Positions 1 to 64,000 of a stretch of DNA of 64,000 nucleotides are shown here, piece after piece (positions within the stretch are counted from its first letter, which is position 1; the number at the start of each line of letters is the position of its first letter). The DNA lies in contig NZ_CP142850.1 in the NCBI RefSeq assembly GCF_036287235.1, forward strand, positions 1,753,127-1,817,126. Direction: 5' to 3'. The notes beneath the pieces were generated by a model. The model saw only the letters and a program-made list of their open reading frames with translations, had not been told where the DNA came from and ran no database searches. The position numbers and the translations under genes are program-made. This stretch comes from Exiguobacterium sp. 9-2 (GTDB lineage Bacteria > Bacillota > Bacilli > Exiguobacteriales > Exiguobacteriaceae).

Positions 1-1
1 C

Positions 2-847
2 GTTTTCGGATTAAAAGGCGCGATTTTCCCACTCTACTTCTGGTTACCTGGTTCTTATCAAGTACCACCGACACCTGTTCTTGCCTTGTTCGGTGCCTTG
101 TTGACGAAGGTCGGGGTATACGGAATTTTACGGACGTATAGCTTGTTCTTCTCAAACGAGATCGGAACAATTCATCAAATCTTAAGTGTCCTTGCCCTCA
201 GCACGATCATCATCGGTGTGATTGGCGCATTAGCGACACGGGATGCGAAACAGATCATCATCTACAACATCATCGTCGCAGTCGGGGTCATCTTGTATGG
301 GGTTTCCCTTATGACACCGCAAGCACTAGAAGGTGCGATTTTTTACCTGCTTCACGATATGGTGATCAAGGCTGCATTGTTCCTGCTCGTCGGCATCATG
401 GTCGGAATTGCCGGATCAAATAAACTAAAGGATATGGGTGGCATGATCAAAGCCTTTCCGGTGCTGGGTTGGACATTCTTCATTGCAGCGTTATCGCTTG
501 CCGGCATTCCACCGCTTAGTGGGTTCATCGGGAAGTTCTTGATTGTTCGTGGCGGCATTGAAGCTGGTGAATTGGTCGGACCGATCATCGTTCTACTATC
601 CAGCCTGCTCGTCTTGTATTCGGTCGTCCAACTGTTCATGCGTGCTTTTTGGGGGATACCCAAACCGTACTCAGGTGAAAAGCAAGCGCTCGTTTCTCGA
701 CTGCTTACACCTGCGATTGCCTTAGTTGCGCTTAGCGTCCTCTATGGCGTAGGCGCTGAGGCGATGCGTCCACTGATTCAACAAGCCGTTGAACCTCTGA
801 CGAATCCAACGCTCTATATCGATGCCGTACTCAAAGGAGGTCGTTAA
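2..847 (+). CDS. mrpD: Mrp Na+/H+ antiporter subunit D, 3' part
   Basis: This is the C-terminal part of the proton-translocating, NuoN/NuoL-like subunit D of the multisubunit Mrp antiporter, which exchanges cytoplasmic Na+ for external protons in the membrane. The reading frame is open from the first full codon at base 2 and the true start lies outside the window. Near its beginning it shows the conserved antiporter loop PLYFWLPGSYQVPPTPVLA with the family lysines, followed by several hydrophobic helices including GIPPLSGFIGKF. The stop is 3 bases before mrpE, so the operon order D-E-F-G is standard. Family assignment is very secure; only the 5' end is missing. Confidence 0.95.
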   Translation, partial: VFGLKGAIFPLYFWLPGSYQVPPTPVLALFGALLTKVGVYGILRTYSLFFSNEIGTIHQILSVLALSTIIIGVIGALATRDAKQIIIYNIIVAVGVILYGVSLMTPQALEGAIFYLLHDMVIKAALFLLVGIMVGIAGSNKLKDMGGMIKAFPVLGWTFFIAALSLAGIPPLSGFIGKFLIVRGGIEAGELVGPIIVLLSSLLVLYSVVQLFMRAFWGIPKPYSGEKQALVSRLLTPAIALVALSVLYGVGAEAMRPLIQQAVEPLTNPTLYIDAVLKGGR

Positions 848-850
848 TTC

Positions 851-1327
851 ATGGCATTTCAAGTCTTGCTCAACTTATTTCTTGCTTTCTTGTGGATGTT
901 TCTTGCGAATAATTTCTCGGCCTCCGGTTTCGCCATCGGCTATGCATTAGGTCTGATTGCGATGTTCGCTTTCCGTCGCGGCTTTAAGGGTCGTTTTTAT
1001 CTCGGACCTGTCGTCGCACTCGTCTTGTTGTTTTTCCGCTTTCTCTATGAACTTGTCGTAGCGAACATCGATGTCCTTAAAATCATTTTAAAGCCGAAGT
1101 TAGATATTCAGCCTGGTATCTTTGCCTATGAGACGGAACTCGATCAACCGTGGCAAGTCACATTGTTATCGATGCTGATTACCTTGACACCTGGAACACT
1201 TGTCGTCGATATCTCGGACGATAATAAGATACTCTATATTCATGCGCTTCATATGCCAGAAGTCGACGAAGCCGTAGCATCGATTCGCGATAGTTTTGAG
1301 AAAGCCATTCTGGAGGTGAGTCGGTGA
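851..1327 (+). CDS. mrpE: Mrp Na+/H+ antiporter subunit E
   Basis: A 158-residue membrane protein matching MrpE/MnhE in length, hydrophobic N-terminal half and position between D and F. Two or three N-terminal membrane segments precede a cytoplasmic domain containing the typical TLTPGTLVVD motif. MrpE is a small subunit needed for assembly and full activity of the Mrp complex. The ATG lies just after the mrpD stop with an AAAGGAGG ribosome-binding site inside the end of mrpD. Its TGA overlaps the start of mrpF, which implies translational coupling. Confidence 0.95.
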   Translation: MAFQVLLNLFLAFLWMFLANNFSASGFAIGYALGLIAMFAFRRGFKGRFYLGPVVALVLLFFRFLYELVVANIDVLKIILKPKLDIQPGIFAYETELDQPWQVTLLSMLITLTPGTLVVDISDDNKILYIHALHMPEVDEAVASIRDSFEKAILEVSR

Positions 1328-1611
1328 TGTTCGATATTTTTATCTATATCGCACTCGGGGGTGTCTTCCTCTCGATGCTCGGTCTATTCTACCGTGTCAT
1401 TAAAGGTCCAAGTGTTGCGGATCGAGTCATTGCGCTGGATTCGATTGGTATCAGCTTGATTTCGATTGTCGGTCTTGTCTCAATCATCTTACGGACGAGC
1501 GACTACCTCGAAGTCATTCTTTTGATTGGTATCCTTGCCTTCATCGGTACGGTTGCCTTTTCAAAATATATCGAGAAAGGAGAGATCATCGAACGTGATC
1601 GCAATCAATGA
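1324..1611 (+). CDS. mrpF: Mrp Na+/H+ antiporter subunit F
   Basis: A 95-residue, three-helix membrane protein with the MrpF signature GPSVADRVIALD near residues 28-39. It is the small subunit F of the Mrp cation/proton antiporter. Two starts are possible, GTG at 1324 and ATG at 1327; both overlap the mrpE stop and follow a GGAGGTGAG site, so the exact first residue is uncertain by one codon. Its 3' end overlaps the start of mrpG by 17 bases. Confidence 0.94.
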   Translation: MMFDIFIYIALGGVFLSMLGLFYRVIKGPSVADRVIALDSIGISLISIVGLVSIILRTSDYLEVILLIGILAFIGTVAFSKYIEKGEIIERDRNQ

Positions 1612-1969
1612 ATGGATCGTCGCGGTCTTTGCCTTGCTCGGTATGGGATTTAGTCTCGTTACCGCGCTCGGTTTGATCCGCTTACCCGATGTCTATACGC
1701 GTGCGCATGCCGCATCTAAAAGTGCGACATTAGGCGTCATGTCGATTTTGATCGGCGTCATTATTTATTTCGTCACTGAAGATGGATTTTTCTCCTCTCG
1801 TGTCGTGCTTGGTATCCTATTCGTACTCATCACGGCACCGATTGGTGGACATTTAATTGCGCGTGCTGCTTACTATAGCGACGTGCCATTATGGAAATCG
1901 TCTGTCCGTGACGACCTGTCTAAGAATAAAGAACATGTGGAACCGAAGAAACGCCAAGATGACATGTGA
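1595..1969 (+). CDS. mrpG: Mrp Na+/H+ antiporter subunit G
   Basis: The last gene of the Mrp operon, 124 residues from a GTG at 1595. A longer frame opens at 1526, but it would run deep inside mrpF and lacks family similarity at its N-terminus. The GTG is preceded by AAAGGAG about 12 bases upstream, and the protein then starts like MrpG with an immediate membrane segment. The family motif LIRLPDVYTRAHAASKSATL is clear, followed by two more helices and a charged C-terminal tail. A strong terminator follows directly, which closes the operon. Confidence 0.93.
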   Translation: MIAINEWIVAVFALLGMGFSLVTALGLIRLPDVYTRAHAASKSATLGVMSILIGVIIYFVTEDGFFSSRVVLGILFVLITAPIGGHLIARAAYYSDVPLWKSSVRDDLSKNKEHVEPKKRQDDM

Positions 1970-1984
1970 GTATATCGACATGAC

Positions 1985-2021
1985 AAAACCCTCGCTTCCG
2001 CTTACGGAAACGAGGGTTTTT
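1985..2021. terminator. Terminator between mrpG and the nsrR-like gene
   Basis: A hairpin with arms AAAACCCTCG and CGAGGGTTTT, extended internally by TTCCG/CGGAA, followed by T5 on the plus strand and by T4 on the minus strand. It sits between two convergent genes and can serve both. Confidence 0.85.
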
Positions 2022-2023
2022 GA

Positions 2024-2467
2024 TTAGGAACGCTGTAAGGGTGAAGCAGCAAATAAGAGCGCCAACTCATCACGATTATCAAGCAACTCTTCTAGTGTAT
2101 GCTGTTCCAGTTCTCGGATAAAGGCTCGCAATGCTCGCCCAAGCACACCTTTTAATCGACACCCCGGTTCGATGACACAATGACCGTTGCTTCCGAAACA
2201 TTCAACGATATCCATCGGTTCCATTTCACGAACGACTTTTCCGATGTTAATGTCCTTTGGATCACGAATCAAACGGAGTCCCCCTGAGCGACCTCTCGTT
2301 GATTCGACATATCCAAGTTTCGCTAACTGTTGTGTCACTTTCATTAAATGGTTGGATGAGATGCCATAATGCTGGGCAATCTGCGGCATTGGTGTGATAA
2401 CATCCCGGTGCACACCGAGATACATCAACACGCGTAAACCATAATCCGTATACTGTGTAATTCTCAC
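2024..2467 (-). CDS. nsrR: Rrf2-family repressor, NsrR-like
   Basis: A 147-residue Rrf2-type winged-helix protein. The N-terminus ITQYTDYGLRVLMYL is the typical recognition region, and three cysteines lie in the spacing VECFGSNGHCVIEPGCRLKG expected for the [4Fe-4S] cluster of NsrR, the nitric-oxide sensing repressor. IscR-type cysteine spacing differs, so NsrR is preferred. I chose the GTG at 2467, which has GGAGTGAGG upstream, over an upstream ATG that adds eight residues without family similarity. It is convergent with mrpG. Targets cannot be told from this window; no hmp-like gene is adjacent. Confidence 0.82.
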   Translation of the reverse strand: MRITQYTDYGLRVLMYLGVHRDVITPMPQIAQHYGISSNHLMKVTQQLAKLGYVESTRGRSGGLRLIRDPKDINIGKVVREMEPMDIVECFGSNGHCVIEPGCRLKGVLGRALRAFIRELEQHTLEELLDNRDELALLFAASPLQRS

Positions 2468-2634
2468 AATCCTCACTCCATTCCTTCCCAAAACTGCACT
2501 GTTATCGTAACATGAAACACTCTAACGACTACATAGTTTTGTCTCACTATTCATCTCATAATTCGAATTTGTCATCATGCTCTACACAGATTACGTAAGG
2601 AAGGAAATATTGGATTTAAAATACGAGTTTTTAT

Positions 2635-2686
2635 CAAAAAAGAGCAATTCCTTATTTCGCATTCGAAACGAGGAATCACTCTTTGA
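2635..2686 (-). terminator. Terminator of the glycerophosphodiesterase gene
   Basis: An imperfect hairpin (AAAGAG..ATTCCT against AGGAAT..CTCTTT) starts right after the stop codon and is followed by T6 on the minus strand. Confidence 0.75.
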
Positions 2687-2687
2687 A

Positions 2688-3596
2688 TTATTTTGAAATT
2701 TTTTTGGACGATTCTTTAATGACTGCATTAAAGCGATCCGCGTAGTTCGTGAAGACACCTGTAACACCATAGTCAAGCAAGCGAACCATTTCGACTTTTT
2801 CATTTACTGTATACGGATGCAACAGCAAGCCCTGTTGACGAATTGCTTTAACATTTTCACGTGTCAATGCTTTATATGAAGGACCGACTCCAACTGCGTA
2901 CTTACGGATTTCCTTTAATTTCGTGTCGGTTAAGGAAGACACCTCCTTTGCTTCCATCAATTGAATCAACGGGACTTTTGAATCGATGGATCTGACTTTT
3001 TGAAGACTTTCTGCACTAAACGACTGAATCAAGACTTGTCCTGATTTCACACGATCACTAGACAATCCGTTCCGTTTCAATAAATCGAGTAATTTCTTTT
3101 CCATTCCTGGATATACTTCAGGGGACTTCGTCTCAATGTAGTAATTCGCATGTTTCCCGTACTTATTCACGACTTCTTGGAGTGTAGGAACTTTTAATCC
3201 TACATATGATTTTTTAGCGAGTGTTGGATTTGCTTTATTAAACCAACTACCCGCATCAAGTTTCTTGATTTGAGCTAATGTCTTCTCTTTGACAGCACCC
3301 GTTCCGTTCGTCGTCCGATCGACGGTTTCGTCATGCATCGCAATCAAATGACCGTCTTTTGTCATCTGTAAATCAATTTCGATGTAATCTGCTTTAAATT
3401 TCTTATGTCCCATTTCGTAAGCTGGCATCGTATGCTCCGGCGCATAACCTGAAGCTCCACGATGAGCAACGTTAATGATTCGATTTGAATCGAGTAACGA
3501 TTTGCCTTTTGATTGTGCACCGACATCTTCTGTCGGAAGTCCTGTACTTAATACGGCTCCCGCTACCATCGTCAATCCGATTTGTTTCAGCATCAT
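2688..3596 (-). CDS. glpQ: Secreted glycerophosphodiester phosphodiesterase
   Basis: A 302-residue GDPD-family enzyme that hydrolyses glycerophosphodiesters to glycerol-3-phosphate and an alcohol. A short N-terminal signal peptide (hydrophobic residues about 5-20) indicates export. The catalytic region is complete: NVAHRGASGYAPEHT around residues 43-57 supplies the first catalytic His, YIEIDLQMTKDG the metal-binding Glu and Asp, and AMHDETVDRTTNG the second His. The gene stands alone with its own terminator. Start is ATG 3596, or the next ATG, after GGAGGAATAG. Role is probably scavenging of phospholipid or teichoic-acid glycerophosphodiesters; substrate is inferred from the family. Confidence 0.9.
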   Translation of the reverse strand: MMLKQIGLTMVAGAVLSTGLPTEDVGAQSKGKSLLDSNRIINVAHRGASGYAPEHTMPAYEMGHKKFKADYIEIDLQMTKDGHLIAMHDETVDRTTNGTGAVKEKTLAQIKKLDAGSWFNKANPTLAKKSYVGLKVPTLQEVVNKYGKHANYYIETKSPEVYPGMEKKLLDLLKRNGLSSDRVKSGQVLIQSFSAESLQKVRSIDSKVPLIQLMEAKEVSSLTDTKLKEIRKYAVGVGPSYKALTRENVKAIRQQGLLLHPYTVNEKVEMVRLLDYGVTGVFTNYADRFNAVIKESSKKISK

Positions 3597-3713
3597 CTAT
3601 TCCTCCTTGAAATATTCTTACAACACTTATCTTAAATTATTTGTATGAAGATGATATAGAGAAGCTGTTAACGTCATTTCTTGATTTGATGACAAAACGA
3701 TATCATTCCATAG

Positions 3714-3744
3714 AAAAAAGACCCGCATCTAAAACGGGTCTTTT
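3714..3744 (-). terminator. Terminator of the odhAB operon
   Basis: Hairpin AAAAGACCCG / CGGGTCTTTT just beyond the odhB stop, with six A on the plus strand giving a U-run on the minus-strand transcript. Confidence 0.88.
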
Positions 3745-3749
3745 AATGA

Positions 3750-5006
3750 TTACGCTTCGAAAATCAATGACTCTGGATCTTCAAGAAGATCTTTAATGTG
3801 TTTCAGGAACGTAACAGCTTCTTTTCCATCCACGATCCGGTGATCGTAAGAGAGAGCAACATACATCATCGGACGATTTTCCATGCGTTCTGCATCAATG
3901 GCAATAGGGCGCAGGTTGATTGCGTGCATGCCGAGAATCGCGACTTGTGGACCGTTTAAGATCGGCGTCGACATGAGTGAACCGAACGTACCACCATTCG
4001 TGATTGTGAACGTACCACCCGTTAAGTCAGATAGACCAAGTTTATTATCACGCGCTTTGACCGCTAATTGAATGATGTCCTTTTCAATTTCAGCGAAGTT
4101 CTTTTTGTCCGCATCACGAACGACTGGAACAACGAGACCGTCTGGTGCTGAGACGGCAATGCCGATATCATAGAATTTCTTCAGGACGATTTCATCGCCT
4201 TGAATCTCAGCATTCAAGTATGGCATCTTTTTGAGTGCTGCGACTGCTGCTTTCGTAAAGAATGACATGAAGCCGAGTTTAACTTCGTTTTCTTTAACGA
4301 ACTTTTCTTGACGGCGTTTACGGAGCGCCATGACAGCAGACATATCGATTTCATTGAATGTCGTCAACATCGCTGCCGTTTGTTGAACTTCAACAAGACG
4401 ATTCGCAATCGTCTTCCGGCGACGTGACATCTTGATTCGCTCTTCTGGTTTCCCAGGAGCAGCCGCTTGAGCTGGTGTCGGCGCAGCAGGCTTCGTAGAA
4501 GCAGGTTTTGCTTGTTCACGTGGCGCTACTTCAAACGTCGCGACATCTTGGACACGGATCCGACCAAGTGGATCTTGCGTCGCCACTTGTGCTAAATCAA
4601 TTCCTTTTTCACGAGCCAATTTACGGGCAGCAGGTGAAGCAATCGGACGATCTGCAACGGATGTACTTTCCGTCGCTGCTGCAGCCACTGGTTGTTCCGC
4701 TTTTTCTTCTGCTTTTGGTGTCTCTTTTGGAGTTTCTTGTGCTGTTTCTGTTGCAGCCGGTTTTGAAGCTTCGCCACCAGCAGAGATGACAGCAATCGTT
4801 TCCCCGACGCGGACTGTATCTCCCTCAGCAGCCATTACTTCCGTTAACGTACCCGCTTCATCTGACGGTACTTCGATGTTGACCTTATCTGTCTCGAGCT
4901 CAACGATGGCTTCCCCTTTTTCCACGTGATCACCTGGTTGTTTTAACCAAGATGCCACCGTTCCTTCAGTAATTGATTCGGCAAGTTCTGGTACTTTGAT
5001 TTCCAT
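3750..5006 (-). CDS. odhB: 2-oxoglutarate dehydrogenase E2, dihydrolipoamide succinyltransferase
   Basis: A 418-residue E2 component of the 2-oxoglutarate dehydrogenase complex of the TCA cycle, transferring succinyl groups from E1 to CoA. Domains in order: an N-terminal lipoyl domain with the lipoyl-lysine in [17 protein letters not shown] near residue 42, an Ala/Pro/Glu-rich linker at about 80-120, a peripheral-subunit binding domain containing [16 protein letters not shown], a second linker, and the catalytic domain ending in [13 protein letters not shown] with the active-site His and Asp. It lies 35 bases downstream of odhA in the same direction and shares its terminator. The E3 gene is not in the window. 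Confidence 0.96.
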
Positions 5007-5041
5007 CGTATTCTCCCCCTATGACTCGTTTCTATCTTACG

Positions 5042-7882
5042 TTATGATGTGTGATTCGATACGTGTGATGGTGCTGTTGGTGTAGAAGCCGTTGCTGTGA
5101 GCGCATCATTGATGATACGTGCTTGCTCTACTTTATGACCTGCCGGGTCACCTTCTGCTGTACTTGAACGGCGACGACGACCAATGTAACGAACATTTTG
5201 AATTCCGTTCGGTGCGACTGTTTCAAGCCGTGGTTCCATAAAGGACCACGCCCCCATGTTTTTCGGTTCTTCTTGCACCCAGACCATCTCTTCGACGGAT
5301 TCATAGCGCGCAATGACTTCTTGTAAGGCTTTCGCTGGGAACGGATACAGTTCCTCAACCCGGACGATTTGTAACCAGTCGAGATTCTCCTCTGATTTCG
5401 AGACCGCTTCCGCTAAATCAATTGCCATCTTACCAGAACAGAACACAAGACGTTTGACACGATCTGGTGCTTCTCCAAGTCCCGCTTGTTCAATGACACG
5501 ACGGAAACTACCCTCCGTCAATTCAGAGACGTCAGATGTCGCAAGCGGATGACGCAAGAGACTCTTTGGTGTCATGACCACGAGCGGTCTAACTTCCTCT
5601 TTTCCGAGGATTGCTGCTTGTCGACGCAACAAATGGAAGTACTGCGCAGCACTCGATACGTTCGCAACTGTCCAGTTCTTCTCACCGGATAACGTCAAGA
5701 AGCGCTCTAAACGACCACTCGAGTGTTCTGGTCCTTGTCCTTCATAGCCGTGCGGAAGCAACATAACGAGACCTGACGTTTGTCCCCATTTGGCTCGGCT
5801 CGCAGAAATAAACTGGTCAAAGATGACTTGACCTGAGTTTGCGAAGTCTCCGTATTGCGCTTCCCATAAGACAAGCGTTTCTGGTGCAAAGACATTATAG
5901 CCGTATTCAAAGCCAAGAACACCCGCCTCAGAGAGTGGACTGTTATAGACCGAGAACGAAGCTGTTGCCGTTGATAAAGCATGAAGTGGCGAGAATCCTT
6001 CTCCCGTTTTCACATCATGAAGATTGATATTCCGTTGTGCAAACGTTCCCCGTTCAGAATCTTGCCCGCTCAATCGGATTGGTGTTCCATCCGAGAGAAT
6101 TGAAGCGAATGCCAATGTTTCGGCATGTCCCCAGTCAATCCCGTTCTTCGTCGAGAATGCATCTGTCCGGCGCTTCAGGACTTTCTCAAGTTTATGGAAC
6201 ACTTGGAAGCCATCTGGCCACTGCAACAATTCTTCATTGTATGCAGTTAATGTTTCGATCGCTACTCCTGTTTCGATCGTCGGAACGCCTTTAAAGACGA
6301 CGTCCGGCATGACCCCACCATACTCTTTCTCTACATTTGGGACTTTTTCTCGAGCCGCCTTCATGTGATCATTGATTGACGTCTCAATCGATTGAATTTC
6401 CTCAGCTGTCGCATCCCCGTTCGCGACAAGCGTCTTTCCGTACAAGACACGAATCGGATCATGCTTATGGATCAAATCGTATAAGACCGGGTTTGTATTC
6501 ATCGGTTCATCCATTTCGTTGTGTCCAAAACGACGATATCCGATTAAATCGATCATGACGTCTTTCTTGAATGTTGCACGGTACTCGCTCGCGAGTAGCG
6601 CAACAGCGAGACAGCTTTCAGGTTCATCGGCGTTGACGTGGAAGACTGGAATCTCATACCCTTTAGCCAGGTCACTCGAGTAACGCGTCGAACGCGAATC
6701 TGTCGGTTCCGTCGTGAAGCCGATCGTATTGTTCGCGATGATGTGAATCGTTCCGCCTGTGTTATATCCTTTGAGGTTTGCTAAATTCAAGGTTTCAGCA
6801 ACGATTCCTTGACCTGGGAACGCTGCATCCCCGTGAATCAGGATCGCAGCAGCGGCTGCCTGCTCTTGACGTGGTGCGCCTTTTTGGGTCCGGTCATCTT
6901 GTGCCGCACGCGTGAAGCCCTCGACGACTGGGTCGACGAACTCTAAGTGCGACGGATTGTTCGCGAGCGTCATCCGGATGTCACGTGTCTTTTGCTCGAG
7001 TTTCCGGTTTAGTCCGAGGTGATACTTCACGTCGCCCGTCCAACCGTATGTGATACCGATTGATCCTTCAGACGGTACGAGATCATGATTTGGTGCATGC
7101 TGGAACTCAGCAAAGATCATTTCATATGGTTTACCGAGTACATGAGCTAAAACATTTAATCGTCCACGGTGCGCCATTCCGATATTGATCGTCTCCGAGC
7201 CGTTCGAAATGAGGTGTCCGACGATCGTATCGAGCAATGGCACCATCGCATCGAGCCCTTCGATCGAGAATCGTTTTTGACCGACATATGTTTTGTGCAG
7301 ATATTTTTCGAAAAGGTCCGTTTCAGCCAAGCGTTTGAACAATTGTTTCTTTTGCTCAGCATCAAGCGTCGCCGTCAAAGCACCTTGTTCGATTTTTTGA
7401 CGGAGCCATTTCTTTTCCTCTAAGTCATCAACATGCTGGAACTCAACAGCCGCTGCTCCCGTGTATTGCGCTTTCAAGTGCTCGATGCCTTCAAATGCAT
7501 CTTGAACACCCGCTGGCGGCTCAGGACAGACGAGTGAAACCGGCATTTTCCGAAGATCTGCCTCTGTCAGTCCAAACTGATTTAGTTCGAATAATCCTGT
7601 TTCTCGCGGATGGTCCTTCAGCGGATAGATATCCGCCGCAAGATGTCCTTTTGCACGAATTTGTTCCGCTAAACGATTCGCCGCAAGATATTTTTCGAAA
7701 TCTCCCGTCTCGACTTGCATCGGTACTACTGGTTCCGTCACAGGTGCACCATGCTCTTCGAAATAAGTACGTGTCTCCTCATCGACGGATGTTTTGTCTT
7801 CTAAAAAACGCTCGTACAATTCAATGATGTAGCCAAGGTTTGGTCCATAAAATGCTTGTTGATCTTGCTCGTGGCCTGCCAT
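5042..7882 (-). CDS. odhA: 2-oxoglutarate dehydrogenase E1
   Basis: A 946-residue thiamine-diphosphate dependent E1 subunit, close to the usual length in Bacilli. It decarboxylates 2-oxoglutarate and passes the succinyl group to OdhB. Visible landmarks are the N-terminal FYGPNLGYIIELYERF segment that contacts E2, the substrate histidine region MAHRGRLNVLAHV, the ThDP motif starting GDAAFPGQGIVAETLNLA and ending with NNTIGFTT, and the C-terminal transketolase-like half. A cre box lies 74 bases upstream of the start, so glucose repression through CcpA is likely. A 10-bp perfect stem lies in the leader between cre and the start. Confidence 0.96.
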   Translation of the reverse strand: MAGHEQDQQAFYGPNLGYIIELYERFLEDKTSVDEETRTYFEEHGAPVTEPVVPMQVETGDFEKYLAANRLAEQIRAKGHLAADIYPLKDHPRETGLFELNQFGLTEADLRKMPVSLVCPEPPAGVQDAFEGIEHLKAQYTGAAAVEFQHVDDLEEKKWLRQKIEQGALTATLDAEQKKQLFKRLAETDLFEKYLHKTYVGQKRFSIEGLDAMVPLLDTIVGHLISNGSETINIGMAHRGRLNVLAHVLGKPYEMIFAEFQHAPNHDLVPSEGSIGITYGWTGDVKYHLGLNRKLEQKTRDIRMTLANNPSHLEFVDPVVEGFTRAAQDDRTQKGAPRQEQAAAAAILIHGDAAFPGQGIVAETLNLANLKGYNTGGTIHIIANNTIGFTTEPTDSRSTRYSSDLAKGYEIPVFHVNADEPESCLAVALLASEYRATFKKDVMIDLIGYRRFGHNEMDEPMNTNPVLYDLIHKHDPIRVLYGKTLVANGDATAEEIQSIETSINDHMKAAREKVPNVEKEYGGVMPDVVFKGVPTIETGVAIETLTAYNEELLQWPDGFQVFHKLEKVLKRRTDAFSTKNGIDWGHAETLAFASILSDGTPIRLSGQDSERGTFAQRNINLHDVKTGEGFSPLHALSTATASFSVYNSPLSEAGVLGFEYGYNVFAPETLVLWEAQYGDFANSGQVIFDQFISASRAKWGQTSGLVMLLPHGYEGQGPEHSSGRLERFLTLSGEKNWTVANVSSAAQYFHLLRRQAAILGKEEVRPLVVMTPKSLLRHPLATSDVSELTEGSFRRVIEQAGLGEAPDRVKRLVFCSGKMAIDLAEAVSKSEENLDWLQIVRVEELYPFPAKALQEVIARYESVEEMVWVQEEPKNMGAWSFMEPRLETVAPNGIQNVRYIGRRRRSSTAEGDPAGHKVEQARIINDALTATASTPTAPSHVSNHTS

Positions 7883-7915
7883 GTACGGTTCCCCCCGTTT
7901 CTATATTTCTCCCCT

Positions 7916-7939
7916 CACATTTAGCATCGGCTAAATGTG
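7916..7939 (-). promoter_or_regulatory. 10-bp perfect hairpin in the odhA leader
   Basis: Arms CACATTTAGC and GCTAAATGTG are perfectly complementary around a 4-base loop. No U-run follows, so it is not an ordinary terminator. It could be a stabilising 5' hairpin or an operator; the function is unknown. Confidence 0.6.
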
Positions 7940-7955
7940 TTTCCAGCCCTCTACC

Positions 7956-7969
7956 TGTTAGCGCTTTCA
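7956..7969 (-). promoter_or_regulatory. cre box (CcpA site) before odhA
   Basis: TGAAAGCGCTAACA on the minus strand fits the consensus TGWNANCGNTNWCA at every position. It lies about 75 bases upstream of the odhA start. I could not place a convincing promoter around it. Confidence 0.7.
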
Positions 7970-8158
7970 AAAGAAATTGGATGAATGATGCGCTAAAACG
8001 TCATGAGAAGGAACGAACGTGCCATTCTTCCATGAAAGTGCCTTCGTTACTATATTACTACTCTTTTCCTGCGTGTGCATTTCGAATTCCCAAATTCTCT
8101 CGCTTAAATGTATAAGTTTTTCTTATGAGCGCTTAGCCAGTAATTTATGAATAAGCAA

Positions 8159-8194
8159 AAAACCGGCGTATCTGCATTTAGATACGCCGGTTTA
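8159..8194 (-). terminator. Terminator of the amino-acid ABC operon
   Basis: A 14-bp perfect stem (AAACCGGCGTATCT / AGATACGCCGGTTT) begins right after the ATPase stop and is followed by a U-run on the minus strand. Confidence 0.93.
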
Positions 8195-8195
8195 A

Positions 8196-8924
8196 TCATA
8201 AAACTTTACTGAGGAACGATTGCGTCCGTTCATGCTGTGGAGAATCAAAGAGCGCTTGTGGCACATTCTCTTCGACGACATACCCACCATCCATAAACAA
8301 CACGCGGTCTCCGACTTCACGAGCAAATCCCATCTCATGGGTCACGACGACCATCGTCATCCCTTCGAGAGCAAGTTGTTTCATGACGGCAAGCACGTCC
8401 CCGACCATTTCCGGGTCAAGCGCTGACGTTGGCTCGTCAAACAACATGATTTTCGGATTCATCGCGAGCGCTCGGGCAATTGCGACCCGTTGCTTTTGAC
8501 CCCCGGATAATTCGCCTGGATAATTATTCGCTTTTTCCCGTAACCCAACTTTATCGAGTAATTCCAAAGCTCGCTTTTTCGCCTGGTCCTTATCCGATTT
8601 ACGTACTTTAATCGGTGCGAGCGTGACGTTCTCAAGCACGGTCTTATGCGGGAAGAGATTAAAATGCTGAAAGACCATTCCAACCTCTTCCCGAACTTTG
8701 TTGATATCGACCTTCGGATTTGTGATGTCGAAATCATCGATGATGACCGTTCCACCCGTAATCTCTTCCAGTCGATTCAAACAGCGTAAAAACGTACTTT
8801 TCCCAGATCCCGACGGACCAATGACACACACAACTTCTTTTTCGGCTATCGAGACGTTAATGTCTTTTAAGACTTCGTTCGAGCCGAATGATTTCTTTAG
8901 ATTCTTCACTTCAATGATACTCAT
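8196..8924 (-). CDS. Polar amino-acid ABC transporter, ATP-binding protein
   Basis: A 242-residue ABC ATPase of the GlnQ/HisP class that powers the adjacent permease. Walker [10 protein letters not shown], signature [12 protein letters not shown], Walker [12 protein letters not shown] and the switch His in VVVTHEM are all present. The open frame extends further upstream, but the ATG at 8924 overlaps the permease stop as ATGA and starts with the family-typical [13 protein letters not shown], so I take that start. Operon order is binding protein, permease, ATPase. Substrate is probably glutamine or a related polar amino acid, which sequence alone cannot settle. Confidence 0.93.
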
Positions 8925-9565
8925 CGTAATGTAAACCTCCGTTCCAAGAACTTCGCCACTAATGACAAGAGATAAATGATGACGAAGTACATCAATCCGA
9001 CGACAGACCAAACGATGAATGGCTCAAACGTCGTCGATTGCTGAACTTGACCTTGTTGCGTCAAATCAGCGATGCCGATGATCGATAACAACGATGTATC
9101 TTTTAAACTGATGATCGATTGATTCGTAATCGTTGGTAACATCCGTCGGAATGCTTGCGGTAAAATGATTTGAACCATCGTTTGACGTCCTGTCATCCCG
9201 AGTGAACGTGCGGCTTCTGTTTGTCCCTTATCAATCGACTGGATACCTGCTCGAATAATTTCCGCGAAATAAGCACCAGCATTGATCGCGACCGTCAGTA
9301 TCCCTGCATACATCCGGTCCATCGATAACCACTCAAGCGAGTTGAGTCCAAAGTAGATGAAGAAAAGCTGAACGATGAACGGTGTACCACGAATGACATC
9401 GATATAGATGATCGCGATTGCGTTCAAAATCTTTAACGGTGACAACCGCATCAATGCGACGACTAAGCCAATCAGAAAGCCGACGATGACCGCAATGATG
9501 AAAATATACAATGTGACTTGAAGCCCTTCCAAGAAAAATGGAAATGCGGTTTTGACCACTTCCAT
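8921..9565 (-). CDS. Polar amino-acid ABC transporter permease
   Basis: A 214-residue inner permease of the His/Glu/Gln/Arg/opine family with about five membrane helices. The coupling (EAA) loop reads [22 protein letters not shown], the motif that docks to the ATPase; only its core is needed to place the family. Its stop overlaps the ATPase start by four bases. It lies 31 bases downstream of the binding-protein gene and belongs to the same operon. Confidence 0.93.
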
Positions 9566-9596
9566 TGGCTATCCCACTCCCTTATCGCCTTGCGAC

Positions 9597-10364
9597 TTAT
9601 TTCAGATACGTGTCAACGATTTTATCGTATTCACCGTTTTCTTTCAGATTCGCAAGTCCTTTGTTGATTTTCTTCAGCAGATCCTTATTCTCACCTTTTA
9701 AGACAGCGATCCCGTAGTTATCACCGTTGAGACGATCACCGACAAGTTTCAATCCAAGGTTTTGTTGTTTGTTTGCATATGAGATGACCGGATAATCTTC
9801 AATCAAGGCAGCTGCGTTACCGTTCTTTACTTCTTGGAACATCGCTGGACTGTCATTGAACTGTGTAACAGTGAAGCCAAGTTTATCCGCGTTGTCCGTT
9901 GCATATTTTGCACCCGTCGTTCCCTTTTTGACGGCTACTTTTTTCCCTTTAAGATCGTTAACGGATTTAATACCATTCTCATCTTTTTTGACGACTAAAA
10001 TAAGACCAGCTTTGAAATATGGGTCTGAGAATGTGACGACTTTTTTCCGTTCTGGTGTAATACTCATACCGGCAATGGCAACGTCCAATTGGTTTGCTTG
10101 AAGTGCTGGAATGATACCGCTGAAATCCATTGCTTCAAATTTAATCTTGAAGTTTTGATCCTTAGCGATTGCTTTCATAAGATCGATGTCGATTCCTTTG
10201 TACGTGTCCCCGTCTTTGTACTCAAATGGTGGATACGTAACGTCGATACCAACTTTATACGTCTTTCCTTCTGAAGACCCTTCATCCTTCGAACCGATAC
10301 TACATGCACCAAGTACGAGAATACAGCTCATCAAGAGCGCTAGCAAAATACTTCCTTTTTTCAT
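9597..10364 (-). CDS. Polar amino-acid binding lipoprotein
   Basis: A 255-residue periplasmic-binding-protein type 2 lipoprotein. The signal peptide ends in the lipobox LGAC with Cys21 as the lipid-anchored residue. The mature part carries the SBP_bac_3 signature: YKVGIDVTYPPFEYKDGD at the N-terminal lobe and GIDIDLMKAIAKDQN just after it. It delivers an amino acid, most likely glutamine, to the permease encoded next. The ATG is followed by MKKGS and preceded by GAGAGGGG. First gene of the three-gene operon. Confidence 0.93.
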   Translation of the reverse strand: MKKGSILLALLMSCILVLGACSIGSKDEGSSEGKTYKVGIDVTYPPFEYKDGDTYKGIDIDLMKAIAKDQNFKIKFEAMDFSGIIPALQANQLDVAIAGMSITPERKKVVTFSDPYFKAGLILVVKKDENGIKSVNDLKGKKVAVKKGTTGAKYATDNADKLGFTVTQFNDSPAMFQEVKNGNAAALIEDYPVISYANKQQNLGLKLVGDRLNGDNYGIAVLKGENKDLLKKINKGLANLKENGEYDKIVDTYLK

Positions 10365-10444
10365 GTTTGTTTCCCCTCTCCTATGTGTTAAAGATTGTCG
10401 ACTCCACCTAGTACTTTCCCTGAAGAGTACCCTCTTTAAAACGT

Positions 10445-10453
10445 ATTTTACCA
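10445..10453 (-). promoter_or_regulatory. Possible extended -10 of the amino-acid ABC operon
   Basis: TGGTAAAAT on the minus strand, about 80 bases upstream of the binding-protein start, looks like an extended -10 element. No good -35 accompanies it. Confidence 0.35.
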
Positions 10454-10518
10454 GAAAAGTTCTAAAAAGATAAACATTTCTGAATTTTTATTCGATGCAA
10501 CCGTTTTCTATTCATTAT

Positions 10519-10556
10519 CAAAAAAGGAGGCAACCCCTTGATGGGATTGCCTCCTT
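10519..10556 (-). terminator. Terminator of tRNA-Leu
   Basis: Hairpin AAGGAGGCAAT.CCC / GGG.TTGCCTCCTT 11 bases downstream of the tRNA 3' end, followed by a U-run on the minus strand. Confidence 0.85.
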
Positions 10557-10566
10557 CAATCATTTA

Positions 10567-10650
10567 TGCCGCCGAGAGGACTTGAACCTCCACGGTGTTG
10601 CCACCACTAGATTCTGAGTCTAGCGCGTCTACCAGTTCCGCCACGACGAC
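10567..10650 (-). tRNA. tRNA-Leu (anticodon CAG)
   Basis: An 84-base class II tRNA with a long variable arm. The acceptor stem pairs GTCGTCG with CGGCGGC using two G-U pairs, and the discriminator is A. The D arm reads GCGGAACTGGTAGACGC, the anticodon loop CTCAGAA gives anticodon CAG, and the T loop is TTCAAGT. The CCA end is not encoded: TAAATGA follows the discriminator. Flanked by its own promoter and terminator. Confidence 0.95.
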
Positions 10651-10666
10651 GTTGATTTATGATATT

Positions 10667-10696
10667 AATATAGCGGGTAACGAACTGAGTTGTCAA
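10667..10696 (-). promoter_or_regulatory. Sigma-A promoter of tRNA-Leu
   Basis: TTGACA, 18 bases, TATATT on the minus strand, ending 17 bases before the tRNA 5' end. The -35 overlaps the last codon and stop of the alpha/beta hydrolase gene. Confidence 0.8.
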
Positions 10697-11625
10697 TCAT
10701 TTCGCAAGATGTTCCGGACGAACTTCTCAACGACGTCATCATACAATGCCGGATCCTCGAAATATGCCATAGCGTGTGCGGCATTCGGAATGACGACCAG
10801 TTCCTTTTCCGTTGGACAGGCTTCGTACAGCTCATACACCATATCTGTCGGTACGAACGTATCCGCACCACCATGGATGAAGAGAATCGGAACCTGTGCC
10901 TTTTTGACCTGTTTCAGCGCTGATGCTTCACGGAACGTATAACCTGCCTTTAGCTTCGTCAATACGCTGGTCATCCCTAAAAACGGGAAGTGTGGTAGTC
11001 GATACATCCGCTTCATCTGATACGCAAGAACAGCATTGACGGACGTATAGGCACAATCAGAAATGATTCCTTTGATTTGTGGTGGAAGTTGTTCGCCACT
11101 CGTCATCAATACGGTCGCCCCTCCCATCGACACACCATGTAAGAACAGTTTCGCATCCTGTCCAATCCGTTCAATCAGATATTTCGACCAACTGAGACAA
11201 TCTTCACGATCATGCCATCCGAATCCGATATAATGACCGTCACTCATTCCGTGTCCTCGATTATCGGGCATCATGACATGGAAACCGGCCTGATGGTACA
11301 GATAGGCGAATCCGGCTAAATCCGTTCCGACGCCTCCGTATCCATGCACGAGAATGACAATCCGGTCTGACGGAACAGGAGACGGGAGGAAATGTCCGCG
11401 TAACGTTAAACCATCTTTTGCTTCAATCTCGATCCGCTCGAGCGGCTGCTCCTTGATCCATGTCTGTCCAGGTTGCATCAACCGGACCATCTCATCACTC
11501 AAATCCCGATTATTCGATAAGAACGGCTTCGGATTCGTGGCGATTGCCATCTCATAAAAATAATAACTCGCTGCTACTAATCCGGATCCGATGACTCCGA
11601 TTCCAATTTTTGTTCTGCGACGCAT
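10693..11625 (-). CDS. Membrane-anchored alpha/beta hydrolase
   Basis: A 310-residue serine hydrolase of the alpha/beta fold. An N-terminal membrane anchor (about residues 8-25, after RRRTK) is followed by the oxyanion strand VHGYGGVGTD, the nucleophile elbow HGVSMGGAT, the acid residue in FIHGGADTFVP and the catalytic His in NAAHAMAYFE. This resembles the YqkD/BAAT-like hydrolases of Bacilli with unknown substrate. The ATG at 11625 has GGAGTGGGGCAG upstream; a GTG at 11634 sits inside that ribosome site and is rejected. The tRNA-Leu promoter overlaps its stop. Confidence 0.87.
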   Translation of the reverse strand: MRRRTKIGIGVIGSGLVAASYYFYEMAIATNPKPFLSNNRDLSDEMVRLMQPGQTWIKEQPLERIEIEAKDGLTLRGHFLPSPVPSDRIVILVHGYGGVGTDLAGFAYLYHQAGFHVMMPDNRGHGMSDGHYIGFGWHDREDCLSWSKYLIERIGQDAKLFLHGVSMGGATVLMTSGEQLPPQIKGIISDCAYTSVNAVLAYQMKRMYRLPHFPFLGMTSVLTKLKAGYTFREASALKQVKKAQVPILFIHGGADTFVPTDMVYELYEACPTEKELVVIPNAAHAMAYFEDPALYDDVVEKFVRNILRND

Positions 11626-11646
11626 CTGCCCCACTCCTTCTTTCCG

Positions 11647-11988
11647 TTATAGCTCGATCTTCAGTTGAGCAGCATGGTCATTCTCTTCATCCTGCAAGAC
11701 TTGTTGACGTAATCGTTGTTCCTGTTGCTGACGCCGGTAGGCAAACTCTTGGACAAGCTCTGTACCCGTGAATCCATCTTCTACGAGTTCACTCAATAAA
11801 TCCGTTTCTGTCTCGACGACTTCCCCCGGACGACGCATGACGAGAACATCTCCGACTTGTGCAATCAGCAATTCATCTTCTAGACGAAGTGCATCGTAAA
11901 ACGGTTCCGGTAACGTCATTCGACGTGTTTCCGGGTTAATATGGACGCGTTTGTAAACGCCTAATGCTTGAAACTTACGACGTGCCAT
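11647..11988 (-). CDS. Small protein with AbrB/MazE-like N-terminus
   Basis: A 113-residue protein of unknown function. Residues about 15-55 (VHINPETRRMTLPEPFYDAL followed by LLIAQVGDVLVMRRP) resemble the swapped-hairpin SpoVT/AbrB DNA-binding fold. The C-terminal half is Gln/Glu-rich and predicted helical (YRRQQQEQRLRQQVL), possibly a coiled coil. It has a good AAAGGAGAGC ribosome site and lies between the LD-carboxypeptidase and hydrolase genes in the same direction, with gaps of about 15-20 bases, so the three probably form one transcript. The AbrB assignment is by pattern only. Confidence 0.7.
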   Translation of the reverse strand: MARRKFQALGVYKRVHINPETRRMTLPEPFYDALRLEDELLIAQVGDVLVMRRPGEVVETETDLLSELVEDGFTGTELVQEFAYRRQQQEQRLRQQVLQDEENDHAAQLKIEL

Positions 11989-12003
11989 TGCGTGCTCTCC
12001 TTT

Positions 12004-13014
12004 TTAGTTGAACGTAAGATCGATTCGTGAATCTTTTCCTTGAATACGAACCGTACCCGTCGCTCCATTGATTAACGTTAACTGTGGTGGCTGATGACCG
12101 ATGTCAAGATCATATAAGACTGGTAAGCCCGTTTCATCGGCTAGATAGTGATACACGTCTAGCCATGTCAGATCTTCTGTAATCCTTGCAGACGTACGGC
12201 CAAATAAAAAGCCAGCCGCATGGTCGAACCACCCAGCATACGCCATTTGTCGAAGCGTCCGATGCACCTCGGCAGAACTCGCTTCAGACACCTCGAAGTA
12301 CCAGAGAATCGGTTCTCCGTTGATCTCTTCATGTTGGAAGCGCTTCACATCTCCGTACGGTGTCCCAATCAGATGGCGAATCGTCTCCAGACAACCCCCA
12401 AGTAACCGTCCGGTCACTTCTGTTCGCTCATCAAGTGCTTTCCATTCTGTCGCTTCCGTCAGCTGAAATAACGAACCTGCTGGACGTTCTTCGTCTGTCC
12501 ACGCGGTTTGATAACGATCGGAAGCCCACTGTGTGACGGTTTCTCCAGATGGCGTCGCGAGAACCCGTCGCCAGGCACTTGTCGTCTCGTCCCATTCTTT
12601 ACTCCGAAGCTCAACGAAGTTCGGACCATGTGCTGTCGCAATTCCCGTCTGAAGCGTCAAACTGAGCAATAACGTACTGATATCGGAATAGCCAAGCAAC
12701 CATTTTGTTTGGTAAGTAGCTAACGTCAACTCGGGTAAAAGATCAATGGCGCGTTCCCCACCAAATGGCGGGATAACAGCATCAATCGTCTCATCCGTCA
12801 TCATGTGATTGAATTCTTCGGCGCGTTGTTTGACCGGTGCACTCTCAGCAAGTTGATGCGACCAAATCGTTTCACCTAAACGGACGTTCATTTGCCGTGC
12901 TTGTACCTGTTCAACTGCTCGTTCGACCCATTCCTGTTGCTGTTCACGTAATCCGGAGGAGGGCGCCGTCACTCCGATCGTGTGACCTGTCCAACCTAAA
13001 AATGGATATTTCAT
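12004..13014 (-). CDS. S66-family LD-carboxypeptidase / MccF-like
   Basis: A 336-residue member of peptidase family S66. It starts with the family N-terminus TIGVTAPSSG, carries the nucleophile serine in LLGYSDISTLL near residue 116 and the C-terminal His in GHQPPQLTL; a Glu of the triad is probably in EVSEASSAE. Family members either trim LD-linked tetrapeptides of peptidoglycan (LdcA) or inactivate microcin C-type compounds (MccF). The length and divergent middle section do not decide between these. ATG at 13014 follows an AGGGGG site, and a good promoter lies 57 bases upstream. Confidence 0.85.
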   Translation of the reverse strand: MKYPFLGWTGHTIGVTAPSSGLREQQQEWVERAVEQVQARQMNVRLGETIWSHQLAESAPVKQRAEEFNHMMTDETIDAVIPPFGGERAIDLLPELTLATYQTKWLLGYSDISTLLLSLTLQTGIATAHGPNFVELRSKEWDETTSAWRRVLATPSGETVTQWASDRYQTAWTDEERPAGSLFQLTEATEWKALDERTEVTGRLLGGCLETIRHLIGTPYGDVKRFQHEEINGEPILWYFEVSEASSAEVHRTLRQMAYAGWFDHAAGFLFGRTSARITEDLTWLDVYHYLADETGLPVLYDLDIGHQPPQLTLINGATGTVRIQGKDSRIDLTFN

Positions 13015-13070
13015 GGTGACCCCCTATAATGTCATAGTGTGAAAAAATCTTCTCGTCAAAATATGAGTTC

Positions 13071-13099
13071 ATTATACCGTTCTTATGCCGCATTACCAA
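13071..13099 (-). promoter_or_regulatory. Sigma-A promoter of the LD-carboxypeptidase gene
   Basis: TTGGTA, 17 bases, TATAAT on the minus strand; predicted start about 50 bases before the ATG. A second weaker pair, TTGACG-17-TATGAC (13031-13059), lies just downstream. Confidence 0.7.
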
Positions 13100-13130
13100 C
13101 TTTTATCCTGTTAGAACGCTGTAATACGAA

Positions 13131-13191
13131 CAAAAACACGATTCTGTACAAGCGACCTGAATGAACAAGTCGCCTAGACAAAATCGCGTTT
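13131..13191 (-). terminator. Terminator of the aldehyde dehydrogenase operon
   Basis: A long two-part hairpin: outer AAACGCGATT/AATCGTGTTT and inner GGCGAC/GTCGCT stems, followed by TTTTTG on the minus strand. Confidence 0.7.
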
Positions 13192-13201
13192 ATATCCTTC
13201 A

Positions 13202-13570
13202 TTAACTTGATGCTGATAGTTCAGCGTATTCCTCTTGCGTGAACGCACGGGAGCGTGTCAAAAAACGTTTCCCTTCGACACCCTCAAGAGAGAACATTCC
13301 GCCTCGACCATCCACGACATCAATGATGAGTTGGGTATGTTTCCAGTACTCATATTGATCTTCATGAATATAAAACGGGCAACCACCGATCTCTCCTAGT
13401 TTTTTATCCTGATCTCCCAGGAATAAATCGCCCTGCGCAAAACACATCGGGGAACTGCCATCGCAACAACCACCAGATTGATGAAACATCAACGGACCGT
13501 GTTTTTCTCTCAACTGGTCGATCAACTCAAGACAAGCTGCTGTCGCCTGAACACGTTCCACCATTTGCAT
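13202..13570 (-). CDS. DUF779 family protein
   Basis: A 122-residue protein of the DUF779 family, whose genes commonly accompany acetaldehyde-type aldehyde dehydrogenases. The family's cysteine cluster is present as HQSGGCCDGSSPMC near residues 30-43, with a further Cys in EIGGCPFYI, which suggests metal binding. The biochemical role is not known. Its ATG at 13570 follows the aldehyde dehydrogenase stop by 16 bases and has a GGAAAGGACG site, so the two genes are cotranscribed. Confidence 0.88.
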   Translation of the reverse strand: MQMVERVQATAACLELIDQLREKHGPLMFHQSGGCCDGSSPMCFAQGDLFLGDQDKKLGEIGGCPFYIHEDQYEYWKHTQLIIDVVDGRGGMFSLEGVEGKRFLTRSRAFTQEEYAELSASS

Positions 13571-13586
13571 CCACGTCCTTTCCGAC

Positions 13587-15107
13587 TTAGAAGAAACCGA
13601 GTTTATTCGGGTTATAGCTAACGAGTAGGTTTTTCGTCCGTTGGTAATGGTTGAGCATCATCTTATGGTTCTCGCGTCCGATCCCTGACATTTTGTAACC
13701 ACCAAACGCCGCGTGAGCTGGATATTGGTGATAACAGTTCGTCCAGACGCGCCCTGCTTCGATCGCACGACCAAACCGATAAGCACGGTTCATGTCACGT
13801 GTCCAGACGCCGGCACCAAGACCATATAACGTATCATTCGCAATTTCGAGTGCTTCTTCTTCCGTCTTGAATGTCGTGACCGATAGAACCGGTCCGAAAA
13901 TTTCTTCCTGGAAGATGCGCATCTTATTGTGTCCTTTAAAGATCGTTGGTTGAATGTAATATCCATCTGCGAGATCTCCTTCGAGCATGTTGCGCTCTCC
14001 ACCGATTAGACACTCTGCGCCTTCCGACTTACCGATTTCAAGATACGAAAGGATTTTCTCCATCTGTTCGTTCGAAGCTTGAGCACCCATCATGACGTCG
14101 GCATCAAGAGGATTTCCGATTTTGATGGCTTTGACGCGCTCTAAAACACGTTCCATGAACGGTTCGTAAATCGATTCTTGAATCAAGGCACGCGACGGAC
14201 ACGTACAGACTTCCCCTTGGTTCAACGCAAACATCAATAATCCTTCGATTGCTTTATCAAAGAATGCATCGTCTGCCTGCATGATATCTTCAAAGAAAAT
14301 GTTCGGTGATTTCCCACCGAGTTCGAGTGTGACCGGGATCAAGTTCTGCGAAGCATACTGCATGATCAAACGTCCTGTCGTCGTCTCACCCGTAAAGGCG
14401 ATTTTGGCGATTCGTTTGCTTGAGGCGAGCGGTTTCCCTGCCTCAAGACCGAATCCATTGACGATGTTGAGCACACCTGGTGGAAGTAAATCTTCGATGA
14501 TCTCAACGAGTACCATGATGCTCGCTGGTGTTTGTTCTGCTGGTTTTAAGACAACACAGTTTCCTGCTGCGAGAGCTGGTGCTAATTTCCAGACAGCCAT
14601 CAGGAGCGGGAAGTTCCACGGAATGATTTGACCGACGACGCCAAGTGGCTCATGGAAGTGATACGCAACCGTATCTTGATCGAGTTCGCCGACCGAACCT
14701 TCTTGTGCACGAATGACCCCAGCGAAATAACGGAAGTGGTCGATCGCGAGCGGTAAATCGGCGTTAAGTGTCTCACGAACGGCTTTTCCGTTCTCAAGTG
14801 TTTCCGCATAAGCGAGCATCTCGAGATTTTCTTCCATTCGATTGGCGATCTTATTTAAAATATTCGAACGTTCGGTTACAGATGTTTTTCCCCATGCTTC
14901 TTTTGCCGCATGTGCTGCGTCAAGAGCGAGTTCGATATCTTCCTTTGTAGAACGAGCGACTTGGCACAACACCTTACCAGTAACAGGTGTCACATTATCA
15001 AAATATTCTCCCCCGACTGGTGCCGTCCATTTTCCATTAATGTAGTTTTCATACCGTTCCTTGTACTGTACTTTTGACCCTTGCTTGTTCGGAATGTCAT
15101 AAATCAT
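13587..15107 (-). CDS. NAD-dependent aldehyde dehydrogenase
   Basis: A 506-residue aldehyde dehydrogenase close to the AldB/ExaC acetaldehyde dehydrogenases, oxidising an aliphatic aldehyde to the acid. The catalytic Glu is in LELGGKSPN and the catalytic Cys in [13 protein letters not shown] near residue 300; the second Cys two residues on is typical of this subgroup. The NAD-binding FTGETTTGR is present. ATG 15107 follows GAGGGAGG. The DUF779 partner follows. An imperfect cre box lies 50 bases upstream. The substrate, probably acetaldehyde, is inferred from the DUF779 pairing. Confidence 0.93.
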
Positions 15108-15156
15108 GCGTTATTTCCTCCCTCAACTAAAATGGTCAAGCAGTGAGACGGATGCT

Positions 15157-15170
15157 TGTATGCGCTTACA
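15157..15170 (-). promoter_or_regulatory. Imperfect cre box before aldehyde dehydrogenase
   Basis: TGTAAGCGCATACA on the minus strand differs from TGWNANCGNTNWCA at one position. It lies downstream of the predicted promoter, where CcpA would act as a roadblock. Confidence 0.45.
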
Positions 15171-15205
15171 TTTTAATATAGGCTAAAAACAGTCCTCTCG
15201 ATACC

Positions 15206-15233
15206 ATCGTACCAAAATTATATGAAAAGTCAA
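15206..15233 (-). promoter_or_regulatory. Possible promoter of the aldehyde dehydrogenase operon
   Basis: TTGACT, 16 bases, TACGAT on the minus strand, about 100 bases before the ATG. Confidence 0.4.
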
Positions 15234-15264
15234 AAAATTCTGGTAAATACCTGTGATATTTTTT

Positions 15265-15299
15265 CGAAAAAAAACATCTCCATTTTCGGGAGATGTTTT
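15265..15299 (-). terminator. Terminator of the YteA-like gene
   Basis: Hairpin AACATCTCC / GGGAGATGTT starting right after the stop codon and followed by U8 on the minus strand. Confidence 0.9.
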
Positions 15300-15304
15300 G
15301 CTGG

Positions 15305-15829
15305 TCAAGACCGTGTCGGATCGATTCCATCTTCTTGATCAGACGGTGTATCAGAACTACCAAAGTCACTCACTTTCGAGAATCCGTCCGTATCACCGTC
15401 GATGTCTTTCCCGCGAGCTGTGACAGATGGATCTAGTACATCTTCTTCGCTTGGTCGCGAATTCGGATCGTTCTCGTTTTGTTCTGCTTCTTCTTTTGCA
15501 TGCTCAATGCATAATAGGGTTTCTGGAATGATATCAAGGCGTTCGATTTCAATCTCTTTTCCACAGACTTCGCAAATGCCATACGTTCCGTCCTCGATCG
15601 CTTTTAATGCGCGATCCACATCTGATAGCATATCCTCTTGCATATCCGTGATTGCTTGATCACGTTCCCGCAAGAACAATTCATCGCCAGAATCGGCAGG
15701 ATGATTATCGTAACTCGACAATTCACCTTCATCGTAATCGGTATCGCGTTGTTCGATGTTTGATGTCGTCTTTTCTTTTTCCTTCAATAACCGTTGCTTA
15801 AATTCTTCCGTCTGTTGTTTAGATAACAT
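15305..15829 (-). CDS. yteA: YteA-like DksA/TraR zinc-finger protein
   Basis: A 174-residue protein of the YteA type found in spore formers and relatives. An N-terminal helical segment rich in Lys/Glu is followed by the DksA/TraR zinc finger CEVCGKEIEIERLDI ... CIEH near residues 95-120, with a Cys2-Cys-His ligand set in place of four cysteines. The C-terminal tail is acidic and low complexity. DksA-type proteins act on RNA polymerase; for YteA no role is established. Good ribosome site GAAGGGGAGT and its own terminator. Confidence 0.82.
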   Translation of the reverse strand: MLSKQQTEEFKQRLLKEKEKTTSNIEQRDTDYDEGELSSYDNHPADSGDELFLRERDQAITDMQEDMLSDVDRALKAIEDGTYGICEVCGKEIEIERLDIIPETLLCIEHAKEEAEQNENDPNSRPSEEDVLDPSVTARGKDIDGDTDGFSKVSDFGSSDTPSDQEDGIDPTRS

Positions 15830-15897
15830 GATTGTTCGACTCCCCTTCGTTAGAACCTCTGTTAAGAATGTAGCCTATTCGAAGAAGAATTAAACCA

Positions 15898-16695
15898 TCA
15901 CGAACACTTATAAGACCGAATTGATCCATGAAGATCACAGATAACCGTCATGCATTCATTCCCATCGTTAAAACAAATCTGATGTGATCGTCCATTCTTG
16001 GATGTCGTGATGTCATCAATCCACAGTTGCGAAGCATCTGCTGAAGACAGCATCGCGATTTTGTCGCGAATCATGAATAAATCAAACGGTAACAGATTCA
16101 AGGATTGAATCGTCAAACCATGTTTACGGAAGAGTGGATCAAGCTGATATTGCGAGAGACTGTACAAACACTTCTCGGCTCCACCAATCAACAACTGAAT
16201 CGAATGGGAGGGTTCATGACTATCGATTCGCTCCTTATGCAGGATAATTCGTCCTCGAACACCAGACTCATTGAAAATTCGTTGCGTATCCTCTTGTGAA
16301 AGGCGTGGTCCACCTTCCTTAACCTTTAAGACGATGTGAGCGAATTCCGCGAAATCCGGTTTTCCGATTTCAAGCGCTGGGATATGACGAACTTCTTCAC
16401 GTTCAATGATTTCAATCAAGTCACGCTCGACTTGGATGCTGACCGTATCTGTTGAAAAGACACGGACGTCGATCACGAATTGATCAAGTACCGCATTTAC
16501 TTCGATCGTATACGTTAAATCTAGGTTTTTTTCTTGCTCAACCAACAATCGATTCAAGATAAGTTGATGCAATAAATGGACTGGTGTACGTGAAGAAAAC
16601 TGACTCGAATAAATCAAATGCTTCGGTCCGGTTCCTTTTGTTGCTTTTGGTCGTGCTCCGTTTAATCTATATACATTCACTTTATAATTTAACAT
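15898..16695 (-). CDS. Protein of unknown function
   Basis: I do not recognise this 265-residue protein. It is soluble, without signal peptide or membrane segment, and mixed alpha/beta. It starts MLNYKVNVYRLNGARPK at ATG 16695 with AGAGAAGGTGA upstream. The same frame stays open for another 201 bases upstream (to 16896) and encodes a plausible but AT-rich peptide; there is no ribosome site for the possible starts in that extension, so I keep the short form. It lies just downstream of the mtlD terminator on the same strand and has no obvious functional partner. Confidence 0.6.
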   Translation of the reverse strand: MLNYKVNVYRLNGARPKATKGTGPKHLIYSSQFSSRTPVHLLHQLILNRLLVEQEKNLDLTYTIEVNAVLDQFVIDVRVFSTDTVSIQVERDLIEIIEREEVRHIPALEIGKPDFAEFAHIVLKVKEGGPRLSQEDTQRIFNESGVRGRIILHKERIDSHEPSHSIQLLIGGAEKCLYSLSQYQLDPLFRKHGLTIQSLNLLPFDLFMIRDKIAMLSSADASQLWIDDITTSKNGRSHQICFNDGNECMTVICDLHGSIRSYKCS

Positions 16696-16888
16696 ATGAT
16701 CACCTTCTCTTACCTGAAAAATCGGAATAGAGATGTTCCGTTCATATAGCGTACAATGTATTTTAATCGCTAAATATTCGTTTTCGAATATTCCAAATTT
16801 AATATACAAATTGTAATCAAATTGTGATAGTAAGATTTTTAGAAACTGCTTTTTTCGTTGATACCAAGACATATTTAAATCGCAAACT

Positions 16889-16920
16889 AAAAACACCCTC
16901 CACAGATATGAAAGGTGTTC
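16889..16920 (-). terminator. Terminator after mtlD
   Basis: Hairpin GAACACCT / GGGTGTTT with a short U-run on the minus strand, 22 bases past the mtlD stop. It closes the mtlAFD operon. Confidence 0.65.
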
Positions 16921-16941
16921 GGCTTACAGAGTTATTCATTC

Positions 16942-18084
16942 TTAAGCAATCGAATTGACTTGTTGTTGCATCGCTTCATAATGTTCAACGATCCGAGATC
17001 CAAGTGGATCCGTTGCTGACAGTTGTAGATATGCGTTCAGCGCATCTTCGATTCCATGTTTCGTAATATAAGCATTTAATTCTGAAGATTCTGAATCATT
17101 TGGATCGAAATAGGTTAGGGCTGCTGCGATCCCACGTGCTAATCCATCTGCTTCGATCCCACGCTCCATCAATTCCTTCGCTGGTTTGACAAGTCGGTCA
17201 CTTGGACTCAATTTACGAATCGGTGAACGGGCGACACGAATGATTTCATCATGAATTCGCGGGTTTTCAAAGCGTTTCATATTCTTTTGGATGTACGCAC
17301 TATGATCGACCGGATTAAAGCCGTACTTTTCAAGTAACAACCACCCTGTTTCGTAAAGTGCCGTCTGGACACCCCGACGGATGCGTGGATCCGTTAGACT
17401 TTCAGCGATCGTCTCTTTATGAAATAGTGCTCCGAGGTATGAAGCAATTGCATGTCCCGTGTTGACAGTGAACAGCTTCCGCTCGATGAACGGTTCGATA
17501 TTCTCGACATAGGTGACGCCGTCGATCCGTGGATAGGCTTCCGGTAGTCCAGTCGTTTCGATCACCCATTCGAAGAATTCTTCCACTTCGACGTACAACG
17601 GATCTTCGTGATGCTGAAGTGGAACGATCCGATCAACTGCTGCATTTGGGAAATACCAATTCTCCGCTACCGGTTGATGTTTCGCCACCTCTGTTTGTAA
17701 GTGTTTTGACCCACCAATCATGTTTTCACACGCAATGACGTAGACAGGTGTCTGTTGATCCCGTTGACGTAACCCTTCCGCGATCAAAGGAGCTACTTTC
17801 GACAACAAGCTCGGTCCGACAGCTGTCGTGATTACATCTGCTTCACGAATCGCTGCAATGACCTGATCAGGTTCAGTTAAACTGTTGAGCGCCGTAACGC
17901 CGTCGACCCGTTCACGCCCTCCTCTTTCAGAGGCATAACCCACCTCATAGGTATGTCGTGCTTTTAATGCATCGACGACCGTCGTATTGACATCTACGAA
18001 ACAGACTTCGTAACCCGTCTTGACAAGTTGTAAGCCGATGAAACCACGTCCGATGTTACCGGCACCAAAATGGATGGCTTTCAT
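16942..18084 (-). CDS. mtlD: Mannitol-1-phosphate 5-dehydrogenase
   Basis: A 380-residue NAD-dependent dehydrogenase that converts mannitol-1-phosphate, the product of the PTS, into fructose-6-phosphate. The N-terminal dinucleotide motif HFGAGNIGRGFIG is intact, and the polyol-dehydrogenase region IERKLFTVNTGHAIASYLG contains the catalytic lysine. Third gene of mtlA-mtlF-mtlD, only 2 bases after the mtlF stop, with AGCGGAGG as ribosome site. Length and order match Bacillus and Geobacillus. Confidence 0.96.
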   Translation of the reverse strand: MKAIHFGAGNIGRGFIGLQLVKTGYEVCFVDVNTTVVDALKARHTYEVGYASERGGRERVDGVTALNSLTEPDQVIAAIREADVITTAVGPSLLSKVAPLIAEGLRQRDQQTPVYVIACENMIGGSKHLQTEVAKHQPVAENWYFPNAAVDRIVPLQHHEDPLYVEVEEFFEWVIETTGLPEAYPRIDGVTYVENIEPFIERKLFTVNTGHAIASYLGALFHKETIAESLTDPRIRRGVQTALYETGWLLLEKYGFNPVDHSAYIQKNMKRFENPRIHDEIIRVARSPIRKLSPSDRLVKPAKELMERGIEADGLARGIAAALTYFDPNDSESSELNAYITKHGIEDALNAYLQLSATDPLGSRIVEHYEAMQQQVNSIA

Positions 18085-18086
18085 GG

Positions 18087-18524
18087 TTACACCTCCGCTG
18101 TCAATAAGGCGATGATTTCTTCTTTTGATGTCGCTGCCACGATACGCTCGACGTTCTCCTCATCGGAGCAAATGACCGCGATATTTGAGAGCAACTCGAG
18201 ATGTTCGTCCCCGACGCCAGCGATACCGATGACGAGTCGTGCTTGTTCCGTTCCGAACGTTACGCCTTGCGGTACTTGTAGAATCGATAGTCCTGTTTTC
18301 TTGACTTGTGATTTAGCCGACTCTGTTCCGTGGGGAATTGCGACATGATTACCGATATAGACCGTTGATAAAGCGTGACGCTCTTGCATTGAATCGATAT
18401 ACCCCGCTTCGACATATCCGTGATCGACGAGGAGTTGACCGGCAGCCGTAATGGCTGCCGTCTCGTCTGCGAATTGTTGATCAAGTAATACAAGTTCCGG
18501 TGAAAGGTTCATTGTCGTTGTCAT
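18087..18524 (-). CDS. mtlF: PTS mannitol-specific EIIA
   Basis: A 145-residue EIIA of the mannitol/fructose class that passes phosphate from HPr to MtlA. The phosphorylated His is in NHVAIPHGTE near residue 64. The open frame runs back to 18620 inside mtlA, but the ATG at 18524 has AAGGAGGAATAAAC directly upstream and gives the family-typical length, so the long form is rejected. It lies between mtlA and mtlD. Confidence 0.95.
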   Translation of the reverse strand: MTTTMNLSPELVLLDQQFADETAAITAAGQLLVDHGYVEAGYIDSMQERHALSTVYIGNHVAIPHGTESAKSQVKKTGLSILQVPQGVTFGTEQARLVIGIAGVGDEHLELLSNIAVICSDEENVERIVAATSKEEIIALLTAEV

Positions 18525-18558
18525 GTTTATTCCTCCTTGAATATCTCTATCTTTATTT

Positions 18559-19989
18559 TTAAGAAATCTTATTTCTTGCTGTTTCGATCTCATGAACAAG
18601 TTGATCATAATATCCGGCATTTAAGAAATTATCGACTGATCGGTGTTCTGCCGTTGGTACCTGTTCCTTCGCCCGCTCCGTCAAATCACGGTGCGTGATG
18701 ATCAGTTCGGCGTTTTGCGGCAATTGACTGATCGACGTATTCGTTACCTTGATCGGTAAGCCCGCTTTATTGATCTTATTGCGAAGGACGGATGCTCCCA
18801 TCGCACTCGATCCCATACCAGCGTCACAAGCGAAGATGATATGTTCGACTTCCGCAAGTGGTTTGGCATCAGCTGAAACGAGTGTCGAGGCAATCGATTG
18901 TTTTCCTTTCATCGCACTGACGTTCGCGCTCGCCTCTTCAAGCGACGTTTCTTTTGCCTTGCTAGTTTTTAGCAGGACAGTCGAGACAACAAATGTCACA
19001 GATGCTGAAACAAGTACACCTGCAATCAATCCGACGTAAGAACCGCGTGATGCCATTGCGAGGACCGCGATGATACTACCTGGTGAAGCGGGTGCGACTA
19101 ATCCGACATCAAACAGGACGAAAGTGAGGATACCACTCATGCCACCTGCAATCATCGCAAGCAACAAGACTGGCTTCATCAAGACGTATGGGAAATAAAT
19201 TTCGTGAATTCCACCGATGAATTGGATAAATGCTGCACCGGGTGCTGTCTTCTTCGCTGCACCAGAACCGAAGAACGAGTAAGCAAGTAACAATCCAAGA
19301 CCTGGACCTGGGTTGGCTTCGAGTAAGAACAGAACTGATTTACCCGCCTCGTTTACTTGGTCGAGACCAAGCGGGCTTAAAATACCGTGGTTGATCGCAT
19401 TATTTAAGAACAAGATTTTTGCCGGTTCGATGAACAAACTCGCTAATGGTAGCAAATGTGCGCTGACGATCGCACCAACTGCTGCGGCCATGATGTCGTC
19501 AAGACCTGTCATGAGTGGTCCGAATACTTTGAATCCACCGAGCATCAAAAAACCACCGATGATTCCGACTGAGAAGTTATTGACGAGCATCTCGAGACCT
19601 GGTTTGACTTTTCCTTCAATTAACTGATCGAACTTTTTGATGACGTATCCACCAAGTGGTCCCATGATCATGGCACCGAGGAACATCGGAATCTCTGTTC
19701 CGACGATAACCCCCATCGTCGCAAGCGTCCCGACAACGCCTCCCCTGACGTCATGCATTAATTTCCCGCCCGTGTATCCAATCAGCAACGGTAAGAGATA
19801 GGTGATTGTCGGACCGACAAGTTCACCGAGTTCCTTATTCGGTGCCCATCCAGTCGGGATGAAGAGTGCCGTGATGATCCCCCAAGCGATGAATGCACCG
19901 ATGTTCGGCATGACCATACCGCTTAAAAAGCTACCGAACCGTTGAACTTGTACACGGATACCCCGTGCTCCATTTTGAGCTGTCGCCAT
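18559..19989 (-). CDS. mtlA: PTS mannitol-specific EIICB
   Basis: A 476-residue membrane transporter that imports and phosphorylates mannitol. The N-terminal two thirds is the EIIC channel with the conserved GGIHEIYFPYVLMKP segment; the C-terminal EIIB domain carries the phosphorylated Cys in IIFACDAGMGSSAMGAS near residue 390. The EIIA domain is separate (mtlF). Two ATGs are in frame; the second (19989) is chosen because GGAGG lies between them at the right distance. Expression is predicted from a promoter with an embedded cre box and an upstream MtlR-type operator. Confidence 0.96.
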   Translation of the reverse strand: MATAQNGARGIRVQVQRFGSFLSGMVMPNIGAFIAWGIITALFIPTGWAPNKELGELVGPTITYLLPLLIGYTGGKLMHDVRGGVVGTLATMGVIVGTEIPMFLGAMIMGPLGGYVIKKFDQLIEGKVKPGLEMLVNNFSVGIIGGFLMLGGFKVFGPLMTGLDDIMAAAVGAIVSAHLLPLASLFIEPAKILFLNNAINHGILSPLGLDQVNEAGKSVLFLLEANPGPGLGLLLAYSFFGSGAAKKTAPGAAFIQFIGGIHEIYFPYVLMKPVLLLAMIAGGMSGILTFVLFDVGLVAPASPGSIIAVLAMASRGSYVGLIAGVLVSASVTFVVSTVLLKTSKAKETSLEEASANVSAMKGKQSIASTLVSADAKPLAEVEHIIFACDAGMGSSAMGASVLRNKINKAGLPIKVTNTSISQLPQNAELIITHRDLTERAKEQVPTAEHRSVDNFLNAGYYDQLVHEIETARNKIS

Positions 19990-20046
19990 TGCGTTAGCCT
20001 CCATTTCGTGTATGAGTTGATAAGATGATTGCTTTGCTATGCCCTT

Positions 20047-20076
20047 ATTGTAAGATCATTGCAAGCGCTTACTCAA
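20047..20076 (-). promoter_or_regulatory. mtlA promoter
   Basis: TTGAGT, 18 bases, TACAAT on the minus strand, about 60 bases before the ATG. The cre box fills the spacer, which would allow direct CcpA repression. Confidence 0.7.
20059..20073. promoter_or_regulatory. cre box (CcpA site) in the mtlA promoter
   Basis: TTGCAAGCGCTTACT fits WTGNAANCGNWNNCW at every position and lies between the -35 and -10 of the mtlA promoter. Confidence 0.75.
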
Positions 20077-20094
20077 TCTTTCCTAGTTCAGTCT

Positions 20095-20114
20095 TTGTCC
20101 AAGAAGTTGGACAG
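20095..20114. promoter_or_regulatory. MtlR-type operator upstream of mtlA
   Basis: TTGTCCAA-N4-TTGGACAG is a near-perfect dyad (7-bp perfect arms) with the TTGNC...GNCAA layout described for MtlR sites in Bacillus. Its centre is about 65 bases upstream of the predicted start point, fitting an activator. Confidence 0.65.
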
Positions 20115-20141
20115 ACTGGAAAGAAGCCTGCCTGATCTAAG

Positions 20142-20186
20142 AAAAAATCCCTGCCACTTCAAAGATCGAGTGACAGGGGTTTTTCA
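20142..20186 (-). terminator. Terminator of mtlR
   Basis: Hairpin CCCCTGTCACT / AGTGGCAGGG begins at the mtlR stop codon and is followed by U6 on the minus strand. Confidence 0.85.
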
Positions 20187-22196
20187 AGTATTGCCTAGGA
20201 ATTGATCAATTACCGTTCGAAACGTTCGATTTAAAAGCAGACGAATTGCATGTTCCTCTCCGAACTCAAATTGATCCATTTGTTCGGGACTTTCAATGAT
20301 TGCGGCACTAATCGAACTGAGTAATTCAAGCAGTTCGTTCGAGGTCTCTTCCGGTGCGACAAGGACAAGAAGCCGTTCGACGGATTGCAACTGTTGATCC
20401 ATCCCGAGTAAGTCGATTGGTTCAGGCAATTCAAAAATGAGAAATCCTCCTCTTTGAATTGTCGCATCACGTCCGTGGAATAAAGCAAGCCGTGTTCCTG
20501 GAATACCAAGACCCGACATCTCATGACGACGCAACAATTGCGCCGAGAGTGAAACAGCTGATTTTGCTAATCCTTGATCGACCATTCGTGTGCTGATCTC
20601 AAATAATAACGATTCAATTCCATCGTCCACACGCTCCAACCGTTCCATTTGAAATCCGTTTGACACTTGAATCGACGATGCAACGAGCCGATGCAATTGC
20701 TCGAGATCGAGCCATTCTGTTTTCGTCTGCCGTGGTTCTGGTTGGAAGGATTTTGGTAAGGCAAGAATCAATTTTCGGATCCGTTCGACCTCATCCTGAG
20801 GGAGCAACGGGTTGACAAGAAGATGTGGTGGGCGGATGTCAGGCAACGGCACGGTCGATAAAACGAAGTCATACGATTCAATCGGTAACCGTTCAATGCC
20901 AAACAGCGACGAGTTATCGATATGTTCGAGTTCAGCAAATTCTTGCCGTAACCGATTCATCAATAACTTTGAAGAGCCGAGTCCAGCAGAGCAGACGACT
21001 AAAACGCGATATGGTAGTTTAGGTGTCGGTTTGCTGAGAACAGCCCCGAAATGCATGACCCAAAATGCTAAATCCACGTCTTCAAATGTCGCATCTGTGA
21101 AGATCGACAATGCTGCTTGTTTGACCGCATCGAACAGACGTGGATATTCCCGTTCAATTTGTTTGATGACATAGGACGGATTGACGCTATTTTGACGCGT
21201 ATAGGATTGAATATGCGAAACGAGCCCCCGCTCCAAAGCATAATCTTTCGTAAAGTTCGTTCCATATAATAAAGAGACGTGTTCAATCAATCGTTTCACA
21301 CGGAGGCGTGTGACGAGTTCTTCCGTATCTCCTGCGTCCGATTGAAAAAACGCGCGCAACTCTTCTGATAACCATTGACGTTCGGCAATCGACAATGTGT
21401 CAGGTAATCGCTCTTCGACGCGTTCCACCCATTTGAGAATTTCGACTGGGTACGCTTTTAACTCGTAACGCATCGGAAACTGATCTTTGCGCAACGCTTG
21501 TAAAGCTAAGCTGAGTGTGGCACGCATGATTTGTCGGTCATTGAGACGTCCTTCTTTCGTCAACGGTGCAATGACTGCATACGCTTGATTGATCATCTCA
21601 AGCCATGATGTTCGGTTCATTTGTAACAGATGGGGTAACTGATCGACATCTCCTTGCAACAACCGATAGAAAGCAAGAACATCCCATTGTGTAAAGATCA
21701 ATGAGATCAATAAGCGTCGTTTGTTGATCTCTTCGCCGATGACTTCGGCACCAATGCCTTTTTTGCGCTTGATTTCAAGGTCATATTGCATAAACCACTC
21801 ATCAATCCGCTCTAAATCCTGGCTGATCGTACTCGGTGCCACGTACATCGCATGGGCGATCGCCTGTAATTTGACCATCCCGTCTTCTTGCAGTAGCCGA
21901 TACGCTAACTCGACTTGGCGATCCTCAGCAGTCGGTAATTGTTTGTGTGATAACAATAATTGGTCCCGTAGTACGTGTTTGGCTTCATCCGTTCCCTCAA
22001 TCAACAGACCTCTACCGCGGACATATGTCAAACGTAACTCATGGTCTTCTAAAGACTGGGCAAGACGATCCCGTTCACGCTGAATCGTTCGTTCCGATGT
22101 CTCGAGCGTTTCCGCGATTTCTTGTATTTGAACAGGTTCCTCACGTGATAAGAGGAAAAATAAGATATCGTGTTCCCGTGGTGTGAATTCAGTCAT
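20184..22196 (-). CDS. mtlR: Mannitol operon activator MtlR
   Basis: A 670-residue PTS-regulated transcriptional activator. Domains in order: N-terminal winged helix (TPREHDILFFLLSREEPVQI), a second DeoR/Mga-like helix-turn-helix around residues 95-140, two PRD domains with regulatory histidines at about 175-400, an EIIB-Gat-like domain with Cys in VLVVCSAGLGSSKL near residue 405, and a C-terminal EIIA-mannitol-like domain. Phosphorylation of these domains by the PTS tunes activation of mtlA. Its start overlaps the upstream EIIB-like gene by 8 bases. Confidence 0.93.
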   Translation of the reverse strand: MTEFTPREHDILFFLLSREEPVQIQEIAETLETSERTIQRERDRLAQSLEDHELRLTYVRGRGLLIEGTDEAKHVLRDQLLLSHKQLPTAEDRQVELAYRLLQEDGMVKLQAIAHAMYVAPSTISQDLERIDEWFMQYDLEIKRKKGIGAEVIGEEINKRRLLISLIFTQWDVLAFYRLLQGDVDQLPHLLQMNRTSWLEMINQAYAVIAPLTKEGRLNDRQIMRATLSLALQALRKDQFPMRYELKAYPVEILKWVERVEERLPDTLSIAERQWLSEELRAFFQSDAGDTEELVTRLRVKRLIEHVSLLYGTNFTKDYALERGLVSHIQSYTRQNSVNPSYVIKQIEREYPRLFDAVKQAALSIFTDATFEDVDLAFWVMHFGAVLSKPTPKLPYRVLVVCSAGLGSSKLLMNRLRQEFAELEHIDNSSLFGIERLPIESYDFVLSTVPLPDIRPPHLLVNPLLPQDEVERIRKLILALPKSFQPEPRQTKTEWLDLEQLHRLVASSIQVSNGFQMERLERVDDGIESLLFEISTRMVDQGLAKSAVSLSAQLLRRHEMSGLGIPGTRLALFHGRDATIQRGGFLIFELPEPIDLLGMDQQLQSVERLLVLVAPEETSNELLELLSSISAAIIESPEQMDQFEFGEEHAIRLLLNRTFRTVIDQFLGNT

Positions 22197-22482
22197 GTAG
22201 CCTCACTCTTTTCCGCCAAGATTCGAGGATGACGTCATATGCAGTCGGATCCAGAATCCGATCGACTGGATGAACAGAACAATACGCTTTCCAGACGTGT
22301 CGATGGATAAGTTGTGCTTCTCCGACGATAAAAGATGCCTGATCAGGAAGATCTACGATTCGACATGTCTTGACGTCTGTCGTAATCCCACATTCAAGTA
22401 AGCGTTTTCTAAAAATCGTAGCCGCTATGACACTACTTGCCATTCCACTCTCGCATACGAAATAGATGATTTCTGGATTCAT
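22189..22482 (-). CDS. Stand-alone EIIB-like PTS protein
   Basis: A 97-residue protein aligning along its whole length with the EIIB domain of MtlA. The phosphocysteine loop reads YFVCESGMASSVIAAT where MtlA has FACDAGMGSSAMGAS, so the reactive Cys (about residue 9) is kept while the loop has diverged. It is cotranscribed with and translationally coupled to mtlR, with a strong GGGGAGGAATGACGG ribosome site. A second EIIB beside a regulator that has its own EIIB-like domain is unusual. It may take part in phosphate-dependent control of MtlR rather than transport; that is inference. Confidence 0.8.
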   Translation of the reverse strand: MNPEIIYFVCESGMASSVIAATIFRKRLLECGITTDVKTCRIVDLPDQASFIVGEAQLIHRHVWKAYCSVHPVDRILDPTAYDVILESWRKRVRLHD

Positions 22483-22592
22483 CCGTCATTCCTCCCCTTC
22501 ATTTTATAAGAATATCAGAAATAGTTTCGGGGTTTTACCTTGAAACAAAATCAATAGTTATTTTTGAACTGGCAGATTTCCTTGCCAAACAC

Positions 22593-22634
22593 AAAAAAGC
22601 CTGGATTTCTGAAGATGCCAGAAAATCCAGACTG
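22593..22634 (-). terminator. Terminator of gltBD
   Basis: Hairpin AGTCTGGATTTTCTGG / CAGAAATCCAGGCT followed by U6 on the minus strand, a few bases past the gltD stop. Confidence 0.88.
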
Positions 22635-22640
22635 CGTGAT

Positions 22641-24107
22641 TTAGCCAGTTTGTTGCATTGTTCTTAAATATTGACCGACGGCTTCCGCCACTTCACGACC
22701 TTCTCGAATTGCCCAGACAATGAGCGATTGACCACGTCGTGCGTCACCTGCGGCAAATACACCTGAACGGTTCGTCACATAACGAATCGTCTTGATTTTT
22801 CCGCGTTCCGATGCAACCGCTAAATGCTCGAGTATACGCTCTTCCACACCGCTGAATCCGATAGCGATCCAGACTTGATCGACCGGGAAGTAACGATCGC
22901 TCCCTTCGATTTCCTCAAAGATCACCGCACCCGATTCATTTTTTGTTTTCGTCGTCTGAATCGTCCAGACACCGGTGACTTGACCCGATTCACTTGTCGT
23001 GAATCGCTTGATGGCGATCAAGTATTCACGGGGATCTCGACCGAATTGTTGGAATGCTTCCGCATATCCATAATCGATCGAATAAAGCAAAGGTGTATCC
23101 GGCCACATGTTTCCTGTTGCACGTGTCGTACCTGGTTGTTCATGCTTGCCGAATTGGACGACGGAGCGGCAGCGTTGACGGAGCGCCGTCGCTACACAGT
23201 CCGCTCCTGTATCGCCGCCACCAATGACAAGAATATCCTTATCTCTCGCATCGTGATCAGGAGACAACGGTTCTTTCGAGAGCACGTGGCGTGTCACTCC
23301 AGTCAGATAATCCATCGCATAACCGACTCCTTGCGTTGGTGCTTCTGTCAATTTTCGTGGTTCCGTCGCACCGACACACAAGATTACAGCATCATACTCT
23401 GCTTCAAGTGTCTCGAGCGTGATATCTGCGCCGATCGTAACATTCGTCCGAAAGTGGATTCCTTCTGCTTCAAGCAAATCAACACGACGCTGTACGACCT
23501 CTTTATCGAGTTTCATCGCTGGTATACCGTATGTCAAAAGCCCGCCGACGCGGTCCTCTCGTTCAAAGACGGTGACCTGGTGCCCTGCTTGATTCAGCTG
23601 ATCAGCAGCTGCAAGACCGGCAGGACCAGATCCGACGATGGCAATAGAATGCGACGAACGTATCATTGGAATTCGAGGCACGACCCATCCTTTTTCAAAC
23701 CCGATATCAATGATCGATCGTTCAATATCCTTGATTGCAACTGCAGGTTCATGAATTGATAACGTACACGATCCTTCGCACGGCGCTGGGCAGACGCGAC
23801 CCGTGAATTCAGGAAAATTGTTCGTCTCAAGCAGTCGATCGAGGGCCTCTTGAAAACGACCTTCTTCTACAAGTAAATTCCATTCTGGAATTAAGTTATA
23901 GACTGGACAACCGATCTTCACTTGATCAAATACTTCCCCTACATGGCAAAACGGGGTGCCACAATCCATACATCGACTTGCTTGTTGACTCGCTTCCGCT
24001 TCCGTCAAAGCCGTCTTGTATTCACTAAAATCCCCCACCCGTTCGATTGGGTGTCGTTCCGCTCCGCTTGAACGAGCAACTGTCATGAATTGATCGCGTC
24101 GTTTCAT
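22641..24107 (-). CDS. gltD: Glutamate synthase small subunit
   Basis: A 488-residue iron-sulphur flavoprotein that passes electrons from NADPH to the large subunit. The N-terminal cysteine clusters (CMDCGTPFCH, GCPVYNLIPEWN, CPAPCEGSCTLS) hold two [4Fe-4S] centres; GSGPAGLAAADQL near residue 156 binds FAD and VIGGGDTGADCVA near 297 binds NADPH. ATG at 24107 overlaps the gltB stop as ATGA. A 311-residue open frame on the opposite strand is a codon shadow. Confidence 0.96.
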   Translation of the reverse strand: MKRRDQFMTVARSSGAERHPIERVGDFSEYKTALTEAEASQQASRCMDCGTPFCHVGEVFDQVKIGCPVYNLIPEWNLLVEEGRFQEALDRLLETNNFPEFTGRVCPAPCEGSCTLSIHEPAVAIKDIERSIIDIGFEKGWVVPRIPMIRSSHSIAIVGSGPAGLAAADQLNQAGHQVTVFEREDRVGGLLTYGIPAMKLDKEVVQRRVDLLEAEGIHFRTNVTIGADITLETLEAEYDAVILCVGATEPRKLTEAPTQGVGYAMDYLTGVTRHVLSKEPLSPDHDARDKDILVIGGGDTGADCVATALRQRCRSVVQFGKHEQPGTTRATGNMWPDTPLLYSIDYGYAEAFQQFGRDPREYLIAIKRFTTSESGQVTGVWTIQTTKTKNESGAVIFEEIEGSDRYFPVDQVWIAIGFSGVEERILEHLAVASERGKIKTIRYVTNRSGVFAAGDARRGQSLIVWAIREGREVAEAVGQYLRTMQQTG

Positions 24108-27100
24108 CGTACTCCTCCTGTTCTTCGACCAAGATGTGTCTCGAATGCGAGTAACATCGCTTCTTCAGTGTTATGTCCTTGTTTTGCGAAATCAGCCATC
24201 AATGTTGTCACTTTCTCGTACGTCGATGGAATGACGCGGATGAATGAATGGATGACATGATCCCAGTTCGCTAGAATCGCATCGCCCTGCTCACTTCCGG
24301 TCCGTTCGACGTGCCGCTCGATGAACGTCTTCAGTCGCGTGATCTCTTCGGCATGCGTGACGGGTCCGGTCGAGACGAGTTCGCGGTTGACACGTTGTAA
24401 AAATTGTTCGGGATTACGCGGTAAGACATAAGCGACACCGCCTGACATACCGGCTGCAAAGTTTTTTCCGATATCGCCAAGGACAACGACAGATCCACCG
24501 GTCATATACTCGAGTCCATGGTTGCCGATTCCTTCGACGACGGCAACGGCTCCACTGTTTCGAACCGCAAATCGCTCACCTGCCTGACCGTTCACATAGA
24601 GTTCTCCACTCGTCGCCCCGTAAAGTGCGACGTTACCGATGATCGACTGATCGGACGAGACGAACGAAATCGAACGTGGAGGATGAACGGCAATGATACC
24701 GCCGGACAACCCTTTCCCTACATAATCATTCGCTTCTCCCGTGACATCAAGCGTCATCCCACGTGGGAGATACGCACCTAAACTTTGCCCGGCAGATCCC
24801 TGCAGTTCAAGTTTCAATCGATCCGTCGGAAGACCAAGTGCCCCAAATCGTCTGGTCAGCATTGCACCGGTCTGCGTGCCAATCGCACGGTCTGTATTTT
24901 GAATCGTTAAACGTAGTGTCTGTGGCTGACTGAAATCTGCCGACTCTAAATACGGTGCGACTTCACGGGCGTCAAAGGAACGCTCAACGTGATGCTGTTG
25001 TTGTTCAGCCGGACCGTGTGACACATGAACGAGGAGACGAGAGAAATCAAGACTTTTCGCCTTCCAATGCGTTCGTTGTCGTTCCGATGGTTCGAGTAAA
25101 TCCGTACGCCCTACGAGATCTTGCAACCGTCTCACACCGAGCTTTGCTAAATGTTCTCGTACTTCCTCAGCGATAAATGTCATGAAATGGACGACGTCAT
25201 CGGCAGATCCGGTAAATTTCTTGCGGAGCTCTGGATCCTGTGTCGCGACACCAACAGGACACGTATCGAGATGACAAGCACGCATCATGATACAGCCGAC
25301 AGCGATAAGTGGTGCTGTCGCAAACCCATATTCATTCGCTCCGAGCATTGCTGCGAGGATGACATCACGACCGGTCAATAGCTTTCCGTCCGTCTCGAGA
25401 ACGACACGCTCGCGTAACCCGTTTAATGTCAACGTTTGATGTGTTTCAGCAAGACCAAGTTCCCATGGCAGTCCGGCATGTTGAATACTCGTCTTAGGTG
25501 AGGCGCCCGTTCCGCCGTCATGACCACTGATGACGATAACATCTGCTAACCCCTTCGCAACGCCAGCAGCAATCGTTCCAACGCCTCCTTTGGCGACGAG
25601 TTTGACGCTAATCCGGGCTTGATCGTTGGCACGTTTTAAGTCATGAATCAACTGGGCTAAATCTTCAATTGAATAGATATCATGGTGTGGAGGTGGTGAG
25701 ATCAATCCAACACCCGGTGTCGATGCACGCACCCGTGCGATCCACGGATAGACTTTTTCACCGGGTAATTGACCGCCTTCACCGGGCTTCGCACCTTGTG
25801 CCACCTTGATTTGTAATTCGTCGGCATGTACCAGATAATGACTCGTCACTCCAAAACGACCAGAGGCGATTTGTTTGATTCGGCTCATCCGGAAATCGCC
25901 ATTTTCATCGTGTTCGTATCGTTCTTCTTCCTCCCCACCTTCACCACTGTTACTTTTACCACCTAAGCGGTTCATCGCAATCGCAAGCGTCTCGTGCGCT
26001 TCTTTTGATAACGAGCCGTATGACATCGCCCCCGTCTTGAAGTATTTGACGATTTCGCTAATGGGCTCGACTTCTTCGATCGGGATTGCCGTCGTCTCCT
26101 TGAATGTCAACAGATGTCGTAGCACCGTTGCTGGTTCCTCCTGAATGCGTTGTGCGTACTTTTGATAGAGCCGGTAATCATTCGTACGGCATGCGTGTTG
26201 CAACAAATGAATCGTCGCTGGATTAAACGCATGATGTTCTCCTGCTTGACGGTACCGGAAGACACTGCCGGACTCTAAATGAATCCGTTCATCTGCAACC
26301 TGTTGTGCTCGTCGGACTTCTTCTTCCATCAGCTCAAGCGTCATCCCACTCAATTGAGAGACCGTGCCAGTGAAATGCTGTTCGATGACAGAGCGATCGA
26401 TTCCGACTGCTTCAAAGATTTGAGCACCCCGATAACTGAAGATCGTCGAAATGCCCATCTTCGACATGACTTTGACGACGCCTTCCGTGACTGCTTTTTG
26501 ATAACGTTTGGCTACATCCGTAAAACGATCCCCTACTGCTTCTTCAAGCGTCGCATATGCCAGGTACGGATAAATCGCATCCGCACCATACCCGATCAAC
26601 GTGGCGACATGATGGACTTCACGAATTTCTCCACCTTCAACGATCAAGCTGAGATTTGTACGTAATCCCTTACGGATCAGCGCATGATGAATCGCACTCG
26701 TTACTAAGAGGATTGGCATCGGTAATGTTCCAGGGCGAACGAGACGATCCGATAACGTCAATAATTCATACCCGTTTTGTGCAGCGGTCACAGCCTCATC
26801 AACGATCATGTCAAGCGCTTCTTCAAGCGAGTCGGTGAACGTCGTTGAGATCGTTTTCTGCTTAAGTCCACATTGTTTAAGCACATGGGCTTCGTCTGGT
26901 CGCAGGATCGGCGTCTCTAAGCGAACACGACGACAGTTCGCACGGTTCGGCGTCAGCAGCTCCCCTTGTCGACCAAGCCATGTTAGCGTCGAGGTGACGA
27001 TCTCTTCGCGTAACGCATCGATCGGTGGATTCGTGACTTGTGCGAATAGCTGTTTGAAATAACGGAACAAGGATTGAGGACGTTCACTTAAGACCGCTAG

Positions 27101-28576
27101 CGGTATGTCCGTTCCCATCGCGCCTAACGGATCCTTTTGTTCTTCGACGAGTGGAATCAAGTATTGATCGATATCTTCACGCGTGTATCCAAAATGCCGC
27201 TGTTTCGTTCCAAGTTCAATGAGTGTTTCCTTGAAGTCGTTACTTGAGAGGGAAACGACTTCTTGAGCGAGCCACTCCGCGTAAGGGTGACGTGTCGCTA
27301 GCTCCCGCTTGATCTCTTCATCTGCGATTAACTGACCGGACGCAAAATCGAGTAAAAGGAGTTCACCCGGTGCTAATCGTTTTTTGTACAAAATGTCTTG
27401 TTCACGAAGAGGGAGTACTCCTGCTTCTGACGACAACATGAAGTGACCATCGCGTAACAATACATATCGCGCCGGGCGTAAACCGTTTCGGTCAAGCGTC
27501 GCACCAATCTGTTTTCCGTTCGTGAAGACGATGGCAGACGGACCATCCCACGGTTCCATCATGCTACTGTGATACTCATAGTACGCGCGCTTCGCCGGTC
27601 TGATTTCGGCATGTTCGAATGGTTCCGGCACGAGCATCAGTGCTGTCTCAGCGAGAGAAAGACCTGACAGATGAAGAAACTCAAACGCATTATCAAGCAT
27701 TGATGAGTCGCTACCTGTCTCATCCAATATCGGCAACACTTCCTCTGCCCGATTACCGTACGTCGTCTCAGCAAGTCGACGTTCTCGACCGCGCATTGCC
27801 CGAATGTTTCCTTGCAACGTATTGATTTCGCCATTGTGAATCAAATAACGGTTTGGATGGGCACGTTTCCAACTTGGGAACGTGTTCGTACTAAAACGTG
27901 AATGTACAATACCAAAGCCTGACTGATAGCGTTCGTCTCGTAAATCATCAAAGTACGCACGTAGTTGATCCGTCGTCACGAGTCCTTTATACACGATTGT
28001 TTCACTCGAGCTACTCAAGACGTATTGCTCGAGACCGAGTTGCTCCGATTCACGTTCAAACGCTCGTCGAATCAAAAAAAGTGTTCGTTCAAATGTCAAT
28101 CCTTCCATCGCCTGTGCACCAATGAAGCATTGACGAATGACTGGCTCCGTACGACGTGCACCTGATCCAAGCACTTCGGACCGAACAGGTACGGTCCGCC
28201 ACCCTAATACGTCTTGTCCTTCTGTCAAAATGATTGACTCTAACGTTCGTTCGAGTCGCATCCGTTCCCGTTCCTCACGTGGCAAGAACATCATGAAAAC
28301 GCCATAATCCCCTTTTTTAGGGAAGGAAATGTGCCGAACCGTTTCACGAAACAACCGATCTGGTAATTGCGTTAAAATACCCGCCCCGTCTCCAGTCTTC
28401 GCATCACTCCCTTGTCCACCACGGTGTTCCATTTGACAAAGCATGGCCAATGCATGTTCAACGATTTCATGACTCGCTCGTCCTGTTTGATGTGCGTAAA
28501 CCCCGATCCCACACGCATCATGTTCCATACGAGGGTCGTATAAGCCCTGCTGTTCAGGGTATTTATGAAATGTCAT
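24104..28576 (-). CDS. gltB: Glutamate synthase large subunit
   Basis: A 1490-residue glutamate synthase (gltA in Bacillus naming) making two glutamates from glutamine and 2-oxoglutarate. A short propeptide precedes Cys22 in MEHDACGIG, the N-terminal nucleophile of the glutaminase domain. The central and FMN-binding domains follow, with the [3Fe-4S] loop ACHLDTCPVGVATQDP, and a C-terminal beta-helix (GXXGXXXG repeats) domain closes the protein. AAGGAGAGTGC precedes the ATG. In Bacillus subtilis the divergent neighbour is the activator gene gltC; here it is an amino-acid binding protein. Confidence 0.97.
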   Translation of the reverse strand: MTFHKYPEQQGLYDPRMEHDACGIGVYAHQTGRASHEIVEHALAMLCQMEHRGGQGSDAKTGDGAGILTQLPDRLFRETVRHISFPKKGDYGVFMMFLPREERERMRLERTLESIILTEGQDVLGWRTVPVRSEVLGSGARRTEPVIRQCFIGAQAMEGLTFERTLFLIRRAFERESEQLGLEQYVLSSSSETIVYKGLVTTDQLRAYFDDLRDERYQSGFGIVHSRFSTNTFPSWKRAHPNRYLIHNGEINTLQGNIRAMRGRERRLAETTYGNRAEEVLPILDETGSDSSMLDNAFEFLHLSGLSLAETALMLVPEPFEHAEIRPAKRAYYEYHSSMMEPWDGPSAIVFTNGKQIGATLDRNGLRPARYVLLRDGHFMLSSEAGVLPLREQDILYKKRLAPGELLLLDFASGQLIADEEIKRELATRHPYAEWLAQEVVSLSSNDFKETLIELGTKQRHFGYTREDIDQYLIPLVEEQKDPLGAMGTDIPLAVLSERPQSLFRYFKQLFAQVTNPPIDALREEIVTSTLTWLGRQGELLTPNRANCRRVRLETPILRPDEAHVLKQCGLKQKTISTTFTDSLEEALDMIVDEAVTAAQNGYELLTLSDRLVRPGTLPMPILLVTSAIHHALIRKGLRTNLSLIVEGGEIREVHHVATLIGYGADAIYPYLAYATLEEAVGDRFTDVAKRYQKAVTEGVVKVMSKMGISTIFSYRGAQIFEAVGIDRSVIEQHFTGTVSQLSGMTLELMEEEVRRAQQVADERIHLESGSVFRYRQAGEHHAFNPATIHLLQHACRTNDYRLYQKYAQRIQEEPATVLRHLLTFKETTAIPIEEVEPISEIVKYFKTGAMSYGSLSKEAHETLAIAMNRLGGKSNSGEGGEEEERYEHDENGDFRMSRIKQIASGRFGVTSHYLVHADELQIKVAQGAKPGEGGQLPGEKVYPWIARVRASTPGVGLISPPPHHDIYSIEDLAQLIHDLKRANDQARISVKLVAKGGVGTIAAGVAKGLADVIVISGHDGGTGASPKTSIQHAGLPWELGLAETHQTLTLNGLRERVVLETDGKLLTGRDVILAAMLGANEYGFATAPLIAVGCIMMRACHLDTCPVGVATQDPELRKKFTGSADDVVHFMTFIAEEVREHLAKLGVRRLQDLVGRTDLLEPSERQRTHWKAKSLDFSRLLVHVSHGPAEQQQHHVERSFDAREVAPYLESADFSQPQTLRLTIQNTDRAIGTQTGAMLTRRFGALGLPTDRLKLELQGSAGQSLGAYLPRGMTLDVTGEANDYVGKGLSGGIIAVHPPRSISFVSSDQSIIGNVALYGATSGELYVNGQAGERFAVRNSGAVAVVEGIGNHGLEYMTGGSVVVLGDIGKNFAAGMSGGVAYVLPRNPEQFLQRVNRELVSTGPVTHAEEITRLKTFIERHVERTGSEQGDAILANWDHVIHSFIRVIPSTYEKVTTLMADFAKQGHNTEEAMLLAFETHLGRRTGGVR

Positions 28577-28712
28577 AGTAGCACTCTCCTTGCCTTCTTA
28601 ATTTTCTGTATATTCAGTTAAGTTACACTTTACACCCTTTTATGTTTATTCGCTACTATGCATAATCACCATCTCGTCCACCCTCAGGAGGTAGAATTAC
28701 CATATATCAACA

Positions 28713-28741
28713 TTGATAACGCTTACATATACTTGGATATT
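28713..28741 (+). promoter_or_regulatory. Possible promoter with overlapping cre box before the amino-acid binding protein
   Basis: TTGATA, 17 bases, GATATT. TGATAACGCTTACA at 28714-28727 fits TGWNANCGNTNWCA at every position and overlaps the -35, so CcpA could repress this start or act on the divergent gltB. Confidence 0.5.
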
Positions 28742-28790
28742 CATTCAATATTTTTTTTAATTAAATCCAACACTTTATGCGCGTATTGCT

Positions 28791-28820
28791 TTGCCCGAAC
28801 ATGTGATTCCGTGGTATTTT
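28791..28820 (+). promoter_or_regulatory. Possible proximal promoter of the amino-acid binding protein gene
   Basis: TTGCCC, 18 bases, extended -10 TGGTATTTT; start point about 45 bases before the ATG. The 294 bases between gltB and this gene hold these two promoters and no gene. Confidence 0.45.
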
Positions 28821-28870
28821 TAAGTAGGAACAGCGTTACTGATTACGGAAATAAAGAGAGGAATAATACG

Positions 28871-29713
28871 ATGAAAAAAACAATGCAATGGACGGGACTC
28901 TTGATTGCAGGAAGCTCGATTCTATTAAGCGCATGCGGTCAACAAGACGAGAAAGCAACCGCATACGATAAAATCCAAAAAGAAGGCACAATCGTCGTCG
29001 CAACAGCAGGTACACTTTACCCGACGTCCTATCATGATGAAAAAAGTAATAAATTGACGGGGTTTGACGTTGAAGTCGTCAAAGAAGTAGCCAAACGGCT
29101 TGATTTGAAAGTAAAGTTCAAAGAGATGTCTTTCGACGGTATGTTGACAAGCGTTAATACAGGTCAGGTTGACCTTGCGGCTAACGACATTACGATCACC
29201 GATGACCGTAAAGAAAAATTCGCTTTCTCAAAACCATATAAATATACGTATGGTACGGCAATCGTCCGTAAAAGTGATTTGTCAGGCATCAAGTCTCTAG
29301 AAGATCTAAAAGGAAAAAAAGCTGCCGGAGAAGCAACAACGACATATATGCAGATTGCTAAAAAATACGGTGCAAAAGAAGTCACTTACGATAATGCGAC
29401 GAACGATCAATATCTACGAGATGTCTCAAATGGTCGCACAGACGTCATCTTGAATGATTATTACTTGCAAACACTGGCTGTCGATTTCTTCAAAGACTTC
29501 GATATCACGATTCATCCGGACATCGCCTATAACCCGAGCCAAGTCGGTTTAATCATGGATTTAGACAATAAAGAACTTCAATCCAACATTAACGAACAAC
29601 TCGATAAAATGAAGGAAGACGGTACATTAAAAGACATTTCGAAGCAATTTTATGCCGGAAAGAATGTTTCCCAAATGCCTGACGTCAAAACGACGATTGT
29701 CGATGTGAACTAA
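28871..29713 (+). CDS. Amino-acid (cystine-like) binding lipoprotein
   Basis: A 280-residue SBP_bac_3 binding protein. The ATG at 28871 has AAAGAGAGG upstream and starts a lipoprotein signal with lipobox LSAC and Cys22; an upstream open extension to 28658 lacks a ribosome site. The mature protein begins YDKIQKEGTIVVATAGTLYP and continues with TGFDVEVVKEVAKRLDL, resembling the TcyJ/TcyK cystine-binding proteins. The exact ligand is unproven. Its stop overlaps the permease start (TAATG). No ATPase gene follows. Confidence 0.9.
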   Translation: MKKTMQWTGLLIAGSSILLSACGQQDEKATAYDKIQKEGTIVVATAGTLYPTSYHDEKSNKLTGFDVEVVKEVAKRLDLKVKFKEMSFDGMLTSVNTGQVDLAANDITITDDRKEKFAFSKPYKYTYGTAIVRKSDLSGIKSLEDLKGKKAAGEATTTYMQIAKKYGAKEVTYDNATNDQYLRDVSNGRTDVILNDYYLQTLAVDFFKDFDITIHPDIAYNPSQVGLIMDLDNKELQSNINEQLDKMKEDGTLKDISKQFYAGKNVSQMPDVKTTIVDVN

Positions 29714-30393
29714 TGATGTCATCGATTGATTGGCGGTCCGTCTTCAATCCTGAATTGGCGGTTGATTCGTTTCCATATATTTTAAGTGGACTTGGACAAA
29801 CATTATGGATTTCTTTGCTCAGCATGGCGATTGGTCTTGGAATTGGGTTAATTCTTGCGCTTTGTCGTCTCTCTCATTTTCGAGTATTGCGTATTGGAGC
29901 GAGCGCCTACATCTCATTTATGCGTGGTGTACCCATCCTTGTGCTATTGTTCATGTTGTATTTCGGGCTGCCAGTCATCAATATTCAACTGAACGCGTTG
30001 ACTGCTGCGATTACTGGTTTTAGTTTAAATAGTGCGGCATACATGGCAGAAATCATTCGTTCTTCCTTACTCTCGATTGATCGTGGGCAGGAAGAGGCAG
30101 CGGCGTCCCTCGGTTTATCTAGGTATCGGACGTTTGTTGGCATCATTTTGCCGCAAGCGATTCGAATTGCCATCCCACCGCTTTCGAACGTCTTGCTAGA
30201 TCTTGTCAAAGCTTCGTCGCTTGCTGCCATGATTACTGTCCCTGAAATTTTTCAAAAGGCAAAAATCGTTGGTGGGCGTGAATTCGACTATATGACCGTC
30301 TATTTTGTCGTTGCGTTCATTTACTGGGGTATATGTTCATGTATCGCAGTCATCCAAGAGATTCTCGAGCGTCGTTTTGCCCGGTATCTCTGA
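29713..30393 (+). CDS. Amino-acid ABC transporter permease
   Basis: A 226-residue permease of the polar amino-acid family with about five helices and the ATPase-docking loop GQEEAAASLGLSRYRTF near residues 125-140. It overlaps the upstream binding-protein gene by one base, so the two are coupled. A terminator follows, so this transporter lacks its own ATPase in this operon and must borrow one or use one encoded elsewhere. Confidence 0.92.
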   Translation: MMSSIDWRSVFNPELAVDSFPYILSGLGQTLWISLLSMAIGLGIGLILALCRLSHFRVLRIGASAYISFMRGVPILVLLFMLYFGLPVINIQLNALTAAITGFSLNSAAYMAEIIRSSLLSIDRGQEEAAASLGLSRYRTFVGIILPQAIRIAIPPLSNVLLDLVKASSLAAMITVPEIFQKAKIVGGREFDYMTVYFVVAFIYWGICSCIAVIQEILERRFARYL

Positions 30394-30413
30394 TTTATTA
30401 TCTCGTATATGGT

Positions 30414-30458
30414 AATACAAACAGGCGATGGACATGATCCTTCGCCTGTTTGTATTTT
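30414..30458. terminator. Terminator between permease and EAL protein genes
   Basis: A 15-bp perfect stem AATACAAACAGGCGA / TCGCCTGTTTGTATT between two convergent genes, with short T-runs on both sides. Confidence 0.85.
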
Positions 30459-30476
30459 CAATTGTTTGATATCTGT

Positions 30477-32324
30477 TTAGCCTTCTCGATACATGGCTAA
30501 AAAATGTTCTAATTGTTGCGGCTGTAGCGGTCGATAGAATAGATATCCTTGCAACGTATGACACCCCATCTGTTCGAGCAATGTTGCCTCTTCTTCAAGT
30601 TCGATTCCTTCTGCTACGATTGTCATATTTAATCGTTTTCCTAATTGAATGATCGTCTCGATCATTGCTCGTTTCCTTTCAGAATGAATCGCTTCTTGAA
30701 CGATTTCTTTTGGAATTTTCAATTGATCGAACGGTAGTTCCACGAGTGGTTGCATGGATGAGAATCCAGTTCCAAAATCATCAAGAGCGATTCGAATGCC
30801 ATACAAATGGAGTGCGTTTAATGTTTCGATAATTTGCTCGGTTCCTTCGATAAAGATATGTTCTGTCATCTCGATTTCAAGTAGTGATGGAGGAAAACCT
30901 GTTTGCTTTAATATAGTGAGCACTCGATTCGTAAAATCAGCTTGTCGTAATTCCCACGGTGAAACATTAACCGAAATCGTCAGAGGTTCCTTCCCTTCCT
31001 CCAACCAAGCTTTTCCTTGAAGACAGGCTTGACGCATGACCCATCGCCCTAATGTCTCAATAAATCGTGTTCTTTCCGCGAGTGGAATGAACTCAACTGG
31101 TGGAACAAGACCGTATTCCGGATGATTCCAACGAATTAAAGCCTCTACACCTGTAATTTGACGCGTTCTCGCATTGACTTGAGGTTGAAATAAAATAAAG
31201 AAGTCTCGATCCAATTCTGCATCATATAAATCGCGCGTTAACTGGAGTGCTCGCTTCCGTTCATTTTGTGTTGCTAAGTCTGTGATCGCATACGTGTTCT
31301 TTCGATTTGCTTTGGCTGTAAATAATGCAATCTCCGCGTCATTGATGACATGGTCCGTCGATTCATCATTAATATAGGAAACACCAATACTCGCAGTAAC
31401 ATTGATTTGCTTAAAGTCAATTTGTACACGTTCTGATACACTTGATAAAATATCGTCACAGAGGACTCGTGCATCATGATGATAAGGCGCATGCAGTAAA
31501 AAAGCACTACCGCTCGCTTTCGCAATCGTACAATCTGAAAAACGATTCATCAATCGTCGACCAATGATGTGTAATGAACGGTCACCAGTTCGGTAACCGA
31601 ATGCATCATTTACTGTTTTGAAATCATCCAAATCCACGAGACAAATCATATCGCCATCTTGTTTTTTCTTATCTACTTCAATGACAAACGAAGAGCGGTT
31701 TGGTAAACCTGTCACGGGATCCGTAAATGCTTGTTCCTGTAAACGGGCTAAGTATTCAATATTTCGTTCAAGACGGGTAACATATTGATTATGGATCAGT
31801 AAACTAATGATCGTCGCAATCAAGATAAGTCCAATACGCGCGATGTGATCGGATACAAACATCGAAGTGTTTTCAAGTGATGGAGTTTGATACCAAATAT
31901 AAAGAAGAGAAACCGTCGTGATGCTTGTTGCGTACAGTAGCATCGTTCGGTTGATGACGACTAAGGAAGCTAATATGAATAGAAGGGCACATGCCCAAAC
32001 TGTCTGGACTCCCCTACCGATGAATGGATGATAAATATATGGAATCAATAAAAAAACGCTAGACATCATATGTGGCTTTAGTCGGTCTGACAATGTACTT
32101 TTACCGATGAAGTATTGAACACTCCCAGCACTCGCAATGACAAGTGCACGTATCCAATCCTCCCCTTTCAAACCATAACTACTAAATGTATTGGCAACGA
32201 TATATAAAACGGCACCACAACTCGTCAAAATAAAAATGATCATCCCGAACAATTGATAATTTGCCCGAATTTCTCGATGATATTGCTGACTATTGGAAGA
32301 ACGTCGTTGTGTGTTCACCGCCAT
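30477..32324 (-). CDS. Membrane GGDEF-EAL protein, probably a c-di-GMP phosphodiesterase
   Basis: A 615-residue protein with about six N-terminal membrane helices (MASE-like, residues 20-190), a GGDEF domain starting TDPVTGLPNRSSF, and an EAL domain. The GGDEF site reads ASGSAF where GGDEF is expected, so cyclase activity is probably lost. The EAL domain keeps EALIRW, NVSPWELRQ, EIEMTEH, ALDDFGTGFSS, the K of LKIP and AEGIE, but has KIP for the usual KID. It is therefore most likely an active or weakly active hydrolase. ATG 32324 follows AGAGGGG closely; a GTG two codons later has a better spacing. Confidence 0.88.
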   Translation of the reverse strand: MAVNTQRRSSNSQQYHREIRANYQLFGMIIFILTSCGAVLYIVANTFSSYGLKGEDWIRALVIASAGSVQYFIGKSTLSDRLKPHMMSSVFLLIPYIYHPFIGRGVQTVWACALLFILASLVVINRTMLLYATSITTVSLLYIWYQTPSLENTSMFVSDHIARIGLILIATIISLLIHNQYVTRLERNIEYLARLQEQAFTDPVTGLPNRSSFVIEVDKKKQDGDMICLVDLDDFKTVNDAFGYRTGDRSLHIIGRRLMNRFSDCTIAKASGSAFLLHAPYHHDARVLCDDILSSVSERVQIDFKQINVTASIGVSYINDESTDHVINDAEIALFTAKANRKNTYAITDLATQNERKRALQLTRDLYDAELDRDFFILFQPQVNARTRQITGVEALIRWNHPEYGLVPPVEFIPLAERTRFIETLGRWVMRQACLQGKAWLEEGKEPLTISVNVSPWELRQADFTNRVLTILKQTGFPPSLLEIEMTEHIFIEGTEQIIETLNALHLYGIRIALDDFGTGFSSMQPLVELPFDQLKIPKEIVQEAIHSERKRAMIETIIQLGKRLNMTIVAEGIELEEEATLLEQMGCHTLQGYLFYRPLQPQQLEHFLAMYREG

Positions 32325-32463
32325 CCCCTCTTTCAAGTTCCTGTCGTTTATTTTCCTTATCAGAACCAAAATAAAACTTGAATTTTCTAAAAATAATAAA
32401 ATAATGGGAAGTCATGATTTTAAGCAAAATGGGAATAGATAGGTATAGAAAGGAGCGATCACT

Positions 32464-33093
32464 ATGTCTCATTTACTATTCATCGAAGCAAACGATAGCA
32501 CGCATCAAAAAAAAGGCATTAGTTCTGAATTAAACGATGCCTTTCTGAATGCTTATCGTGAAAATCATCCTGAGGACAAAATTACGGTTTTGAATTTATT
32601 CGAGGAACGTCTTCCCTTCTTTGATCTAAAACTTGCGAACGCGGCAGGGCGGCTATTTAAAGGGGAAGAATTAACTGGAGATGATGCGACTCATGCACAA
32701 CGGCTTCAAGAATATTTAAACGGATTCTTAGATGCCGATAAAGTTGTCTTTTCATTTCCGATGTGGAACTTAACGGTTCCGGCACCGCTTCACAATTACA
32801 TGGATTATCTCGCCCAGGCTGGTCAAACGTTTCGTTATACAGCCGAAGGTTCGATCGGACTTGTTGAAGACAAACAAGTGCTGTTGATTCATTCACGCGG
32901 TGGTGATTACTCGACAAAAGAGAAAGCCCCAAGTGAACACGCGGTTCGCTATATGTTAGACTTGTTAGCATTCTTTGGGATCAATGATGTATCAACTGTC
33001 ATTTTAGAAGGACATCAGCAATACCCAGATCGTGCATCTGAATTGATCGAACAAGCGCTTCAAGAGTGCCGACAATTCGGTCGTTCGTTTTAA
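32464..33093 (+). CDS. azoR: FMN-dependent NADH-azoreductase
   Basis: A 209-residue flavodoxin-like quinone/azo reductase of the AzoR (AcpD) family, which reduces quinones and azo dyes with NADH. The FMN region FSFPMWNLTVPAPLHNYMDY around residues 97-117 and the loop HSRGGDYS near residue 143 are typical. Strong AGAAAGGAGCG ribosome site. It is divergent from the EAL gene. Its stop overlaps by three bases the stop of the remnant regulator on the other strand; its terminator lies 200 bases further. Confidence 0.92.
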   Translation: MSHLLFIEANDSTHQKKGISSELNDAFLNAYRENHPEDKITVLNLFEERLPFFDLKLANAAGRLFKGEELTGDDATHAQRLQEYLNGFLDADKVVFSFPMWNLTVPAPLHNYMDYLAQAGQTFRYTAEGSIGLVEDKQVLLIHSRGGDYSTKEKAPSEHAVRYMLDLLAFFGINDVSTVILEGHQQYPDRASELIEQALQECRQFGRSF

Positions 33094-33353
33094 ATTGGGA
33101 ATAGAACATACTCTGCATATTCTTCCAGAAGACGTTTTTCATGAATCGGCATATCAAATGCACAAAATAAGGAATAGGCCATCGTAAAATCACGCTGGAT
33201 ATCTGAGAGATCACCATTTAATTGCTGCTTAAAGTATCCCCTTTGAAAGTAAAAGTGACCTAAGAAATGACCGTCTTCCAACTGAAGACTCTCCTGAATA
33301 CCTTGTTCGGTGATTTTTAGACCGGCAAGGTATTTTTTTTGCAGTGAAAGTTG
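33090..33353 (-). pseudogene. C-terminal remnant of a fourth PlcR-like regulator
   Basis: The frame from 33353 down to the stop at 33090 (87 codons, no credible start) matches the C-terminal quarter of the neighbouring regulators: GHFLGHFYFQRGYFKQQL against TFLLGHFYFQLGNYQESV and TYLGHFYYQKGFFLESL, then DFTMAYSLFCAFD against TLAYTLLHAFE, ending YVLFPI against LLLFPI. The N-terminal DNA-binding domain and most TPR repeats are missing; an in-frame stop lies at 33354-33356. It abuts the last full regulator and its 3' end overlaps the azoR stop. I read it as a deletion remnant. Confidence 0.8.
33297..33340 (+). terminator. Terminator of azoR inside the remnant gene
   Basis: Hairpin ATACCTTG..CGGT / ACCG..CAAGGTAT followed by T8 on the plus strand. 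It lies inside the opposite-strand remnant frame, 204 bases past the azoR stop. Confidence 0.8.
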
Positions 33354-33363
33354 TTATAAAAAA

Positions 33364-34239
33364 TTAAAACTCAAATAATATATATTGCTCCTTCATACGT
33401 AGAATCATCTGTTTTCGAACGTCGTGCTCAAACGCGTGAAACAATGTATAGGCGACGGAATACTGTTTTTGAAGTGACATCTCATCTTCACCTGACTGTT
33501 CGTGATAGTGCGCGAGCTGATAATAAAAATGTCCAAATAAAAATGTATGATTATGCAGCAAACATAGTTCATATCCTTTCTTAGCGATGGCGATACTGTC
33601 CTCAGACTTCCCTTGGTATTCAAGAATCTGACAATGATTAAAATAAATTTTTAATAGCGCATTCAGATGATTATTCGACTGAAGGATTTCAATTTCATTT
33701 TCCAATTCCTGATATACGGATTCCGTTAAATGAAATAGATCCTTTTCTGAATACATATTTGCAATCGCCATTTTGATTCGAATGAACAATTGAATGGAAT
33801 GCGACCACACTTCTTTTTCATTCAACAAGTTGCTGAGTAGGCTCGCAGCTGTCCGAAAATCAATCCGATTTTGTTTTAAATCAATGATCGTCTTGATGTA
33901 AATTTTTAAAATATCTACTTCGACGATTGCATCCACTTCCTGCTGGTTGATTCGTTCCATTGCCTCTTGGTACTTTTCCTCTCGAAGCAAGTCGGATAAG
34001 AATCGATCCAGCTGAAAGAACTTTTCTTCATCTGTATGTTCTTGAAATAACAACGAGATGGGAACTTGCAACCTTACAGCCAGTTGTTGTATTAACTCAA
34101 CAGTCGGAGAATTTAAGCCATTTTCAATTTTACTAATTTCAGCCTGACTGCATAAATTAGCGCACAGTTCATTTTGAGAATACCCCTTTTGAACACGAAA
34201 TCGTTTTAAGTTTTCTCCAATTGGATTAGCTTTAACCAT
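33364..34239 (-). CDS. PlcR-like HTH-TPR regulator, paralogue 3
   Basis: A 291-residue regulator with an N-terminal XRE helix-turn-helix (residues about 8-62, QNELCANLCSQAEISKIENG) and a C-terminal stack of TPR-like helices. From memory of the family, the run IKMAIANMYSEKDLFHL ... IYFNHCQILEYQGK ... FGHFYYQLAHY is collinear with PlcR of Bacillus cereus, a quorum-sensing regulator of the RRNPP group that binds a short peptide. It is complete and ends EQYILFEF. It has its own TTGGAGG ribosome site after a 112-base gap, so it may have a separate start of transcription. AT-rich. Targets and ligand unknown. Confidence 0.85.
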   Translation of the reverse strand: MVKANPIGENLKRFRVQKGYSQNELCANLCSQAEISKIENGLNSPTVELIQQLAVRLQVPISLLFQEHTDEEKFFQLDRFLSDLLREEKYQEAMERINQQEVDAIVEVDILKIYIKTIIDLKQNRIDFRTAASLLSNLLNEKEVWSHSIQLFIRIKMAIANMYSEKDLFHLTESVYQELENEIEILQSNNHLNALLKIYFNHCQILEYQGKSEDSIAIAKKGYELCLLHNHTFLFGHFYYQLAHYHEQSGEDEMSLQKQYSVAYTLFHAFEHDVRKQMILRMKEQYILFEF

Positions 34240-34351
34240 CTTATCAAATCCTCCAAATACTTTAAAACGTCACATCGTATCTTAAATCATGATTCGTGTT
34301 TAGCGGTAGATTCGAAAGTAAACAATAAATATTCTTTCTTCAAGTCAACGA

Positions 34352-35191
34352 CTATTGTTTCGTCGTTTGAAATTCAAATGCGTGAAGCAATGTATAGGCT
34401 AATGTATATGTTTTTTGAAATAAGCCGTTGTTGACGGATTCTTGATAATTACCTAATTGAAAATAAAAATGACCTAAAAGAAAGGTTTGTTGTGAATCTA
34501 AGCATAAATTAATCCCTTTTTGAATAAACACGTTCGCTTCTTCAAACATGTCTTGATATAAAAGAATTTGAGCATGATTAAAATAAATTTTTATCAATGA
34601 AGTGACATATAATGAACTTCCGATTTTTTCTAAAGACGCTTCAATGTCGAGATATGCACTTGTAGTTAAATGATACAACTCATGTTCAGCATATAGATTG
34701 GCAATTGCTGTTTTAATCCGAACAAATAAAGAAATAGATTCATTCCAAACATCATATTCGCGTATTAGATTACTTAATAAGGAAGTCGCCGTTCTAAAAT
34801 CATATTGATCTTGTTTCAGATCCACGATGATTTGAAAGTAAGTACTTAATATGATTAAATTCATATTCTCGTTATAATCATAGTTTGAAATGAATTGTAT
34901 GATTTGATCAAAATTCTCTTCTCGAAGTTGATCCGAAACAAATTTATCAAAAAACTCTATCTCTTCATTAGCTTGAGGATCCTCAAATAAAAGTGCAATT
35001 GGACTATTTAAACGAGAGGCAATTTTTTGTAATAATTCTACGGTTGGTGAATTTAAGCCATTCTCGATTTTACTGATTTCAGCTTGGCTACAAATATCTT
35101 CACATAATTCATTTTGAGTCATACGCTTTTCAATACGCAATTGTTTAATCTTTTTACCAATTGACGAAGTTAAATTTTCCAAATTCATCAT
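34352..35191 (-). CDS. PlcR-like HTH-TPR regulator, paralogue 2
   Basis: A 279-residue close paralogue of the next gene: QNELCEDICSQAEISKIENG is shared almost whole, as are NSPTVELLQKIA, DFRTATSLLSNLI and IYFNHAQILLYQ. It has the same XRE domain and TPR stack. The ATG overlaps the stop of the upstream regulator (ATGA), so the pair is coupled. Its C-terminus stops at HAFEFQTTKQ, about 14 residues short of its paralogues; the bases after the stop still encode a similar tail broken by two stops. This may be a recent truncation. Role unknown. Confidence 0.83.
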   Translation of the reverse strand: MMNLENLTSSIGKKIKQLRIEKRMTQNELCEDICSQAEISKIENGLNSPTVELLQKIASRLNSPIALLFEDPQANEEIEFFDKFVSDQLREENFDQIIQFISNYDYNENMNLIILSTYFQIIVDLKQDQYDFRTATSLLSNLIREYDVWNESISLFVRIKTAIANLYAEHELYHLTTSAYLDIEASLEKIGSSLYVTSLIKIYFNHAQILLYQDMFEEANVFIQKGINLCLDSQQTFLLGHFYFQLGNYQESVNNGLFQKTYTLAYTLLHAFEFQTTKQ

Positions 35192-36090
35192 TTCCCTTCA
35201 CTTCTGTCGATAGGGAATAGTAATAAATCTGATAAATGTGTTTCAAGAATTTTTCGGTATGCGTGATTGTTTGTCGCAGTAAAAAATGAGTAAGCAATCG
35301 TGTAAGCTTCTTTAACACTTTTCTCAGGAGCGTTTAATGATTCTAAAAAAAAGCCCTTTTGATAATAGAAATGACCAAGGTATGTCAAATCTTCTATTTC
35401 TTTAGTTTCTTCTATGACTCGTTCTACTTCTTGTAACCCTTCCTCGAATCGCTTTAATCTGTATAAGTTACGTAAATAGTTGTATATGATTTTCATTCTA
35501 ATTTTTTTATATTCTCGTGTCTGATAATGTAGTTTTAGTAATTCTACGTAGATTTGATGGGAATGCAGGTAATCTTCATGATTCGTATACAATACAGCGA
35601 TTGCCATTTGAATTCGAGTATAGAGAAGAAATGATTTTTCTTCTAACTTTTCTTCGCTGACTAATTTCAATAAAGCAGAAATGCATGTTCTAAAATCGAT
35701 GTTTCCTTTTTCATATAATAGTAATTTTCGATGATAACGAATTAACACTTGAATTTCAAACGCTGTATTTGATTTCGCATATTCTTCTAAATCTTTGTCC
35801 ATAGATGAGTAATTTTTCTCCCTCATATGGCGTAACATTTTTTGATCAATCTCATTTAATTTTTGTGACACGATTTCATCTTCAAAAAACAATGAAATCG
35901 GAATGCGCAGTCTTCGACAAATTTGCTGTAGTAAATCAATCGTCGGAGAATTTCGACCATTTTCGATTTTGCTGATCTCAGCCTGACTACAAATTCCTTC
36001 ACAAAGTGCTTTCTGTGTCATTCCTTGTTTTTTTCGTTCTTGCTTGATCTTATCGCCAACAGAATGAATGACTGGATGCATGAAGTTCAC
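35188..36090 (-). CDS. PlcR-like HTH-TPR regulator, paralogue 1
   Basis: A 300-residue member of the same family, more distant from the other two. HTH residues QKALCEGICSQAEISKIENG near positions 26-45 are followed by TPR-like helices and the C-terminal block YLGHFYYQKGFFLESL. It ends LLLFPIDRSEGK. The ATG lies 27 bases downstream of the tRNA-Thr terminator on the same strand, with GAGGAGTGAAC as ribosome site, leaving no room for a separate promoter other than inside the terminator; readthrough from the tRNA promoter is possible. Role unknown. Confidence 0.85.
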   Translation of the reverse strand: MNFMHPVIHSVGDKIKQERKKQGMTQKALCEGICSQAEISKIENGRNSPTIDLLQQICRRLRIPISLFFEDEIVSQKLNEIDQKMLRHMREKNYSSMDKDLEEYAKSNTAFEIQVLIRYHRKLLLYEKGNIDFRTCISALLKLVSEEKLEEKSFLLYTRIQMAIAVLYTNHEDYLHSHQIYVELLKLHYQTREYKKIRMKIIYNYLRNLYRLKRFEEGLQEVERVIEETKEIEDLTYLGHFYYQKGFFLESLNAPEKSVKEAYTIAYSFFTATNNHAYRKILETHLSDLLLFPIDRSEGK

Positions 36091-36116
36091 TCCTCAATCA
36101 AAGATGAATCCATCAT

Positions 36117-36163
36117 AAAAAAAGTCTTTCGTTTCAAGTATATATCACTTGAGACGAAAGACG
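36117..36163 (-). terminator. Terminator of tRNA-Thr
   Basis: A long stem GTCTTTCGTCTCAAGTGA / CACTTGAAACGAAAGAC type hairpin (one mismatch, arms of about 16 bases) followed by U6 on the minus strand, a few bases past the tRNA. Confidence 0.92.
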
Positions 36164-36169
36164 CGTGTA

Positions 36170-36240
36170 TGCTTCCGGCGAGAATCGAACTCGCACTGCA
36201 GCATTACCATTGCTGAGGTCTGCCATTAACCTACGGAAGC
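36170..36240 (-). tRNA. tRNA-Thr (anticodon GGT)
   Basis: A 71-base tRNA. Acceptor GCTTCCG pairs with CGGAAGC, D stem GGTT/GACC, anticodon stem CAGCA/TGCTG with loop ATGGTAA giving anticodon GGT, T arm GCGAG-TTCGATT-CTCGC and discriminator A. G1-C72 and C2-G71 fit threonyl-tRNA synthetase identity. The D loop is short and the CCA end is not encoded. Confidence 0.92.
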
Positions 36241-36257
36241 TTGTAAAATCTGTTTCT

Positions 36258-36286
36258 AGTATAACTTATAAAAAAAGACAAGACAA
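36258..36286 (-). promoter_or_regulatory. Promoter of tRNA-Thr
   Basis: TTGTCT, 17 bases, TATACT on the minus strand, 18 bases before the tRNA 5' end. Confidence 0.65.
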
Positions 36287-36319
36287 GAAGTCGACGTGAT
36301 TTCCACGCAACTCCTTGTT
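36269..36319 (-). terminator. Terminator of the Cse60-like gene
   Basis: Interrupted hairpin ACAAG..GCGTG / CACG..CTTGT followed by a U-run on the minus strand. It overlaps the tRNA-Thr promoter. Confidence 0.5.
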
Positions 36320-36325
36320 ACTTTT

Positions 36326-36523
36326 TTACAGTGTCGTTTTTGTTAATGAATTATCATAGACGACTAAAACCGAATAATGTTCATCCGCTTTAGACGCGAC
36401 GAATGTTGAAAACTTCAACGTAATGATGGCGTTTGACCCAACACCATTGTTCTCAAAAAATTCGTTCAATCTTTCTTCTAATTCTTCAGGCGTTCGCCCG
36501 ACAACTACTTTAGAATGTAACAT
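36326..36523 (-). CDS. Cse60-like small protein
   Basis: A 65-residue protein starting MLHSKVVVGRTPEELEERLN and containing the strand ITLKFSTFV and the C-terminal HYSVLVVYD, a layout like the sporulation-associated small protein Cse60 (DUF2758) of Bacillus. The fourth ATG of the open frame is chosen because GGAG lies 8 bases before it. Function of the family is not established. Assignment is by pattern and length. Confidence 0.62.
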   Translation of the reverse strand: MLHSKVVVGRTPEELEERLNEFFENNGVGSNAIITLKFSTFVASKADEHYSVLVVYDNSLTKTTL

Positions 36524-36679
36524 GATCATCACTCCGTTCTGTTATGGTAGGTTCGAGTTAAATAATTGCCTGATCGAATAAATGTTAAACCTTTTATTTT
36601 CCGACTTGCTCCTTCCTCTCTTTATCCGCTATGGTGAAATGGAGCAGTTTAACCTAAAAAGAATAGGAAGTGAAGTCTG

Positions 36680-37855
36680 ATGGAACAGATTAATTTCGAT
36701 GAAACGATTGAGAAACGAAATACAGGATCCGTCAAATGGGACGGACTTCATTCACTTTATGGATCCGATGAGCTGATTCCGATGTGGGTCGCCGACATGG
36801 ATGTCCGTCCACCGCATCATCTCACAGAACGGTTGACAAGACGTGCTGCTACAGGTCATTTCGGTTACTCGATGTTTGAAGAGGAAGCAAAACAAGCGAT
36901 TCAACATTGGTTTCTGAAGCGATATGACGTAACGATCACTACCGATTCCATTCTTTATTCGAACGGTGTTGTTCCAGGACTTGCCCATACAGTCCTAGCG
37001 CTAACTGAACCTGGTGATTCAATCATCATCCAGACACCTGTCTATCCACCATTTCATCAGATCATCCAGTCTAACCAACGGCAGATCGTTGAGAATCCAC
37101 TTCTTTTAGAAGAAGAGACGTACCGGACGGATTTCTCGCTTCTCGAACAACAAATGCAGACTGCGCAGATGATGATTCTGTGTAGTCCTCATAATCCAAG
37201 CGGAAAAGTCTTTCCTAAAGAGGAATTACAGCGCATCGTAGCACTCGCGAAACAACACGATGTCTACCTTGTATCCGATGAAATTCATGCGGATCTCGTC
37301 TATAAGGGTTCTGTGCACACACCAATTCTTGCCTTAGATTATGAAAAAATCATTTTGGTCAGCGCACCATCCAAAACATTCAATATTCCTGGACTTTACG
37401 CGTCTTATTTGGTCGTACCAGACACTTCGATTCGTCAACGGATCGAGGGTGTCCAGCAACGTCATTTTGTTCATCCAAACGCATTGGCTTCAACTGCTAT
37501 TTCGGCGGCGTACGGAGATCATGCGAGTGAGCAATGGTTATCGCAACTCCTTGTTTATTTGGAAGACAATCGTGACCATGCCGTCCGTCGTATTCGTCAA
37601 GAAATGCCGAAATTAAATGTCATCATTCCAGAATCTACATTCTTGTTGTGGATTGATTTCAAAGCACTTAATCTCGATAGCAAAACGCGCGCCGATTGGC
37701 TCGTTAAGGAAGCAAAACTCGCTTTGACACACGGTTCTTCATTCGGTTCCCATGGAGAAACGTTTGAACGCTTAAATATCGGTTGCCCTCGCGCACAGCT
37801 CGATCAAGCTCTAGACCGCTTAAGCGCTGCGTACGAACGATTTTGGAGCAATTAA
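36680..37855 (+). CDS. patB: PatB/MalY-type pyridoxal-phosphate C-S lyase
   Basis: A 391-residue class I/II aminotransferase-fold enzyme of the MalY/PatB group, which cleaves cystathionine and similar C-S bonds. The N-terminus NTGSVKWDGL is typical, the PLP contact is in YLVSDEIHADLVY, the Schiff-base lysine in LVSAPSKTFNIPGL near residue 233, and the C-terminal substrate Arg in RLNIGCPR. The gene is monocistronic with its own terminator. The physiological substrate is inferred from the family. Confidence 0.92.
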   Translation: MEQINFDETIEKRNTGSVKWDGLHSLYGSDELIPMWVADMDVRPPHHLTERLTRRAATGHFGYSMFEEEAKQAIQHWFLKRYDVTITTDSILYSNGVVPGLAHTVLALTEPGDSIIIQTPVYPPFHQIIQSNQRQIVENPLLLEEETYRTDFSLLEQQMQTAQMMILCSPHNPSGKVFPKEELQRIVALAKQHDVYLVSDEIHADLVYKGSVHTPILALDYEKIILVSAPSKTFNIPGLYASYLVVPDTSIRQRIEGVQQRHFVHPNALASTAISAAYGDHASEQWLSQLLVYLEDNRDHAVRRIRQEMPKLNVIIPESTFLLWIDFKALNLDSKTRADWLVKEAKLALTHGSSFGSHGETFERLNIGCPRAQLDQALDRLSAAYERFWSN

Positions 37856-37864
37856 TTTGACTCG

Positions 37865-37894
37865 AATGACCTTAAATCATTAAGGTCATTTTTT
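37865..37894 (+). terminator. Terminator of patB
   Basis: Hairpin AATGACCTTA / TAAGGTCATT followed by T4-T6. Confidence 0.9.
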
Positions 37895-38100
37895 AATGCA
37901 GTGAATTATTCGGAATATTTTGATTAGAAGAACTTTAATAGGGACTAAAACCGTTTCAATCTCTTGAGGCACTAGGCATGGTGGCACTTTTCCTGAAAAT
38001 GAAGTGGCTTGCAAAGTCGTTTTATCCTCTGTAAGGTGGGGAACATATCATTTGGCGAACAGGTCAATGTATGCTTGATCGTAAAAAAACTATTGTATTT
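37895..38100 (+). other. Long leader region of putP
   Basis: About 220 bases between the patB terminator and the putP start hold no gene. A hairpin CACTT...AAGTG (about 37988-38008) is followed by GGCTTGCAAAGTCG, which recalls the GCAAAGYC box of c-di-GMP-I riboswitches; upstream GCACTAGGCA recalls its partner strand. The remaining conserved parts cannot be matched, so this is only a structured-leader candidate. Confidence 0.3.
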
Positions 38101-38115
38101 GGAGGATTTAACTTT

Positions 38116-39588
38116 ATGACGCAAGAATGGATTTCAATCATTCTGTATCTTGTTCTCATGTTGGCAATCGGTTATTTTGCCTACAAACGAACGACGAACA
38201 CAGAGGATTACATGTTAGGCGGACGCGATCTCGGTCCTGGTGTTACAGCACTTTCTGCTGGTGCATCGGATATGAGTGGATGGATGCTCATGGGACTTCC
38301 CGGCGCCATGTACGCGACAGGTGTTTCAGCACTCTGGCTCGCACTCGGATTATTGATTGGATGTTACGTAAACTATTTAGTACTCGCTCCACGTTTCCGA
38401 CTCTATACGGAAATGGCAAATGACTCGATTACAATTCCTGATTTCTTAGAGAATCGTTTTGAAGACAAATCACGCGTGCTTCGTACTGTGTCAGCACTCG
38501 TCATCATCATCTTCTTCACGTTCTACACATCAGCTGGAATCGTTTCAGGTGGAAAATTATTTGTCAGCTCATTCGGATTTGATTACCACTATGGTATGCT
38601 CTTGACGATTGCGGTCGTAATCGCCTACACCTTATTCGGCGGTTTTCTCGCAGTTAGTTGGACCGACTTCGTCCAGGGCTGTATCATGTTCATTGCACTC
38701 GTGCTCGTTCCTGTCGTTGCATTGACCGACGTCGGCGGAGTCGATGGTGCATTCAACTATGCTGAAAAATTAGACCCTTCGTTGTTTGATCCATTTAAAG
38801 GGACAACAGTTCTTGGAATCATCGGATTCCTTGCTTGGGGACTTGGTTACTTTGGTCAACCACATATTATTGTTCGTTTTATGGCGATTCGCTCTGTCAA
38901 GGACTTAAAAAGTGCTCGTCGCATCGGTATTGGATGGATGTTCATCTCTATCATTGGTGCCATGATGACAGGTCTAGTTGGAATTGCCTATTTCGAAGGA
39001 CAAGGGAATGGACTAGGTGATCCGGAAACAGTCTTTATCCGTTTCTCGGATGTACTATTCCACCCGTATATCACAGGGTTCTTGATGGCTGCGATTCTCG
39101 CGGCAATCATGTCGACGATTTCCTCACAATTACTTGTCACATCAAGTGCGTTGACAGAAGACTTTTACAAGACGTTCTTGAAAAAGAATGCAACAGATAA
39201 ACAACTCGTCTTTACAGGTCGAATTGCTGTTCTTGTCGTAGCTATCGTTGCGAGTATCCTCGCTTGGAATCCGTCAGCGACAATTCTTGCACTTGTCGGT
39301 TACGCTTGGGCTGGATTCGGTTCTGCCTTTGGTCCGATCATCTTGCTTTCCCTCTACTGGAAACGGATGACGAAACAAGGCGCATTAGCAGGTATCATCT
39401 CAGGTGCCTTGACTGTCATCATTTGGGTGCAACTCGGGCTTAGCACGACGCTTTACGAAATGGTACCTGGATTCTTCACCAGCTTGATCTTTACGGTCGT
39501 CGTCAGCTTGATGACGAAACAACCGGTCAGTGCCGTTCAGGAAACGTTCGAAGAGATGGAAGACGAATTAAAAGACGCTATTCAATAA
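38116..39588 (+). CDS. putP: Sodium/proline symporter
   Basis: A 490-residue member of the sodium:solute symporter family, with 13 predicted helices, closest in style to PutP and the osmotically controlled OpuE. Conserved stretches include GGRDLGPGVTALSAGASDMSG after helix 1 and GYFGQPHIIVRFMA in the middle. Sodium ligands are expected in helices 1 and 8; STISSQLLVTSSAL is in place for the latter. ATG 38116 follows GGAGGATTTAACTT; an upstream in-frame ATG at 38071 lacks a ribosome site. A strong terminator follows. Confidence 0.94.
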   Translation: MTQEWISIILYLVLMLAIGYFAYKRTTNTEDYMLGGRDLGPGVTALSAGASDMSGWMLMGLPGAMYATGVSALWLALGLLIGCYVNYLVLAPRFRLYTEMANDSITIPDFLENRFEDKSRVLRTVSALVIIIFFTFYTSAGIVSGGKLFVSSFGFDYHYGMLLTIAVVIAYTLFGGFLAVSWTDFVQGCIMFIALVLVPVVALTDVGGVDGAFNYAEKLDPSLFDPFKGTTVLGIIGFLAWGLGYFGQPHIIVRFMAIRSVKDLKSARRIGIGWMFISIIGAMMTGLVGIAYFEGQGNGLGDPETVFIRFSDVLFHPYITGFLMAAILAAIMSTISSQLLVTSSALTEDFYKTFLKKNATDKQLVFTGRIAVLVVAIVASILAWNPSATILALVGYAWAGFGSAFGPIILLSLYWKRMTKQGALAGIISGALTVIIWVQLGLSTTLYEMVPGFFTSLIFTVVVSLMTKQPVSAVQETFEEMEDELKDAIQ

Positions 39589-39603
39589 TCACTATCAACA
39601 GTG

Positions 39604-39638
39604 AGACCTCTGCCGCAAAATCGGCAGAGGTCTTTTTT
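39604..39638 (+). terminator. Terminator of putP
   Basis: Perfect stem GACCTCTGCCG / CGGCAGAGGTC followed by T6. Confidence 0.93.
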
Positions 39639-39641
39639 GAC

Positions 39642-40433
39642 TTACAGTTCAATCACGCCATAATGCAACTTCGACGTCTTACGCTTGGATCGTTCAAATC
39701 CAAAGCGCTCAAACAGCGGGCTCTCATAATGTGCTTTTAATACGATGCGCTGACGTGCCACACGCTTCGCCTCAATCATCGCTTCAACAGATAAGGCTTC
39801 ATAATTCGCAAGTTTTCGTAAAGCGTCGAGATGTGTCGATTCTTCAACAGTCTGTTCAAACATGGGGTCAAAGTAGATGACATCAAAGCAATTATCCGGA
39901 CATTCTTTCAAAAATGCGAGATGGTGTCTGACTTTTACTTCGATTCGTCGCATCGCCTGATTGATTGGTTCGTAAGATTCTTCCCAGCGTTTTAATCCGT
40001 CCTTGACGACAAAGGCTGTCTCAGTCTTGCTTTCTAGACCGATGATCCGCCCCTGCTCTCCAATGGCATGACTCATGACAATCGCATCTGCACCTAAACC
40101 GAGTGTACAATCTAACACATGCATCCCTTCTGATAGGCGTCCCATCGCAACGAGAGGATCTCTTCCACCTGCATCAATTTGTTTGATGCGAAAGACCGCA
40201 CTTGAAGGATGGAAAAAGAACGATGTCGTTTCGCCTAGTGGGTATAAATCTAGTCGTTTCTTATCGACGACTAATACCGGCAATCTCGTCTCCTGTTGTA
40301 GGTGTTCTATGCTTTTTTTTTGCCGTGCGATATAGACGAAGTGTATCGTCTCATCCGCTAATAACTGCTTCACACGATGATGCACGACGTCAGTCGGACG
40401 AAGACACGTCGTCAGTCCAATGGTTGGTTTCAT
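39642..40433 (-). CDS. SAM-dependent methyltransferase, RsmJ/YpiP-like
   Basis: A 263-residue class I methyltransferase. Motif I is VLDCTLGLGADAIVMSHAIG near residue 95, and the catalytic motif IV is DVIYFDPMF near residue 180, an N/DPPF-like loop of RNA- or DNA-modifying enzymes; overall it resembles RsmJ (16S rRNA G1516) and B. subtilis YpiP. The ATG at 40433 is preceded by GGGGGAAATAAGT; five residues of upstream extension are rejected. It follows a small coiled-coil protein gene by about 40 bases on the same strand. Confidence 0.82.
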   Translation of the reverse strand: MKPTIGLTTCLRPTDVVHHRVKQLLADETIHFVYIARQKKSIEHLQQETRLPVLVVDKKRLDLYPLGETTSFFFHPSSAVFRIKQIDAGGRDPLVAMGRLSEGMHVLDCTLGLGADAIVMSHAIGEQGRIIGLESKTETAFVVKDGLKRWEESYEPINQAMRRIEVKVRHHLAFLKECPDNCFDVIYFDPMFEQTVEESTHLDALRKLANYEALSVEAMIEAKRVARQRIVLKAHYESPLFERFGFERSKRKTSKLHYGVIEL

Positions 40434-40473
40434 ACTTATTTCCCCCATAAAAAATAAGCCAGCCGCAGCTAGC

Positions 40474-40788
40474 TCATTTCTTTTTCTTCAATAATCCTTC
40501 AATATCTTCGATCAATGCTTTTTTCGAAATCAGGTCTTCTTGCTTTTCCTGTTCGACTTTTGCATCGACCGTAGTCCGTTTCATGAGAGCTTGAAGTGTC
40601 TCATCGATGCTTGACTTCAAATGATCACGATCTTCTTTGTTAAGAGAAAGATCATGTTGTACTTCATCCCCTTGTTCATCTAATTGGCGTAAGCGTTCCG
40701 TCAATTGTTTCGCTTCACGATTCAAGTCCGAATACAATCGTTCGATTTGCTCTAAACGCAATTTGATTCCGTCACGTTCTGTGAACAC
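40474..40788 (-). CDS. Small coiled-coil protein
   Basis: A 104-residue, highly charged, all-helical protein with heptad-like spacing (LRLEQIERLYSDLNREAKQL) and a Lys-rich C-terminus. No signal peptide or membrane segment. I do not recognise a family. It precedes the methyltransferase gene on the same strand and probably shares its transcript. Confidence 0.65.
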   Translation of the reverse strand: MFTERDGIKLRLEQIERLYSDLNREAKQLTERLRQLDEQGDEVQHDLSLNKEDRDHLKSSIDETLQALMKRTTVDAKVEQEKQEDLISKKALIEDIEGLLKKKK

Positions 40789-40921
40789 GTTTCCAGCCCC
40801 TTCCAGTATGCAGTTGTCTACATCATTACTTTACCATATTTCGAGGTAATTAAAACAATCACAAGATGATTACAAAATGATTTTTTTAAATTTCTTCCTG
40901 CGGATCGGTTCCAGTTAATTT

Positions 40922-40951
40922 TTGCAATTGCAAGGAGGGTATCGCTATAAT
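40922..40951 (+). promoter_or_regulatory. Promoter of the GNAT acetyltransferase gene
   Basis: TTGCAA, 18 bases, TATAAT; start point about 32 bases before the ATG. Confidence 0.6.
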
Positions 40952-40990
40952 GTAAACGAAGCATCAATTGGGATGAGGGAGGATTTTGTG

Positions 40991-41473
40991 ATGGAATTAA
41001 GACGTCGAGCATTACGTCATGTCGATCAAGCTGAGTACGACCATTTCTTGAAGTATGGCGAGCAAGCATATGGGCTGTCTCCGCAAGAAATCAAAGGGTA
41101 TGACCATGAGCTTGGAGAAGAGCGAGCTTTTGATTCCGTCGAGCACAGTTATCCTGAAGATTACTACTTTGATATCGTTGAAGCAGATACGATCGTCGGG
41201 CGGGTTCTACTTTTGAAAATGGGTCACTATTTTCAACTCGACTTTATGGTGTTTGATCCTTATACACGACGTGGTATAGCTACTCAAGCAGTTGCCGAAG
41301 CATTAAAGCATTCGGGAGTACTAGATCGTCATGAAGTACGCGCGCGTGTTCTCGATCAATCACCACACGCTTTTTACGCGAAACGTATTTTAGAAGCAAA
41401 TGACTTTACGTCGATTGAGAACTATTACGTCAAAGGGAGACGACGTCGATATTCTTTACAACGACTCGGTTGA
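40991..41473 (+). CDS. GNAT-family N-acetyltransferase
   Basis: A 160-residue acetyltransferase fold. The core strands are YFDIVEADTIVGRVLLLKMG and YFQLDFMVFDPYTRRGIATQ, where RRGIATQAV is the acetyl-CoA pyrophosphate loop (Q/RxxGxG/A). The acceptor is unknown. The ATG at 40991 has GGGAGGATTTTGTG upstream; the open frame further upstream overlaps the promoter and is not translated. A terminator follows directly. Confidence 0.85.
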   Translation: MELRRRALRHVDQAEYDHFLKYGEQAYGLSPQEIKGYDHELGEERAFDSVEHSYPEDYYFDIVEADTIVGRVLLLKMGHYFQLDFMVFDPYTRRGIATQAVAEALKHSGVLDRHEVRARVLDQSPHAFYAKRILEANDFTSIENYYVKGRRRRYSLQRLG

Positions 41474-41482
41474 ACACTATCT

Positions 41483-41512
41483 GAAAGACCATGAGATTCA
41501 TGGTCTTTTTTA
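41483..41512 (+). terminator. Terminator of the GNAT gene
   Basis: Perfect stem AAAGACCATGA / TCATGGTCTTT followed by T5. Confidence 0.93.
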
Positions 41513-41537
41513 TATTGGTCACATATGTAACTCACCT

Positions 41538-41566
41538 TTGACAGGCGATCGATTTCAGCGTACAAT
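41538..41566 (+). promoter_or_regulatory. Sigma-A promoter of the queuosine-precursor transporter gene
   Basis: TTGACA, 17 bases, TACAAT; start point about 27 bases before the ATG. No preQ1 riboswitch fits in this short leader. Confidence 0.85.
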
Positions 41567-41599
41567 TTTCATCTGTATGAACAGAAAGGAGTCTACCTC

Positions 41600-42298
41600 A
41601 TGAACGAATGGTTATGGATCCCTTCCATTTTATTAACGATGGGATTATTGATTTTCAGTTATTATCTATTTGGAAAGACCGGATTGTTGATGTGGATTGC
41701 CATCGCAACAATCATTGCAAACATTCAAGTCACACAAACCGTCGATATTTTTGGTTTCGTCTTCACGTTAGGAAATGTCGTTTATGGCAGTTGTTATTTA
41801 GCGACGGATATTCTCAATGAGAAATATGGCAAACAGGTCGCTCGAAAAGGTGTCTATATGGGTTTCTTTTCCTTGATCACGACGACCGTCCTCATGCAAT
41901 TCAGTCTCTTGTATACCCCACTCGCCGATAAAGCAGCACTCGAAACATCTGATTCTTTACATCTACTATTCGGACTCCTGCCATGGATTGCTGTTGGTAG
42001 TCTTGCCGCTTATCTCGTGTCGCAATTGTTTGATGTCTTCATTTATTCGAAGATTCGTCAAAAGACAGGCGAACGAAAACTTTGGTTACGGACGACGGGA
42101 TCAACTGTATTAAGCCAACTACTCGATACGTTGACATTTTGTGCGATCGCCTTTCACGATATGCCATTCTCTATTTGGTGGCAAATCTTCATTACGACAT
42201 ATCTCGCAAAATTCGTCGTCGCCTGGTTCGCGACACCATTCATGTATTTAGCAAAGCGCATCCATCCGACGAAACGATCAACAGATGCTGCAGCCTGA
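41600..42298 (+). CDS. Queuosine precursor transporter, YhhQ/VUT family
   Basis: A 232-residue membrane protein of the vitamin-uptake-transporter family, importing 7-deazaguanine precursors of queuosine. About six helices are predicted. The family core is present: GFVFTLGNVVYGSCYLATDI, followed by LNEKYGKQVARKGVYMGF. The ATG follows AAAGGAGTCTACC and a strong promoter. No other queuosine genes are nearby. Specificity is inferred from the family. Confidence 0.9.
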   Translation: MNEWLWIPSILLTMGLLIFSYYLFGKTGLLMWIAIATIIANIQVTQTVDIFGFVFTLGNVVYGSCYLATDILNEKYGKQVARKGVYMGFFSLITTTVLMQFSLLYTPLADKAALETSDSLHLLFGLLPWIAVGSLAAYLVSQLFDVFIYSKIRQKTGERKLWLRTTGSTVLSQLLDTLTFCAIAFHDMPFSIWWQIFITTYLAKFVVAWFATPFMYLAKRIHPTKRSTDAAA

Positions 42299-42355
42299 TA
42301 AAAAAGACTAGAAGAGTTTTGCGAATTGTCGGATAATGGGAATGGAGGTGCCTAG

Positions 42356-42727
42356 ATGAAGATTAAACGTAATGAACCGTTTCGCTATACATTGAAAACA
42401 CCCGTAACGGGCGAGTTTTATTTGCTGAAAAATGAGCAACGGACACCAAAAGGCTTGATGAAGATTCATAACATCTCACCAAATGGAATGGCAATCACTA
42501 CTGCATTAAAACTGCCTCTTCAAAAATCAATGAAAATCGTTGTTGAGTTCTCGTTAATCGAAGGGCACGAGCCGCTCTGCATCGATGGATTTTTATTGCA
42601 TGAGAAGCCTTCTGGTCCTGAGCGGTTGTACGGTATCCATCTTAATTCGACAATAACTGATCGCGAAAAAATTATTTCACAAGTGAAACAGATCGTGCAA
42701 TTAGAACGGTCACTTCATAAAGACTAA
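42356..42727 (+). CDS. PilZ-like domain protein
   Basis: A 123-residue protein that looks like a single PilZ domain, the c-di-GMP binding module. The N-terminal KIKRNEPFRYTL stands where the RxxxR motif is expected, and HNISPNGMAI where D/NxSxxG is expected, with the final strand YGIHLNSTITD. The arginine motif is not canonical, so c-di-GMP binding is uncertain. ATG follows TGGAGGTGCCTAG. It may share a transcript with the transporter 57 bases upstream. Confidence 0.68.
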   Translation: MKIKRNEPFRYTLKTPVTGEFYLLKNEQRTPKGLMKIHNISPNGMAITTALKLPLQKSMKIVVEFSLIEGHEPLCIDGFLLHEKPSGPERLYGIHLNSTITDREKIISQVKQIVQLERSLHKD

Positions 42728-42770
42728 AATGGCATCGCCCTACATTTGTAAGGGCAATGCCATTTTTTTT
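42728..42770. terminator. Terminator between the PilZ-like and alpha-glucosidase genes
   Basis: Stem ATGGCATCGCCCT / AGGGCAATGCCAT (one mismatch) with T8 on the plus strand and T4 on the minus strand; convergent genes. Confidence 0.9.
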
Positions 42771-42780
42771 ATCAGAAAAT

Positions 42781-44451
42781 TTAAGCGTCAAACGTTCGGA
42801 AAACGACAGATTCATATGGCCGTAATGTCAAGCCATCCGATGTATTGGTGTCAGCGTAGTTACCAATCACGCGATCCGTTGTCGCGTGAGAAATCGGTAC
42901 ATGAATGTCATGATCTGCAAACGAACAATAGATATACCACGTTTCTCCTTCAAGCGTCCGCGAATACGCGTAGACTTCCGGATGATCTTCAAGTAAGAGT
43001 TCATAGCGACCGTATACGACGAGTTCATGATCATGTCGTAGTCGAATCAATTGCTGGTAGTAATAGAAGATGGACTGTTCATCGGCAAGCGCCTGTTTCA
43101 CATTGATGTCTGGATAATTCGGATTGACCTTCAACCATGGTGTTCCAGTCGAGAAACCAGCATTTCCCGATGCATCCCACTGCATCGGTGTCCGCGCATT
43201 GTCGCGTCCTTTGATATGGATGGAACGTAGTAGTTCCGCCGGTGATGCTCCTTGTGCCGTACGTTCTTTCCACATGTTCCGAATTTCGATATCTTCATAG
43301 TCCGTAATGTCTTCAAACGCGACATTCGTCATTCCGATTTCTTCGCCTTGATAGATATATGGCGTTCCTTTTAGAAGGTGTAAGAGCGTAGCGAGCATTT
43401 TAGCTGACTCGACGCGATACGTCGTATCATTACCAAATCGACTGACGACTCGAGGTTGATCGTGGTTGTTCCAATAGAGGGAGTTCCAGCCTGTTTCATG
43501 CAACGCTGTTTGCCATTTGGTGAAATTTTGCTTGAGTTTAAGCAAATCAAACGGAATGACATCCCATTTTCCGTTCGGACCTGAATCAAGATCCATATGT
43601 TCGAACGTAAAGACCATGTTGACCTCTTTACGTGCCGGATCCGTGTAAAGAATGGCATCATCTGTTGTTGCTCCTGGCATCTCACCGACTGTCAGGACAT
43701 CGTACTTTCCAAACGATGCTTCGTTCATCTCATGTAGAAATTCATGGACACGCGGTCCATTGATATAGTGTTCTCCACCATCTCCATACAATGCTCCTGG
43801 ATGGACCGTCGCATCGGGTAATCCAGGTGTCTTTGAAATCAAGTTGATGACATCCATCCGGAAACCATCGATTCCTCGATCTAACCAACGACGGATCATC
43901 CCATAAACCTCTTGACGCATCTGTTCATTTTCCCAATTCAAGTCAGGCTGTTTTTTCGAGAATAGATGTAAGTAATACTCATTTGTTGACTCATCATATT
44001 CCCATGCAGGACCAGAGAAAATCGAACCCCAATTGTTCGGTAATGAACCGTCTGGATTTGCTGGACGCCACATGTAATAATCCCGATACGGATTGTCCTT
44101 GCTTTGACGCGATTCCGCAAACCACCGATGTTCATCCGACGAATGATTGATGACGAGATCCATGACAATTTTGATATCTCGTGCATGCGCTTCATCTAGA
44201 AGACGATCAAAATCATCCATTGTTCCGAATTCCTTCATGATGGCTTCATAATCTCGGATATCATATCCATTGTCGTCATTCGGTGAATCATAGACTGGAC
44301 TTAACCAGATGACGTCGATGCCAAGTGTCTTCAGATAATCCAATTTTTCAACGATTCCGTTTAAGTCACCGATTCCATCTCCATTCGAATCCTTGTAACT
44401 ACGAGGGTAAATTTGATAAACGACACTATCATGCCACCATTTACGTTCCAT
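42781..44451 (-). CDS. malL: GH13 alpha-glucosidase / oligo-1,6-glucosidase
   Basis: A 556-residue glycoside hydrolase family 13 enzyme of the oligo-1,6-glucosidase group (MalL), cytoplasmic and without signal peptide. The four conserved regions are present: MDLVINHSSDEH, the nucleophile in DGFRMDVINLISK near residue 199, the acid/base in LTVGEMPGAT near 255, and the transition-state Asp in NNHDQPRVVSRFG. It releases glucose from isomaltose-type or short alpha-glucosides; exact linkage is unproven. Two cre boxes lie 45-80 bases upstream, so glucose repression is expected. Confidence 0.93.
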   Translation of the reverse strand: MERKWWHDSVVYQIYPRSYKDSNGDGIGDLNGIVEKLDYLKTLGIDVIWLSPVYDSPNDDNGYDIRDYEAIMKEFGTMDDFDRLLDEAHARDIKIVMDLVINHSSDEHRWFAESRQSKDNPYRDYYMWRPANPDGSLPNNWGSIFSGPAWEYDESTNEYYLHLFSKKQPDLNWENEQMRQEVYGMIRRWLDRGIDGFRMDVINLISKTPGLPDATVHPGALYGDGGEHYINGPRVHEFLHEMNEASFGKYDVLTVGEMPGATTDDAILYTDPARKEVNMVFTFEHMDLDSGPNGKWDVIPFDLLKLKQNFTKWQTALHETGWNSLYWNNHDQPRVVSRFGNDTTYRVESAKMLATLLHLLKGTPYIYQGEEIGMTNVAFEDITDYEDIEIRNMWKERTAQGASPAELLRSIHIKGRDNARTPMQWDASGNAGFSTGTPWLKVNPNYPDINVKQALADEQSIFYYYQQLIRLRHDHELVVYGRYELLLEDHPEVYAYSRTLEGETWYIYCSFADHDIHVPISHATTDRVIGNYADTNTSDGLTLRPYESVVFRTFDA

Positions 44452-44495
44452 CTTCTACACTCTCCTCTTTTATGTACCTGTCGTGCTACATATTG

Positions 44496-44510
44496 AGCAA
44501 ACGATTGCAT
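44496..44510 (-). promoter_or_regulatory. cre box 1 before the alpha-glucosidase gene
   Basis: ATGCAATCGTTTGCT on the minus strand fits WTGNAANCGNWNNCW at every position, 45 bases before the ATG. Confidence 0.65.
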
Positions 44511-44517
44511 CAATTTG

Positions 44518-44531
44518 TAAAAGCGCTTTCA
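44518..44531 (-). promoter_or_regulatory. cre box 2 before the alpha-glucosidase gene
   Basis: TGAAAGCGCTTTTA on the minus strand has one mismatch to TGWNANCGNTNWCA. It lies 7 bases beyond box 1. Confidence 0.6.
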
Positions 44532-44676
44532 ATTCTCACAACCTCATCTTAACATGTCCATAAGAGGGTGCTCAAGTGAGAACTTTTACTTATTTGATAT
44601 CATGGAATATGAAATAGGGGCGTTTACCACATCTAACATAATGGGAAAGAACGGTATGAGGAAGGAGTGTGGGCGA

Positions 44677-45294
44677 ATGTATCGTCGGTATTTGCTCTTC
44701 TTGGTCTGGGCGATTGCCATTGTCTTTATCTTGTTATTTGGAAATAATCGTGTCTTTCCGGAAGGTTTCTTAATTTCATTTTTACGTTTCGATCAAAGTC
44801 AATTTGATACTTCCGCATTAAGTTTGTTTGCTTTACTTGGCATTTATCCATTTGCTTTCTTTTTATTATTTTTAGATGAAAAACGATTTATGCGACCAGG
44901 ACCGCTCGTTGCAAGCATAGGGTCGTTCTTTTTAGGTGCATTCGTTTTAATGCCCTATGTCGCACTCGCTATTCCAAGGAAAACCTTTTTACCGTTTCAG
45001 CGTCGAGGTTGGATTCCAACTGTCGTCGCTTTACTGAGTGTCGTGACGACATTATTGCTTTGGCTTGCCCTCGCACGTGCCGATTGGAATATTTTCCGTA
45101 TTTATTTCGAGACGAATCAATTTGTTCGAACGATGACAGTCGATTTATTACTGTTTTATATTCTTCAGGTTTATTTATTACGACGCATTCGTCTTCGAAA
45201 TGAACAATCATTGCAATGGCAAGACGGCATTCCTCTTTTTGGTCTATTCCGCTATCTGTTCACAAGACATCTGCCAGCTTCCTCAAAATCGTGA
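44677..45294 (+). CDS. Membrane protein of unknown function
   Basis: A 205-residue protein with about five hydrophobic helices (first YLLFLVWAIAIVFILLFG) and an Arg-rich C-terminal tail. The ATG at 44677 has AGGAAGGAGTGTGGGCG upstream; the frame opens further upstream without a ribosome site. I do not recognise a family. It precedes thyA on the same strand, and the thyA promoter appears to overlap its end. Confidence 0.7.
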   Translation: MYRRYLLFLVWAIAIVFILLFGNNRVFPEGFLISFLRFDQSQFDTSALSLFALLGIYPFAFFLLFLDEKRFMRPGPLVASIGSFFLGAFVLMPYVALAIPRKTFLPFQRRGWIPTVVALLSVVTTLLLWLALARADWNIFRIYFETNQFVRTMTVDLLLFYILQVYLLRRIRLRNEQSLQWQDGIPLFGLFRYLFTRHLPASSKS

Positions 45295-45301
45295 TGGTTT
45301 A

Positions 45302-45310
45302 TGGTACAAT
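45302..45310 (+). promoter_or_regulatory. Possible extended -10 of thyA
   Basis: TGGTACAAT, an extended -10 element about 36 bases before the thyA ATG. The -35 is weak. Confidence 0.45.
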
Positions 45311-45345
45311 GGAAATTGGATTTTTTTAAAAGGAGCTGTCATCCG

Positions 45346-46140
45346 ATGGAACAATATCATGCACTTTGCGAACACATTTTGGAACACGGAACAAAAAAGG
45401 AAGACCGGACAGGAACGGGAACGCTGAGCGTGTTTGGTCACCAAATGCGCTTCTCCCTTCAAGATGGCTTTCCGCTTATCACGACGAAAAAGCTACATAT
45501 GAAATCAATCATCCATGAGTTGATCTGGTTTATTTCGGGTGATACGAATATTCGTTACTTGCAGGAAAACGGAGTGCGCATTTGGAACGAATGGGCAGAT
45601 GAGAATGGGGATTTAGGACCTGTGTATGGGGCACAATGGCGTTCTTTCCCACGTCCTGACGGAACAACGGTCGATCAACTCGCACAAGTCATCGAACAAA
45701 TCAAGACGAATCCGGATTCCCGTCGTTTGATCGTCAGCGCTTGGAATCCTGGACAAGTCGATGAGATGGCGTTACCTCCATGTCATCTCTTGTTCCAATT
45801 TTATGTCGCTGACGGAAAACTGTCCTGTCAGCTGTATCAACGTTCTGCCGACGTCTTTTTAGGCGTACCGTTCAATATTGCATCCTATGCCTTACTGACA
45901 CATATGATTGCTCATGTGTGTGGACTCGAAGTCGGTGACTTCGTCCATACGCTCGGAGATGCCCACATCTACTCGAACCATGTGGAACAAGTCAATCTTC
46001 AGTTGACGCGTACCCCTAAAAAATTACCGACGCTGCGCTTCGCTCGAACAGTCGATCGTATTGAAGACTTCCGCTTCGAAGATATCATCATCGAAGGATA
46101 TGATCCTGATCCGCATATTAAAGGTGTAGTGGCTGTATGA
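45346..46140 (+). CDS. thyA: Thymidylate synthase
   Basis: A 264-residue folate-dependent thymidylate synthase, making dTMP from dUMP and methylene-tetrahydrofolate. [12 protein letters not shown] near residue 21 and the catalytic Cys in [14 protein letters not shown] near residue 146 are intact, and [18 protein letters not shown] binds dUMP. The ATG at 45346 follows AAAAGGAGCTGTC; an upstream start at 45301 is inside the promoter. Its stop overlaps the dfrA start as ATGA. Confidence 0.97.
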
Positions 46141-46619
46141 TTACACACATCGTAGCGTACACGAAAAATCATGTCATCGGACGCGATAATGCCATGCCGT
46201 GGCACCTTCCATCTGATTTAGCACACTTTAAGCGTACGACGCTTGGTAAACCGATCATCATGGGGAGAAAGACGTTCGAATCAATTGGACGCCCGTTACC
46301 TGGTCGAAAGAACATCGTCATCACGCGTGATCAAAATTATGTAGTAGATGGCGTGACAATTTGGCATGATTTATCTACCTTACACCCATATGTTGATTCA
46401 GAGGAAGAAGTCTTTTTGATTGGTGGAGGAGAATTATTCGCTCAAACACTTCCTCTCGTACGGCGCATCTATGTAACAGAAATTGATGCGACGCTTGAGG
46501 GAGATGTCTATTACCCCGAGATCCCGTCTACTTTTCAAATCACGTCTGAAACGCATTATGATGCAGTAGAAGGAAATGATTACTCCTTTGTCATTCGTCA
46601 ATATGATCGATCATTATAA
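46137..46619 (+). CDS. dfrA: Dihydrofolate reductase
   Basis: A 160-residue dihydrofolate reductase that regenerates tetrahydrofolate from the dihydrofolate produced by ThyA. The active-site loop [18 protein letters not shown] near residues 15-33 carries the usual Asp/Glu position, and [15 protein letters not shown] and [10 protein letters not shown] form the NADPH site. It is translationally coupled to thyA. A terminator follows. Confidence 0.96.
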
Positions 46620-46667
46620 AACCAGCCTCTTCCATCCGAATAGCGGAAGGAAAAGGCTGGTTTTTTT
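46618..46667. terminator. Terminator between dfrA and the GGDEF gene
   Basis: Stem AACCAGCCTTTTCC-like arms around a loop, T7 on the plus strand and A4 on the left side; convergent genes share it. Confidence 0.88.
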
Positions 46668-48183
46668 ACGGTATTTGCATAATCCACTCTGTGATCCATT
46701 CTTCCACTTCTTGATCTACATGAGTTAACATCACATAATCGGTAGCACCTCGAGATAAGGCTTCTGCAAGACGATCATCTTCTTGTTCCGTCACGACCAA
46801 AACATCAATGATTGAATCTCGTTGTTTTCTCCATTCTTCTAGTCGCAGAAAGTTCTCGATCGCTAATTGATCAAGCGAAAGAATCGCCAGTTGTAGTTGT
46901 GTTGTCTGCTGATCGTCTAATGGAACCACTTCGAAGTGGTATTTGGGATGATCGGGTAGATCCAACTGACGGACTTGTTTAAGCAATCTTTCCTCGACAC
47001 GGATAGACACAGATAATTTTTCAATCGATATTGCCGTAGAGTAGGAAAGGACTTGGTTACGTCCATTACGTTTTGCTTGATATAACGCTTCATCTGCCTC
47101 CGCCGTCGCTTGAGCAAGCGTCGTATGTATATCAAATGAAAAGGATAGACCAATCGAAACAGTAATTTTTAATCCATTCGCAAAAACATGTCGTTCGATA
47201 CGTTCACGTATTTTATTCATATTAGCGATTGCTTGAGGCAATGTTTCTGCTGAAAACAGTAAAATGAATTCCTCACCACCGAAACGAATGAACTCATCGT
47301 CGAGACGAGCCGCTTGTTGAACGACGGTCGCTAGTTCGGATAGGACTAAGTCTCCTGTCGGATGTCCATGTAAGTCATTGATTCGTTTGAAGTGATCAAG
47401 ATCAAAAATCGCTAATCCAAATGTTCGTTGTTCACGTTCTAAACGTGCTGTGCGACGATCAAATGCATTCTGAAGGTATTTCCGATTATAAGCCCCTGTC
47501 AATTCATCGACCAAAATTGTTGACGATACAACTCTCAGTTTTCGTAAAAGTCGCGCAAGGCGGACATGACGTTCTTCATTCCTCACAGTTTCATCCCAAT
47601 AATCATCGGCCCCCATCTCATAACTACTTTGTCGGACTTCTGATTGGCTCGGACCGACGATGATGATCGGAACGAATGCGGATTCCATCTGCTTCATGAG
47701 CTTTTTGAACACTTCCACTGAATCAGTGATACATGCATAATCGATGATGACGGCGTCCATCGTAATGTCGTGTGACATTGATAAGGTATCTTCTACCGAG
47801 CTAAAAAAACGTGACATATAGCGCGCTTGTTCCAGTGACTTTTTCCATTTAATATTCTCAAGAAAACGTTTTGTCACAGTGACGACTAATTCCTTTCGGA
47901 CCCGGTTAGCACGTGAGCGCGCTGATAACTGATCGACGATAGGTTGCAATAATTCTTTGACGCTTGACTGATCAATGACAACGTCTACTCGTTCCCAAGT
48001 AATTTTTTCATGGCTTACTTGATCGGCGAGTCCCTTAAAGACTTCCTCTCTGCCGAGTCCTTCCATCCAGCTCGCCAATGCAAGCAATTCTGATCGTGGT
48101 ACAGCCGGCATCCGAAGTAATGTCTCTACCATGTTGATCGTTTGCTGTAATTGTTTTTCTGCCCGCTTTCGATTTTGCTCCAT
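46666..48183 (-). CDS. Diguanylate cyclase with flanking receiver-like domains
   Basis: A 505-residue soluble protein. An N-terminal helical part is followed by a receiver-like domain (MDAVIIDYACITDSVEV ... IIIVGPSQ ... GADDYW) at about residues 140-200, then a complete GGDEF domain starting DELTGAYNRKYL and containing the intact catalytic FGGEEFILLF, so it should make c-di-GMP. No RxxD inhibitory site was found. A second degenerate receiver-like domain follows at the C-terminus (DVLVVTEQEDDRLAEA, GATDYVML). Partner kinase not visible. Confidence 0.88.
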   Translation of the reverse strand: MEQNRKRAEKQLQQTINMVETLLRMPAVPRSELLALASWMEGLGREEVFKGLADQVSHEKITWERVDVVIDQSSVKELLQPIVDQLSARSRANRVRKELVVTVTKRFLENIKWKKSLEQARYMSRFFSSVEDTLSMSHDITMDAVIIDYACITDSVEVFKKLMKQMESAFVPIIIVGPSQSEVRQSSYEMGADDYWDETVRNEERHVRLARLLRKLRVVSSTILVDELTGAYNRKYLQNAFDRRTARLEREQRTFGLAIFDLDHFKRINDLHGHPTGDLVLSELATVVQQAARLDDEFIRFGGEEFILLFSAETLPQAIANMNKIRERIERHVFANGLKITVSIGLSFSFDIHTTLAQATAEADEALYQAKRNGRNQVLSYSTAISIEKLSVSIRVEERLLKQVRQLDLPDHPKYHFEVVPLDDQQTTQLQLAILSLDQLAIENFLRLEEWRKQRDSIIDVLVVTEQEDDRLAEALSRGATDYVMLTHVDQEVEEWITEWIMQIP

Positions 48184-48230
48184 GCAATTTCCTCTCTTTC
48201 TATAGATCCGAATAACGTTTCTCGGATAAA

Positions 48231-48260
48231 GAGAAAGCGAGGGAATATCCCCCGCTTTTT
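48231..48260 (-). terminator. Weak terminator of fumC
   Basis: Short hairpin AAAGCG(A)GGG / CCC(C)CGCTTT just past the fumC stop; the U-run on the minus strand is interrupted. Confidence 0.5.
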
Positions 48261-48264
48261 CAAC

Positions 48265-49659
48265 TCATGCTTTTAAGTTCGGACGAACCATGTCTGCTGG
48301 TACAATCCATTGATCATATTGTTCTTCTGTTAGTAATCCTGTCGCAAGTGCCGCTTCTTTTAATGTCGACCCTGACTGATGCGCCGCTTTCGCAATTTTT
48401 GCCGCATTCTCATATCCGATATGCGGATTGAGCGCTGTTACGAGCATCAGTGACCGTTCGACGTTCTCAGCGATGACGGACTGCTCAGGTTCAATGCCGA
48501 TCGCACAATGGTCATTGAACGAATGCAAGGCGTCTGTAAGTAAACGAACGGATTGAATAAAGTTATACATGATGACCGGCTTGAAGACGTTTAGTTCAAA
48601 GTTACCTTGACTTGCAGCAAAACCAATCGTTGCGTCATTTCCGAGGACTTGCGCAGCGACCATCGTCAATGCCTCACTTTGAGTCGGATTGACTTTTCCT
48701 GGCATGATTGAGCTCCCTGGTTCATTTTCTGGAATCGTGATTTCACCGATTCCTGCTCGTGGACCAGATGCAAGCCAGCGGACGTCATTTGCAATCTTCA
48801 TCGCGTCCATCGCTAGTGCTTTGACAGCACCATGTGTGAAGACGAGTTGATCGTGGCTTGTTAAAGCGTGGAATTTGTTTTCCGCACTCGTGAATTCATA
48901 ACCCGTCTCTTCACTCATCTTCTTCGCTGCCAAATCACCAAACTCAGGATGCGCATTAATCCCCGTACCAACTGCCGTACCGCCGATTGCTAGTTCCGTT
49001 AATGGATCAAGCGTCCGTTCGATCATTTGCTTCGAAAGCGCAAGCATCCGGACCCAGCCGCTGATTTCTTGACCAAGTGTGATTGGTGTAGCATCTTGCA
49101 AGTGTGTTCGTCCGATTTTAACGATATCCGCAAAAGCCTTTGCTTTTTCATCAAGGGTCGCATGCAGAGCATCGATAGCTGGGAAAAGTGATTCCAATAA
49201 GACTGTTTTTGCCGCTAAATGCATCGCTGTTGGATATGTATCATTTGAACTTTGTGATTTATTGACATCATCATTCGGATGAATCGTCGTTTCACTGCCT
49301 TGTTCCTTTAATTTGCGTGTCGCGACCCGAGCGATCACTTCATTGACGTTCATATTAGACTGAGTACCTGAACCCGTTTGCCAAACGACAAGCGGAAACT
49401 CATCATCGAATTTCCCCGCGATGATTTCGTCACATACTTCAGCAATGGCACCAGCTTTTTCTGTCTCAAGCACACCTAAGTCGCGGTTCGCAAGCGCCGC
49501 TCCTTTTTTCAGGACTGCAAAGGCACGAATGACTTCAATCGGCATTTTTTCCGTTCCGATCTTAAAGTTTTCTAGACTACGTTGTGTTTGTGCGCCCCAC
49601 TCCTGCGCTTCCGGTACACGAATTTCCCCCATCGTGTCACGTTCTACACGGTATTCCAT
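48265..49659 (-). CDS. fumC: Class II fumarate hydratase
   Basis: A 464-residue fumarase of the TCA cycle. The signature [16 protein letters not shown] with the catalytic Ser is near residue 317, and [19 protein letters not shown] and [15 protein letters not shown] form the active site. The ATG at 49659 follows GGGGGAATTTGTTT; the earlier TTG two codons upstream is not used. It is divergent from the CNNM/CBS gene. Confidence 0.96.
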
Positions 49660-49774
49660 AAACAAATTCCCCCTTTTGATTACTTCTATTCTAGTTTACC
49701 GGAAAGCTCGCAGAATGGGAATGAGGGAGACAGTTTTGGGGAATAGTTTATTATCGAAAAGGAGTGAAGATTTC

Positions 49775-51079
49775 ATGTGGTTAATAAATTTAATAATTGT
49801 TTTATTATTGATTCTGGCGAACGGTATATTTGCGATGACCGAACTTGCTTTGCTCTCTTCCAAACGATCGAAATTAGAAAAAGCAATGGATGATGGTAAA
49901 AAATCAGCCCATGTCGCATTAGAGTTGCTGGATCGACCGACTGACCTGTTATCGACTGTTCAAGTCGGCATCACGTTAATTGGAATCGTCAATGGTGCAT
50001 TCGGTGGTGCCGCGCTCTCCGGTCCTGTCATCAATTGGCTCGCACAATTCGGATGGATCGCTCCTTATGCCAGTACAATTGGTTATATTCTTGTCGTGAC
50101 AATCATCACCTATATTTCGCTCGTCATCGGTGAACTCGTTCCTAAACGTGTTGCTCTTGTCAGTCCAGAACGAGTTACGATGTGGCTCGCCCCACCGATG
50201 CGCTTCTTCTCGATCGTTCTTCGACCATTCATCTGGGTTTTGAGTAAATCGACGAGTTCCATCTTCCGCTTGATTGGCCTCGATCGATTGCAGACGAAAG
50301 ACGAGACGGAAGACGAAGTCCGGCAATTACTAATTCGTGGCACGAAAGAGGGAACATTTAATCGTTCAGAAGCTGAGCAAGTTTCTCGTGTCTTTGATTT
50401 TCATGATTTATATGCATATGAACTGATGGAGCCCAGAACGGTTACGGAGTGGATTGACTTAGCTGATGAACCCGACACGATCCTACAAGAGCTCCGACAA
50501 GCGCGACACCGAAACTTACCGGTCGGTCACGGGGATTTGGATCATTTTGTCGGATTCATCGATGCAAAAGAAATACTATCAACGGAACATCCTGTCAAAG
50601 AACTTGAACGATTAATTCAATCTCCACTGATTGTTCCCCGCCAACTGAAAGCAACCGTTTTACTTGAACGGATGCGGAAGGAAACTGTATCGATTGCATT
50701 CGTTTTAGACGAGTACGGTGGTTTTCTTGGCATGATCACCTTGTTCGATATTCTCGAAGCATTCGTCGGCGAGATTTCAAGCGTCGAGGAAGAACCGGAA
50801 CTCGTCATGCGGAAAGACGGTTCGTTCCTAGCGGACGGATTATTGCACATCGATGATTTAAAACGAACGCTCGGCTATACAGATGACTTACCCGGTGAAC
50901 AGTTAAACGCCTATCATACAGTTGCCGGTTTAATCCTGTATATGTTAGGTGATGTACCAACGCGTGGAAGTGCTGTCGTGATTGGATCATACCGATTTGA
51001 AGTCGTTGACTTAGACGGACGTCGCGTCGATCAAATCCTGATTGAGCGAATCGAACATGAACAAACACCCCTTCCATAA
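49775..51079 (+). CDS. CNNM/CBS-domain membrane protein (HlyC/CorC family)
   Basis: A 434-residue protein with an N-terminal DUF21/CNNM domain of about four helices (ILANGIFAMTELALLSSKRSKL is the family start), a CBS pair around residues 210-330 and a C-terminal CorC_HlyC domain. Members such as YhdP, YqhB and MpfA are linked to Mg2+ homeostasis, probably efflux. ATG 49775 follows AAAGGAGTGAAG; the much longer open frame upstream is antisense to fumC. Confidence 0.92.
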   Translation: MWLINLIIVLLLILANGIFAMTELALLSSKRSKLEKAMDDGKKSAHVALELLDRPTDLLSTVQVGITLIGIVNGAFGGAALSGPVINWLAQFGWIAPYASTIGYILVVTIITYISLVIGELVPKRVALVSPERVTMWLAPPMRFFSIVLRPFIWVLSKSTSSIFRLIGLDRLQTKDETEDEVRQLLIRGTKEGTFNRSEAEQVSRVFDFHDLYAYELMEPRTVTEWIDLADEPDTILQELRQARHRNLPVGHGDLDHFVGFIDAKEILSTEHPVKELERLIQSPLIVPRQLKATVLLERMRKETVSIAFVLDEYGGFLGMITLFDILEAFVGEISSVEEEPELVMRKDGSFLADGLLHIDDLKRTLGYTDDLPGEQLNAYHTVAGLILYMLGDVPTRGSAVVIGSYRFEVVDLDGRRVDQILIERIEHEQTPLP

Positions 51080-51101
51080 GGATAGGGGTGTTTGCCTTCA
51101 A

Positions 51102-51503
51102 TTATGCTTCGTATAATCGTAATGCCTCGCGTGCGACGCGATCTGCTTTATTCTCAGACCGCGGAATCCACTTCACGAAGGCGAGTGGTAAGAGTTGATA
51201 GCGTTCAAAAGCAGGATCAAAGATCGTCTGCGTTCGTTTATTCTTGACGAATTCACGTTCGACCGCTAATGCAACCGCTTCTGAATCCGTCCGAAACGAA
51301 ATGACGCTTTCTCCTTGAGTAATTAGTTCGTGCGCCCACTCGACGGCTTTTGCAAATGCGATGAATTCTGCTTCATGATTATTAATTGCTTGAATTTGAT
51401 ACATTTTTTCTGTGACTTCGCCCTCGGAGCTTTTGCTAAACAGTCCAACCGCTGCTTCGTCGTTTGAGGGACGGACCGTTCCGTCAAAATAAAGTTCAAC
51501 CAT
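51102..51503 (-). CDS. RNase HI-like protein
   Basis: A 133-residue protein with the RNase H fold. Acidic active-site residues are seen in VELYFDGTVRP (Asp7), NNHEAEFIAF (Glu), SFRTDSEAVAL (Asp) and SENKADRVAREAL (final Asp). It lacks the basic protrusion of E. coli RNase HI and resembles the YpeP/YpdQ-type Bacillus proteins, so activity is uncertain. Start ATG 51503 follows GAGGCGG and overlaps the GTPase stop by 8 bases. The last gene of a three-gene cluster. Confidence 0.8.
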   Translation of the reverse strand: MVELYFDGTVRPSNDEAAVGLFSKSSEGEVTEKMYQIQAINNHEAEFIAFAKAVEWAHELITQGESVISFRTDSEAVALAVEREFVKNKRTQTIFDPAFERYQLLPLAFVKWIPRSENKADRVAREALRLYEA

Positions 51504-52455
51504 GTTCAATTGCCGCCTCGATTCCTTTTCGTATCGCTTGCTCATCTAGCCCTTTTCCAATGAAGACGAGCGTCGTCTTTGGTTGTTCGCTAAATGGTTC
51601 TCGGATTGCTGTTCCGTAAATCATCCCTGTCCCTTGTAAGATTACTTTTCGTTCTGTATCTGCAAAATGGATGATCCCCTTATAACGATAGAGATCTTCC
51701 GCGTAGGCTTCTAACACCTCACGTAGGACCATACCGAATCGATTTCGATTCAATGGTCGTTCCTCAACGATCGTTAGTGCCGTAAAATCTTCGACGGATT
51801 GATGAATCTGATCTGTTTGTTGGCTGAGTCGCACTTGTTCTTCTTTTGGAAAATGGAATGTTTCAAATAGTCGATTTGATTCCAGTTGTCCCTGTTCCGT
51901 TTCAATGATGGCTGCAGATGGATTTCGTTCGCGCAGCAAAGCAATCAACGTTTCGCGTTCTGATGCTTTAATTAAATCCATCTTATTTAATACAAGTACA
52001 TCAGCAAATCCGATTTGTTTCACATTTTCTTGGAACGTCAATTGTCGTTCTAAGTGATACGCATCGATGACTGTGACGACACTTGAAATCTGATAAGACT
52101 GTTCAACGGCTGGTTCAAAATAAAATGTCTGAAGAATCGGTCCTGGATCAGCGACACCAGTCGTTTCGATCAATAATCGATCGAATGATAGTTCCCCATC
52201 ACGGCGACGTTTGGCAATCCGTAGCAATGCATCCCGTAAATCACCTCGAATAGAACAACAGATGCAACCATTTGTCAATTCGATCATCTCTTCATCGCTT
52301 CGCTCAATCAATGCTTCATCAATGTGAACAGAACCTACTTCATTGACAAGCAACGCAAACTTCTCTGTCGGTTGAGAAACAAGATGGTTGAGTAACGTTG
52401 TCTTACCAGAACCTAAAAAACCAGTAATGACGGTCGTACGTATTTTGTCTTGCAT
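51496..52455 (-). CDS. COG0523 GTPase, CobW/ZNG1-like
   Basis: A 319-residue G3E-family GTPase, a class of metal chaperones. Walker A GFLGSGKTTLLNHL is near residue 12, the metal-binding CxCC motif is in ELTNGCICCSIRGDL near residue 68, and VLNKMDL is the G4 guanine site. A C-terminal CobW_C domain follows. Zinc is the likely cargo, by analogy with YciC/ZNG1. ATG 52455 follows AGGAGTGAAATC. It lies between the YhaM-like and RNase HI-like genes on the same strand. Confidence 0.88.
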   Translation of the reverse strand: MQDKIRTTVITGFLGSGKTTLLNHLVSQPTEKFALLVNEVGSVHIDEALIERSDEEMIELTNGCICCSIRGDLRDALLRIAKRRRDGELSFDRLLIETTGVADPGPILQTFYFEPAVEQSYQISSVVTVIDAYHLERQLTFQENVKQIGFADVLVLNKMDLIKASERETLIALLRERNPSAAIIETEQGQLESNRLFETFHFPKEEQVRLSQQTDQIHQSVEDFTALTIVEERPLNRNRFGMVLREVLEAYAEDLYRYKGIIHFADTERKVILQGTGMIYGTAIREPFSEQPKTTLVFIGKGLDEQAIRKGIEAAIEHG

Positions 52456-52466
52456 GATTTCACTCC

Positions 52467-53657
52467 TTAGCGTCCTTGTTGCTGACGCCATTTTTCTTTT
52501 CGTGCATCGAGCAGATCAATCGCATGAAGATACCAGGCATCCGCCGTTTGCGGCGTAACACTTGATCCCCACTCGCGTTTCCCATGGTGTGATAATACCA
52601 TATGCATGAGACGGTGATAGACCGCTCGTGGTAACCGAATATCTTCTTCTCGAAGCGTTTGTTCGAGCACGAAGCATCCGTATGGCATATGTCCTATAAG
52701 AACACCATCTGGATCAAGCGCAATACCTGCTAGTTCTTCTTCTTCTTCGGTTACGTGTAACAGTCTCGAAAAACGATCTGTCGATGCACCTGCATGTGTA
52801 TATTCCCATAGTTTACCGATATCGTGCAATAAAATACCGAGCAACAATTCATTCGGATTCGGTCGTTGATCTAACAGAGCAATTCCTTTTGCTGCTTGAT
52901 AAAGCGCATCAAAGCTGTCATCCCAAGAAAATTGACGCATCTCTCGTTCAGATGCTTGGAATAGTTCATTTTTGTGATCGGCCTCTGCTTCTTGGATACA
53001 TTTCAGCAATGTCAAATACGGTTGTTCACTATCACAGATTCCTTGACCAATCGTCATCATACAGGCAGTATGTTTTAATAATCCACCGATATAGGCATGG
53101 TGATGAAATAAGGCAGCCGGTCGCGTTGAAAAGTCCGCCCAGTACTGTCTCAGAATCGATAGCGCGATTTCTCGGTAAGGCGTATCTAGTTGATCGATCA
53201 ATCCAAGTAACTGATCACGATACGTTTCAAGCGACTCCTCTGACGGTAGCTGCGGCAAGAACTGCGTAGGTGAAGCATCATAAATCGGTGTGACGCGTTG
53301 AACCGTCAATGATTTATTACCGGATTGCGGCGGATACTCTTCTACTTTTGCTTCGACTCGAACAATTCGTGTCTCGAGATATGGACGGAGTGCTTCTTCT
53401 GCTGTTCCTTGATTGATCCATTGTTTTCCTTTACAAGATCCAGCAGGCGAGTTGAATGTAAACTGTAACCACTCTCGTCCGGTTTGACCTGTGCGAATTT
53501 CACCCGAGGCAACGAGTAGTACTTCTTCGATTCGCTCACCAGGAACAAGTGTATCTAGCGAAAGTCCAATCGGTTGATTTGATTGATTGATAGAAAAAGC
53601 GTCATTTTCATTAGAAGGCATCGTCACTTCTGGAAGCGCCTTGAATAATTGTATCAC
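52467..53657 (-). CDS. YhaM-like 3'-5' exoribonuclease (OB-HD)
   Basis: A 396-residue protein with an OB-fold (residues about 30-125, IEEVLLVASGEIRTGQTGREW) and an HD domain. Metal ligands are seen in LFHHHAYIGGLLKHT, LLLGILLHDIGKLWEY and MVLSHHGKREWGSS, the YhaM/CBF1 pattern. B. subtilis YhaM has 314 residues, so this is longer, mainly at the N-terminus and in the middle. The start is GTG 53657 with AAGGAG 11 bases upstream. Role in RNA turnover is inferred from the family. Confidence 0.85.
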   Translation of the reverse strand: MIQLFKALPEVTMPSNENDAFSINQSNQPIGLSLDTLVPGERIEEVLLVASGEIRTGQTGREWLQFTFNSPAGSCKGKQWINQGTAEEALRPYLETRIVRVEAKVEEYPPQSGNKSLTVQRVTPIYDASPTQFLPQLPSEESLETYRDQLLGLIDQLDTPYREIALSILRQYWADFSTRPAALFHHHAYIGGLLKHTACMMTIGQGICDSEQPYLTLLKCIQEAEADHKNELFQASEREMRQFSWDDSFDALYQAAKGIALLDQRPNPNELLLGILLHDIGKLWEYTHAGASTDRFSRLLHVTEEEEELAGIALDPDGVLIGHMPYGCFVLEQTLREEDIRLPRAVYHRLMHMVLSHHGKREWGSSVTPQTADAWYLHAIDLLDARKEKWRQQQGR

Positions 53658-53729
53658 TTCATCTCACTCCTTTTTCTTCATCCATATCATAGCAGAGACG
53701 ATTTCATCACGACTACTATCAAACATATA

Positions 53730-53758
53730 TTGTAAGCGTTTTCTAAATGAATTATGAT
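53730..53758 (+). promoter_or_regulatory. Promoter with overlapping cre box before the orphan gene at 53800
   Basis: TTGTAA, 17 bases, TATGAT. TTGTAAGCGTTTTCT (53730-53744) fits WTGNAANCGNWNNCW at every position and overlaps the -35, which predicts CcpA repression. Confidence 0.65.
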
Positions 53759-53799
53759 GAACGTGGAAGTCAATTTTTATGCTTAAAGGAGGAGAAACG

Positions 53800-54285
53800 A
53801 TGATTCGACCACTTACTCATTTATACAGCGAAGCTGTCGTCACACACGATCAATTGGATCCATCCAAAATCGTGACACGCGACCAGATTCGGCAAGCTGT
53901 TCAATCGTATGATCCGTACCAATCGCATACGTCGCATGCACTGGAAGAGTTGTTGCTTCATGAGTTACGTCAGGCATGTCATTGTGTTAAAGAAGAAGGA
54001 CTATCCTTGGCTGATATGCAGACGGAATTGTTGATCCTCTCTGCTTTCCAATGTGATGCAGGTTATTTAGCAGAAGAAATTCAACATATGTCACCGACCG
54101 CTATCAAACGACATCTTTCTACACTTGATGCCGCTTTCAATCGACTATTGCATCAACTGTTTTTACATCAGTCGCAACCAGACATTCTTTGTCAACGGTT
54201 TATGACAATCCTCGCGGGTGCAGTCGCTACGAAATGTAAAATCCGTGCTAAGCGTCTCAAGGAAACCATGCTTGTTCATCCATAA
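53800..54285 (+). CDS. Protein of unknown function under predicted CcpA control
   Basis: A 161-residue, His- and Gln-rich, largely helical soluble protein. I do not recognise a family. Three cysteines occur (ELRQACHCVKEE, AFQCDAG, ATKCKIRAK). The ATG at 53800 has AAAGGAGGAGAAACG upstream; an ATG at 53779 lies inside the leader. It is divergent from the yhaM-like gene and has its own promoter with a cre box and its own terminator, so it is a real monocistronic gene. Confidence 0.75.
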   Translation: MIRPLTHLYSEAVVTHDQLDPSKIVTRDQIRQAVQSYDPYQSHTSHALEELLLHELRQACHCVKEEGLSLADMQTELLILSAFQCDAGYLAEEIQHMSPTAIKRHLSTLDAAFNRLLHQLFLHQSQPDILCQRFMTILAGAVATKCKIRAKRLKETMLVHP

Positions 54286-54286
54286 C

Positions 54287-54321
54287 AAAAAAATCCTGAC
54301 TCGTATGAGTCAGGATTTTTC
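54287..54321. terminator. Symmetrical terminator after the orphan gene
   Basis: Stem AATCCTGACTC / GAGTCAGGATT with T5-T6 on the plus strand and T7 on the minus strand. It can serve the plus gene and a minus-strand transcript from 54401-54429. Confidence 0.9.
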
Positions 54322-54394
54322 ATTCAACGACCTGGCATTCCAGCTCCTTGATTGGTTTTGTATGAAAATGCGGCGTTCCGCTTCGTCATATTCT
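54287..54394 (-). ncRNA. Candidate small RNA 2 (minus strand)
   Basis: A minus-strand promoter (54401-54429) and the symmetrical terminator would delimit a transcript of about 100 bases with no convincing protein frame. The interval contains hairpin GCGGAACGCCGC and a GGAGCTGGAATGCC stretch that could start a four-codon frame. Supported by signal layout only. Confidence 0.35.
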
Positions 54395-54400
54395 ATTGTC

Positions 54401-54429
54401 ATCATGCCAAACTATTCAAGTCTTGTCAA
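54401..54429 (-). promoter_or_regulatory. Promoter-like pair for candidate small RNA 2
   Basis: TTGACA, 17 bases, CATGAT on the minus strand. Confidence 0.4.
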
Positions 54430-54439
54430 TTCTTTTCTA

Positions 54440-54475
54440 AAAAAAGTGGACCGATTTTCGATTGAAAATCAGTCC
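54440..54475 (-). terminator. Terminator of candidate small RNA 1
   Basis: Stem GGACTGATTTTC / GAAAATCGGTCC (one G-U pair) with a 4-base loop, followed by U7 on the minus strand. Confidence 0.8.
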
Positions 54476-54510
54476 GAATGGAAGAGTGAATAATTACCAT
54501 GGCAATGCTT
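54440..54510 (-). ncRNA. Candidate CcpA-controlled small RNA 1
   Basis: About 70 bases between a well-formed promoter (TTGTAA-17-TATGAT, 54517-54545) and a strong terminator on the minus strand, in the gap between two convergent protein genes. A cre box overlaps the -35. The predicted 5' part has a single-stranded pyrimidine run (TTCACTCTTCC) that could pair with Shine-Dalgarno regions. No convincing protein frame. Existence is inferred from signals alone. Confidence 0.5.
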
Positions 54511-54516
54511 GATTTC

Positions 54517-54545
54517 ATCATACAATGCCATGGAAGCGTTTACAA
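54517..54545 (-). promoter_or_regulatory. Promoter and cre box of candidate small RNA 1
   Basis: TTGTAA, 17 bases, TATGAT on the minus strand. ATGGAAGCGTTTACA (plus strand, 54530-54544) fits WTGNAANCGNWNNCW. An inverted repeat CCATGGCA / TGCCATGG (54497-54504 and 54526-54533) brackets the -10. Confidence 0.6.
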
Positions 54546-54555
54546 CCCTTTTCCG

Positions 54556-55122
54556 TTAAATTTTTTCAAGAAAATATTCGTTTGCGAGTGGTAAGTGGAT
54601 GACTTCGATTCCACTTTGTCGCATCAGGTTCAATCCGTCCCCATATTCATATCCTGTCGAATAGACGACACGATCAATTTTAGAGGCAATGAGCGCTAAA
54701 CTACACGCATGACACGGACTATGTGTGACGTATGCTGTCGCATGACGCGCACTCGTCGAATCGGCAGCTAGCTTACCGAGTGCATTGATTTCAGCATGAA
54801 TCTCATGCTGCTTCGACCACTCATGATGTTCCTCTTGATTTTCACAACGATAAAAGAGAATCCCGTTTCGTTCAATCGACTCTTCAGTAATCGGATGGTC
54901 GGATCTTGATGTATAGAGAATACCCTCTTGCTTTAAGTAAATTTCATTACAATTCACATGCTGACTGGGTGTTCCGTTTATCCCGATCGAAATCGGCTTT
55001 TCGTCTTTGACGATGACACAAGCAACGGATTTTGAGGCACATTTTGAATGACGATCTGCCATCATCCGCGCAAATAATAACCATGTTGTGTCCCACTTCA
55101 ATTGCTTCTCTTCTATATTCAT
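54556..55122 (-). CDS. dCMP deaminase family protein
   Basis: A 188-residue zinc-dependent deaminase of the cytidine/deoxycytidylate group (ComEB-like). The zinc and catalytic residues are in EIHAEINALGKLA near residue 107 and THSPCHACSLALI near 134. It would convert dCMP to dUMP, feeding ThyA; an insert around residues 60-95 is longer than in ComEB, so another substrate is possible. ATG 55122 follows GAAGGATTTTAA. Confidence 0.85.
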   Translation of the reverse strand: MNIEEKQLKWDTTWLLFARMMADRHSKCASKSVACVIVKDEKPISIGINGTPSQHVNCNEIYLKQEGILYTSRSDHPITEESIERNGILFYRCENQEEHHEWSKQHEIHAEINALGKLAADSTSARHATAYVTHSPCHACSLALIASKIDRVVYSTGYEYGDGLNLMRQSGIEVIHLPLANEYFLEKI

Positions 55123-55145
55123 TTAAAATCCTTCCTTTCATGAAG

Positions 55146-55174
55146 GAAAGGAACACGAAAATTCGTGTTCCTTA
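55146..55174 (-). terminator. Possible terminator of telA
   Basis: Stem AAGGAACACGA / TCGTGTTCCTT overlapping the telA stop codon; the downstream U-run is interrupted. Confidence 0.55.
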
Positions 55175-56380
55175 GTATGGTCGATTCGGTAATTCTCTAC
55201 TTTTCGAGGCAACTTCGATGACTTTTTGTTTCAATTCGTTTTCCATTCGTTCTAATTCATGCTCAGCGTCGCGACGTTTTTGTTTTCCTTCTTGTTGAAT
55301 GCGTAATGTCTCATCAAGTGTCTCAATCAAGTTTTGGTGTGCCACTTTTAATGATTCGACAGAAACGATTCCTTTTTCGTTTTCTTCCGCAATTTCAATC
55401 GACGATTCTTTCAGTAACTTCGAATTTTGCTCAAGTAGCTGATTCGTCGTGTTGGTGACATCCTTTTGCATTTCGAGTGCTGCTTTTTGACGTGATAAAC
55501 TTAAGGATAAGACGACTTGGTTCTTCCAGAGCGGAATCGTATTGACGACTGCCGATTCGATTTTTTCCGCTAATATTTGGTTGTTTTGTTGAATGACGCG
55601 AATTTGCGGCGCCATTTGCAAACTGATCGTTCGTGATAATTTTAAATCATGGATTTTCTTTTCGAAACGGTCCGTCAATTGAATCAAGTCATTTAATTCC
55701 TGTAACTTCGTCTGATCCCGAGATATCTCGACTTCTGTCCGTAGCGGTTCGATTTCATGCTGACGCACATGAGCGATTTTCGTCTCGCCAGCCGCAATAT
55801 AGACGTTCAATTCTTCAAAATAACGTTTATTTTTTTGATACATTTGGTCGAGTAAAGTGATGTCTTTCATCAATCCAAATTTCGATCGATCAAGATTGTG
55901 TACGACTTCTTCGAGATAAGCACTCATTTTCTCATACTGCAAGAAATACGTTTCTGCTTTTTTCTTTGCTCGCCCAATAACCGGAACGTTCGACCAGAAA
56001 CTCTTTTTTTCTTGAAGTGTGTCTGGATCCATTTGACGTACACGTTGCATTAAATCACTCAGCAGTTTTCCTGCCTCCCCGCCGTCCTTCATTTTTACTT
56101 CACTTAAGACTTGATCGGAGAATTGAGAGAGTTCACGCTGGACGGGTGCTCCAAATTGCATGACGGCATCCGTCTTTTGAAGATCGATTACTTGCAGCAA
56201 ACGTTCGATCTTTTGTCGTTGTTCTGCTGGAACATCCGAAGGAATCATCTCTTCGACAGGGCGTGCCGGCATTTTAGGAGGTGTCTCCGCTATATTTAGA
56301 TCGACCGACGGATCAGAGATCGTTGGTTGATCTTGCTCATCAGGCCATTGTTGCCACGTTTCTTTATCAGAATGGGTCAT
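55172..56380 (-). CDS. telA: TelA/YceH-type toxic-anion resistance protein
   Basis: A 402-residue, mostly helical, Gln/Glu/Lys-rich cytoplasmic protein of the TelA family, associated with tellurite and cell-envelope stress resistance. The conserved core FWSNVPVIGRAKKKAETYF is near residues 125-145, and IPLWKNQVVLSLSLSRQKAAL near 280-300 is the typical C-terminal block. The ATG overlaps the xpaC stop by 14 bases, so the two are coupled, the usual TelA/XpaC pairing. Mechanism unknown. Confidence 0.92.
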   Translation of the reverse strand: MTHSDKETWQQWPDEQDQPTISDPSVDLNIAETPPKMPARPVEEMIPSDVPAEQRQKIERLLQVIDLQKTDAVMQFGAPVQRELSQFSDQVLSEVKMKDGGEAGKLLSDLMQRVRQMDPDTLQEKKSFWSNVPVIGRAKKKAETYFLQYEKMSAYLEEVVHNLDRSKFGLMKDITLLDQMYQKNKRYFEELNVYIAAGETKIAHVRQHEIEPLRTEVEISRDQTKLQELNDLIQLTDRFEKKIHDLKLSRTISLQMAPQIRVIQQNNQILAEKIESAVVNTIPLWKNQVVLSLSLSRQKAALEMQKDVTNTTNQLLEQNSKLLKESSIEIAEENEKGIVSVESLKVAHQNLIETLDETLRIQQEGKQKRRDAEHELERMENELKQKVIEVASKSRELPNRPY

Positions 56381-57110
56381 GTCGGTAACTCTCCTCCTGT
56401 TTTTGTTGTTCGGTCTCTTGTGCTAGAACCTTTTCAATCGTCAAGAGTTCCCGTTCTAAATCAACGGTATCCCCTTCGAGCAATAAGGTTTGTTGTTGTT
56501 TTAATTTTTGACCAATCATTTTCAAATTCGAAATCAGTTGATTTTTCGTATCAACTTGAACTTGGGCACCTCGGCGTTCCAGATCGGCGTATTTTTCTGA
56601 AATCGATAATAAGGAATCTAGGTAGAATGTAAAGAAGTCTCGGACTTTTTTGACGTCTCGTGGACTTTCATATAACTCTTCGAACAATACATGGGCTTCG
56701 CGTGAAACCATTCGCATCTCACTTCTAATTTCACCATCTCGTATGGAGGGAACGATTTGATCATACGTCTGGATTTTTACAAATCCTTCCTCAATCGTCC
56801 GTTGCAAGACTTGAAGTTCTAAATCATCCGTCTCCTCAAAGCGTCGTGTCGCCCGCTCGGGTTTTAAGATGACACTGCCCACAAACTCATCTTCGTCATC
56901 GAGTAGTAGTTTCTTTTTGACATTTTTCCGCTTGATTTCGGTCGATTTTCGTTCAGTCCGATATCGTCGTCCTGGTTTAGTCCGGTAACCACTCCAAATG
57001 AACCATAACCCAAGTGCGATGAAGATTCCCGAAAAGTTGAACGTATCAGCCAATTGTAAAAATACGAACATCATACCGATGGAGCCAAATATCCACCATG
57101 AAGACTTCAT
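56367..57110 (-). CDS. xpaC: XpaC-like protein
   Basis: A 247-residue protein with two N-terminal membrane helices (about residues 5-42) and a helical cytoplasmic part, of the XpaC family (named for 5-bromo-4-chloroindolyl-phosphate hydrolysis). It is the standard partner of TelA and overlaps it by 14 bases. The family's biochemical role is not settled. ATG 57110 follows AAGAGGGGATGAT. Confidence 0.88.
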   Translation of the reverse strand: MKSSWWIFGSIGMMFVFLQLADTFNFSGIFIALGLWFIWSGYRTKPGRRYRTERKSTEIKRKNVKKKLLLDDEDEFVGSVILKPERATRRFEETDDLELQVLQRTIEEGFVKIQTYDQIVPSIRDGEIRSEMRMVSREAHVLFEELYESPRDVKKVRDFFTFYLDSLLSISEKYADLERRGAQVQVDTKNQLISNLKMIGQKLKQQQTLLLEGDTVDLERELLTIEKVLAQETEQQKQEESYRHDPF

Positions 57111-57310
57111 ATCATCCCCTCTTCCTTCTTGCTGATTCTTTTATCAGGTCTACGTGTCTTTATTTTAACATTACGTAACGTTTAACAAAAAGTTTCCCGT
57201 TTTCCCGAAATGTTACGCCTCGTATATTTATATTTCAACATACTTTTGCAGTAATGACATCAGACCGAAGAACGAACTGTTCGCCTTTTTTTATATCAAC
57301 TCTTACGATA

Positions 57311-57346
57311 AAGAAGGTAGTCGACACACGTTGTCGACTACCTTCC
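57311..57346 (-). terminator. Possible terminator of the NSS transporter gene
   Basis: Perfect stem AAGGTAGTCGAC / GTCGACTACCTT with a 7-base loop, about 20 bases past the stop; weak U-run on the minus strand. Confidence 0.65.
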
Positions 57347-57364
57347 GAGAGTTTTATTTATATA

Positions 57365-58708
57365 TCATCCAAAAATTGGCCAGATGAGAATAATCAAAAT
57401 CGCAATCGGACTCAAGTAGCATACGCTTACCCGCCACACAGGAACGATTTTTTTCATGAATGGACTTGTTACTAGCTCCTGCTCGATAAGAGTTCGGTCG
57501 AGTTTGTAACCGGCAAAAATTGAAATCAATAAAGCACCAATCGGCATTAGAATGTTTGAGACGAGGAAATCAACACTGTCAAAGAATGTTTTCCCCATGA
57601 ATTGTGCATCACCTAGAATTCCAAACGAGAGTGCAGATGGAATCCCGACGATGGCGATTGCGAGTGTCGCAAGCCAAGTCGTCCGCTTTTTATCGCGCAT
57701 CGTCGCGTTTTCTTTTCGATCCGTCAAGGAAGCAACGACGACCTCAAGCATCGCAATCGATGAAGTGATCGACGCGAAAGCGAACAACAAGAAGAACAGT
57801 ATCAAGAACAACGAACCAAATTGAATTTGGCTGAAGACGGTCGGCAAGACGATAAAGAGTAACGCTGGACCTTCTGCCGGGTCAAGACCTGAAGCAAAAA
57901 CGGCTGGGAAAATCGCAAATCCTGCTAATAATGAGACGGCTACATTCATCGCAACAATCCATGCTGCCGAACGGTTAATTTCTCCACGTTCCTTCATATA
58001 GGATGCATACGTCAGCATCGCTGATACACCGAGCGATAAGGAAAAGAACGCTTGCCCAAGGGCACTCAGGACAGAAGTTCGGTTGAGCACCGAGAAATCA
58101 GGCTGAACGAAAAACTTGACGCCTTCCATCGCACCATCAAGCGTTAACGATCGTAAGACAAGAATGATGAAACACACGAATAATAATGGCATCATGATCT
58201 TACTCATTTTTTCAATACCAGATTGAACACCACGTAAAACGATCCAACATGTCAGAGCGAGGAAAATCAATTGCCCCGAGATGACATAAAGCGGTGAGGC
58301 TGAAATCGTTCCGAACAATTCACCGAGTGCTCCACTATCCATTGTCGTTAACCGACCTGTAAAACCAAGAATGGTATAAATTAAGACCCAGCCTCCGATG
58401 ACGCTGTAGAAAGAGAGCAACAAGAAACAGGCGATGACACCCAGGACACCAATGAACGTGAACTTCTTATGACCAAGCGCCGAGAACGCTTGAAGTGCCG
58501 TTTTCCCACTCGTTCGACCGATTAAAAACTCAGCAATCAAGACAGGCAATCCAAGTAGCAAGGTAAACACGAGGAATAAAAGTAAAAAGGCGCCCCCTCC
58601 GTTTGTTCCAGTCGTATACGGGAATTTCCAAATGGCCCCCAGACCAATGGCGGATCCCGCTGCTGCTAAAATAAATCCAACTTTTGAAGCCCATGCGTTT
58701 CCTTTCAT
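57365..58708 (-). CDS. Sodium-dependent transporter, NSS family
   Basis: A 447-residue neurotransmitter:sodium symporter homologue. The helix 1 signature SKVGFILAAAGSAIGLGAIW with the unwound Na+-binding region is at the N-terminus, followed by KFPYTTGTNGGGAF. Eleven helices are predicted rather than twelve, as in MhsT-like bacterial members. The substrate is probably an amino acid, not identifiable here. ATG 58708 has GGAGGTGGAGCACC upstream; the seven-residue longer form lacks a site. Confidence 0.92.
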   Translation of the reverse strand: MKGNAWASKVGFILAAAGSAIGLGAIWKFPYTTGTNGGGAFLLLFLVFTLLLGLPVLIAEFLIGRTSGKTALQAFSALGHKKFTFIGVLGVIACFLLLSFYSVIGGWVLIYTILGFTGRLTTMDSGALGELFGTISASPLYVISGQLIFLALTCWIVLRGVQSGIEKMSKIMMPLLFVCFIILVLRSLTLDGAMEGVKFFVQPDFSVLNRTSVLSALGQAFFSLSLGVSAMLTYASYMKERGEINRSAAWIVAMNVAVSLLAGFAIFPAVFASGLDPAEGPALLFIVLPTVFSQIQFGSLFLILFFLLFAFASITSSIAMLEVVVASLTDRKENATMRDKKRTTWLATLAIAIVGIPSALSFGILGDAQFMGKTFFDSVDFLVSNILMPIGALLISIFAGYKLDRTLIEQELVTSPFMKKIVPVWRVSVCYLSPIAILIILIWPIFG

Positions 58709-58832
58709 GGTGCTCCACCTCCTTTTCAAAATACTTTTTCATTGTACAGAAAGAAATCATGAAAGTCATCCTTTATCAAATATTTTCTTTAAAGCGTCAA
58801 AGCATAACCGCATATACGCATTGCATGAAAAT

Positions 58833-58868
58833 AAAAAAAGAAGGTCGAATATTATCTCGACCTTCTCT
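58833..58868 (-). terminator. Terminator of the transporter-lipid kinase operon
   Basis: Stem AGAAGGTCGA / TCGACCTTCT followed by U7 on the minus strand, 17 bases past the kinase stop. Confidence 0.92.
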
Positions 58869-58882
58869 CGACTCAATTTGTA

Positions 58883-59755
58883 TTAATCAGTGCCACCATA
58901 CATTCGAAGATATTCCGGTAACACTTTGACGGTAATTGGCGTATGGATGGCTTTTTCACCATCTGTATCAATGACTTTTGCTTCTTTTGTTTTTAATTGA
59001 AATCCGCTCGTCAAGATATGGGTAAAAGATGGATCATTGGCGAGACCAATTTTTTGAAGGATGACGTCCCGGATTGTCGTCAGATTTACCTCATCAACAA
59101 TTACCAAATCTAGTTTTCCATCATTATAAGCTCCATCCGACAAATTCGTCTCGATTCCACCCAGTGATTCTCCATTTGCTGCCAGAATCAATACTGCTTC
59201 ACCTGTCATATGACGACCTTCATCTAAAATTAATTCATATTCAAATGGTTTTGCTTCTAAACTCGAGCGAATCGTCGATAAATAATACCCCATCTTCCCA
59301 AGACGCGCTTTTTCTTCTGTATCGATCCCAATCGATGCTTCGGCGACGAGACCGACACCGAGAAAGTTCAAGAAATAGCTATCTCCGACTTGCCCGAGGT
59401 CGACTTGAACGACATGTTGCATAGCAATTGCTTCTGCTGCAAGCCGTGGCGCCATCGGTAAGCCAAGTGTTCGTGCGAAATCATTACACGTACCTCCAGG
59501 AATAATGCCGAGTATCGGGCGATTTTCTAATTTCGCTACACCATTGATCGTCTCAAATACCGTCCCATCTCCACCGATGACGACGACAGCGTCAAACGCG
59601 GATGATTCTTCCGCAAAATGCATCGCATCTCCTGCTTGTTTTGTATTTCGAATGACGATCTCGTCGAACAACGTACTTAACGGTTCGATGACTTCTCCAA
59701 GTAATCCTGTACCATTCGTACCGGCTGTCGGGTTACTGATCAGTAATAGTTTCAT
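58883..59755 (-). CDS. Diacylglycerol/lipid kinase, YegS/DgkB-like
   Basis: A 290-residue lipid kinase of the DAGK catalytic family. The N-terminus LLISNPTAG, the nucleotide loop VVIGGDGTVFETING near residue 60 and GIIPGGTCNDFARTLG near residue 90 are conserved. It phosphorylates diacylglycerol or a related lipid; B. subtilis DgkB and the YegS group are closest in layout. ATG 59755 overlaps the stop of the upstream permease/binding-protein gene (ATGA). Its pairing with a small-molecule transporter has no evident metabolic link. Confidence 0.9.
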   Translation of the reverse strand: MKLLLISNPTAGTNGTGLLGEVIEPLSTLFDEIVIRNTKQAGDAMHFAEESSAFDAVVVIGGDGTVFETINGVAKLENRPILGIIPGGTCNDFARTLGLPMAPRLAAEAIAMQHVVQVDLGQVGDSYFLNFLGVGLVAEASIGIDTEEKARLGKMGYYLSTIRSSLEAKPFEYELILDEGRHMTGEAVLILAANGESLGGIETNLSDGAYNDGKLDLVIVDEVNLTTIRDVILQKIGLANDPSFTHILTSGFQLKTKEAKVIDTDGEKAIHTPITVKVLPEYLRMYGGTD

Positions 59756-61269
59756 TGGATGATGCCTTCCTTCTTCAAGTAATCGCGGGCGACCGCATTT
59801 GCAGTTTTTCCACCATACGCGACAGCTTCGTTCATTTTCGACATCTCTTCATCGGAAATCTTACCCGATAATTGCTCAAGCGCTTGTTTTACCTCTGGAT
59901 ACTCATCGATTGTCTCTTGACGAAGTAAAGGTGCTCCTTCGTACGGTGGGAATAATTGCTGATCGTCTTTTAGAACAAGCATGTCGTATTTCGCAATCTC
60001 TGGATCGGTCGAGTACGCATCAATGACATCGATTTCACCAGATTCAATCGCTTTATAACGCAATTTCGGTTCCATCGTGACGACCTTATTGAAATTGACA
60101 TCATATTTATCTTGGATTCCTTTATAACCATCTTGGCGATCCTTGAATTCTAATGTAAATCCAGCCGTCAGTTGATTCGCGACCTGTTTTAAATCAGAAA
60201 TCGTCTTTAAATCGTAGCGTTCCGCTAATTTCTTCGGAACGGCTACAGCATAGGTGTTGTTATAGTTCATTGGTGGCAATAAGGTCAAATCTTGTTTTTT
60301 CAGACCGGTTTTCGCCTGTTCGTATACTTCTTTTGCATCGTTTGATTTTGGTTTTTCATTCGTCAAACTAGCGAGCACCGTTCCTGTGAATTCTGGATAA
60401 GCATCAATGTCTCCTGACTCGAGTGCTTTATAAACGAATGTCGTCTTCCCGAAGTTTGGTTTGACTTGAACCTTTAAATCCGTTTCATCTTCGATGACGA
60501 TTTTATACATATTCATTAAGATTTCCGGTTCCACGCCCAGTTTTCCGGCAACGACGAGATCTGGTCGTTCGCTACGTCCGAATGCGAAAGGTGCGATGAC
60601 GATTGCGACCATTAAGACGACTGCTGTCACGAGACGTGCCGTCTGCCGCTTACGAGTTGCGACTTCCGTTTGGCGTAGTAAACCGTCAAATAGAAGAGCA
60701 AGGAGAGCTGCTGGAATCGCACCAAGCAAAAGGAGATAGTTATCATTACGGTCAATTCCAAGGAGAATGATCGACCCTAGTCCACCAGCACCGATCAAAG
60801 CAGCAATCGTTGCCGTACCAATGATCAATACCATCGCCGTTCGAATTCCGGCCATCATGACAGGCAAAGCTAACGGAAGTTCGACTTTCCATAGACTTTG
60901 CATCGGGGTCATCCCACATGCGCGTGCCGCCTCTTTGATTGAAGGATCGACTTCGGCGAGACCTGTATATGTGTTTCGAACGATTGGTAATAAAGAATAG
61001 AGAACAAGTGCAATGATAGACGGGACTGTACCAATTCCGACAAGTGGAATCATCAGACCAAGTAGCGCTAATGATGGAATCGTTTGAATGACGGAAGTCA
61101 CACCAATCGACCACTCACTCAGACGTTTATTCCGTGATAAGTAGATCCCAAGCGGAATGGCGATGATACATGCGATAAGTAACGAAATGACCGATAGTTG
61201 AATATGCTCAATTAACGCTTGAAGCAATTCACTTTTCCGATCTTGATACGTTTCAATCAAGCCGTTCAT
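59752..61269 (-). CDS. Fused ABC permease and binding protein, EgtU/OpuC-like
   Basis: A 505-residue protein with an N-terminal permease part (about five helices, residues 20-215, docking loop IKEAARACGMTPMQSLW) fused to a C-terminal substrate-binding domain starting near residue 230 (LVVAGKLGVEPEILMNMYKI). Such fusions occur in OpuB/OpuC-type osmolyte importers and in EgtU, the ergothioneine importer. Motifs FGKTTFVYKALESGDIDAYP and EIDVIDAYSTDPEIAKYD are common to the group. The ligand cannot be decided by eye. Coupled at both ends (ATGA overlaps). Confidence 0.9.
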   Translation of the reverse strand: MNGLIETYQDRKSELLQALIEHIQLSVISLLIACIIAIPLGIYLSRNKRLSEWSIGVTSVIQTIPSLALLGLMIPLVGIGTVPSIIALVLYSLLPIVRNTYTGLAEVDPSIKEAARACGMTPMQSLWKVELPLALPVMMAGIRTAMVLIIGTATIAALIGAGGLGSIILLGIDRNDNYLLLLGAIPAALLALLFDGLLRQTEVATRKRQTARLVTAVVLMVAIVIAPFAFGRSERPDLVVAGKLGVEPEILMNMYKIVIEDETDLKVQVKPNFGKTTFVYKALESGDIDAYPEFTGTVLASLTNEKPKSNDAKEVYEQAKTGLKKQDLTLLPPMNYNNTYAVAVPKKLAERYDLKTISDLKQVANQLTAGFTLEFKDRQDGYKGIQDKYDVNFNKVVTMEPKLRYKAIESGEIDVIDAYSTDPEIAKYDMLVLKDDQQLFPPYEGAPLLRQETIDEYPEVKQALEQLSGKISDEEMSKMNEAVAYGGKTANAVARDYLKKEGIIQ

Positions 61270-61997
61270 TCGACTTTCCCCCTGACTTGACGCATGAACT
61301 CTTGAACAAATGGATCATTACTCGCTAGTACTTCTTCCTTTGTTCCGATGAAAGCAATCTCCCCAGCATTCATCAGACAAATGCGACTGCCCAGTTTTAA
61401 TGCCTCGTTCATATCGTGCGTAACGAATAAAATTGTTTTTCCAAGCTCTTCGTTTAGATGCAACAAATCATTTTGTAATTGTTCACGTGAAATTGGATCA
61501 AGGGCGGAGAAAGGTTCATCCATCAAGATGACGTCTTGCTCTGCTGCGAGCGCACGCATGACACCGACACGTTGTTGTTGCCCCCCCGAAAGTTCACTCG
61601 GATATTTCTTCTTAAGCGATGTGTTTAAACCTGTCAGACGGAATAATTCATCGACTCGACGCGCCACCTTTTCTTTGTCCCACTTTAATAATTCTGGCAC
61701 GACACTGACATTTTCTTCGATCGTCATATGTGGAAAGAGGGCAATCTGTTGTAAGACGTAACCGATTCGCCGCCGCAATTCATGTTCGTTGATTGACATG
61801 ATCGGCTCACCGTCGATCCAAATTTGACCCTCTGTGTGATCGATCAATCGATTGACCATCTTCATCGTTGTTGTTTTTCCGCAACCCGATGGACCAATCA
61901 AACAAAAAATCTCACCCTGATCAACGGTGAAGTTAACGTGTTGCACCGCTTTTGTTCCATCCGCATACGTTTTGCCGACATCTTTGAACTCAATCAC
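61266..61997 (-). CDS. ABC transporter ATPase, EgtV/OpuCA-like without CBS domains
   Basis: A 243-residue ABC ATPase. Walker A GPSGCGKTTTMKMV, signature LSGGQQQRVGVMRA, Walker B VILMDEPFSALD and switch VTHDM are intact. OpuA/OpuC ATPases usually carry C-terminal CBS domains for ionic-strength sensing; this protein stops before them, a point in favour of an EgtV-like or other non-osmotic role. Start is GTG 61997 with GAGGG 7 bases upstream; an in-frame stop lies two codons before it. Its stop overlaps the permease ATG. Confidence 0.9.
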   Translation of the reverse strand: MIEFKDVGKTYADGTKAVQHVNFTVDQGEIFCLIGPSGCGKTTTMKMVNRLIDHTEGQIWIDGEPIMSINEHELRRRIGYVLQQIALFPHMTIEENVSVVPELLKWDKEKVARRVDELFRLTGLNTSLKKKYPSELSGGQQQRVGVMRALAAEQDVILMDEPFSALDPISREQLQNDLLHLNEELGKTILFVTHDMNEALKLGSRICLMNAGEIAFIGTKEEVLASNDPFVQEFMRQVRGKVE

Positions 61998-62138
61998 TCC
62001 TCATCCCTCGTTTCCCCTGTTTATTATCTTTGTAAAATTCCCCTTTCTCTCGTATTCTAAAACCTATTTTGACCAATTGATCTCTCGTTTCCTAAACAAT
62101 TTGTTTTACAACCGAATACTGATTCATCTTTACTAACA

Positions 62139-62172
62139 CAAAAAAAGACGATGGAGTTTACCCATCGTCTAG
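62139..62172 (-). terminator. Terminator of the 3D-domain protein gene
   Basis: Stem AGACGATGGG / CCATCGTCT followed by U7 on the minus strand. Confidence 0.9.
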
Positions 62173-62185
62173 TCTCGATATTCAT

Positions 62186-62815
62186 TTATTCGAACGTTAC
62201 CGTCACTTGGCGGCGTCCCCATTCTAGTGCTTCTTGTTTTGATCCTACTAGAAGGTCCATGATTCTTCCACGAATCGCACCACCTGTATCGAGTGCGATT
62301 GCGTCACCAAAACCTTCTACATGAACTTTTGTTCCAAGCGGCACGATAGATGGATCAACAGCCACGATCCGACGACCTTCATATGTAATCGTATTCGTGA
62401 CGTCATAACCTGATGCCGTTAAGGCACGACCATTATACAAGCGGCTTCCATTGTTTTCTGGATTTGTCGTATACGCTGTCGTTTCAAATGTTACCGTACG
62501 TTTTGATGAACGATCCGTCTTCACTTGCTTCTGGCTTTGCTTCGCAGCTTGTCTAGCTCTCTTTTTAGCATTTGCATTTGCTTTCTGCTCCGCTTCTGCT
62601 TTTTGTTTGGCTACGGCTTGTAATCGAGCTCGCTTTTTTGCCTCAGCTTGTTCCCGCTTTTTTTGAGCAGCTTGACGTTTCATCTCTAACGGATTTTGTA
62701 CGATCGTCTTCTCTGTTCCAATCCCGATTTGTGCCGCTGAAGCTTCATGATGCGGCAAAAGAATAAATATGAATCCCGCTAAACAGAGGGATAATAGGAA
62801 TGATGTTCGTTTCAT
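62186..62815 (-). CDS. Secreted 3D-domain cell-wall protein
   Basis: A 209-residue exported protein. A signal peptide (MKRTSFLLSLCLAGFIFILL, cleavage probably after ASAA) is followed by a long Lys/Ala/Gln helical linker (about residues 40-105) and a C-terminal 3D domain of the MltA/RlpA-like double-psi barrel. The three acidic residues that name the domain are in VAVDPSIVPLG, ALDTGGAIRG and IMDLLVG. Stationary-phase muralytic proteins such as YocH and YuiC have this domain. ATG 62815 follows AGAAAGG. WalR-like boxes lie 105-215 bases upstream. Confidence 0.88.
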   Translation of the reverse strand: MKRTSFLLSLCLAGFIFILLPHHEASAAQIGIGTEKTIVQNPLEMKRQAAQKKREQAEAKKRARLQAVAKQKAEAEQKANANAKKRARQAAKQSQKQVKTDRSSKRTVTFETTAYTTNPENNGSRLYNGRALTASGYDVTNTITYEGRRIVAVDPSIVPLGTKVHVEGFGDAIALDTGGAIRGRIMDLLVGSKQEALEWGRRQVTVTFE

Positions 62816-62918
62816 GTTGGTGCCAACCTTTCTCGCCGTTTTACGACCCGCACAACGTATCACGGCGACAAACCGTTTGAAAAGCGAACACCATGATTTG
62901 AAATATATCTGTCAAAAA

Positions 62919-62935
62919 GTAACGAAATGGTTACA
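62919..62935 (-). promoter_or_regulatory. WalR-like box, gene-sense orientation
   Basis: TGTAAC-N5-CGTTAC on the minus strand matches TGTWAH-N5-TGTWAH at 11 of 12 positions, 104 bases before the 3D-domain gene. Confidence 0.5.
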
Positions 62936-62984
62936 CGCTTACAAAAAACGCTCTCATTCGTTGTATAGCAACGTTTTTATATTT

Positions 62985-63001
62985 TGTAACCGTTCTGTTA
63001 C
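62985..63001 (+). promoter_or_regulatory. WalR-like box
   Basis: TGTAAC-N5-TGTTAC fits TGTWAH-N5-TGTWAH at all positions, in the plus orientation. Confidence 0.5.
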
Positions 63002-63012
63002 GATTTATCTTT

Positions 63013-63029
63013 TGTTACTCTTTTGTAAT
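63013..63029 (+). promoter_or_regulatory. WalR-like box
   Basis: TGTTAC-N5-TGTAAT fits the WalR consensus at all positions, 28 bases from the previous box. Confidence 0.5.
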
Positions 63030-63124
63030 AAATGTATCTTTTCGATGTTTTCAGTCATTTCGATTGACCTAACAACACTCCAGCCAATATCATATTTCAT
63101 TATTATTCATTTTTTTGAATGAAC

Positions 63125-63162
63125 ATAAAAAAAGCACACCATAGTAGCTTGGTATGCTTTCA
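63125..63162 (-). terminator. Terminator of the DUF2187 gene
   Basis: Stem AAAGCAtACCA / TGGTgTGCTTT type with one mismatch, followed by U7 on the minus strand. Confidence 0.8.
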
Positions 63163-63166
63163 TGTA

Positions 63167-63376
63167 TTATTTTGTTTTACGTTCTAACAATTCGATCTCT
63201 GACTTTAACAAGACTTGTTTTTCAAATTCTAAGCCGAGTGCCTCAAAGTTTTTCGTATGGGATACATCACCGACGACCGTATTTGTCAATACAGCTGTTA
63301 CTTCCGCAACCCAGCCTTCTTTTGTTTTTACCATATCACCAACGATATAATCGAATAACTCTTCTGTTTCTTCCAT
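63167..63376 (-). CDS. DUF2187 family small protein
   Basis: A 69-residue protein of the DUF2187 (YkvS-like) group: VGDMVKTKEGWVAEV, then NTVVGDVSHTKNFEALGLE and a charged C-terminus, consistent with a small KOW/SH3-like barrel. No function is established for the family. The ATG at 63376 is preferred over that at 63385 because AGGAG lies 9 bases upstream of it. Confidence 0.75.
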   Translation of the reverse strand: MEETEELFDYIVGDMVKTKEGWVAEVTAVLTNTVVGDVSHTKNFEALGLEFEKQVLLKSEIELLERKTK

Positions 63377-63436
63377 TTGACTCATCTCCTGACACGTTCA
63401 ATTACAGTTAATCATATAAAATAACGACCAAAAAAG

Positions 63437-64000
63437 CTAGTCACGCGTCAATTGAGCTAAGAACTGGCGCAAGATTTTAGCGGTTAATCCCCAAATTAGA
63501 TAATCCCCGTGCTCATAGAAATGCTCCGTGACTGTATACGTACGATCGAGATATGCTTCTCGATTCGCCATTCGTTCGGTCGGCACTTCCTTACCAGGGC
63601 GTATCCGCCACTCCATGTCCCCTTTGATTGGTTTAGAAGTCATCAATTCTGTCAAGGATACGAGAAAGACATGATCGACTTCTGCCGGTGAAGGATTAAA
63701 ATCCGTTGCATGTAGAATACCAAGATACGGATAAATAATTGACCGGTTCGGTGTCACGAGTGGTTCGAGCGTTCCAATCACTTCAATCTCGGAAGCACTG
63801 ACATTTAATTCTTCAACCGTTTCACGGATGGCTGCTGCTTTCGGTAATTCACCGCCATCGATCCGACCACCTGGAAAAGCGATTTCGCCTGGTTGCGAAC
63901 GTAGGGTTTTGGCTCGTACTTGAAATAACAGATAGACTTCGCCATCCTGTTCAACCAAAGGAACGAGTACGGCTGCTGCATGTCGAGGTAAACGTTCTTC
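63437..64000 (-). CDS. NUDIX hydrolase, CoA pyrophosphatase-like, 5' end cut
   Basis: The C-terminal 188 codons of a NUDIX hydrolase; the frame stays open to the window edge, reading ERLPRHAAAVLVPL before the visible core, so the start lies outside. The NUDIX box GGRIDGGELPKAAAIRE then TVEELNV is complete, and the preceding LRSQPGEIAFPGG is the UPF0035/CoA-pyrophosphatase motif. It probably cleaves CoA or a related dinucleotide to phosphopantetheine and 3',5'-ADP, by family. Confidence 0.9.
   Translation of the reverse strand, partial: EERLPRHAAAVLVPLVEQDGEVYLLFQVRAKTLRSQPGEIAFPGGRIDGGELPKAAAIRETVEELNVSASEIEVIGTLEPLVTPNRSIIYPYLGILHATDFNPSPAEVDHVFLVSLTELMTSKPIKGDMEWRIRPGKEVPTERMANREAYLDRTYTVTEHFYEHGDYLIWGLTAKILRQFLAQLTRD

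Follow-up and report, generated by a model that had tools for sequence, protein, structure and literature searches.

Organization of the array

The 64,000-nt stretch analyzed here (the window) comes from Exiguobacterium sp. 9-2 (assembly GCF_036287235.1, contig NZ_CP142850.1, positions 1,753,127-1,817,126 of the forward strand; genome code G000). Its minus strand carries, at 33090-36081, a head-to-tail row of three full HTH-TPR genes, with a fourth represented by its 3′ end. The first, R1 (35188-36081, minus strand; a PlcR-type receptor with an HTH and five TPRs), was defined by its open reading frame and the choice of start: the ATG, which gives 297 amino acids and has a good Shine-Dalgarno sequence, is more likely the start than a GTG that would extend the gene to 35188-36090 and 300 amino acids. 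R2 (34352-35191, minus strand) overlaps R1 by 4 nt and encodes 279 amino acids; loss of a single base close to its 3′ end has cut it short relative to five full-length orthologues. R3 (33364-34239, minus strand; 291 amino acids) is followed by the remnant (33090-33353, minus strand), which was called at 33090-33281 but stays open to about 33353. The remnant matches, without a break, the 3′ end of copy 5 in the conspecific genome G011, the final copy of that array.

Directly upstream of R1 is a tRNA-Thr gene (GGT; 36170-36240, minus strand; ARAGORN and Rfam), and between the two, inspection of this sequence and of its 19 counterparts shows a terminator-like hairpin with a T-run (36117-36162, minus strand) that was missing from the list given by a separate scan. 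The other boundary is an azoreductase-like flavodoxin-fold gene (32464-33093, plus strand; Flavodoxin_2, 1.7e-43) lying tail to tail with the array, and receptor genes are all that was found in the window between this gene and the tRNA. The gene calls bear out the layout drawn in the original prediction, namely three complete regulators and a C-terminal remnant, head-to-tail on the minus strand, beside a tRNA gene and in DNA richer in A/T than its neighbors (GC 0.331 in the array vs 0.425 in the flanks).

We compared this locus across 19 Exiguobacterium genomes, with 19 genomes of a sister genus alongside. In this comparison of the same site in relatives, which the original prediction had called for, the array is present in every Exiguobacterium genome, always directly behind tRNA-Thr, and it ends at the azoreductase gene in 18 of them (in G015 the contig stops). 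What would have counted against the original prediction was an array whose copy number and composition are the same in every relative; place and composition are indeed constant, but copy number varies, from 1 to 6 intact copies per genome.

The array genes encode PlcR-type receptors

R1, R2, and R3 all match the Pfam profile HTH_3 above its cut-off, and all match RNPP_C above cut-off as well (4.1e-25 for the 300-aa form of R1, 3.9e-08 for R2, and 2.4e-13 for R3). The remnant reaches 23.5 bits with RNPP_C, slightly below the cut-off of 26.5, and no NCBIfam profile reached its own cut-off with the array receptors. Similarity to PlcR itself is evident for R1 (E 1.1e-30) and R2 (E 9.2e-18). R1 was the one receptor taken to fold prediction, and its AlphaFold model (pLDDT 88.9) has as its best Foldseek match the PlcR-PapR7-DNA structure 3u3w (E 3.7e-12, TM 0.60 on the query, rmsd 8.1). 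The profile searches and the predicted model together support the proposed membership of R1-R3 in the RRNPP group as PlcR-type receptors, and comparison of the copies across the genus shows each intact one to encode a PlcR-like HTH and a predicted RNPP_C/TPR domain.

The block GHFYxQ was found, as described earlier, in all three receptors and in the remnant. The near identity that had been claimed for the HTH segments holds for a short block, CSQAEISKIENG, present in R1, R2, and R3, while the remaining HTH is merely similar. At PlcR positions 29-32 and 35 the recognition block reads C, S, Q, A, and S in every one of the 81 receptors that we compared, a set made up of 63 intact array copies and 18 lone receptors encoded elsewhere.

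A lone receptor and a candidate operator

The lone receptor adjoins a convergent, multi-repeat PapR-like propeptide gene, which in this genome encodes NDLPAEF eight times. It keeps Gln237 and Tyr275 in 18/18 cases, its propeptide carries the motif LPxEF/Y, and the propeptide's pherotype varies within the species. The original prediction had overlooked both this lone paralogue and the lack of a recognizable propeptide gene linked to the array. Since the recognition-helix block of the lone receptor is the same as that of the array receptors, the latter would be expected to act at operators the same as or similar to those of the lone receptor. The candidate is the palindrome TATTCGN4CGAATA, which occurs at the same two places in 19/19 genomes, in the promoter region of the propeptide gene and upstream of a gene for a conserved 265-aa protein; two of the genomes have three matches, and a reversed-pattern control gave none in any of the 19. 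The palindrome was sought at the array itself and not found. In the window it forms the core of ATATTCGTTTTCGAATAT (16774-16791), with the 265-aa gene downstream (15898-16695, minus strand). This gene is present in all 19 Exiguobacterium genomes and in none of the 19 sister-genus genomes. Its product has no match in Pfam, NCBIfam, or PHROG, and its AlphaFold model (pLDDT 79.4) matched no PDB fold with E ≤ 0.001.

Two other motifs were considered. The PlcR box is TATGNAN4TNCATA; it was provisionally set aside as a target of the array, its match counts being near control level, both in the window (30 matches vs 30.6 expected, with up to 2 mismatches) and over the 19 genomes (52 exact matches vs 37 for the control, counting sites as a whole). 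The broader palindrome ATATTCN6GAATAT also occurs at the promoter regions of purR and of a gene for a 108-aa small membrane protein, where its arms are TATTCA/TGAATA, and these sites probably belong to other regulators.

TATTCGN4CGAATA could itself be the site of another regulator, leaving the array unrelated to the 265-aa gene of the window. The palindrome that precedes purR, ATATTCACTATTGAATAT, similar to yet distinct from TATTCGN4CGAATA, is consistent with this, as are the absence of the candidate operator from the array and the fact that its role is read from sequence. Against it, TATTCGN4CGAATA lies in the promoter region of a PapR-like propeptide gene in every genome, the 265-aa gene is likewise confined to the genus among the genomes compared, and the layout of TAT, three bases, N4, three bases, and ATA resembles that of the PlcR box. 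We give this alternative a little less than an even chance.

Peptide pockets and possible ligands

Asn201 of PlcR is kept in 81/81 receptors (63 array, 18 lone) and, by analogy with N205 of PlcRa, probably contacts the peptide main chain. The residues that contact the PapR glutamate in PlcR (Lys89, Gln237, and Tyr275) are less constant: position 237 is His in 57/63 array copies and Gln in 6/63, R1 of the window retains Lys89 and Tyr275, and R2 and R3 have none of the three, with Glu at 89 and Thr or Arg at 275. Because this pocket is mostly changed, the array receptors may not bind PapR-like peptides. Pocket position 205 follows orthologous group, being Asn in 16/16 R1-type copies, Ile in 12/12 R2/R3 copies, and Gln in 20/20 copies of the two groups closest to the azoreductase end. 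Such variation among paralogues fits the earlier idea of parallel sensing channels.

Parallel channels in the strict sense would require a private peptide for each array receptor, whether from a gene at another genomic location or from a short ORF that escaped notice. The group-specific residues at position 205 favor this reading, but a similarity search for PapR-like genes gave one convincing propeptide gene per genome, none of them linked to the array, so several different ligands would need an outside source; these searches are blind to dissimilar or leaderless peptides. A heuristic scan of the arrays for signal peptides, likewise blind to leaderless peptides, found no convincing propeptide gene, and we regard private peptides as rather unlikely. 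The scan did return many alternate-frame ORFs, among them some at the 3′ ends of copies (35154-35318 in G000, with a counterpart in G003) and an ORF of 20-24 aa close to the end of copies G001_5, G002_5, G011_4, G016_4, and G017_4. We judged these to be probably chance because those common to relatives overlie conserved receptor codons.

Recombination and turnover of array copies

The array copies fall into old orthologous groups common to several species, which speaks against the proposed fresh, repeated duplication of one gene, and strains vary both in how many copies they have and in the receptor alleles that these represent. Between G000 and its conspecific G011 the flanks are 97.6-100% identical and the arrays differ: R1 falls to 73% downstream of its HTH, and its protein is identical at 68/68 residues of the HTH and at 157/227 of the TPR region. 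Copy 2 of G011 joins an HTH of R2 type to a TPR region of R3 type. In a comparison between two species (G011 and G016), the array is mostly 97-100% identical, with a lowest window of 92.8%, whereas identity in the windows around it drops to 77-96%. The junctions sit within the conserved segment that encodes the HTH or immediately past it, a pattern that shows, at the level of sequence, that recombination has fused and swapped copies; a nearly constant DNA-binding half is thus joined to exchangeable peptide-sensing halves. Array genes have thus been shortened, fused, and exchanged among related strains, which suggests that the "ears" they provide for the peptide signals of bacteria can be altered.

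The same turnover might be expected of a weakly selected birth-and-death cluster that is in part decayed and at present plays no role in signaling. Broken copies in G000, G002, G003, and G008, a copy number of 1-6, and the damage in R2 and in several copies elsewhere all fit decay, but at least one copy is intact in 19/19 genomes and both the peptide-backbone Asn and the recognition block are invariant in 63/63 intact copies, and we hold this reading to be improbable. Although low GC and an adjoining tRNA gene had led to the proposal of an acquired island inserted at tRNA-Thr, this is very hard to credit, with the array at one fixed place (19/19 at tRNA-Thr, 18 at the azoreductase end), at lower GC than its flanks in 19/19 genomes, with no empty site among the 19 Exiguobacterium genomes, and with nothing but receptor genes found between the tRNA and the azoreductase gene in the window. 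The sister genus is unusable as an empty-site control because a 68-aa neighbor gene sought there was not found. The array may be an old acquisition by the ancestor of the genus.

Discussion

We consider it close to an even bet that the array represents orphan PlcR-type receptors, found throughout the genus and subject to recombination, which are putative listeners to peptides made elsewhere and may have operators in common with the lone receptor. The TPR halves would bind short imported peptides encoded away from the array, for example the PapR-like peptide made by the lone system or, by "eavesdropping," the peptides of neighbors, and the receptors would then either help or compete with the lone receptor at TATTCGN4CGAATA or similar operators before the propeptide and 265-aa genes. 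The array would be expressed by read-through of the tRNA-Thr transcript or from a weak, unrecognized promoter. A further step, possible but doubtful, is that the array forms a shuffling repertoire of pheromone sensors, in which the constant DNA-binding half serves as a recombination handle, sensing halves are swapped between strains and species, and one small regulon (propeptide and 265-aa gene) is steered by several foreign or kin signals together.

The closest known system is PlcR-PapR of the Bacillus cereus group, which has several pherotypes per group (PMC6568020 for the pherotype classes). The array receptors share its HTH and five-TPR fold, RNPP_C, and conserved Asn201, and the lone receptor shares in addition Gln237/Tyr275 and an adjoining PapR-like propeptide (LPxEF/Y), which likewise comes in several pherotypes. 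Unlike PlcR, the array copies are without a recognized propeptide and mostly have His at 237; the lone propeptide, unlike PapR, holds several signal repeats and is convergent, and matches to the PlcR box here are close in number to those of the control. Tandemly repeated pheromone propeptides, with several copies of the mature signal per secreted propeptide, are described, PlcR-type systems included, in PMC11343458 and PMC9765709, and the lone Exiguobacterium propeptide resembles them; Exiguobacterium is not mentioned in the main text of either. In PlcRa-PapRa (PMC3519770), a paralogue of PlcR goes with a PapR-like propeptide of greater length; this is a single receptor with its own peptide, unlike the orphan array. 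Orphan RRNPPA receptors (RapB, RapD, RapJ, and chromosomal AimR) have no neighboring propeptide and are thought to answer the signals of other systems (PMC9765709). The array receptors may be similar, in that our scan, to which leaderless peptides are invisible, recognized no neighboring propeptide; the eavesdroppers described there include Rap, AimR, and PrgX, whereas the receptors here are PlcR-type, tandem, variable in number, and recombined.

Eavesdropping by orphan RRNPP receptors has so far been suggested mostly for Rap and AimR, and we found no earlier report of such a PlcR-type array in the literature covered, which consisted of open-licence PMC papers. Present in every genome of the genus examined, in 1-6 copies rebuilt at the HTH, the array would offer a testable set of natural receptors in which a single DNA-binding half is combined with varied sensor halves. 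The window is also connected in this way to a two-site candidate regulon with which it had not been linked before, one site of which precedes the 265-aa gene here, and to a PapR-like system with pherotype polymorphism.

A separate observation concerns that polymorphism and the R1 alleles. The four R1 copies of class B (Gln237) are all in LPLEY strains, and class A includes one LPLEY strain and four others (two-sided Fisher test, 0.048); as the genomes share ancestry and the classes were drawn up with the data already in view, this is only a hint that R1 allele class tracks pherotype.

The array proteins belong to the PlcR family

Three complete HTH-TPR genes (R1, R2, and R3) and the 3' remnant of a fourth were read as open reading frames lying head-to-tail at 33090-36081 of the window, on the minus strand. 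Their original assignment to PlcR-like RRNPP regulators is borne out: in a Pfam profile search R1, R2, and R3 each have HTH_3 and RNPP_C above the Pfam cut-offs (the remnant, at 23.5 bits, falls short of the RNPP_C cut-off of 26.5), a PDB sequence search run for R1 and R2 matches both to PlcR (1.1e-30 and 9.2e-18), and the AlphaFold model of R1 (pLDDT 88.9, pTM 0.73) is structurally closest to PlcR-PapR7-DNA (3.7e-12, TM 0.60, rmsd 8.1), followed by Rgg, ComR, and PrgX. Because of these matches, we regard the PlcR-type fold family as secure. Against NCBIfam, none of the four, the remnant included, matched a model above cut-off.

An old array with changing content

We compared 19 Exiguobacterium genomes, this one (G000) included. 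A tRNA-Thr(GGT) directly precedes the array in all 19, and an azoreductase gene marks its far end in 18, the contig of G015 stopping before that point. Array GC is lower than that of the flanks in every genome (mean 0.346 vs 0.437). Among 19 genomes of the sister genus no full-length relative was found: 15 have a single match each, which covers no more than roughly the N-terminal 125 residues, and four have none. Given the shared site and low GC and the lack of a full-length sister-genus relative, we conclude that the genus has long carried the array as a fixed feature and that it is not a strain-specific island; the earlier idea of an acquired segment inserted by tRNA-Thr is not supported. 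Its content does vary: intact copies (at least 265 aa, with a start) total 63 and range from one (G006) to six (G001) per genome, two copies are present in five genomes or in six, according to the treatment of G008 and its uncertain start, and broken copies occur in G000, G002, G003, and G008. A promoter scan gave no promoter-like match on the minus strand between tRNA-Thr and R1, which suggests that the array may be transcribed by read-through from the tRNA. Upstream of tRNA-Thr, a 68-aa protein without a Pfam match (36326-36532, minus strand) is present in 19/19 genomes of the genus and 0/19 of the sister genus.

Apparent exchange of sensor halves

Array copies sort into old orthologous groups. 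Comparing G000 with G011, labelled as the same species, in 250-nt windows, we found flanks 97.6-100% identical and R1 only 73% identical past its HTH (codon by codon, 68/68 in the HTH and 157/227 in the TPR part), the changeover to a G001-like allele sitting just past the HTH. The G011 array has five copies, the last of which continues the sequence of the window's remnant. Copy 2 (L047:8758-9648, minus strand) is a chimera of an R2-type HTH and an R3-type TPR domain, the change from R2-like to R3-like falling near alignment column 180. G011 also shares its array and several adjoining kb with G016, a different species, mostly at 97-100% (lowest window 92.8%), against 77 to 96% in the surrounding windows. 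On this evidence the array copies turn over by recombination, and the conserved HTH segment looks like a handle for exchanging sensor halves. The HTH is more conserved than the TPR in R1, R2, the last-copy group, a fifth group, and the lone receptor described below; because of chimeras, R3-type copies show the reverse (HTH 0.81, TPR 0.88).

A lone receptor with its own propeptide

Each genome has a single-copy paralogue away from the array. In a tree, the 18 lone receptors extracted (the G007 contig ends there) form one side of a branch and the 63 array copies the other. Next to the lone receptor, in 19/19 genomes, a gene in convergent orientation encodes a secreted propeptide in which PapR-like motifs are repeated (search at a loose limit of E 10; gene cut by contig ends in G007 and G012); in G000 the pair lies outside the window, at L080:5914-7234 (G000:C1, about 2635413-2636733), with eight repeats around NDLPAEF. 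The pherotypes are NDLPAEF (G000, G008, G018), KGLPLEY (G011, G016), ER[IL]PLEY (G007, G010, G017), GNGLPLEY (G009, G012, G013), [IL]PFEF (G003, G005, G006), LPYEY (G002, G015), LPPEY/H (G001, G004), and NNLPTEF (G014). Branches of the lone-receptor tree track pherotypes, cutting across close relatives. Between G000 and G011 the flanks of this locus are 93.6-100% identical and the TPR and propeptide stretch 50.5-61.6%, and pherotype thus varies within this species.

Array copies, peptides, and the pocket

Similarity search yields one convincing PapR-like propeptide gene per genome. A scan for signal-peptide-like small ORFs, to which leaderless peptides are invisible, gave only overlapping, alternate-frame, or unshared and unconvincing array-linked candidates. 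Asn201 (PlcR numbering) is present in 81/81 receptors, and which residue stands at pocket position 205 depends on the orthologous group. The glutamate contacts of PlcR listed in PMC6568020 are Lys89, Gln237, and Tyr275. Gln237 occurs in 18/18 lone receptors, and 57/63 array copies have His there; the window's R1 retains Lys89 and Tyr275, and its R2 and R3 lack all three contacts. R1 copies with Gln237 occur in G007, G010, G011, and G016, all strains with LPLEY peptides, a weak association among genomes that are not independent.

RRNPPA receptors without propeptides, termed eavesdroppers, and propeptides with several pheromone repeats are already described (PMC9765709 and PMC11343458). Exiguobacterium is absent from the main texts of PMC9765709, PMC10075063, PMC11343458, and PMC12700828, and a literature search for Exiguobacterium with RRNPP found no paper. 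Some papers contain PlcR, Exiguobacterium, and quorum sensing together.

A candidate operator and a 265-aa protein

Reading the promoter region of the propeptide gene in 15 genomes showed ATATTCGTATTCGAATAT or a one-base variant. The core of this palindrome, TATTCGN4CGAATA, is matched twice per genome in 17 genomes and three times in the other 2, and a reversed control pattern has no match in 19/19. Two places are common to all 19: the propeptide gene and a candidate operator (window 16774-16791) 79 nt before a gene for a 265-aa protein (15898-16695, minus strand), where in three genomes another palindrome overlaps the first. This gene is present in 19/19 genomes of the genus and 0/19 of the sister genus; its product is strongly conserved (17 of the 19 sequences compared) and had no family or fold match in the searches made. 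The site is absent upstream of the array itself. Since the recognition block is identical in array and lone receptors, both could use these candidate sites.

Two further sites were seen. ATATTCATATTTGAATAT lies ahead of a gene for a 108-aa small membrane protein (L078:6308-6325; G000:C1:1555307), with the same site in 19/19 genomes, and ATATTCACTATTGAATAT, with a close variant in relatives, lies just upstream of a purR-like gene (L088 near 6257; G000:C1:54256) and probably belongs to another regulator.
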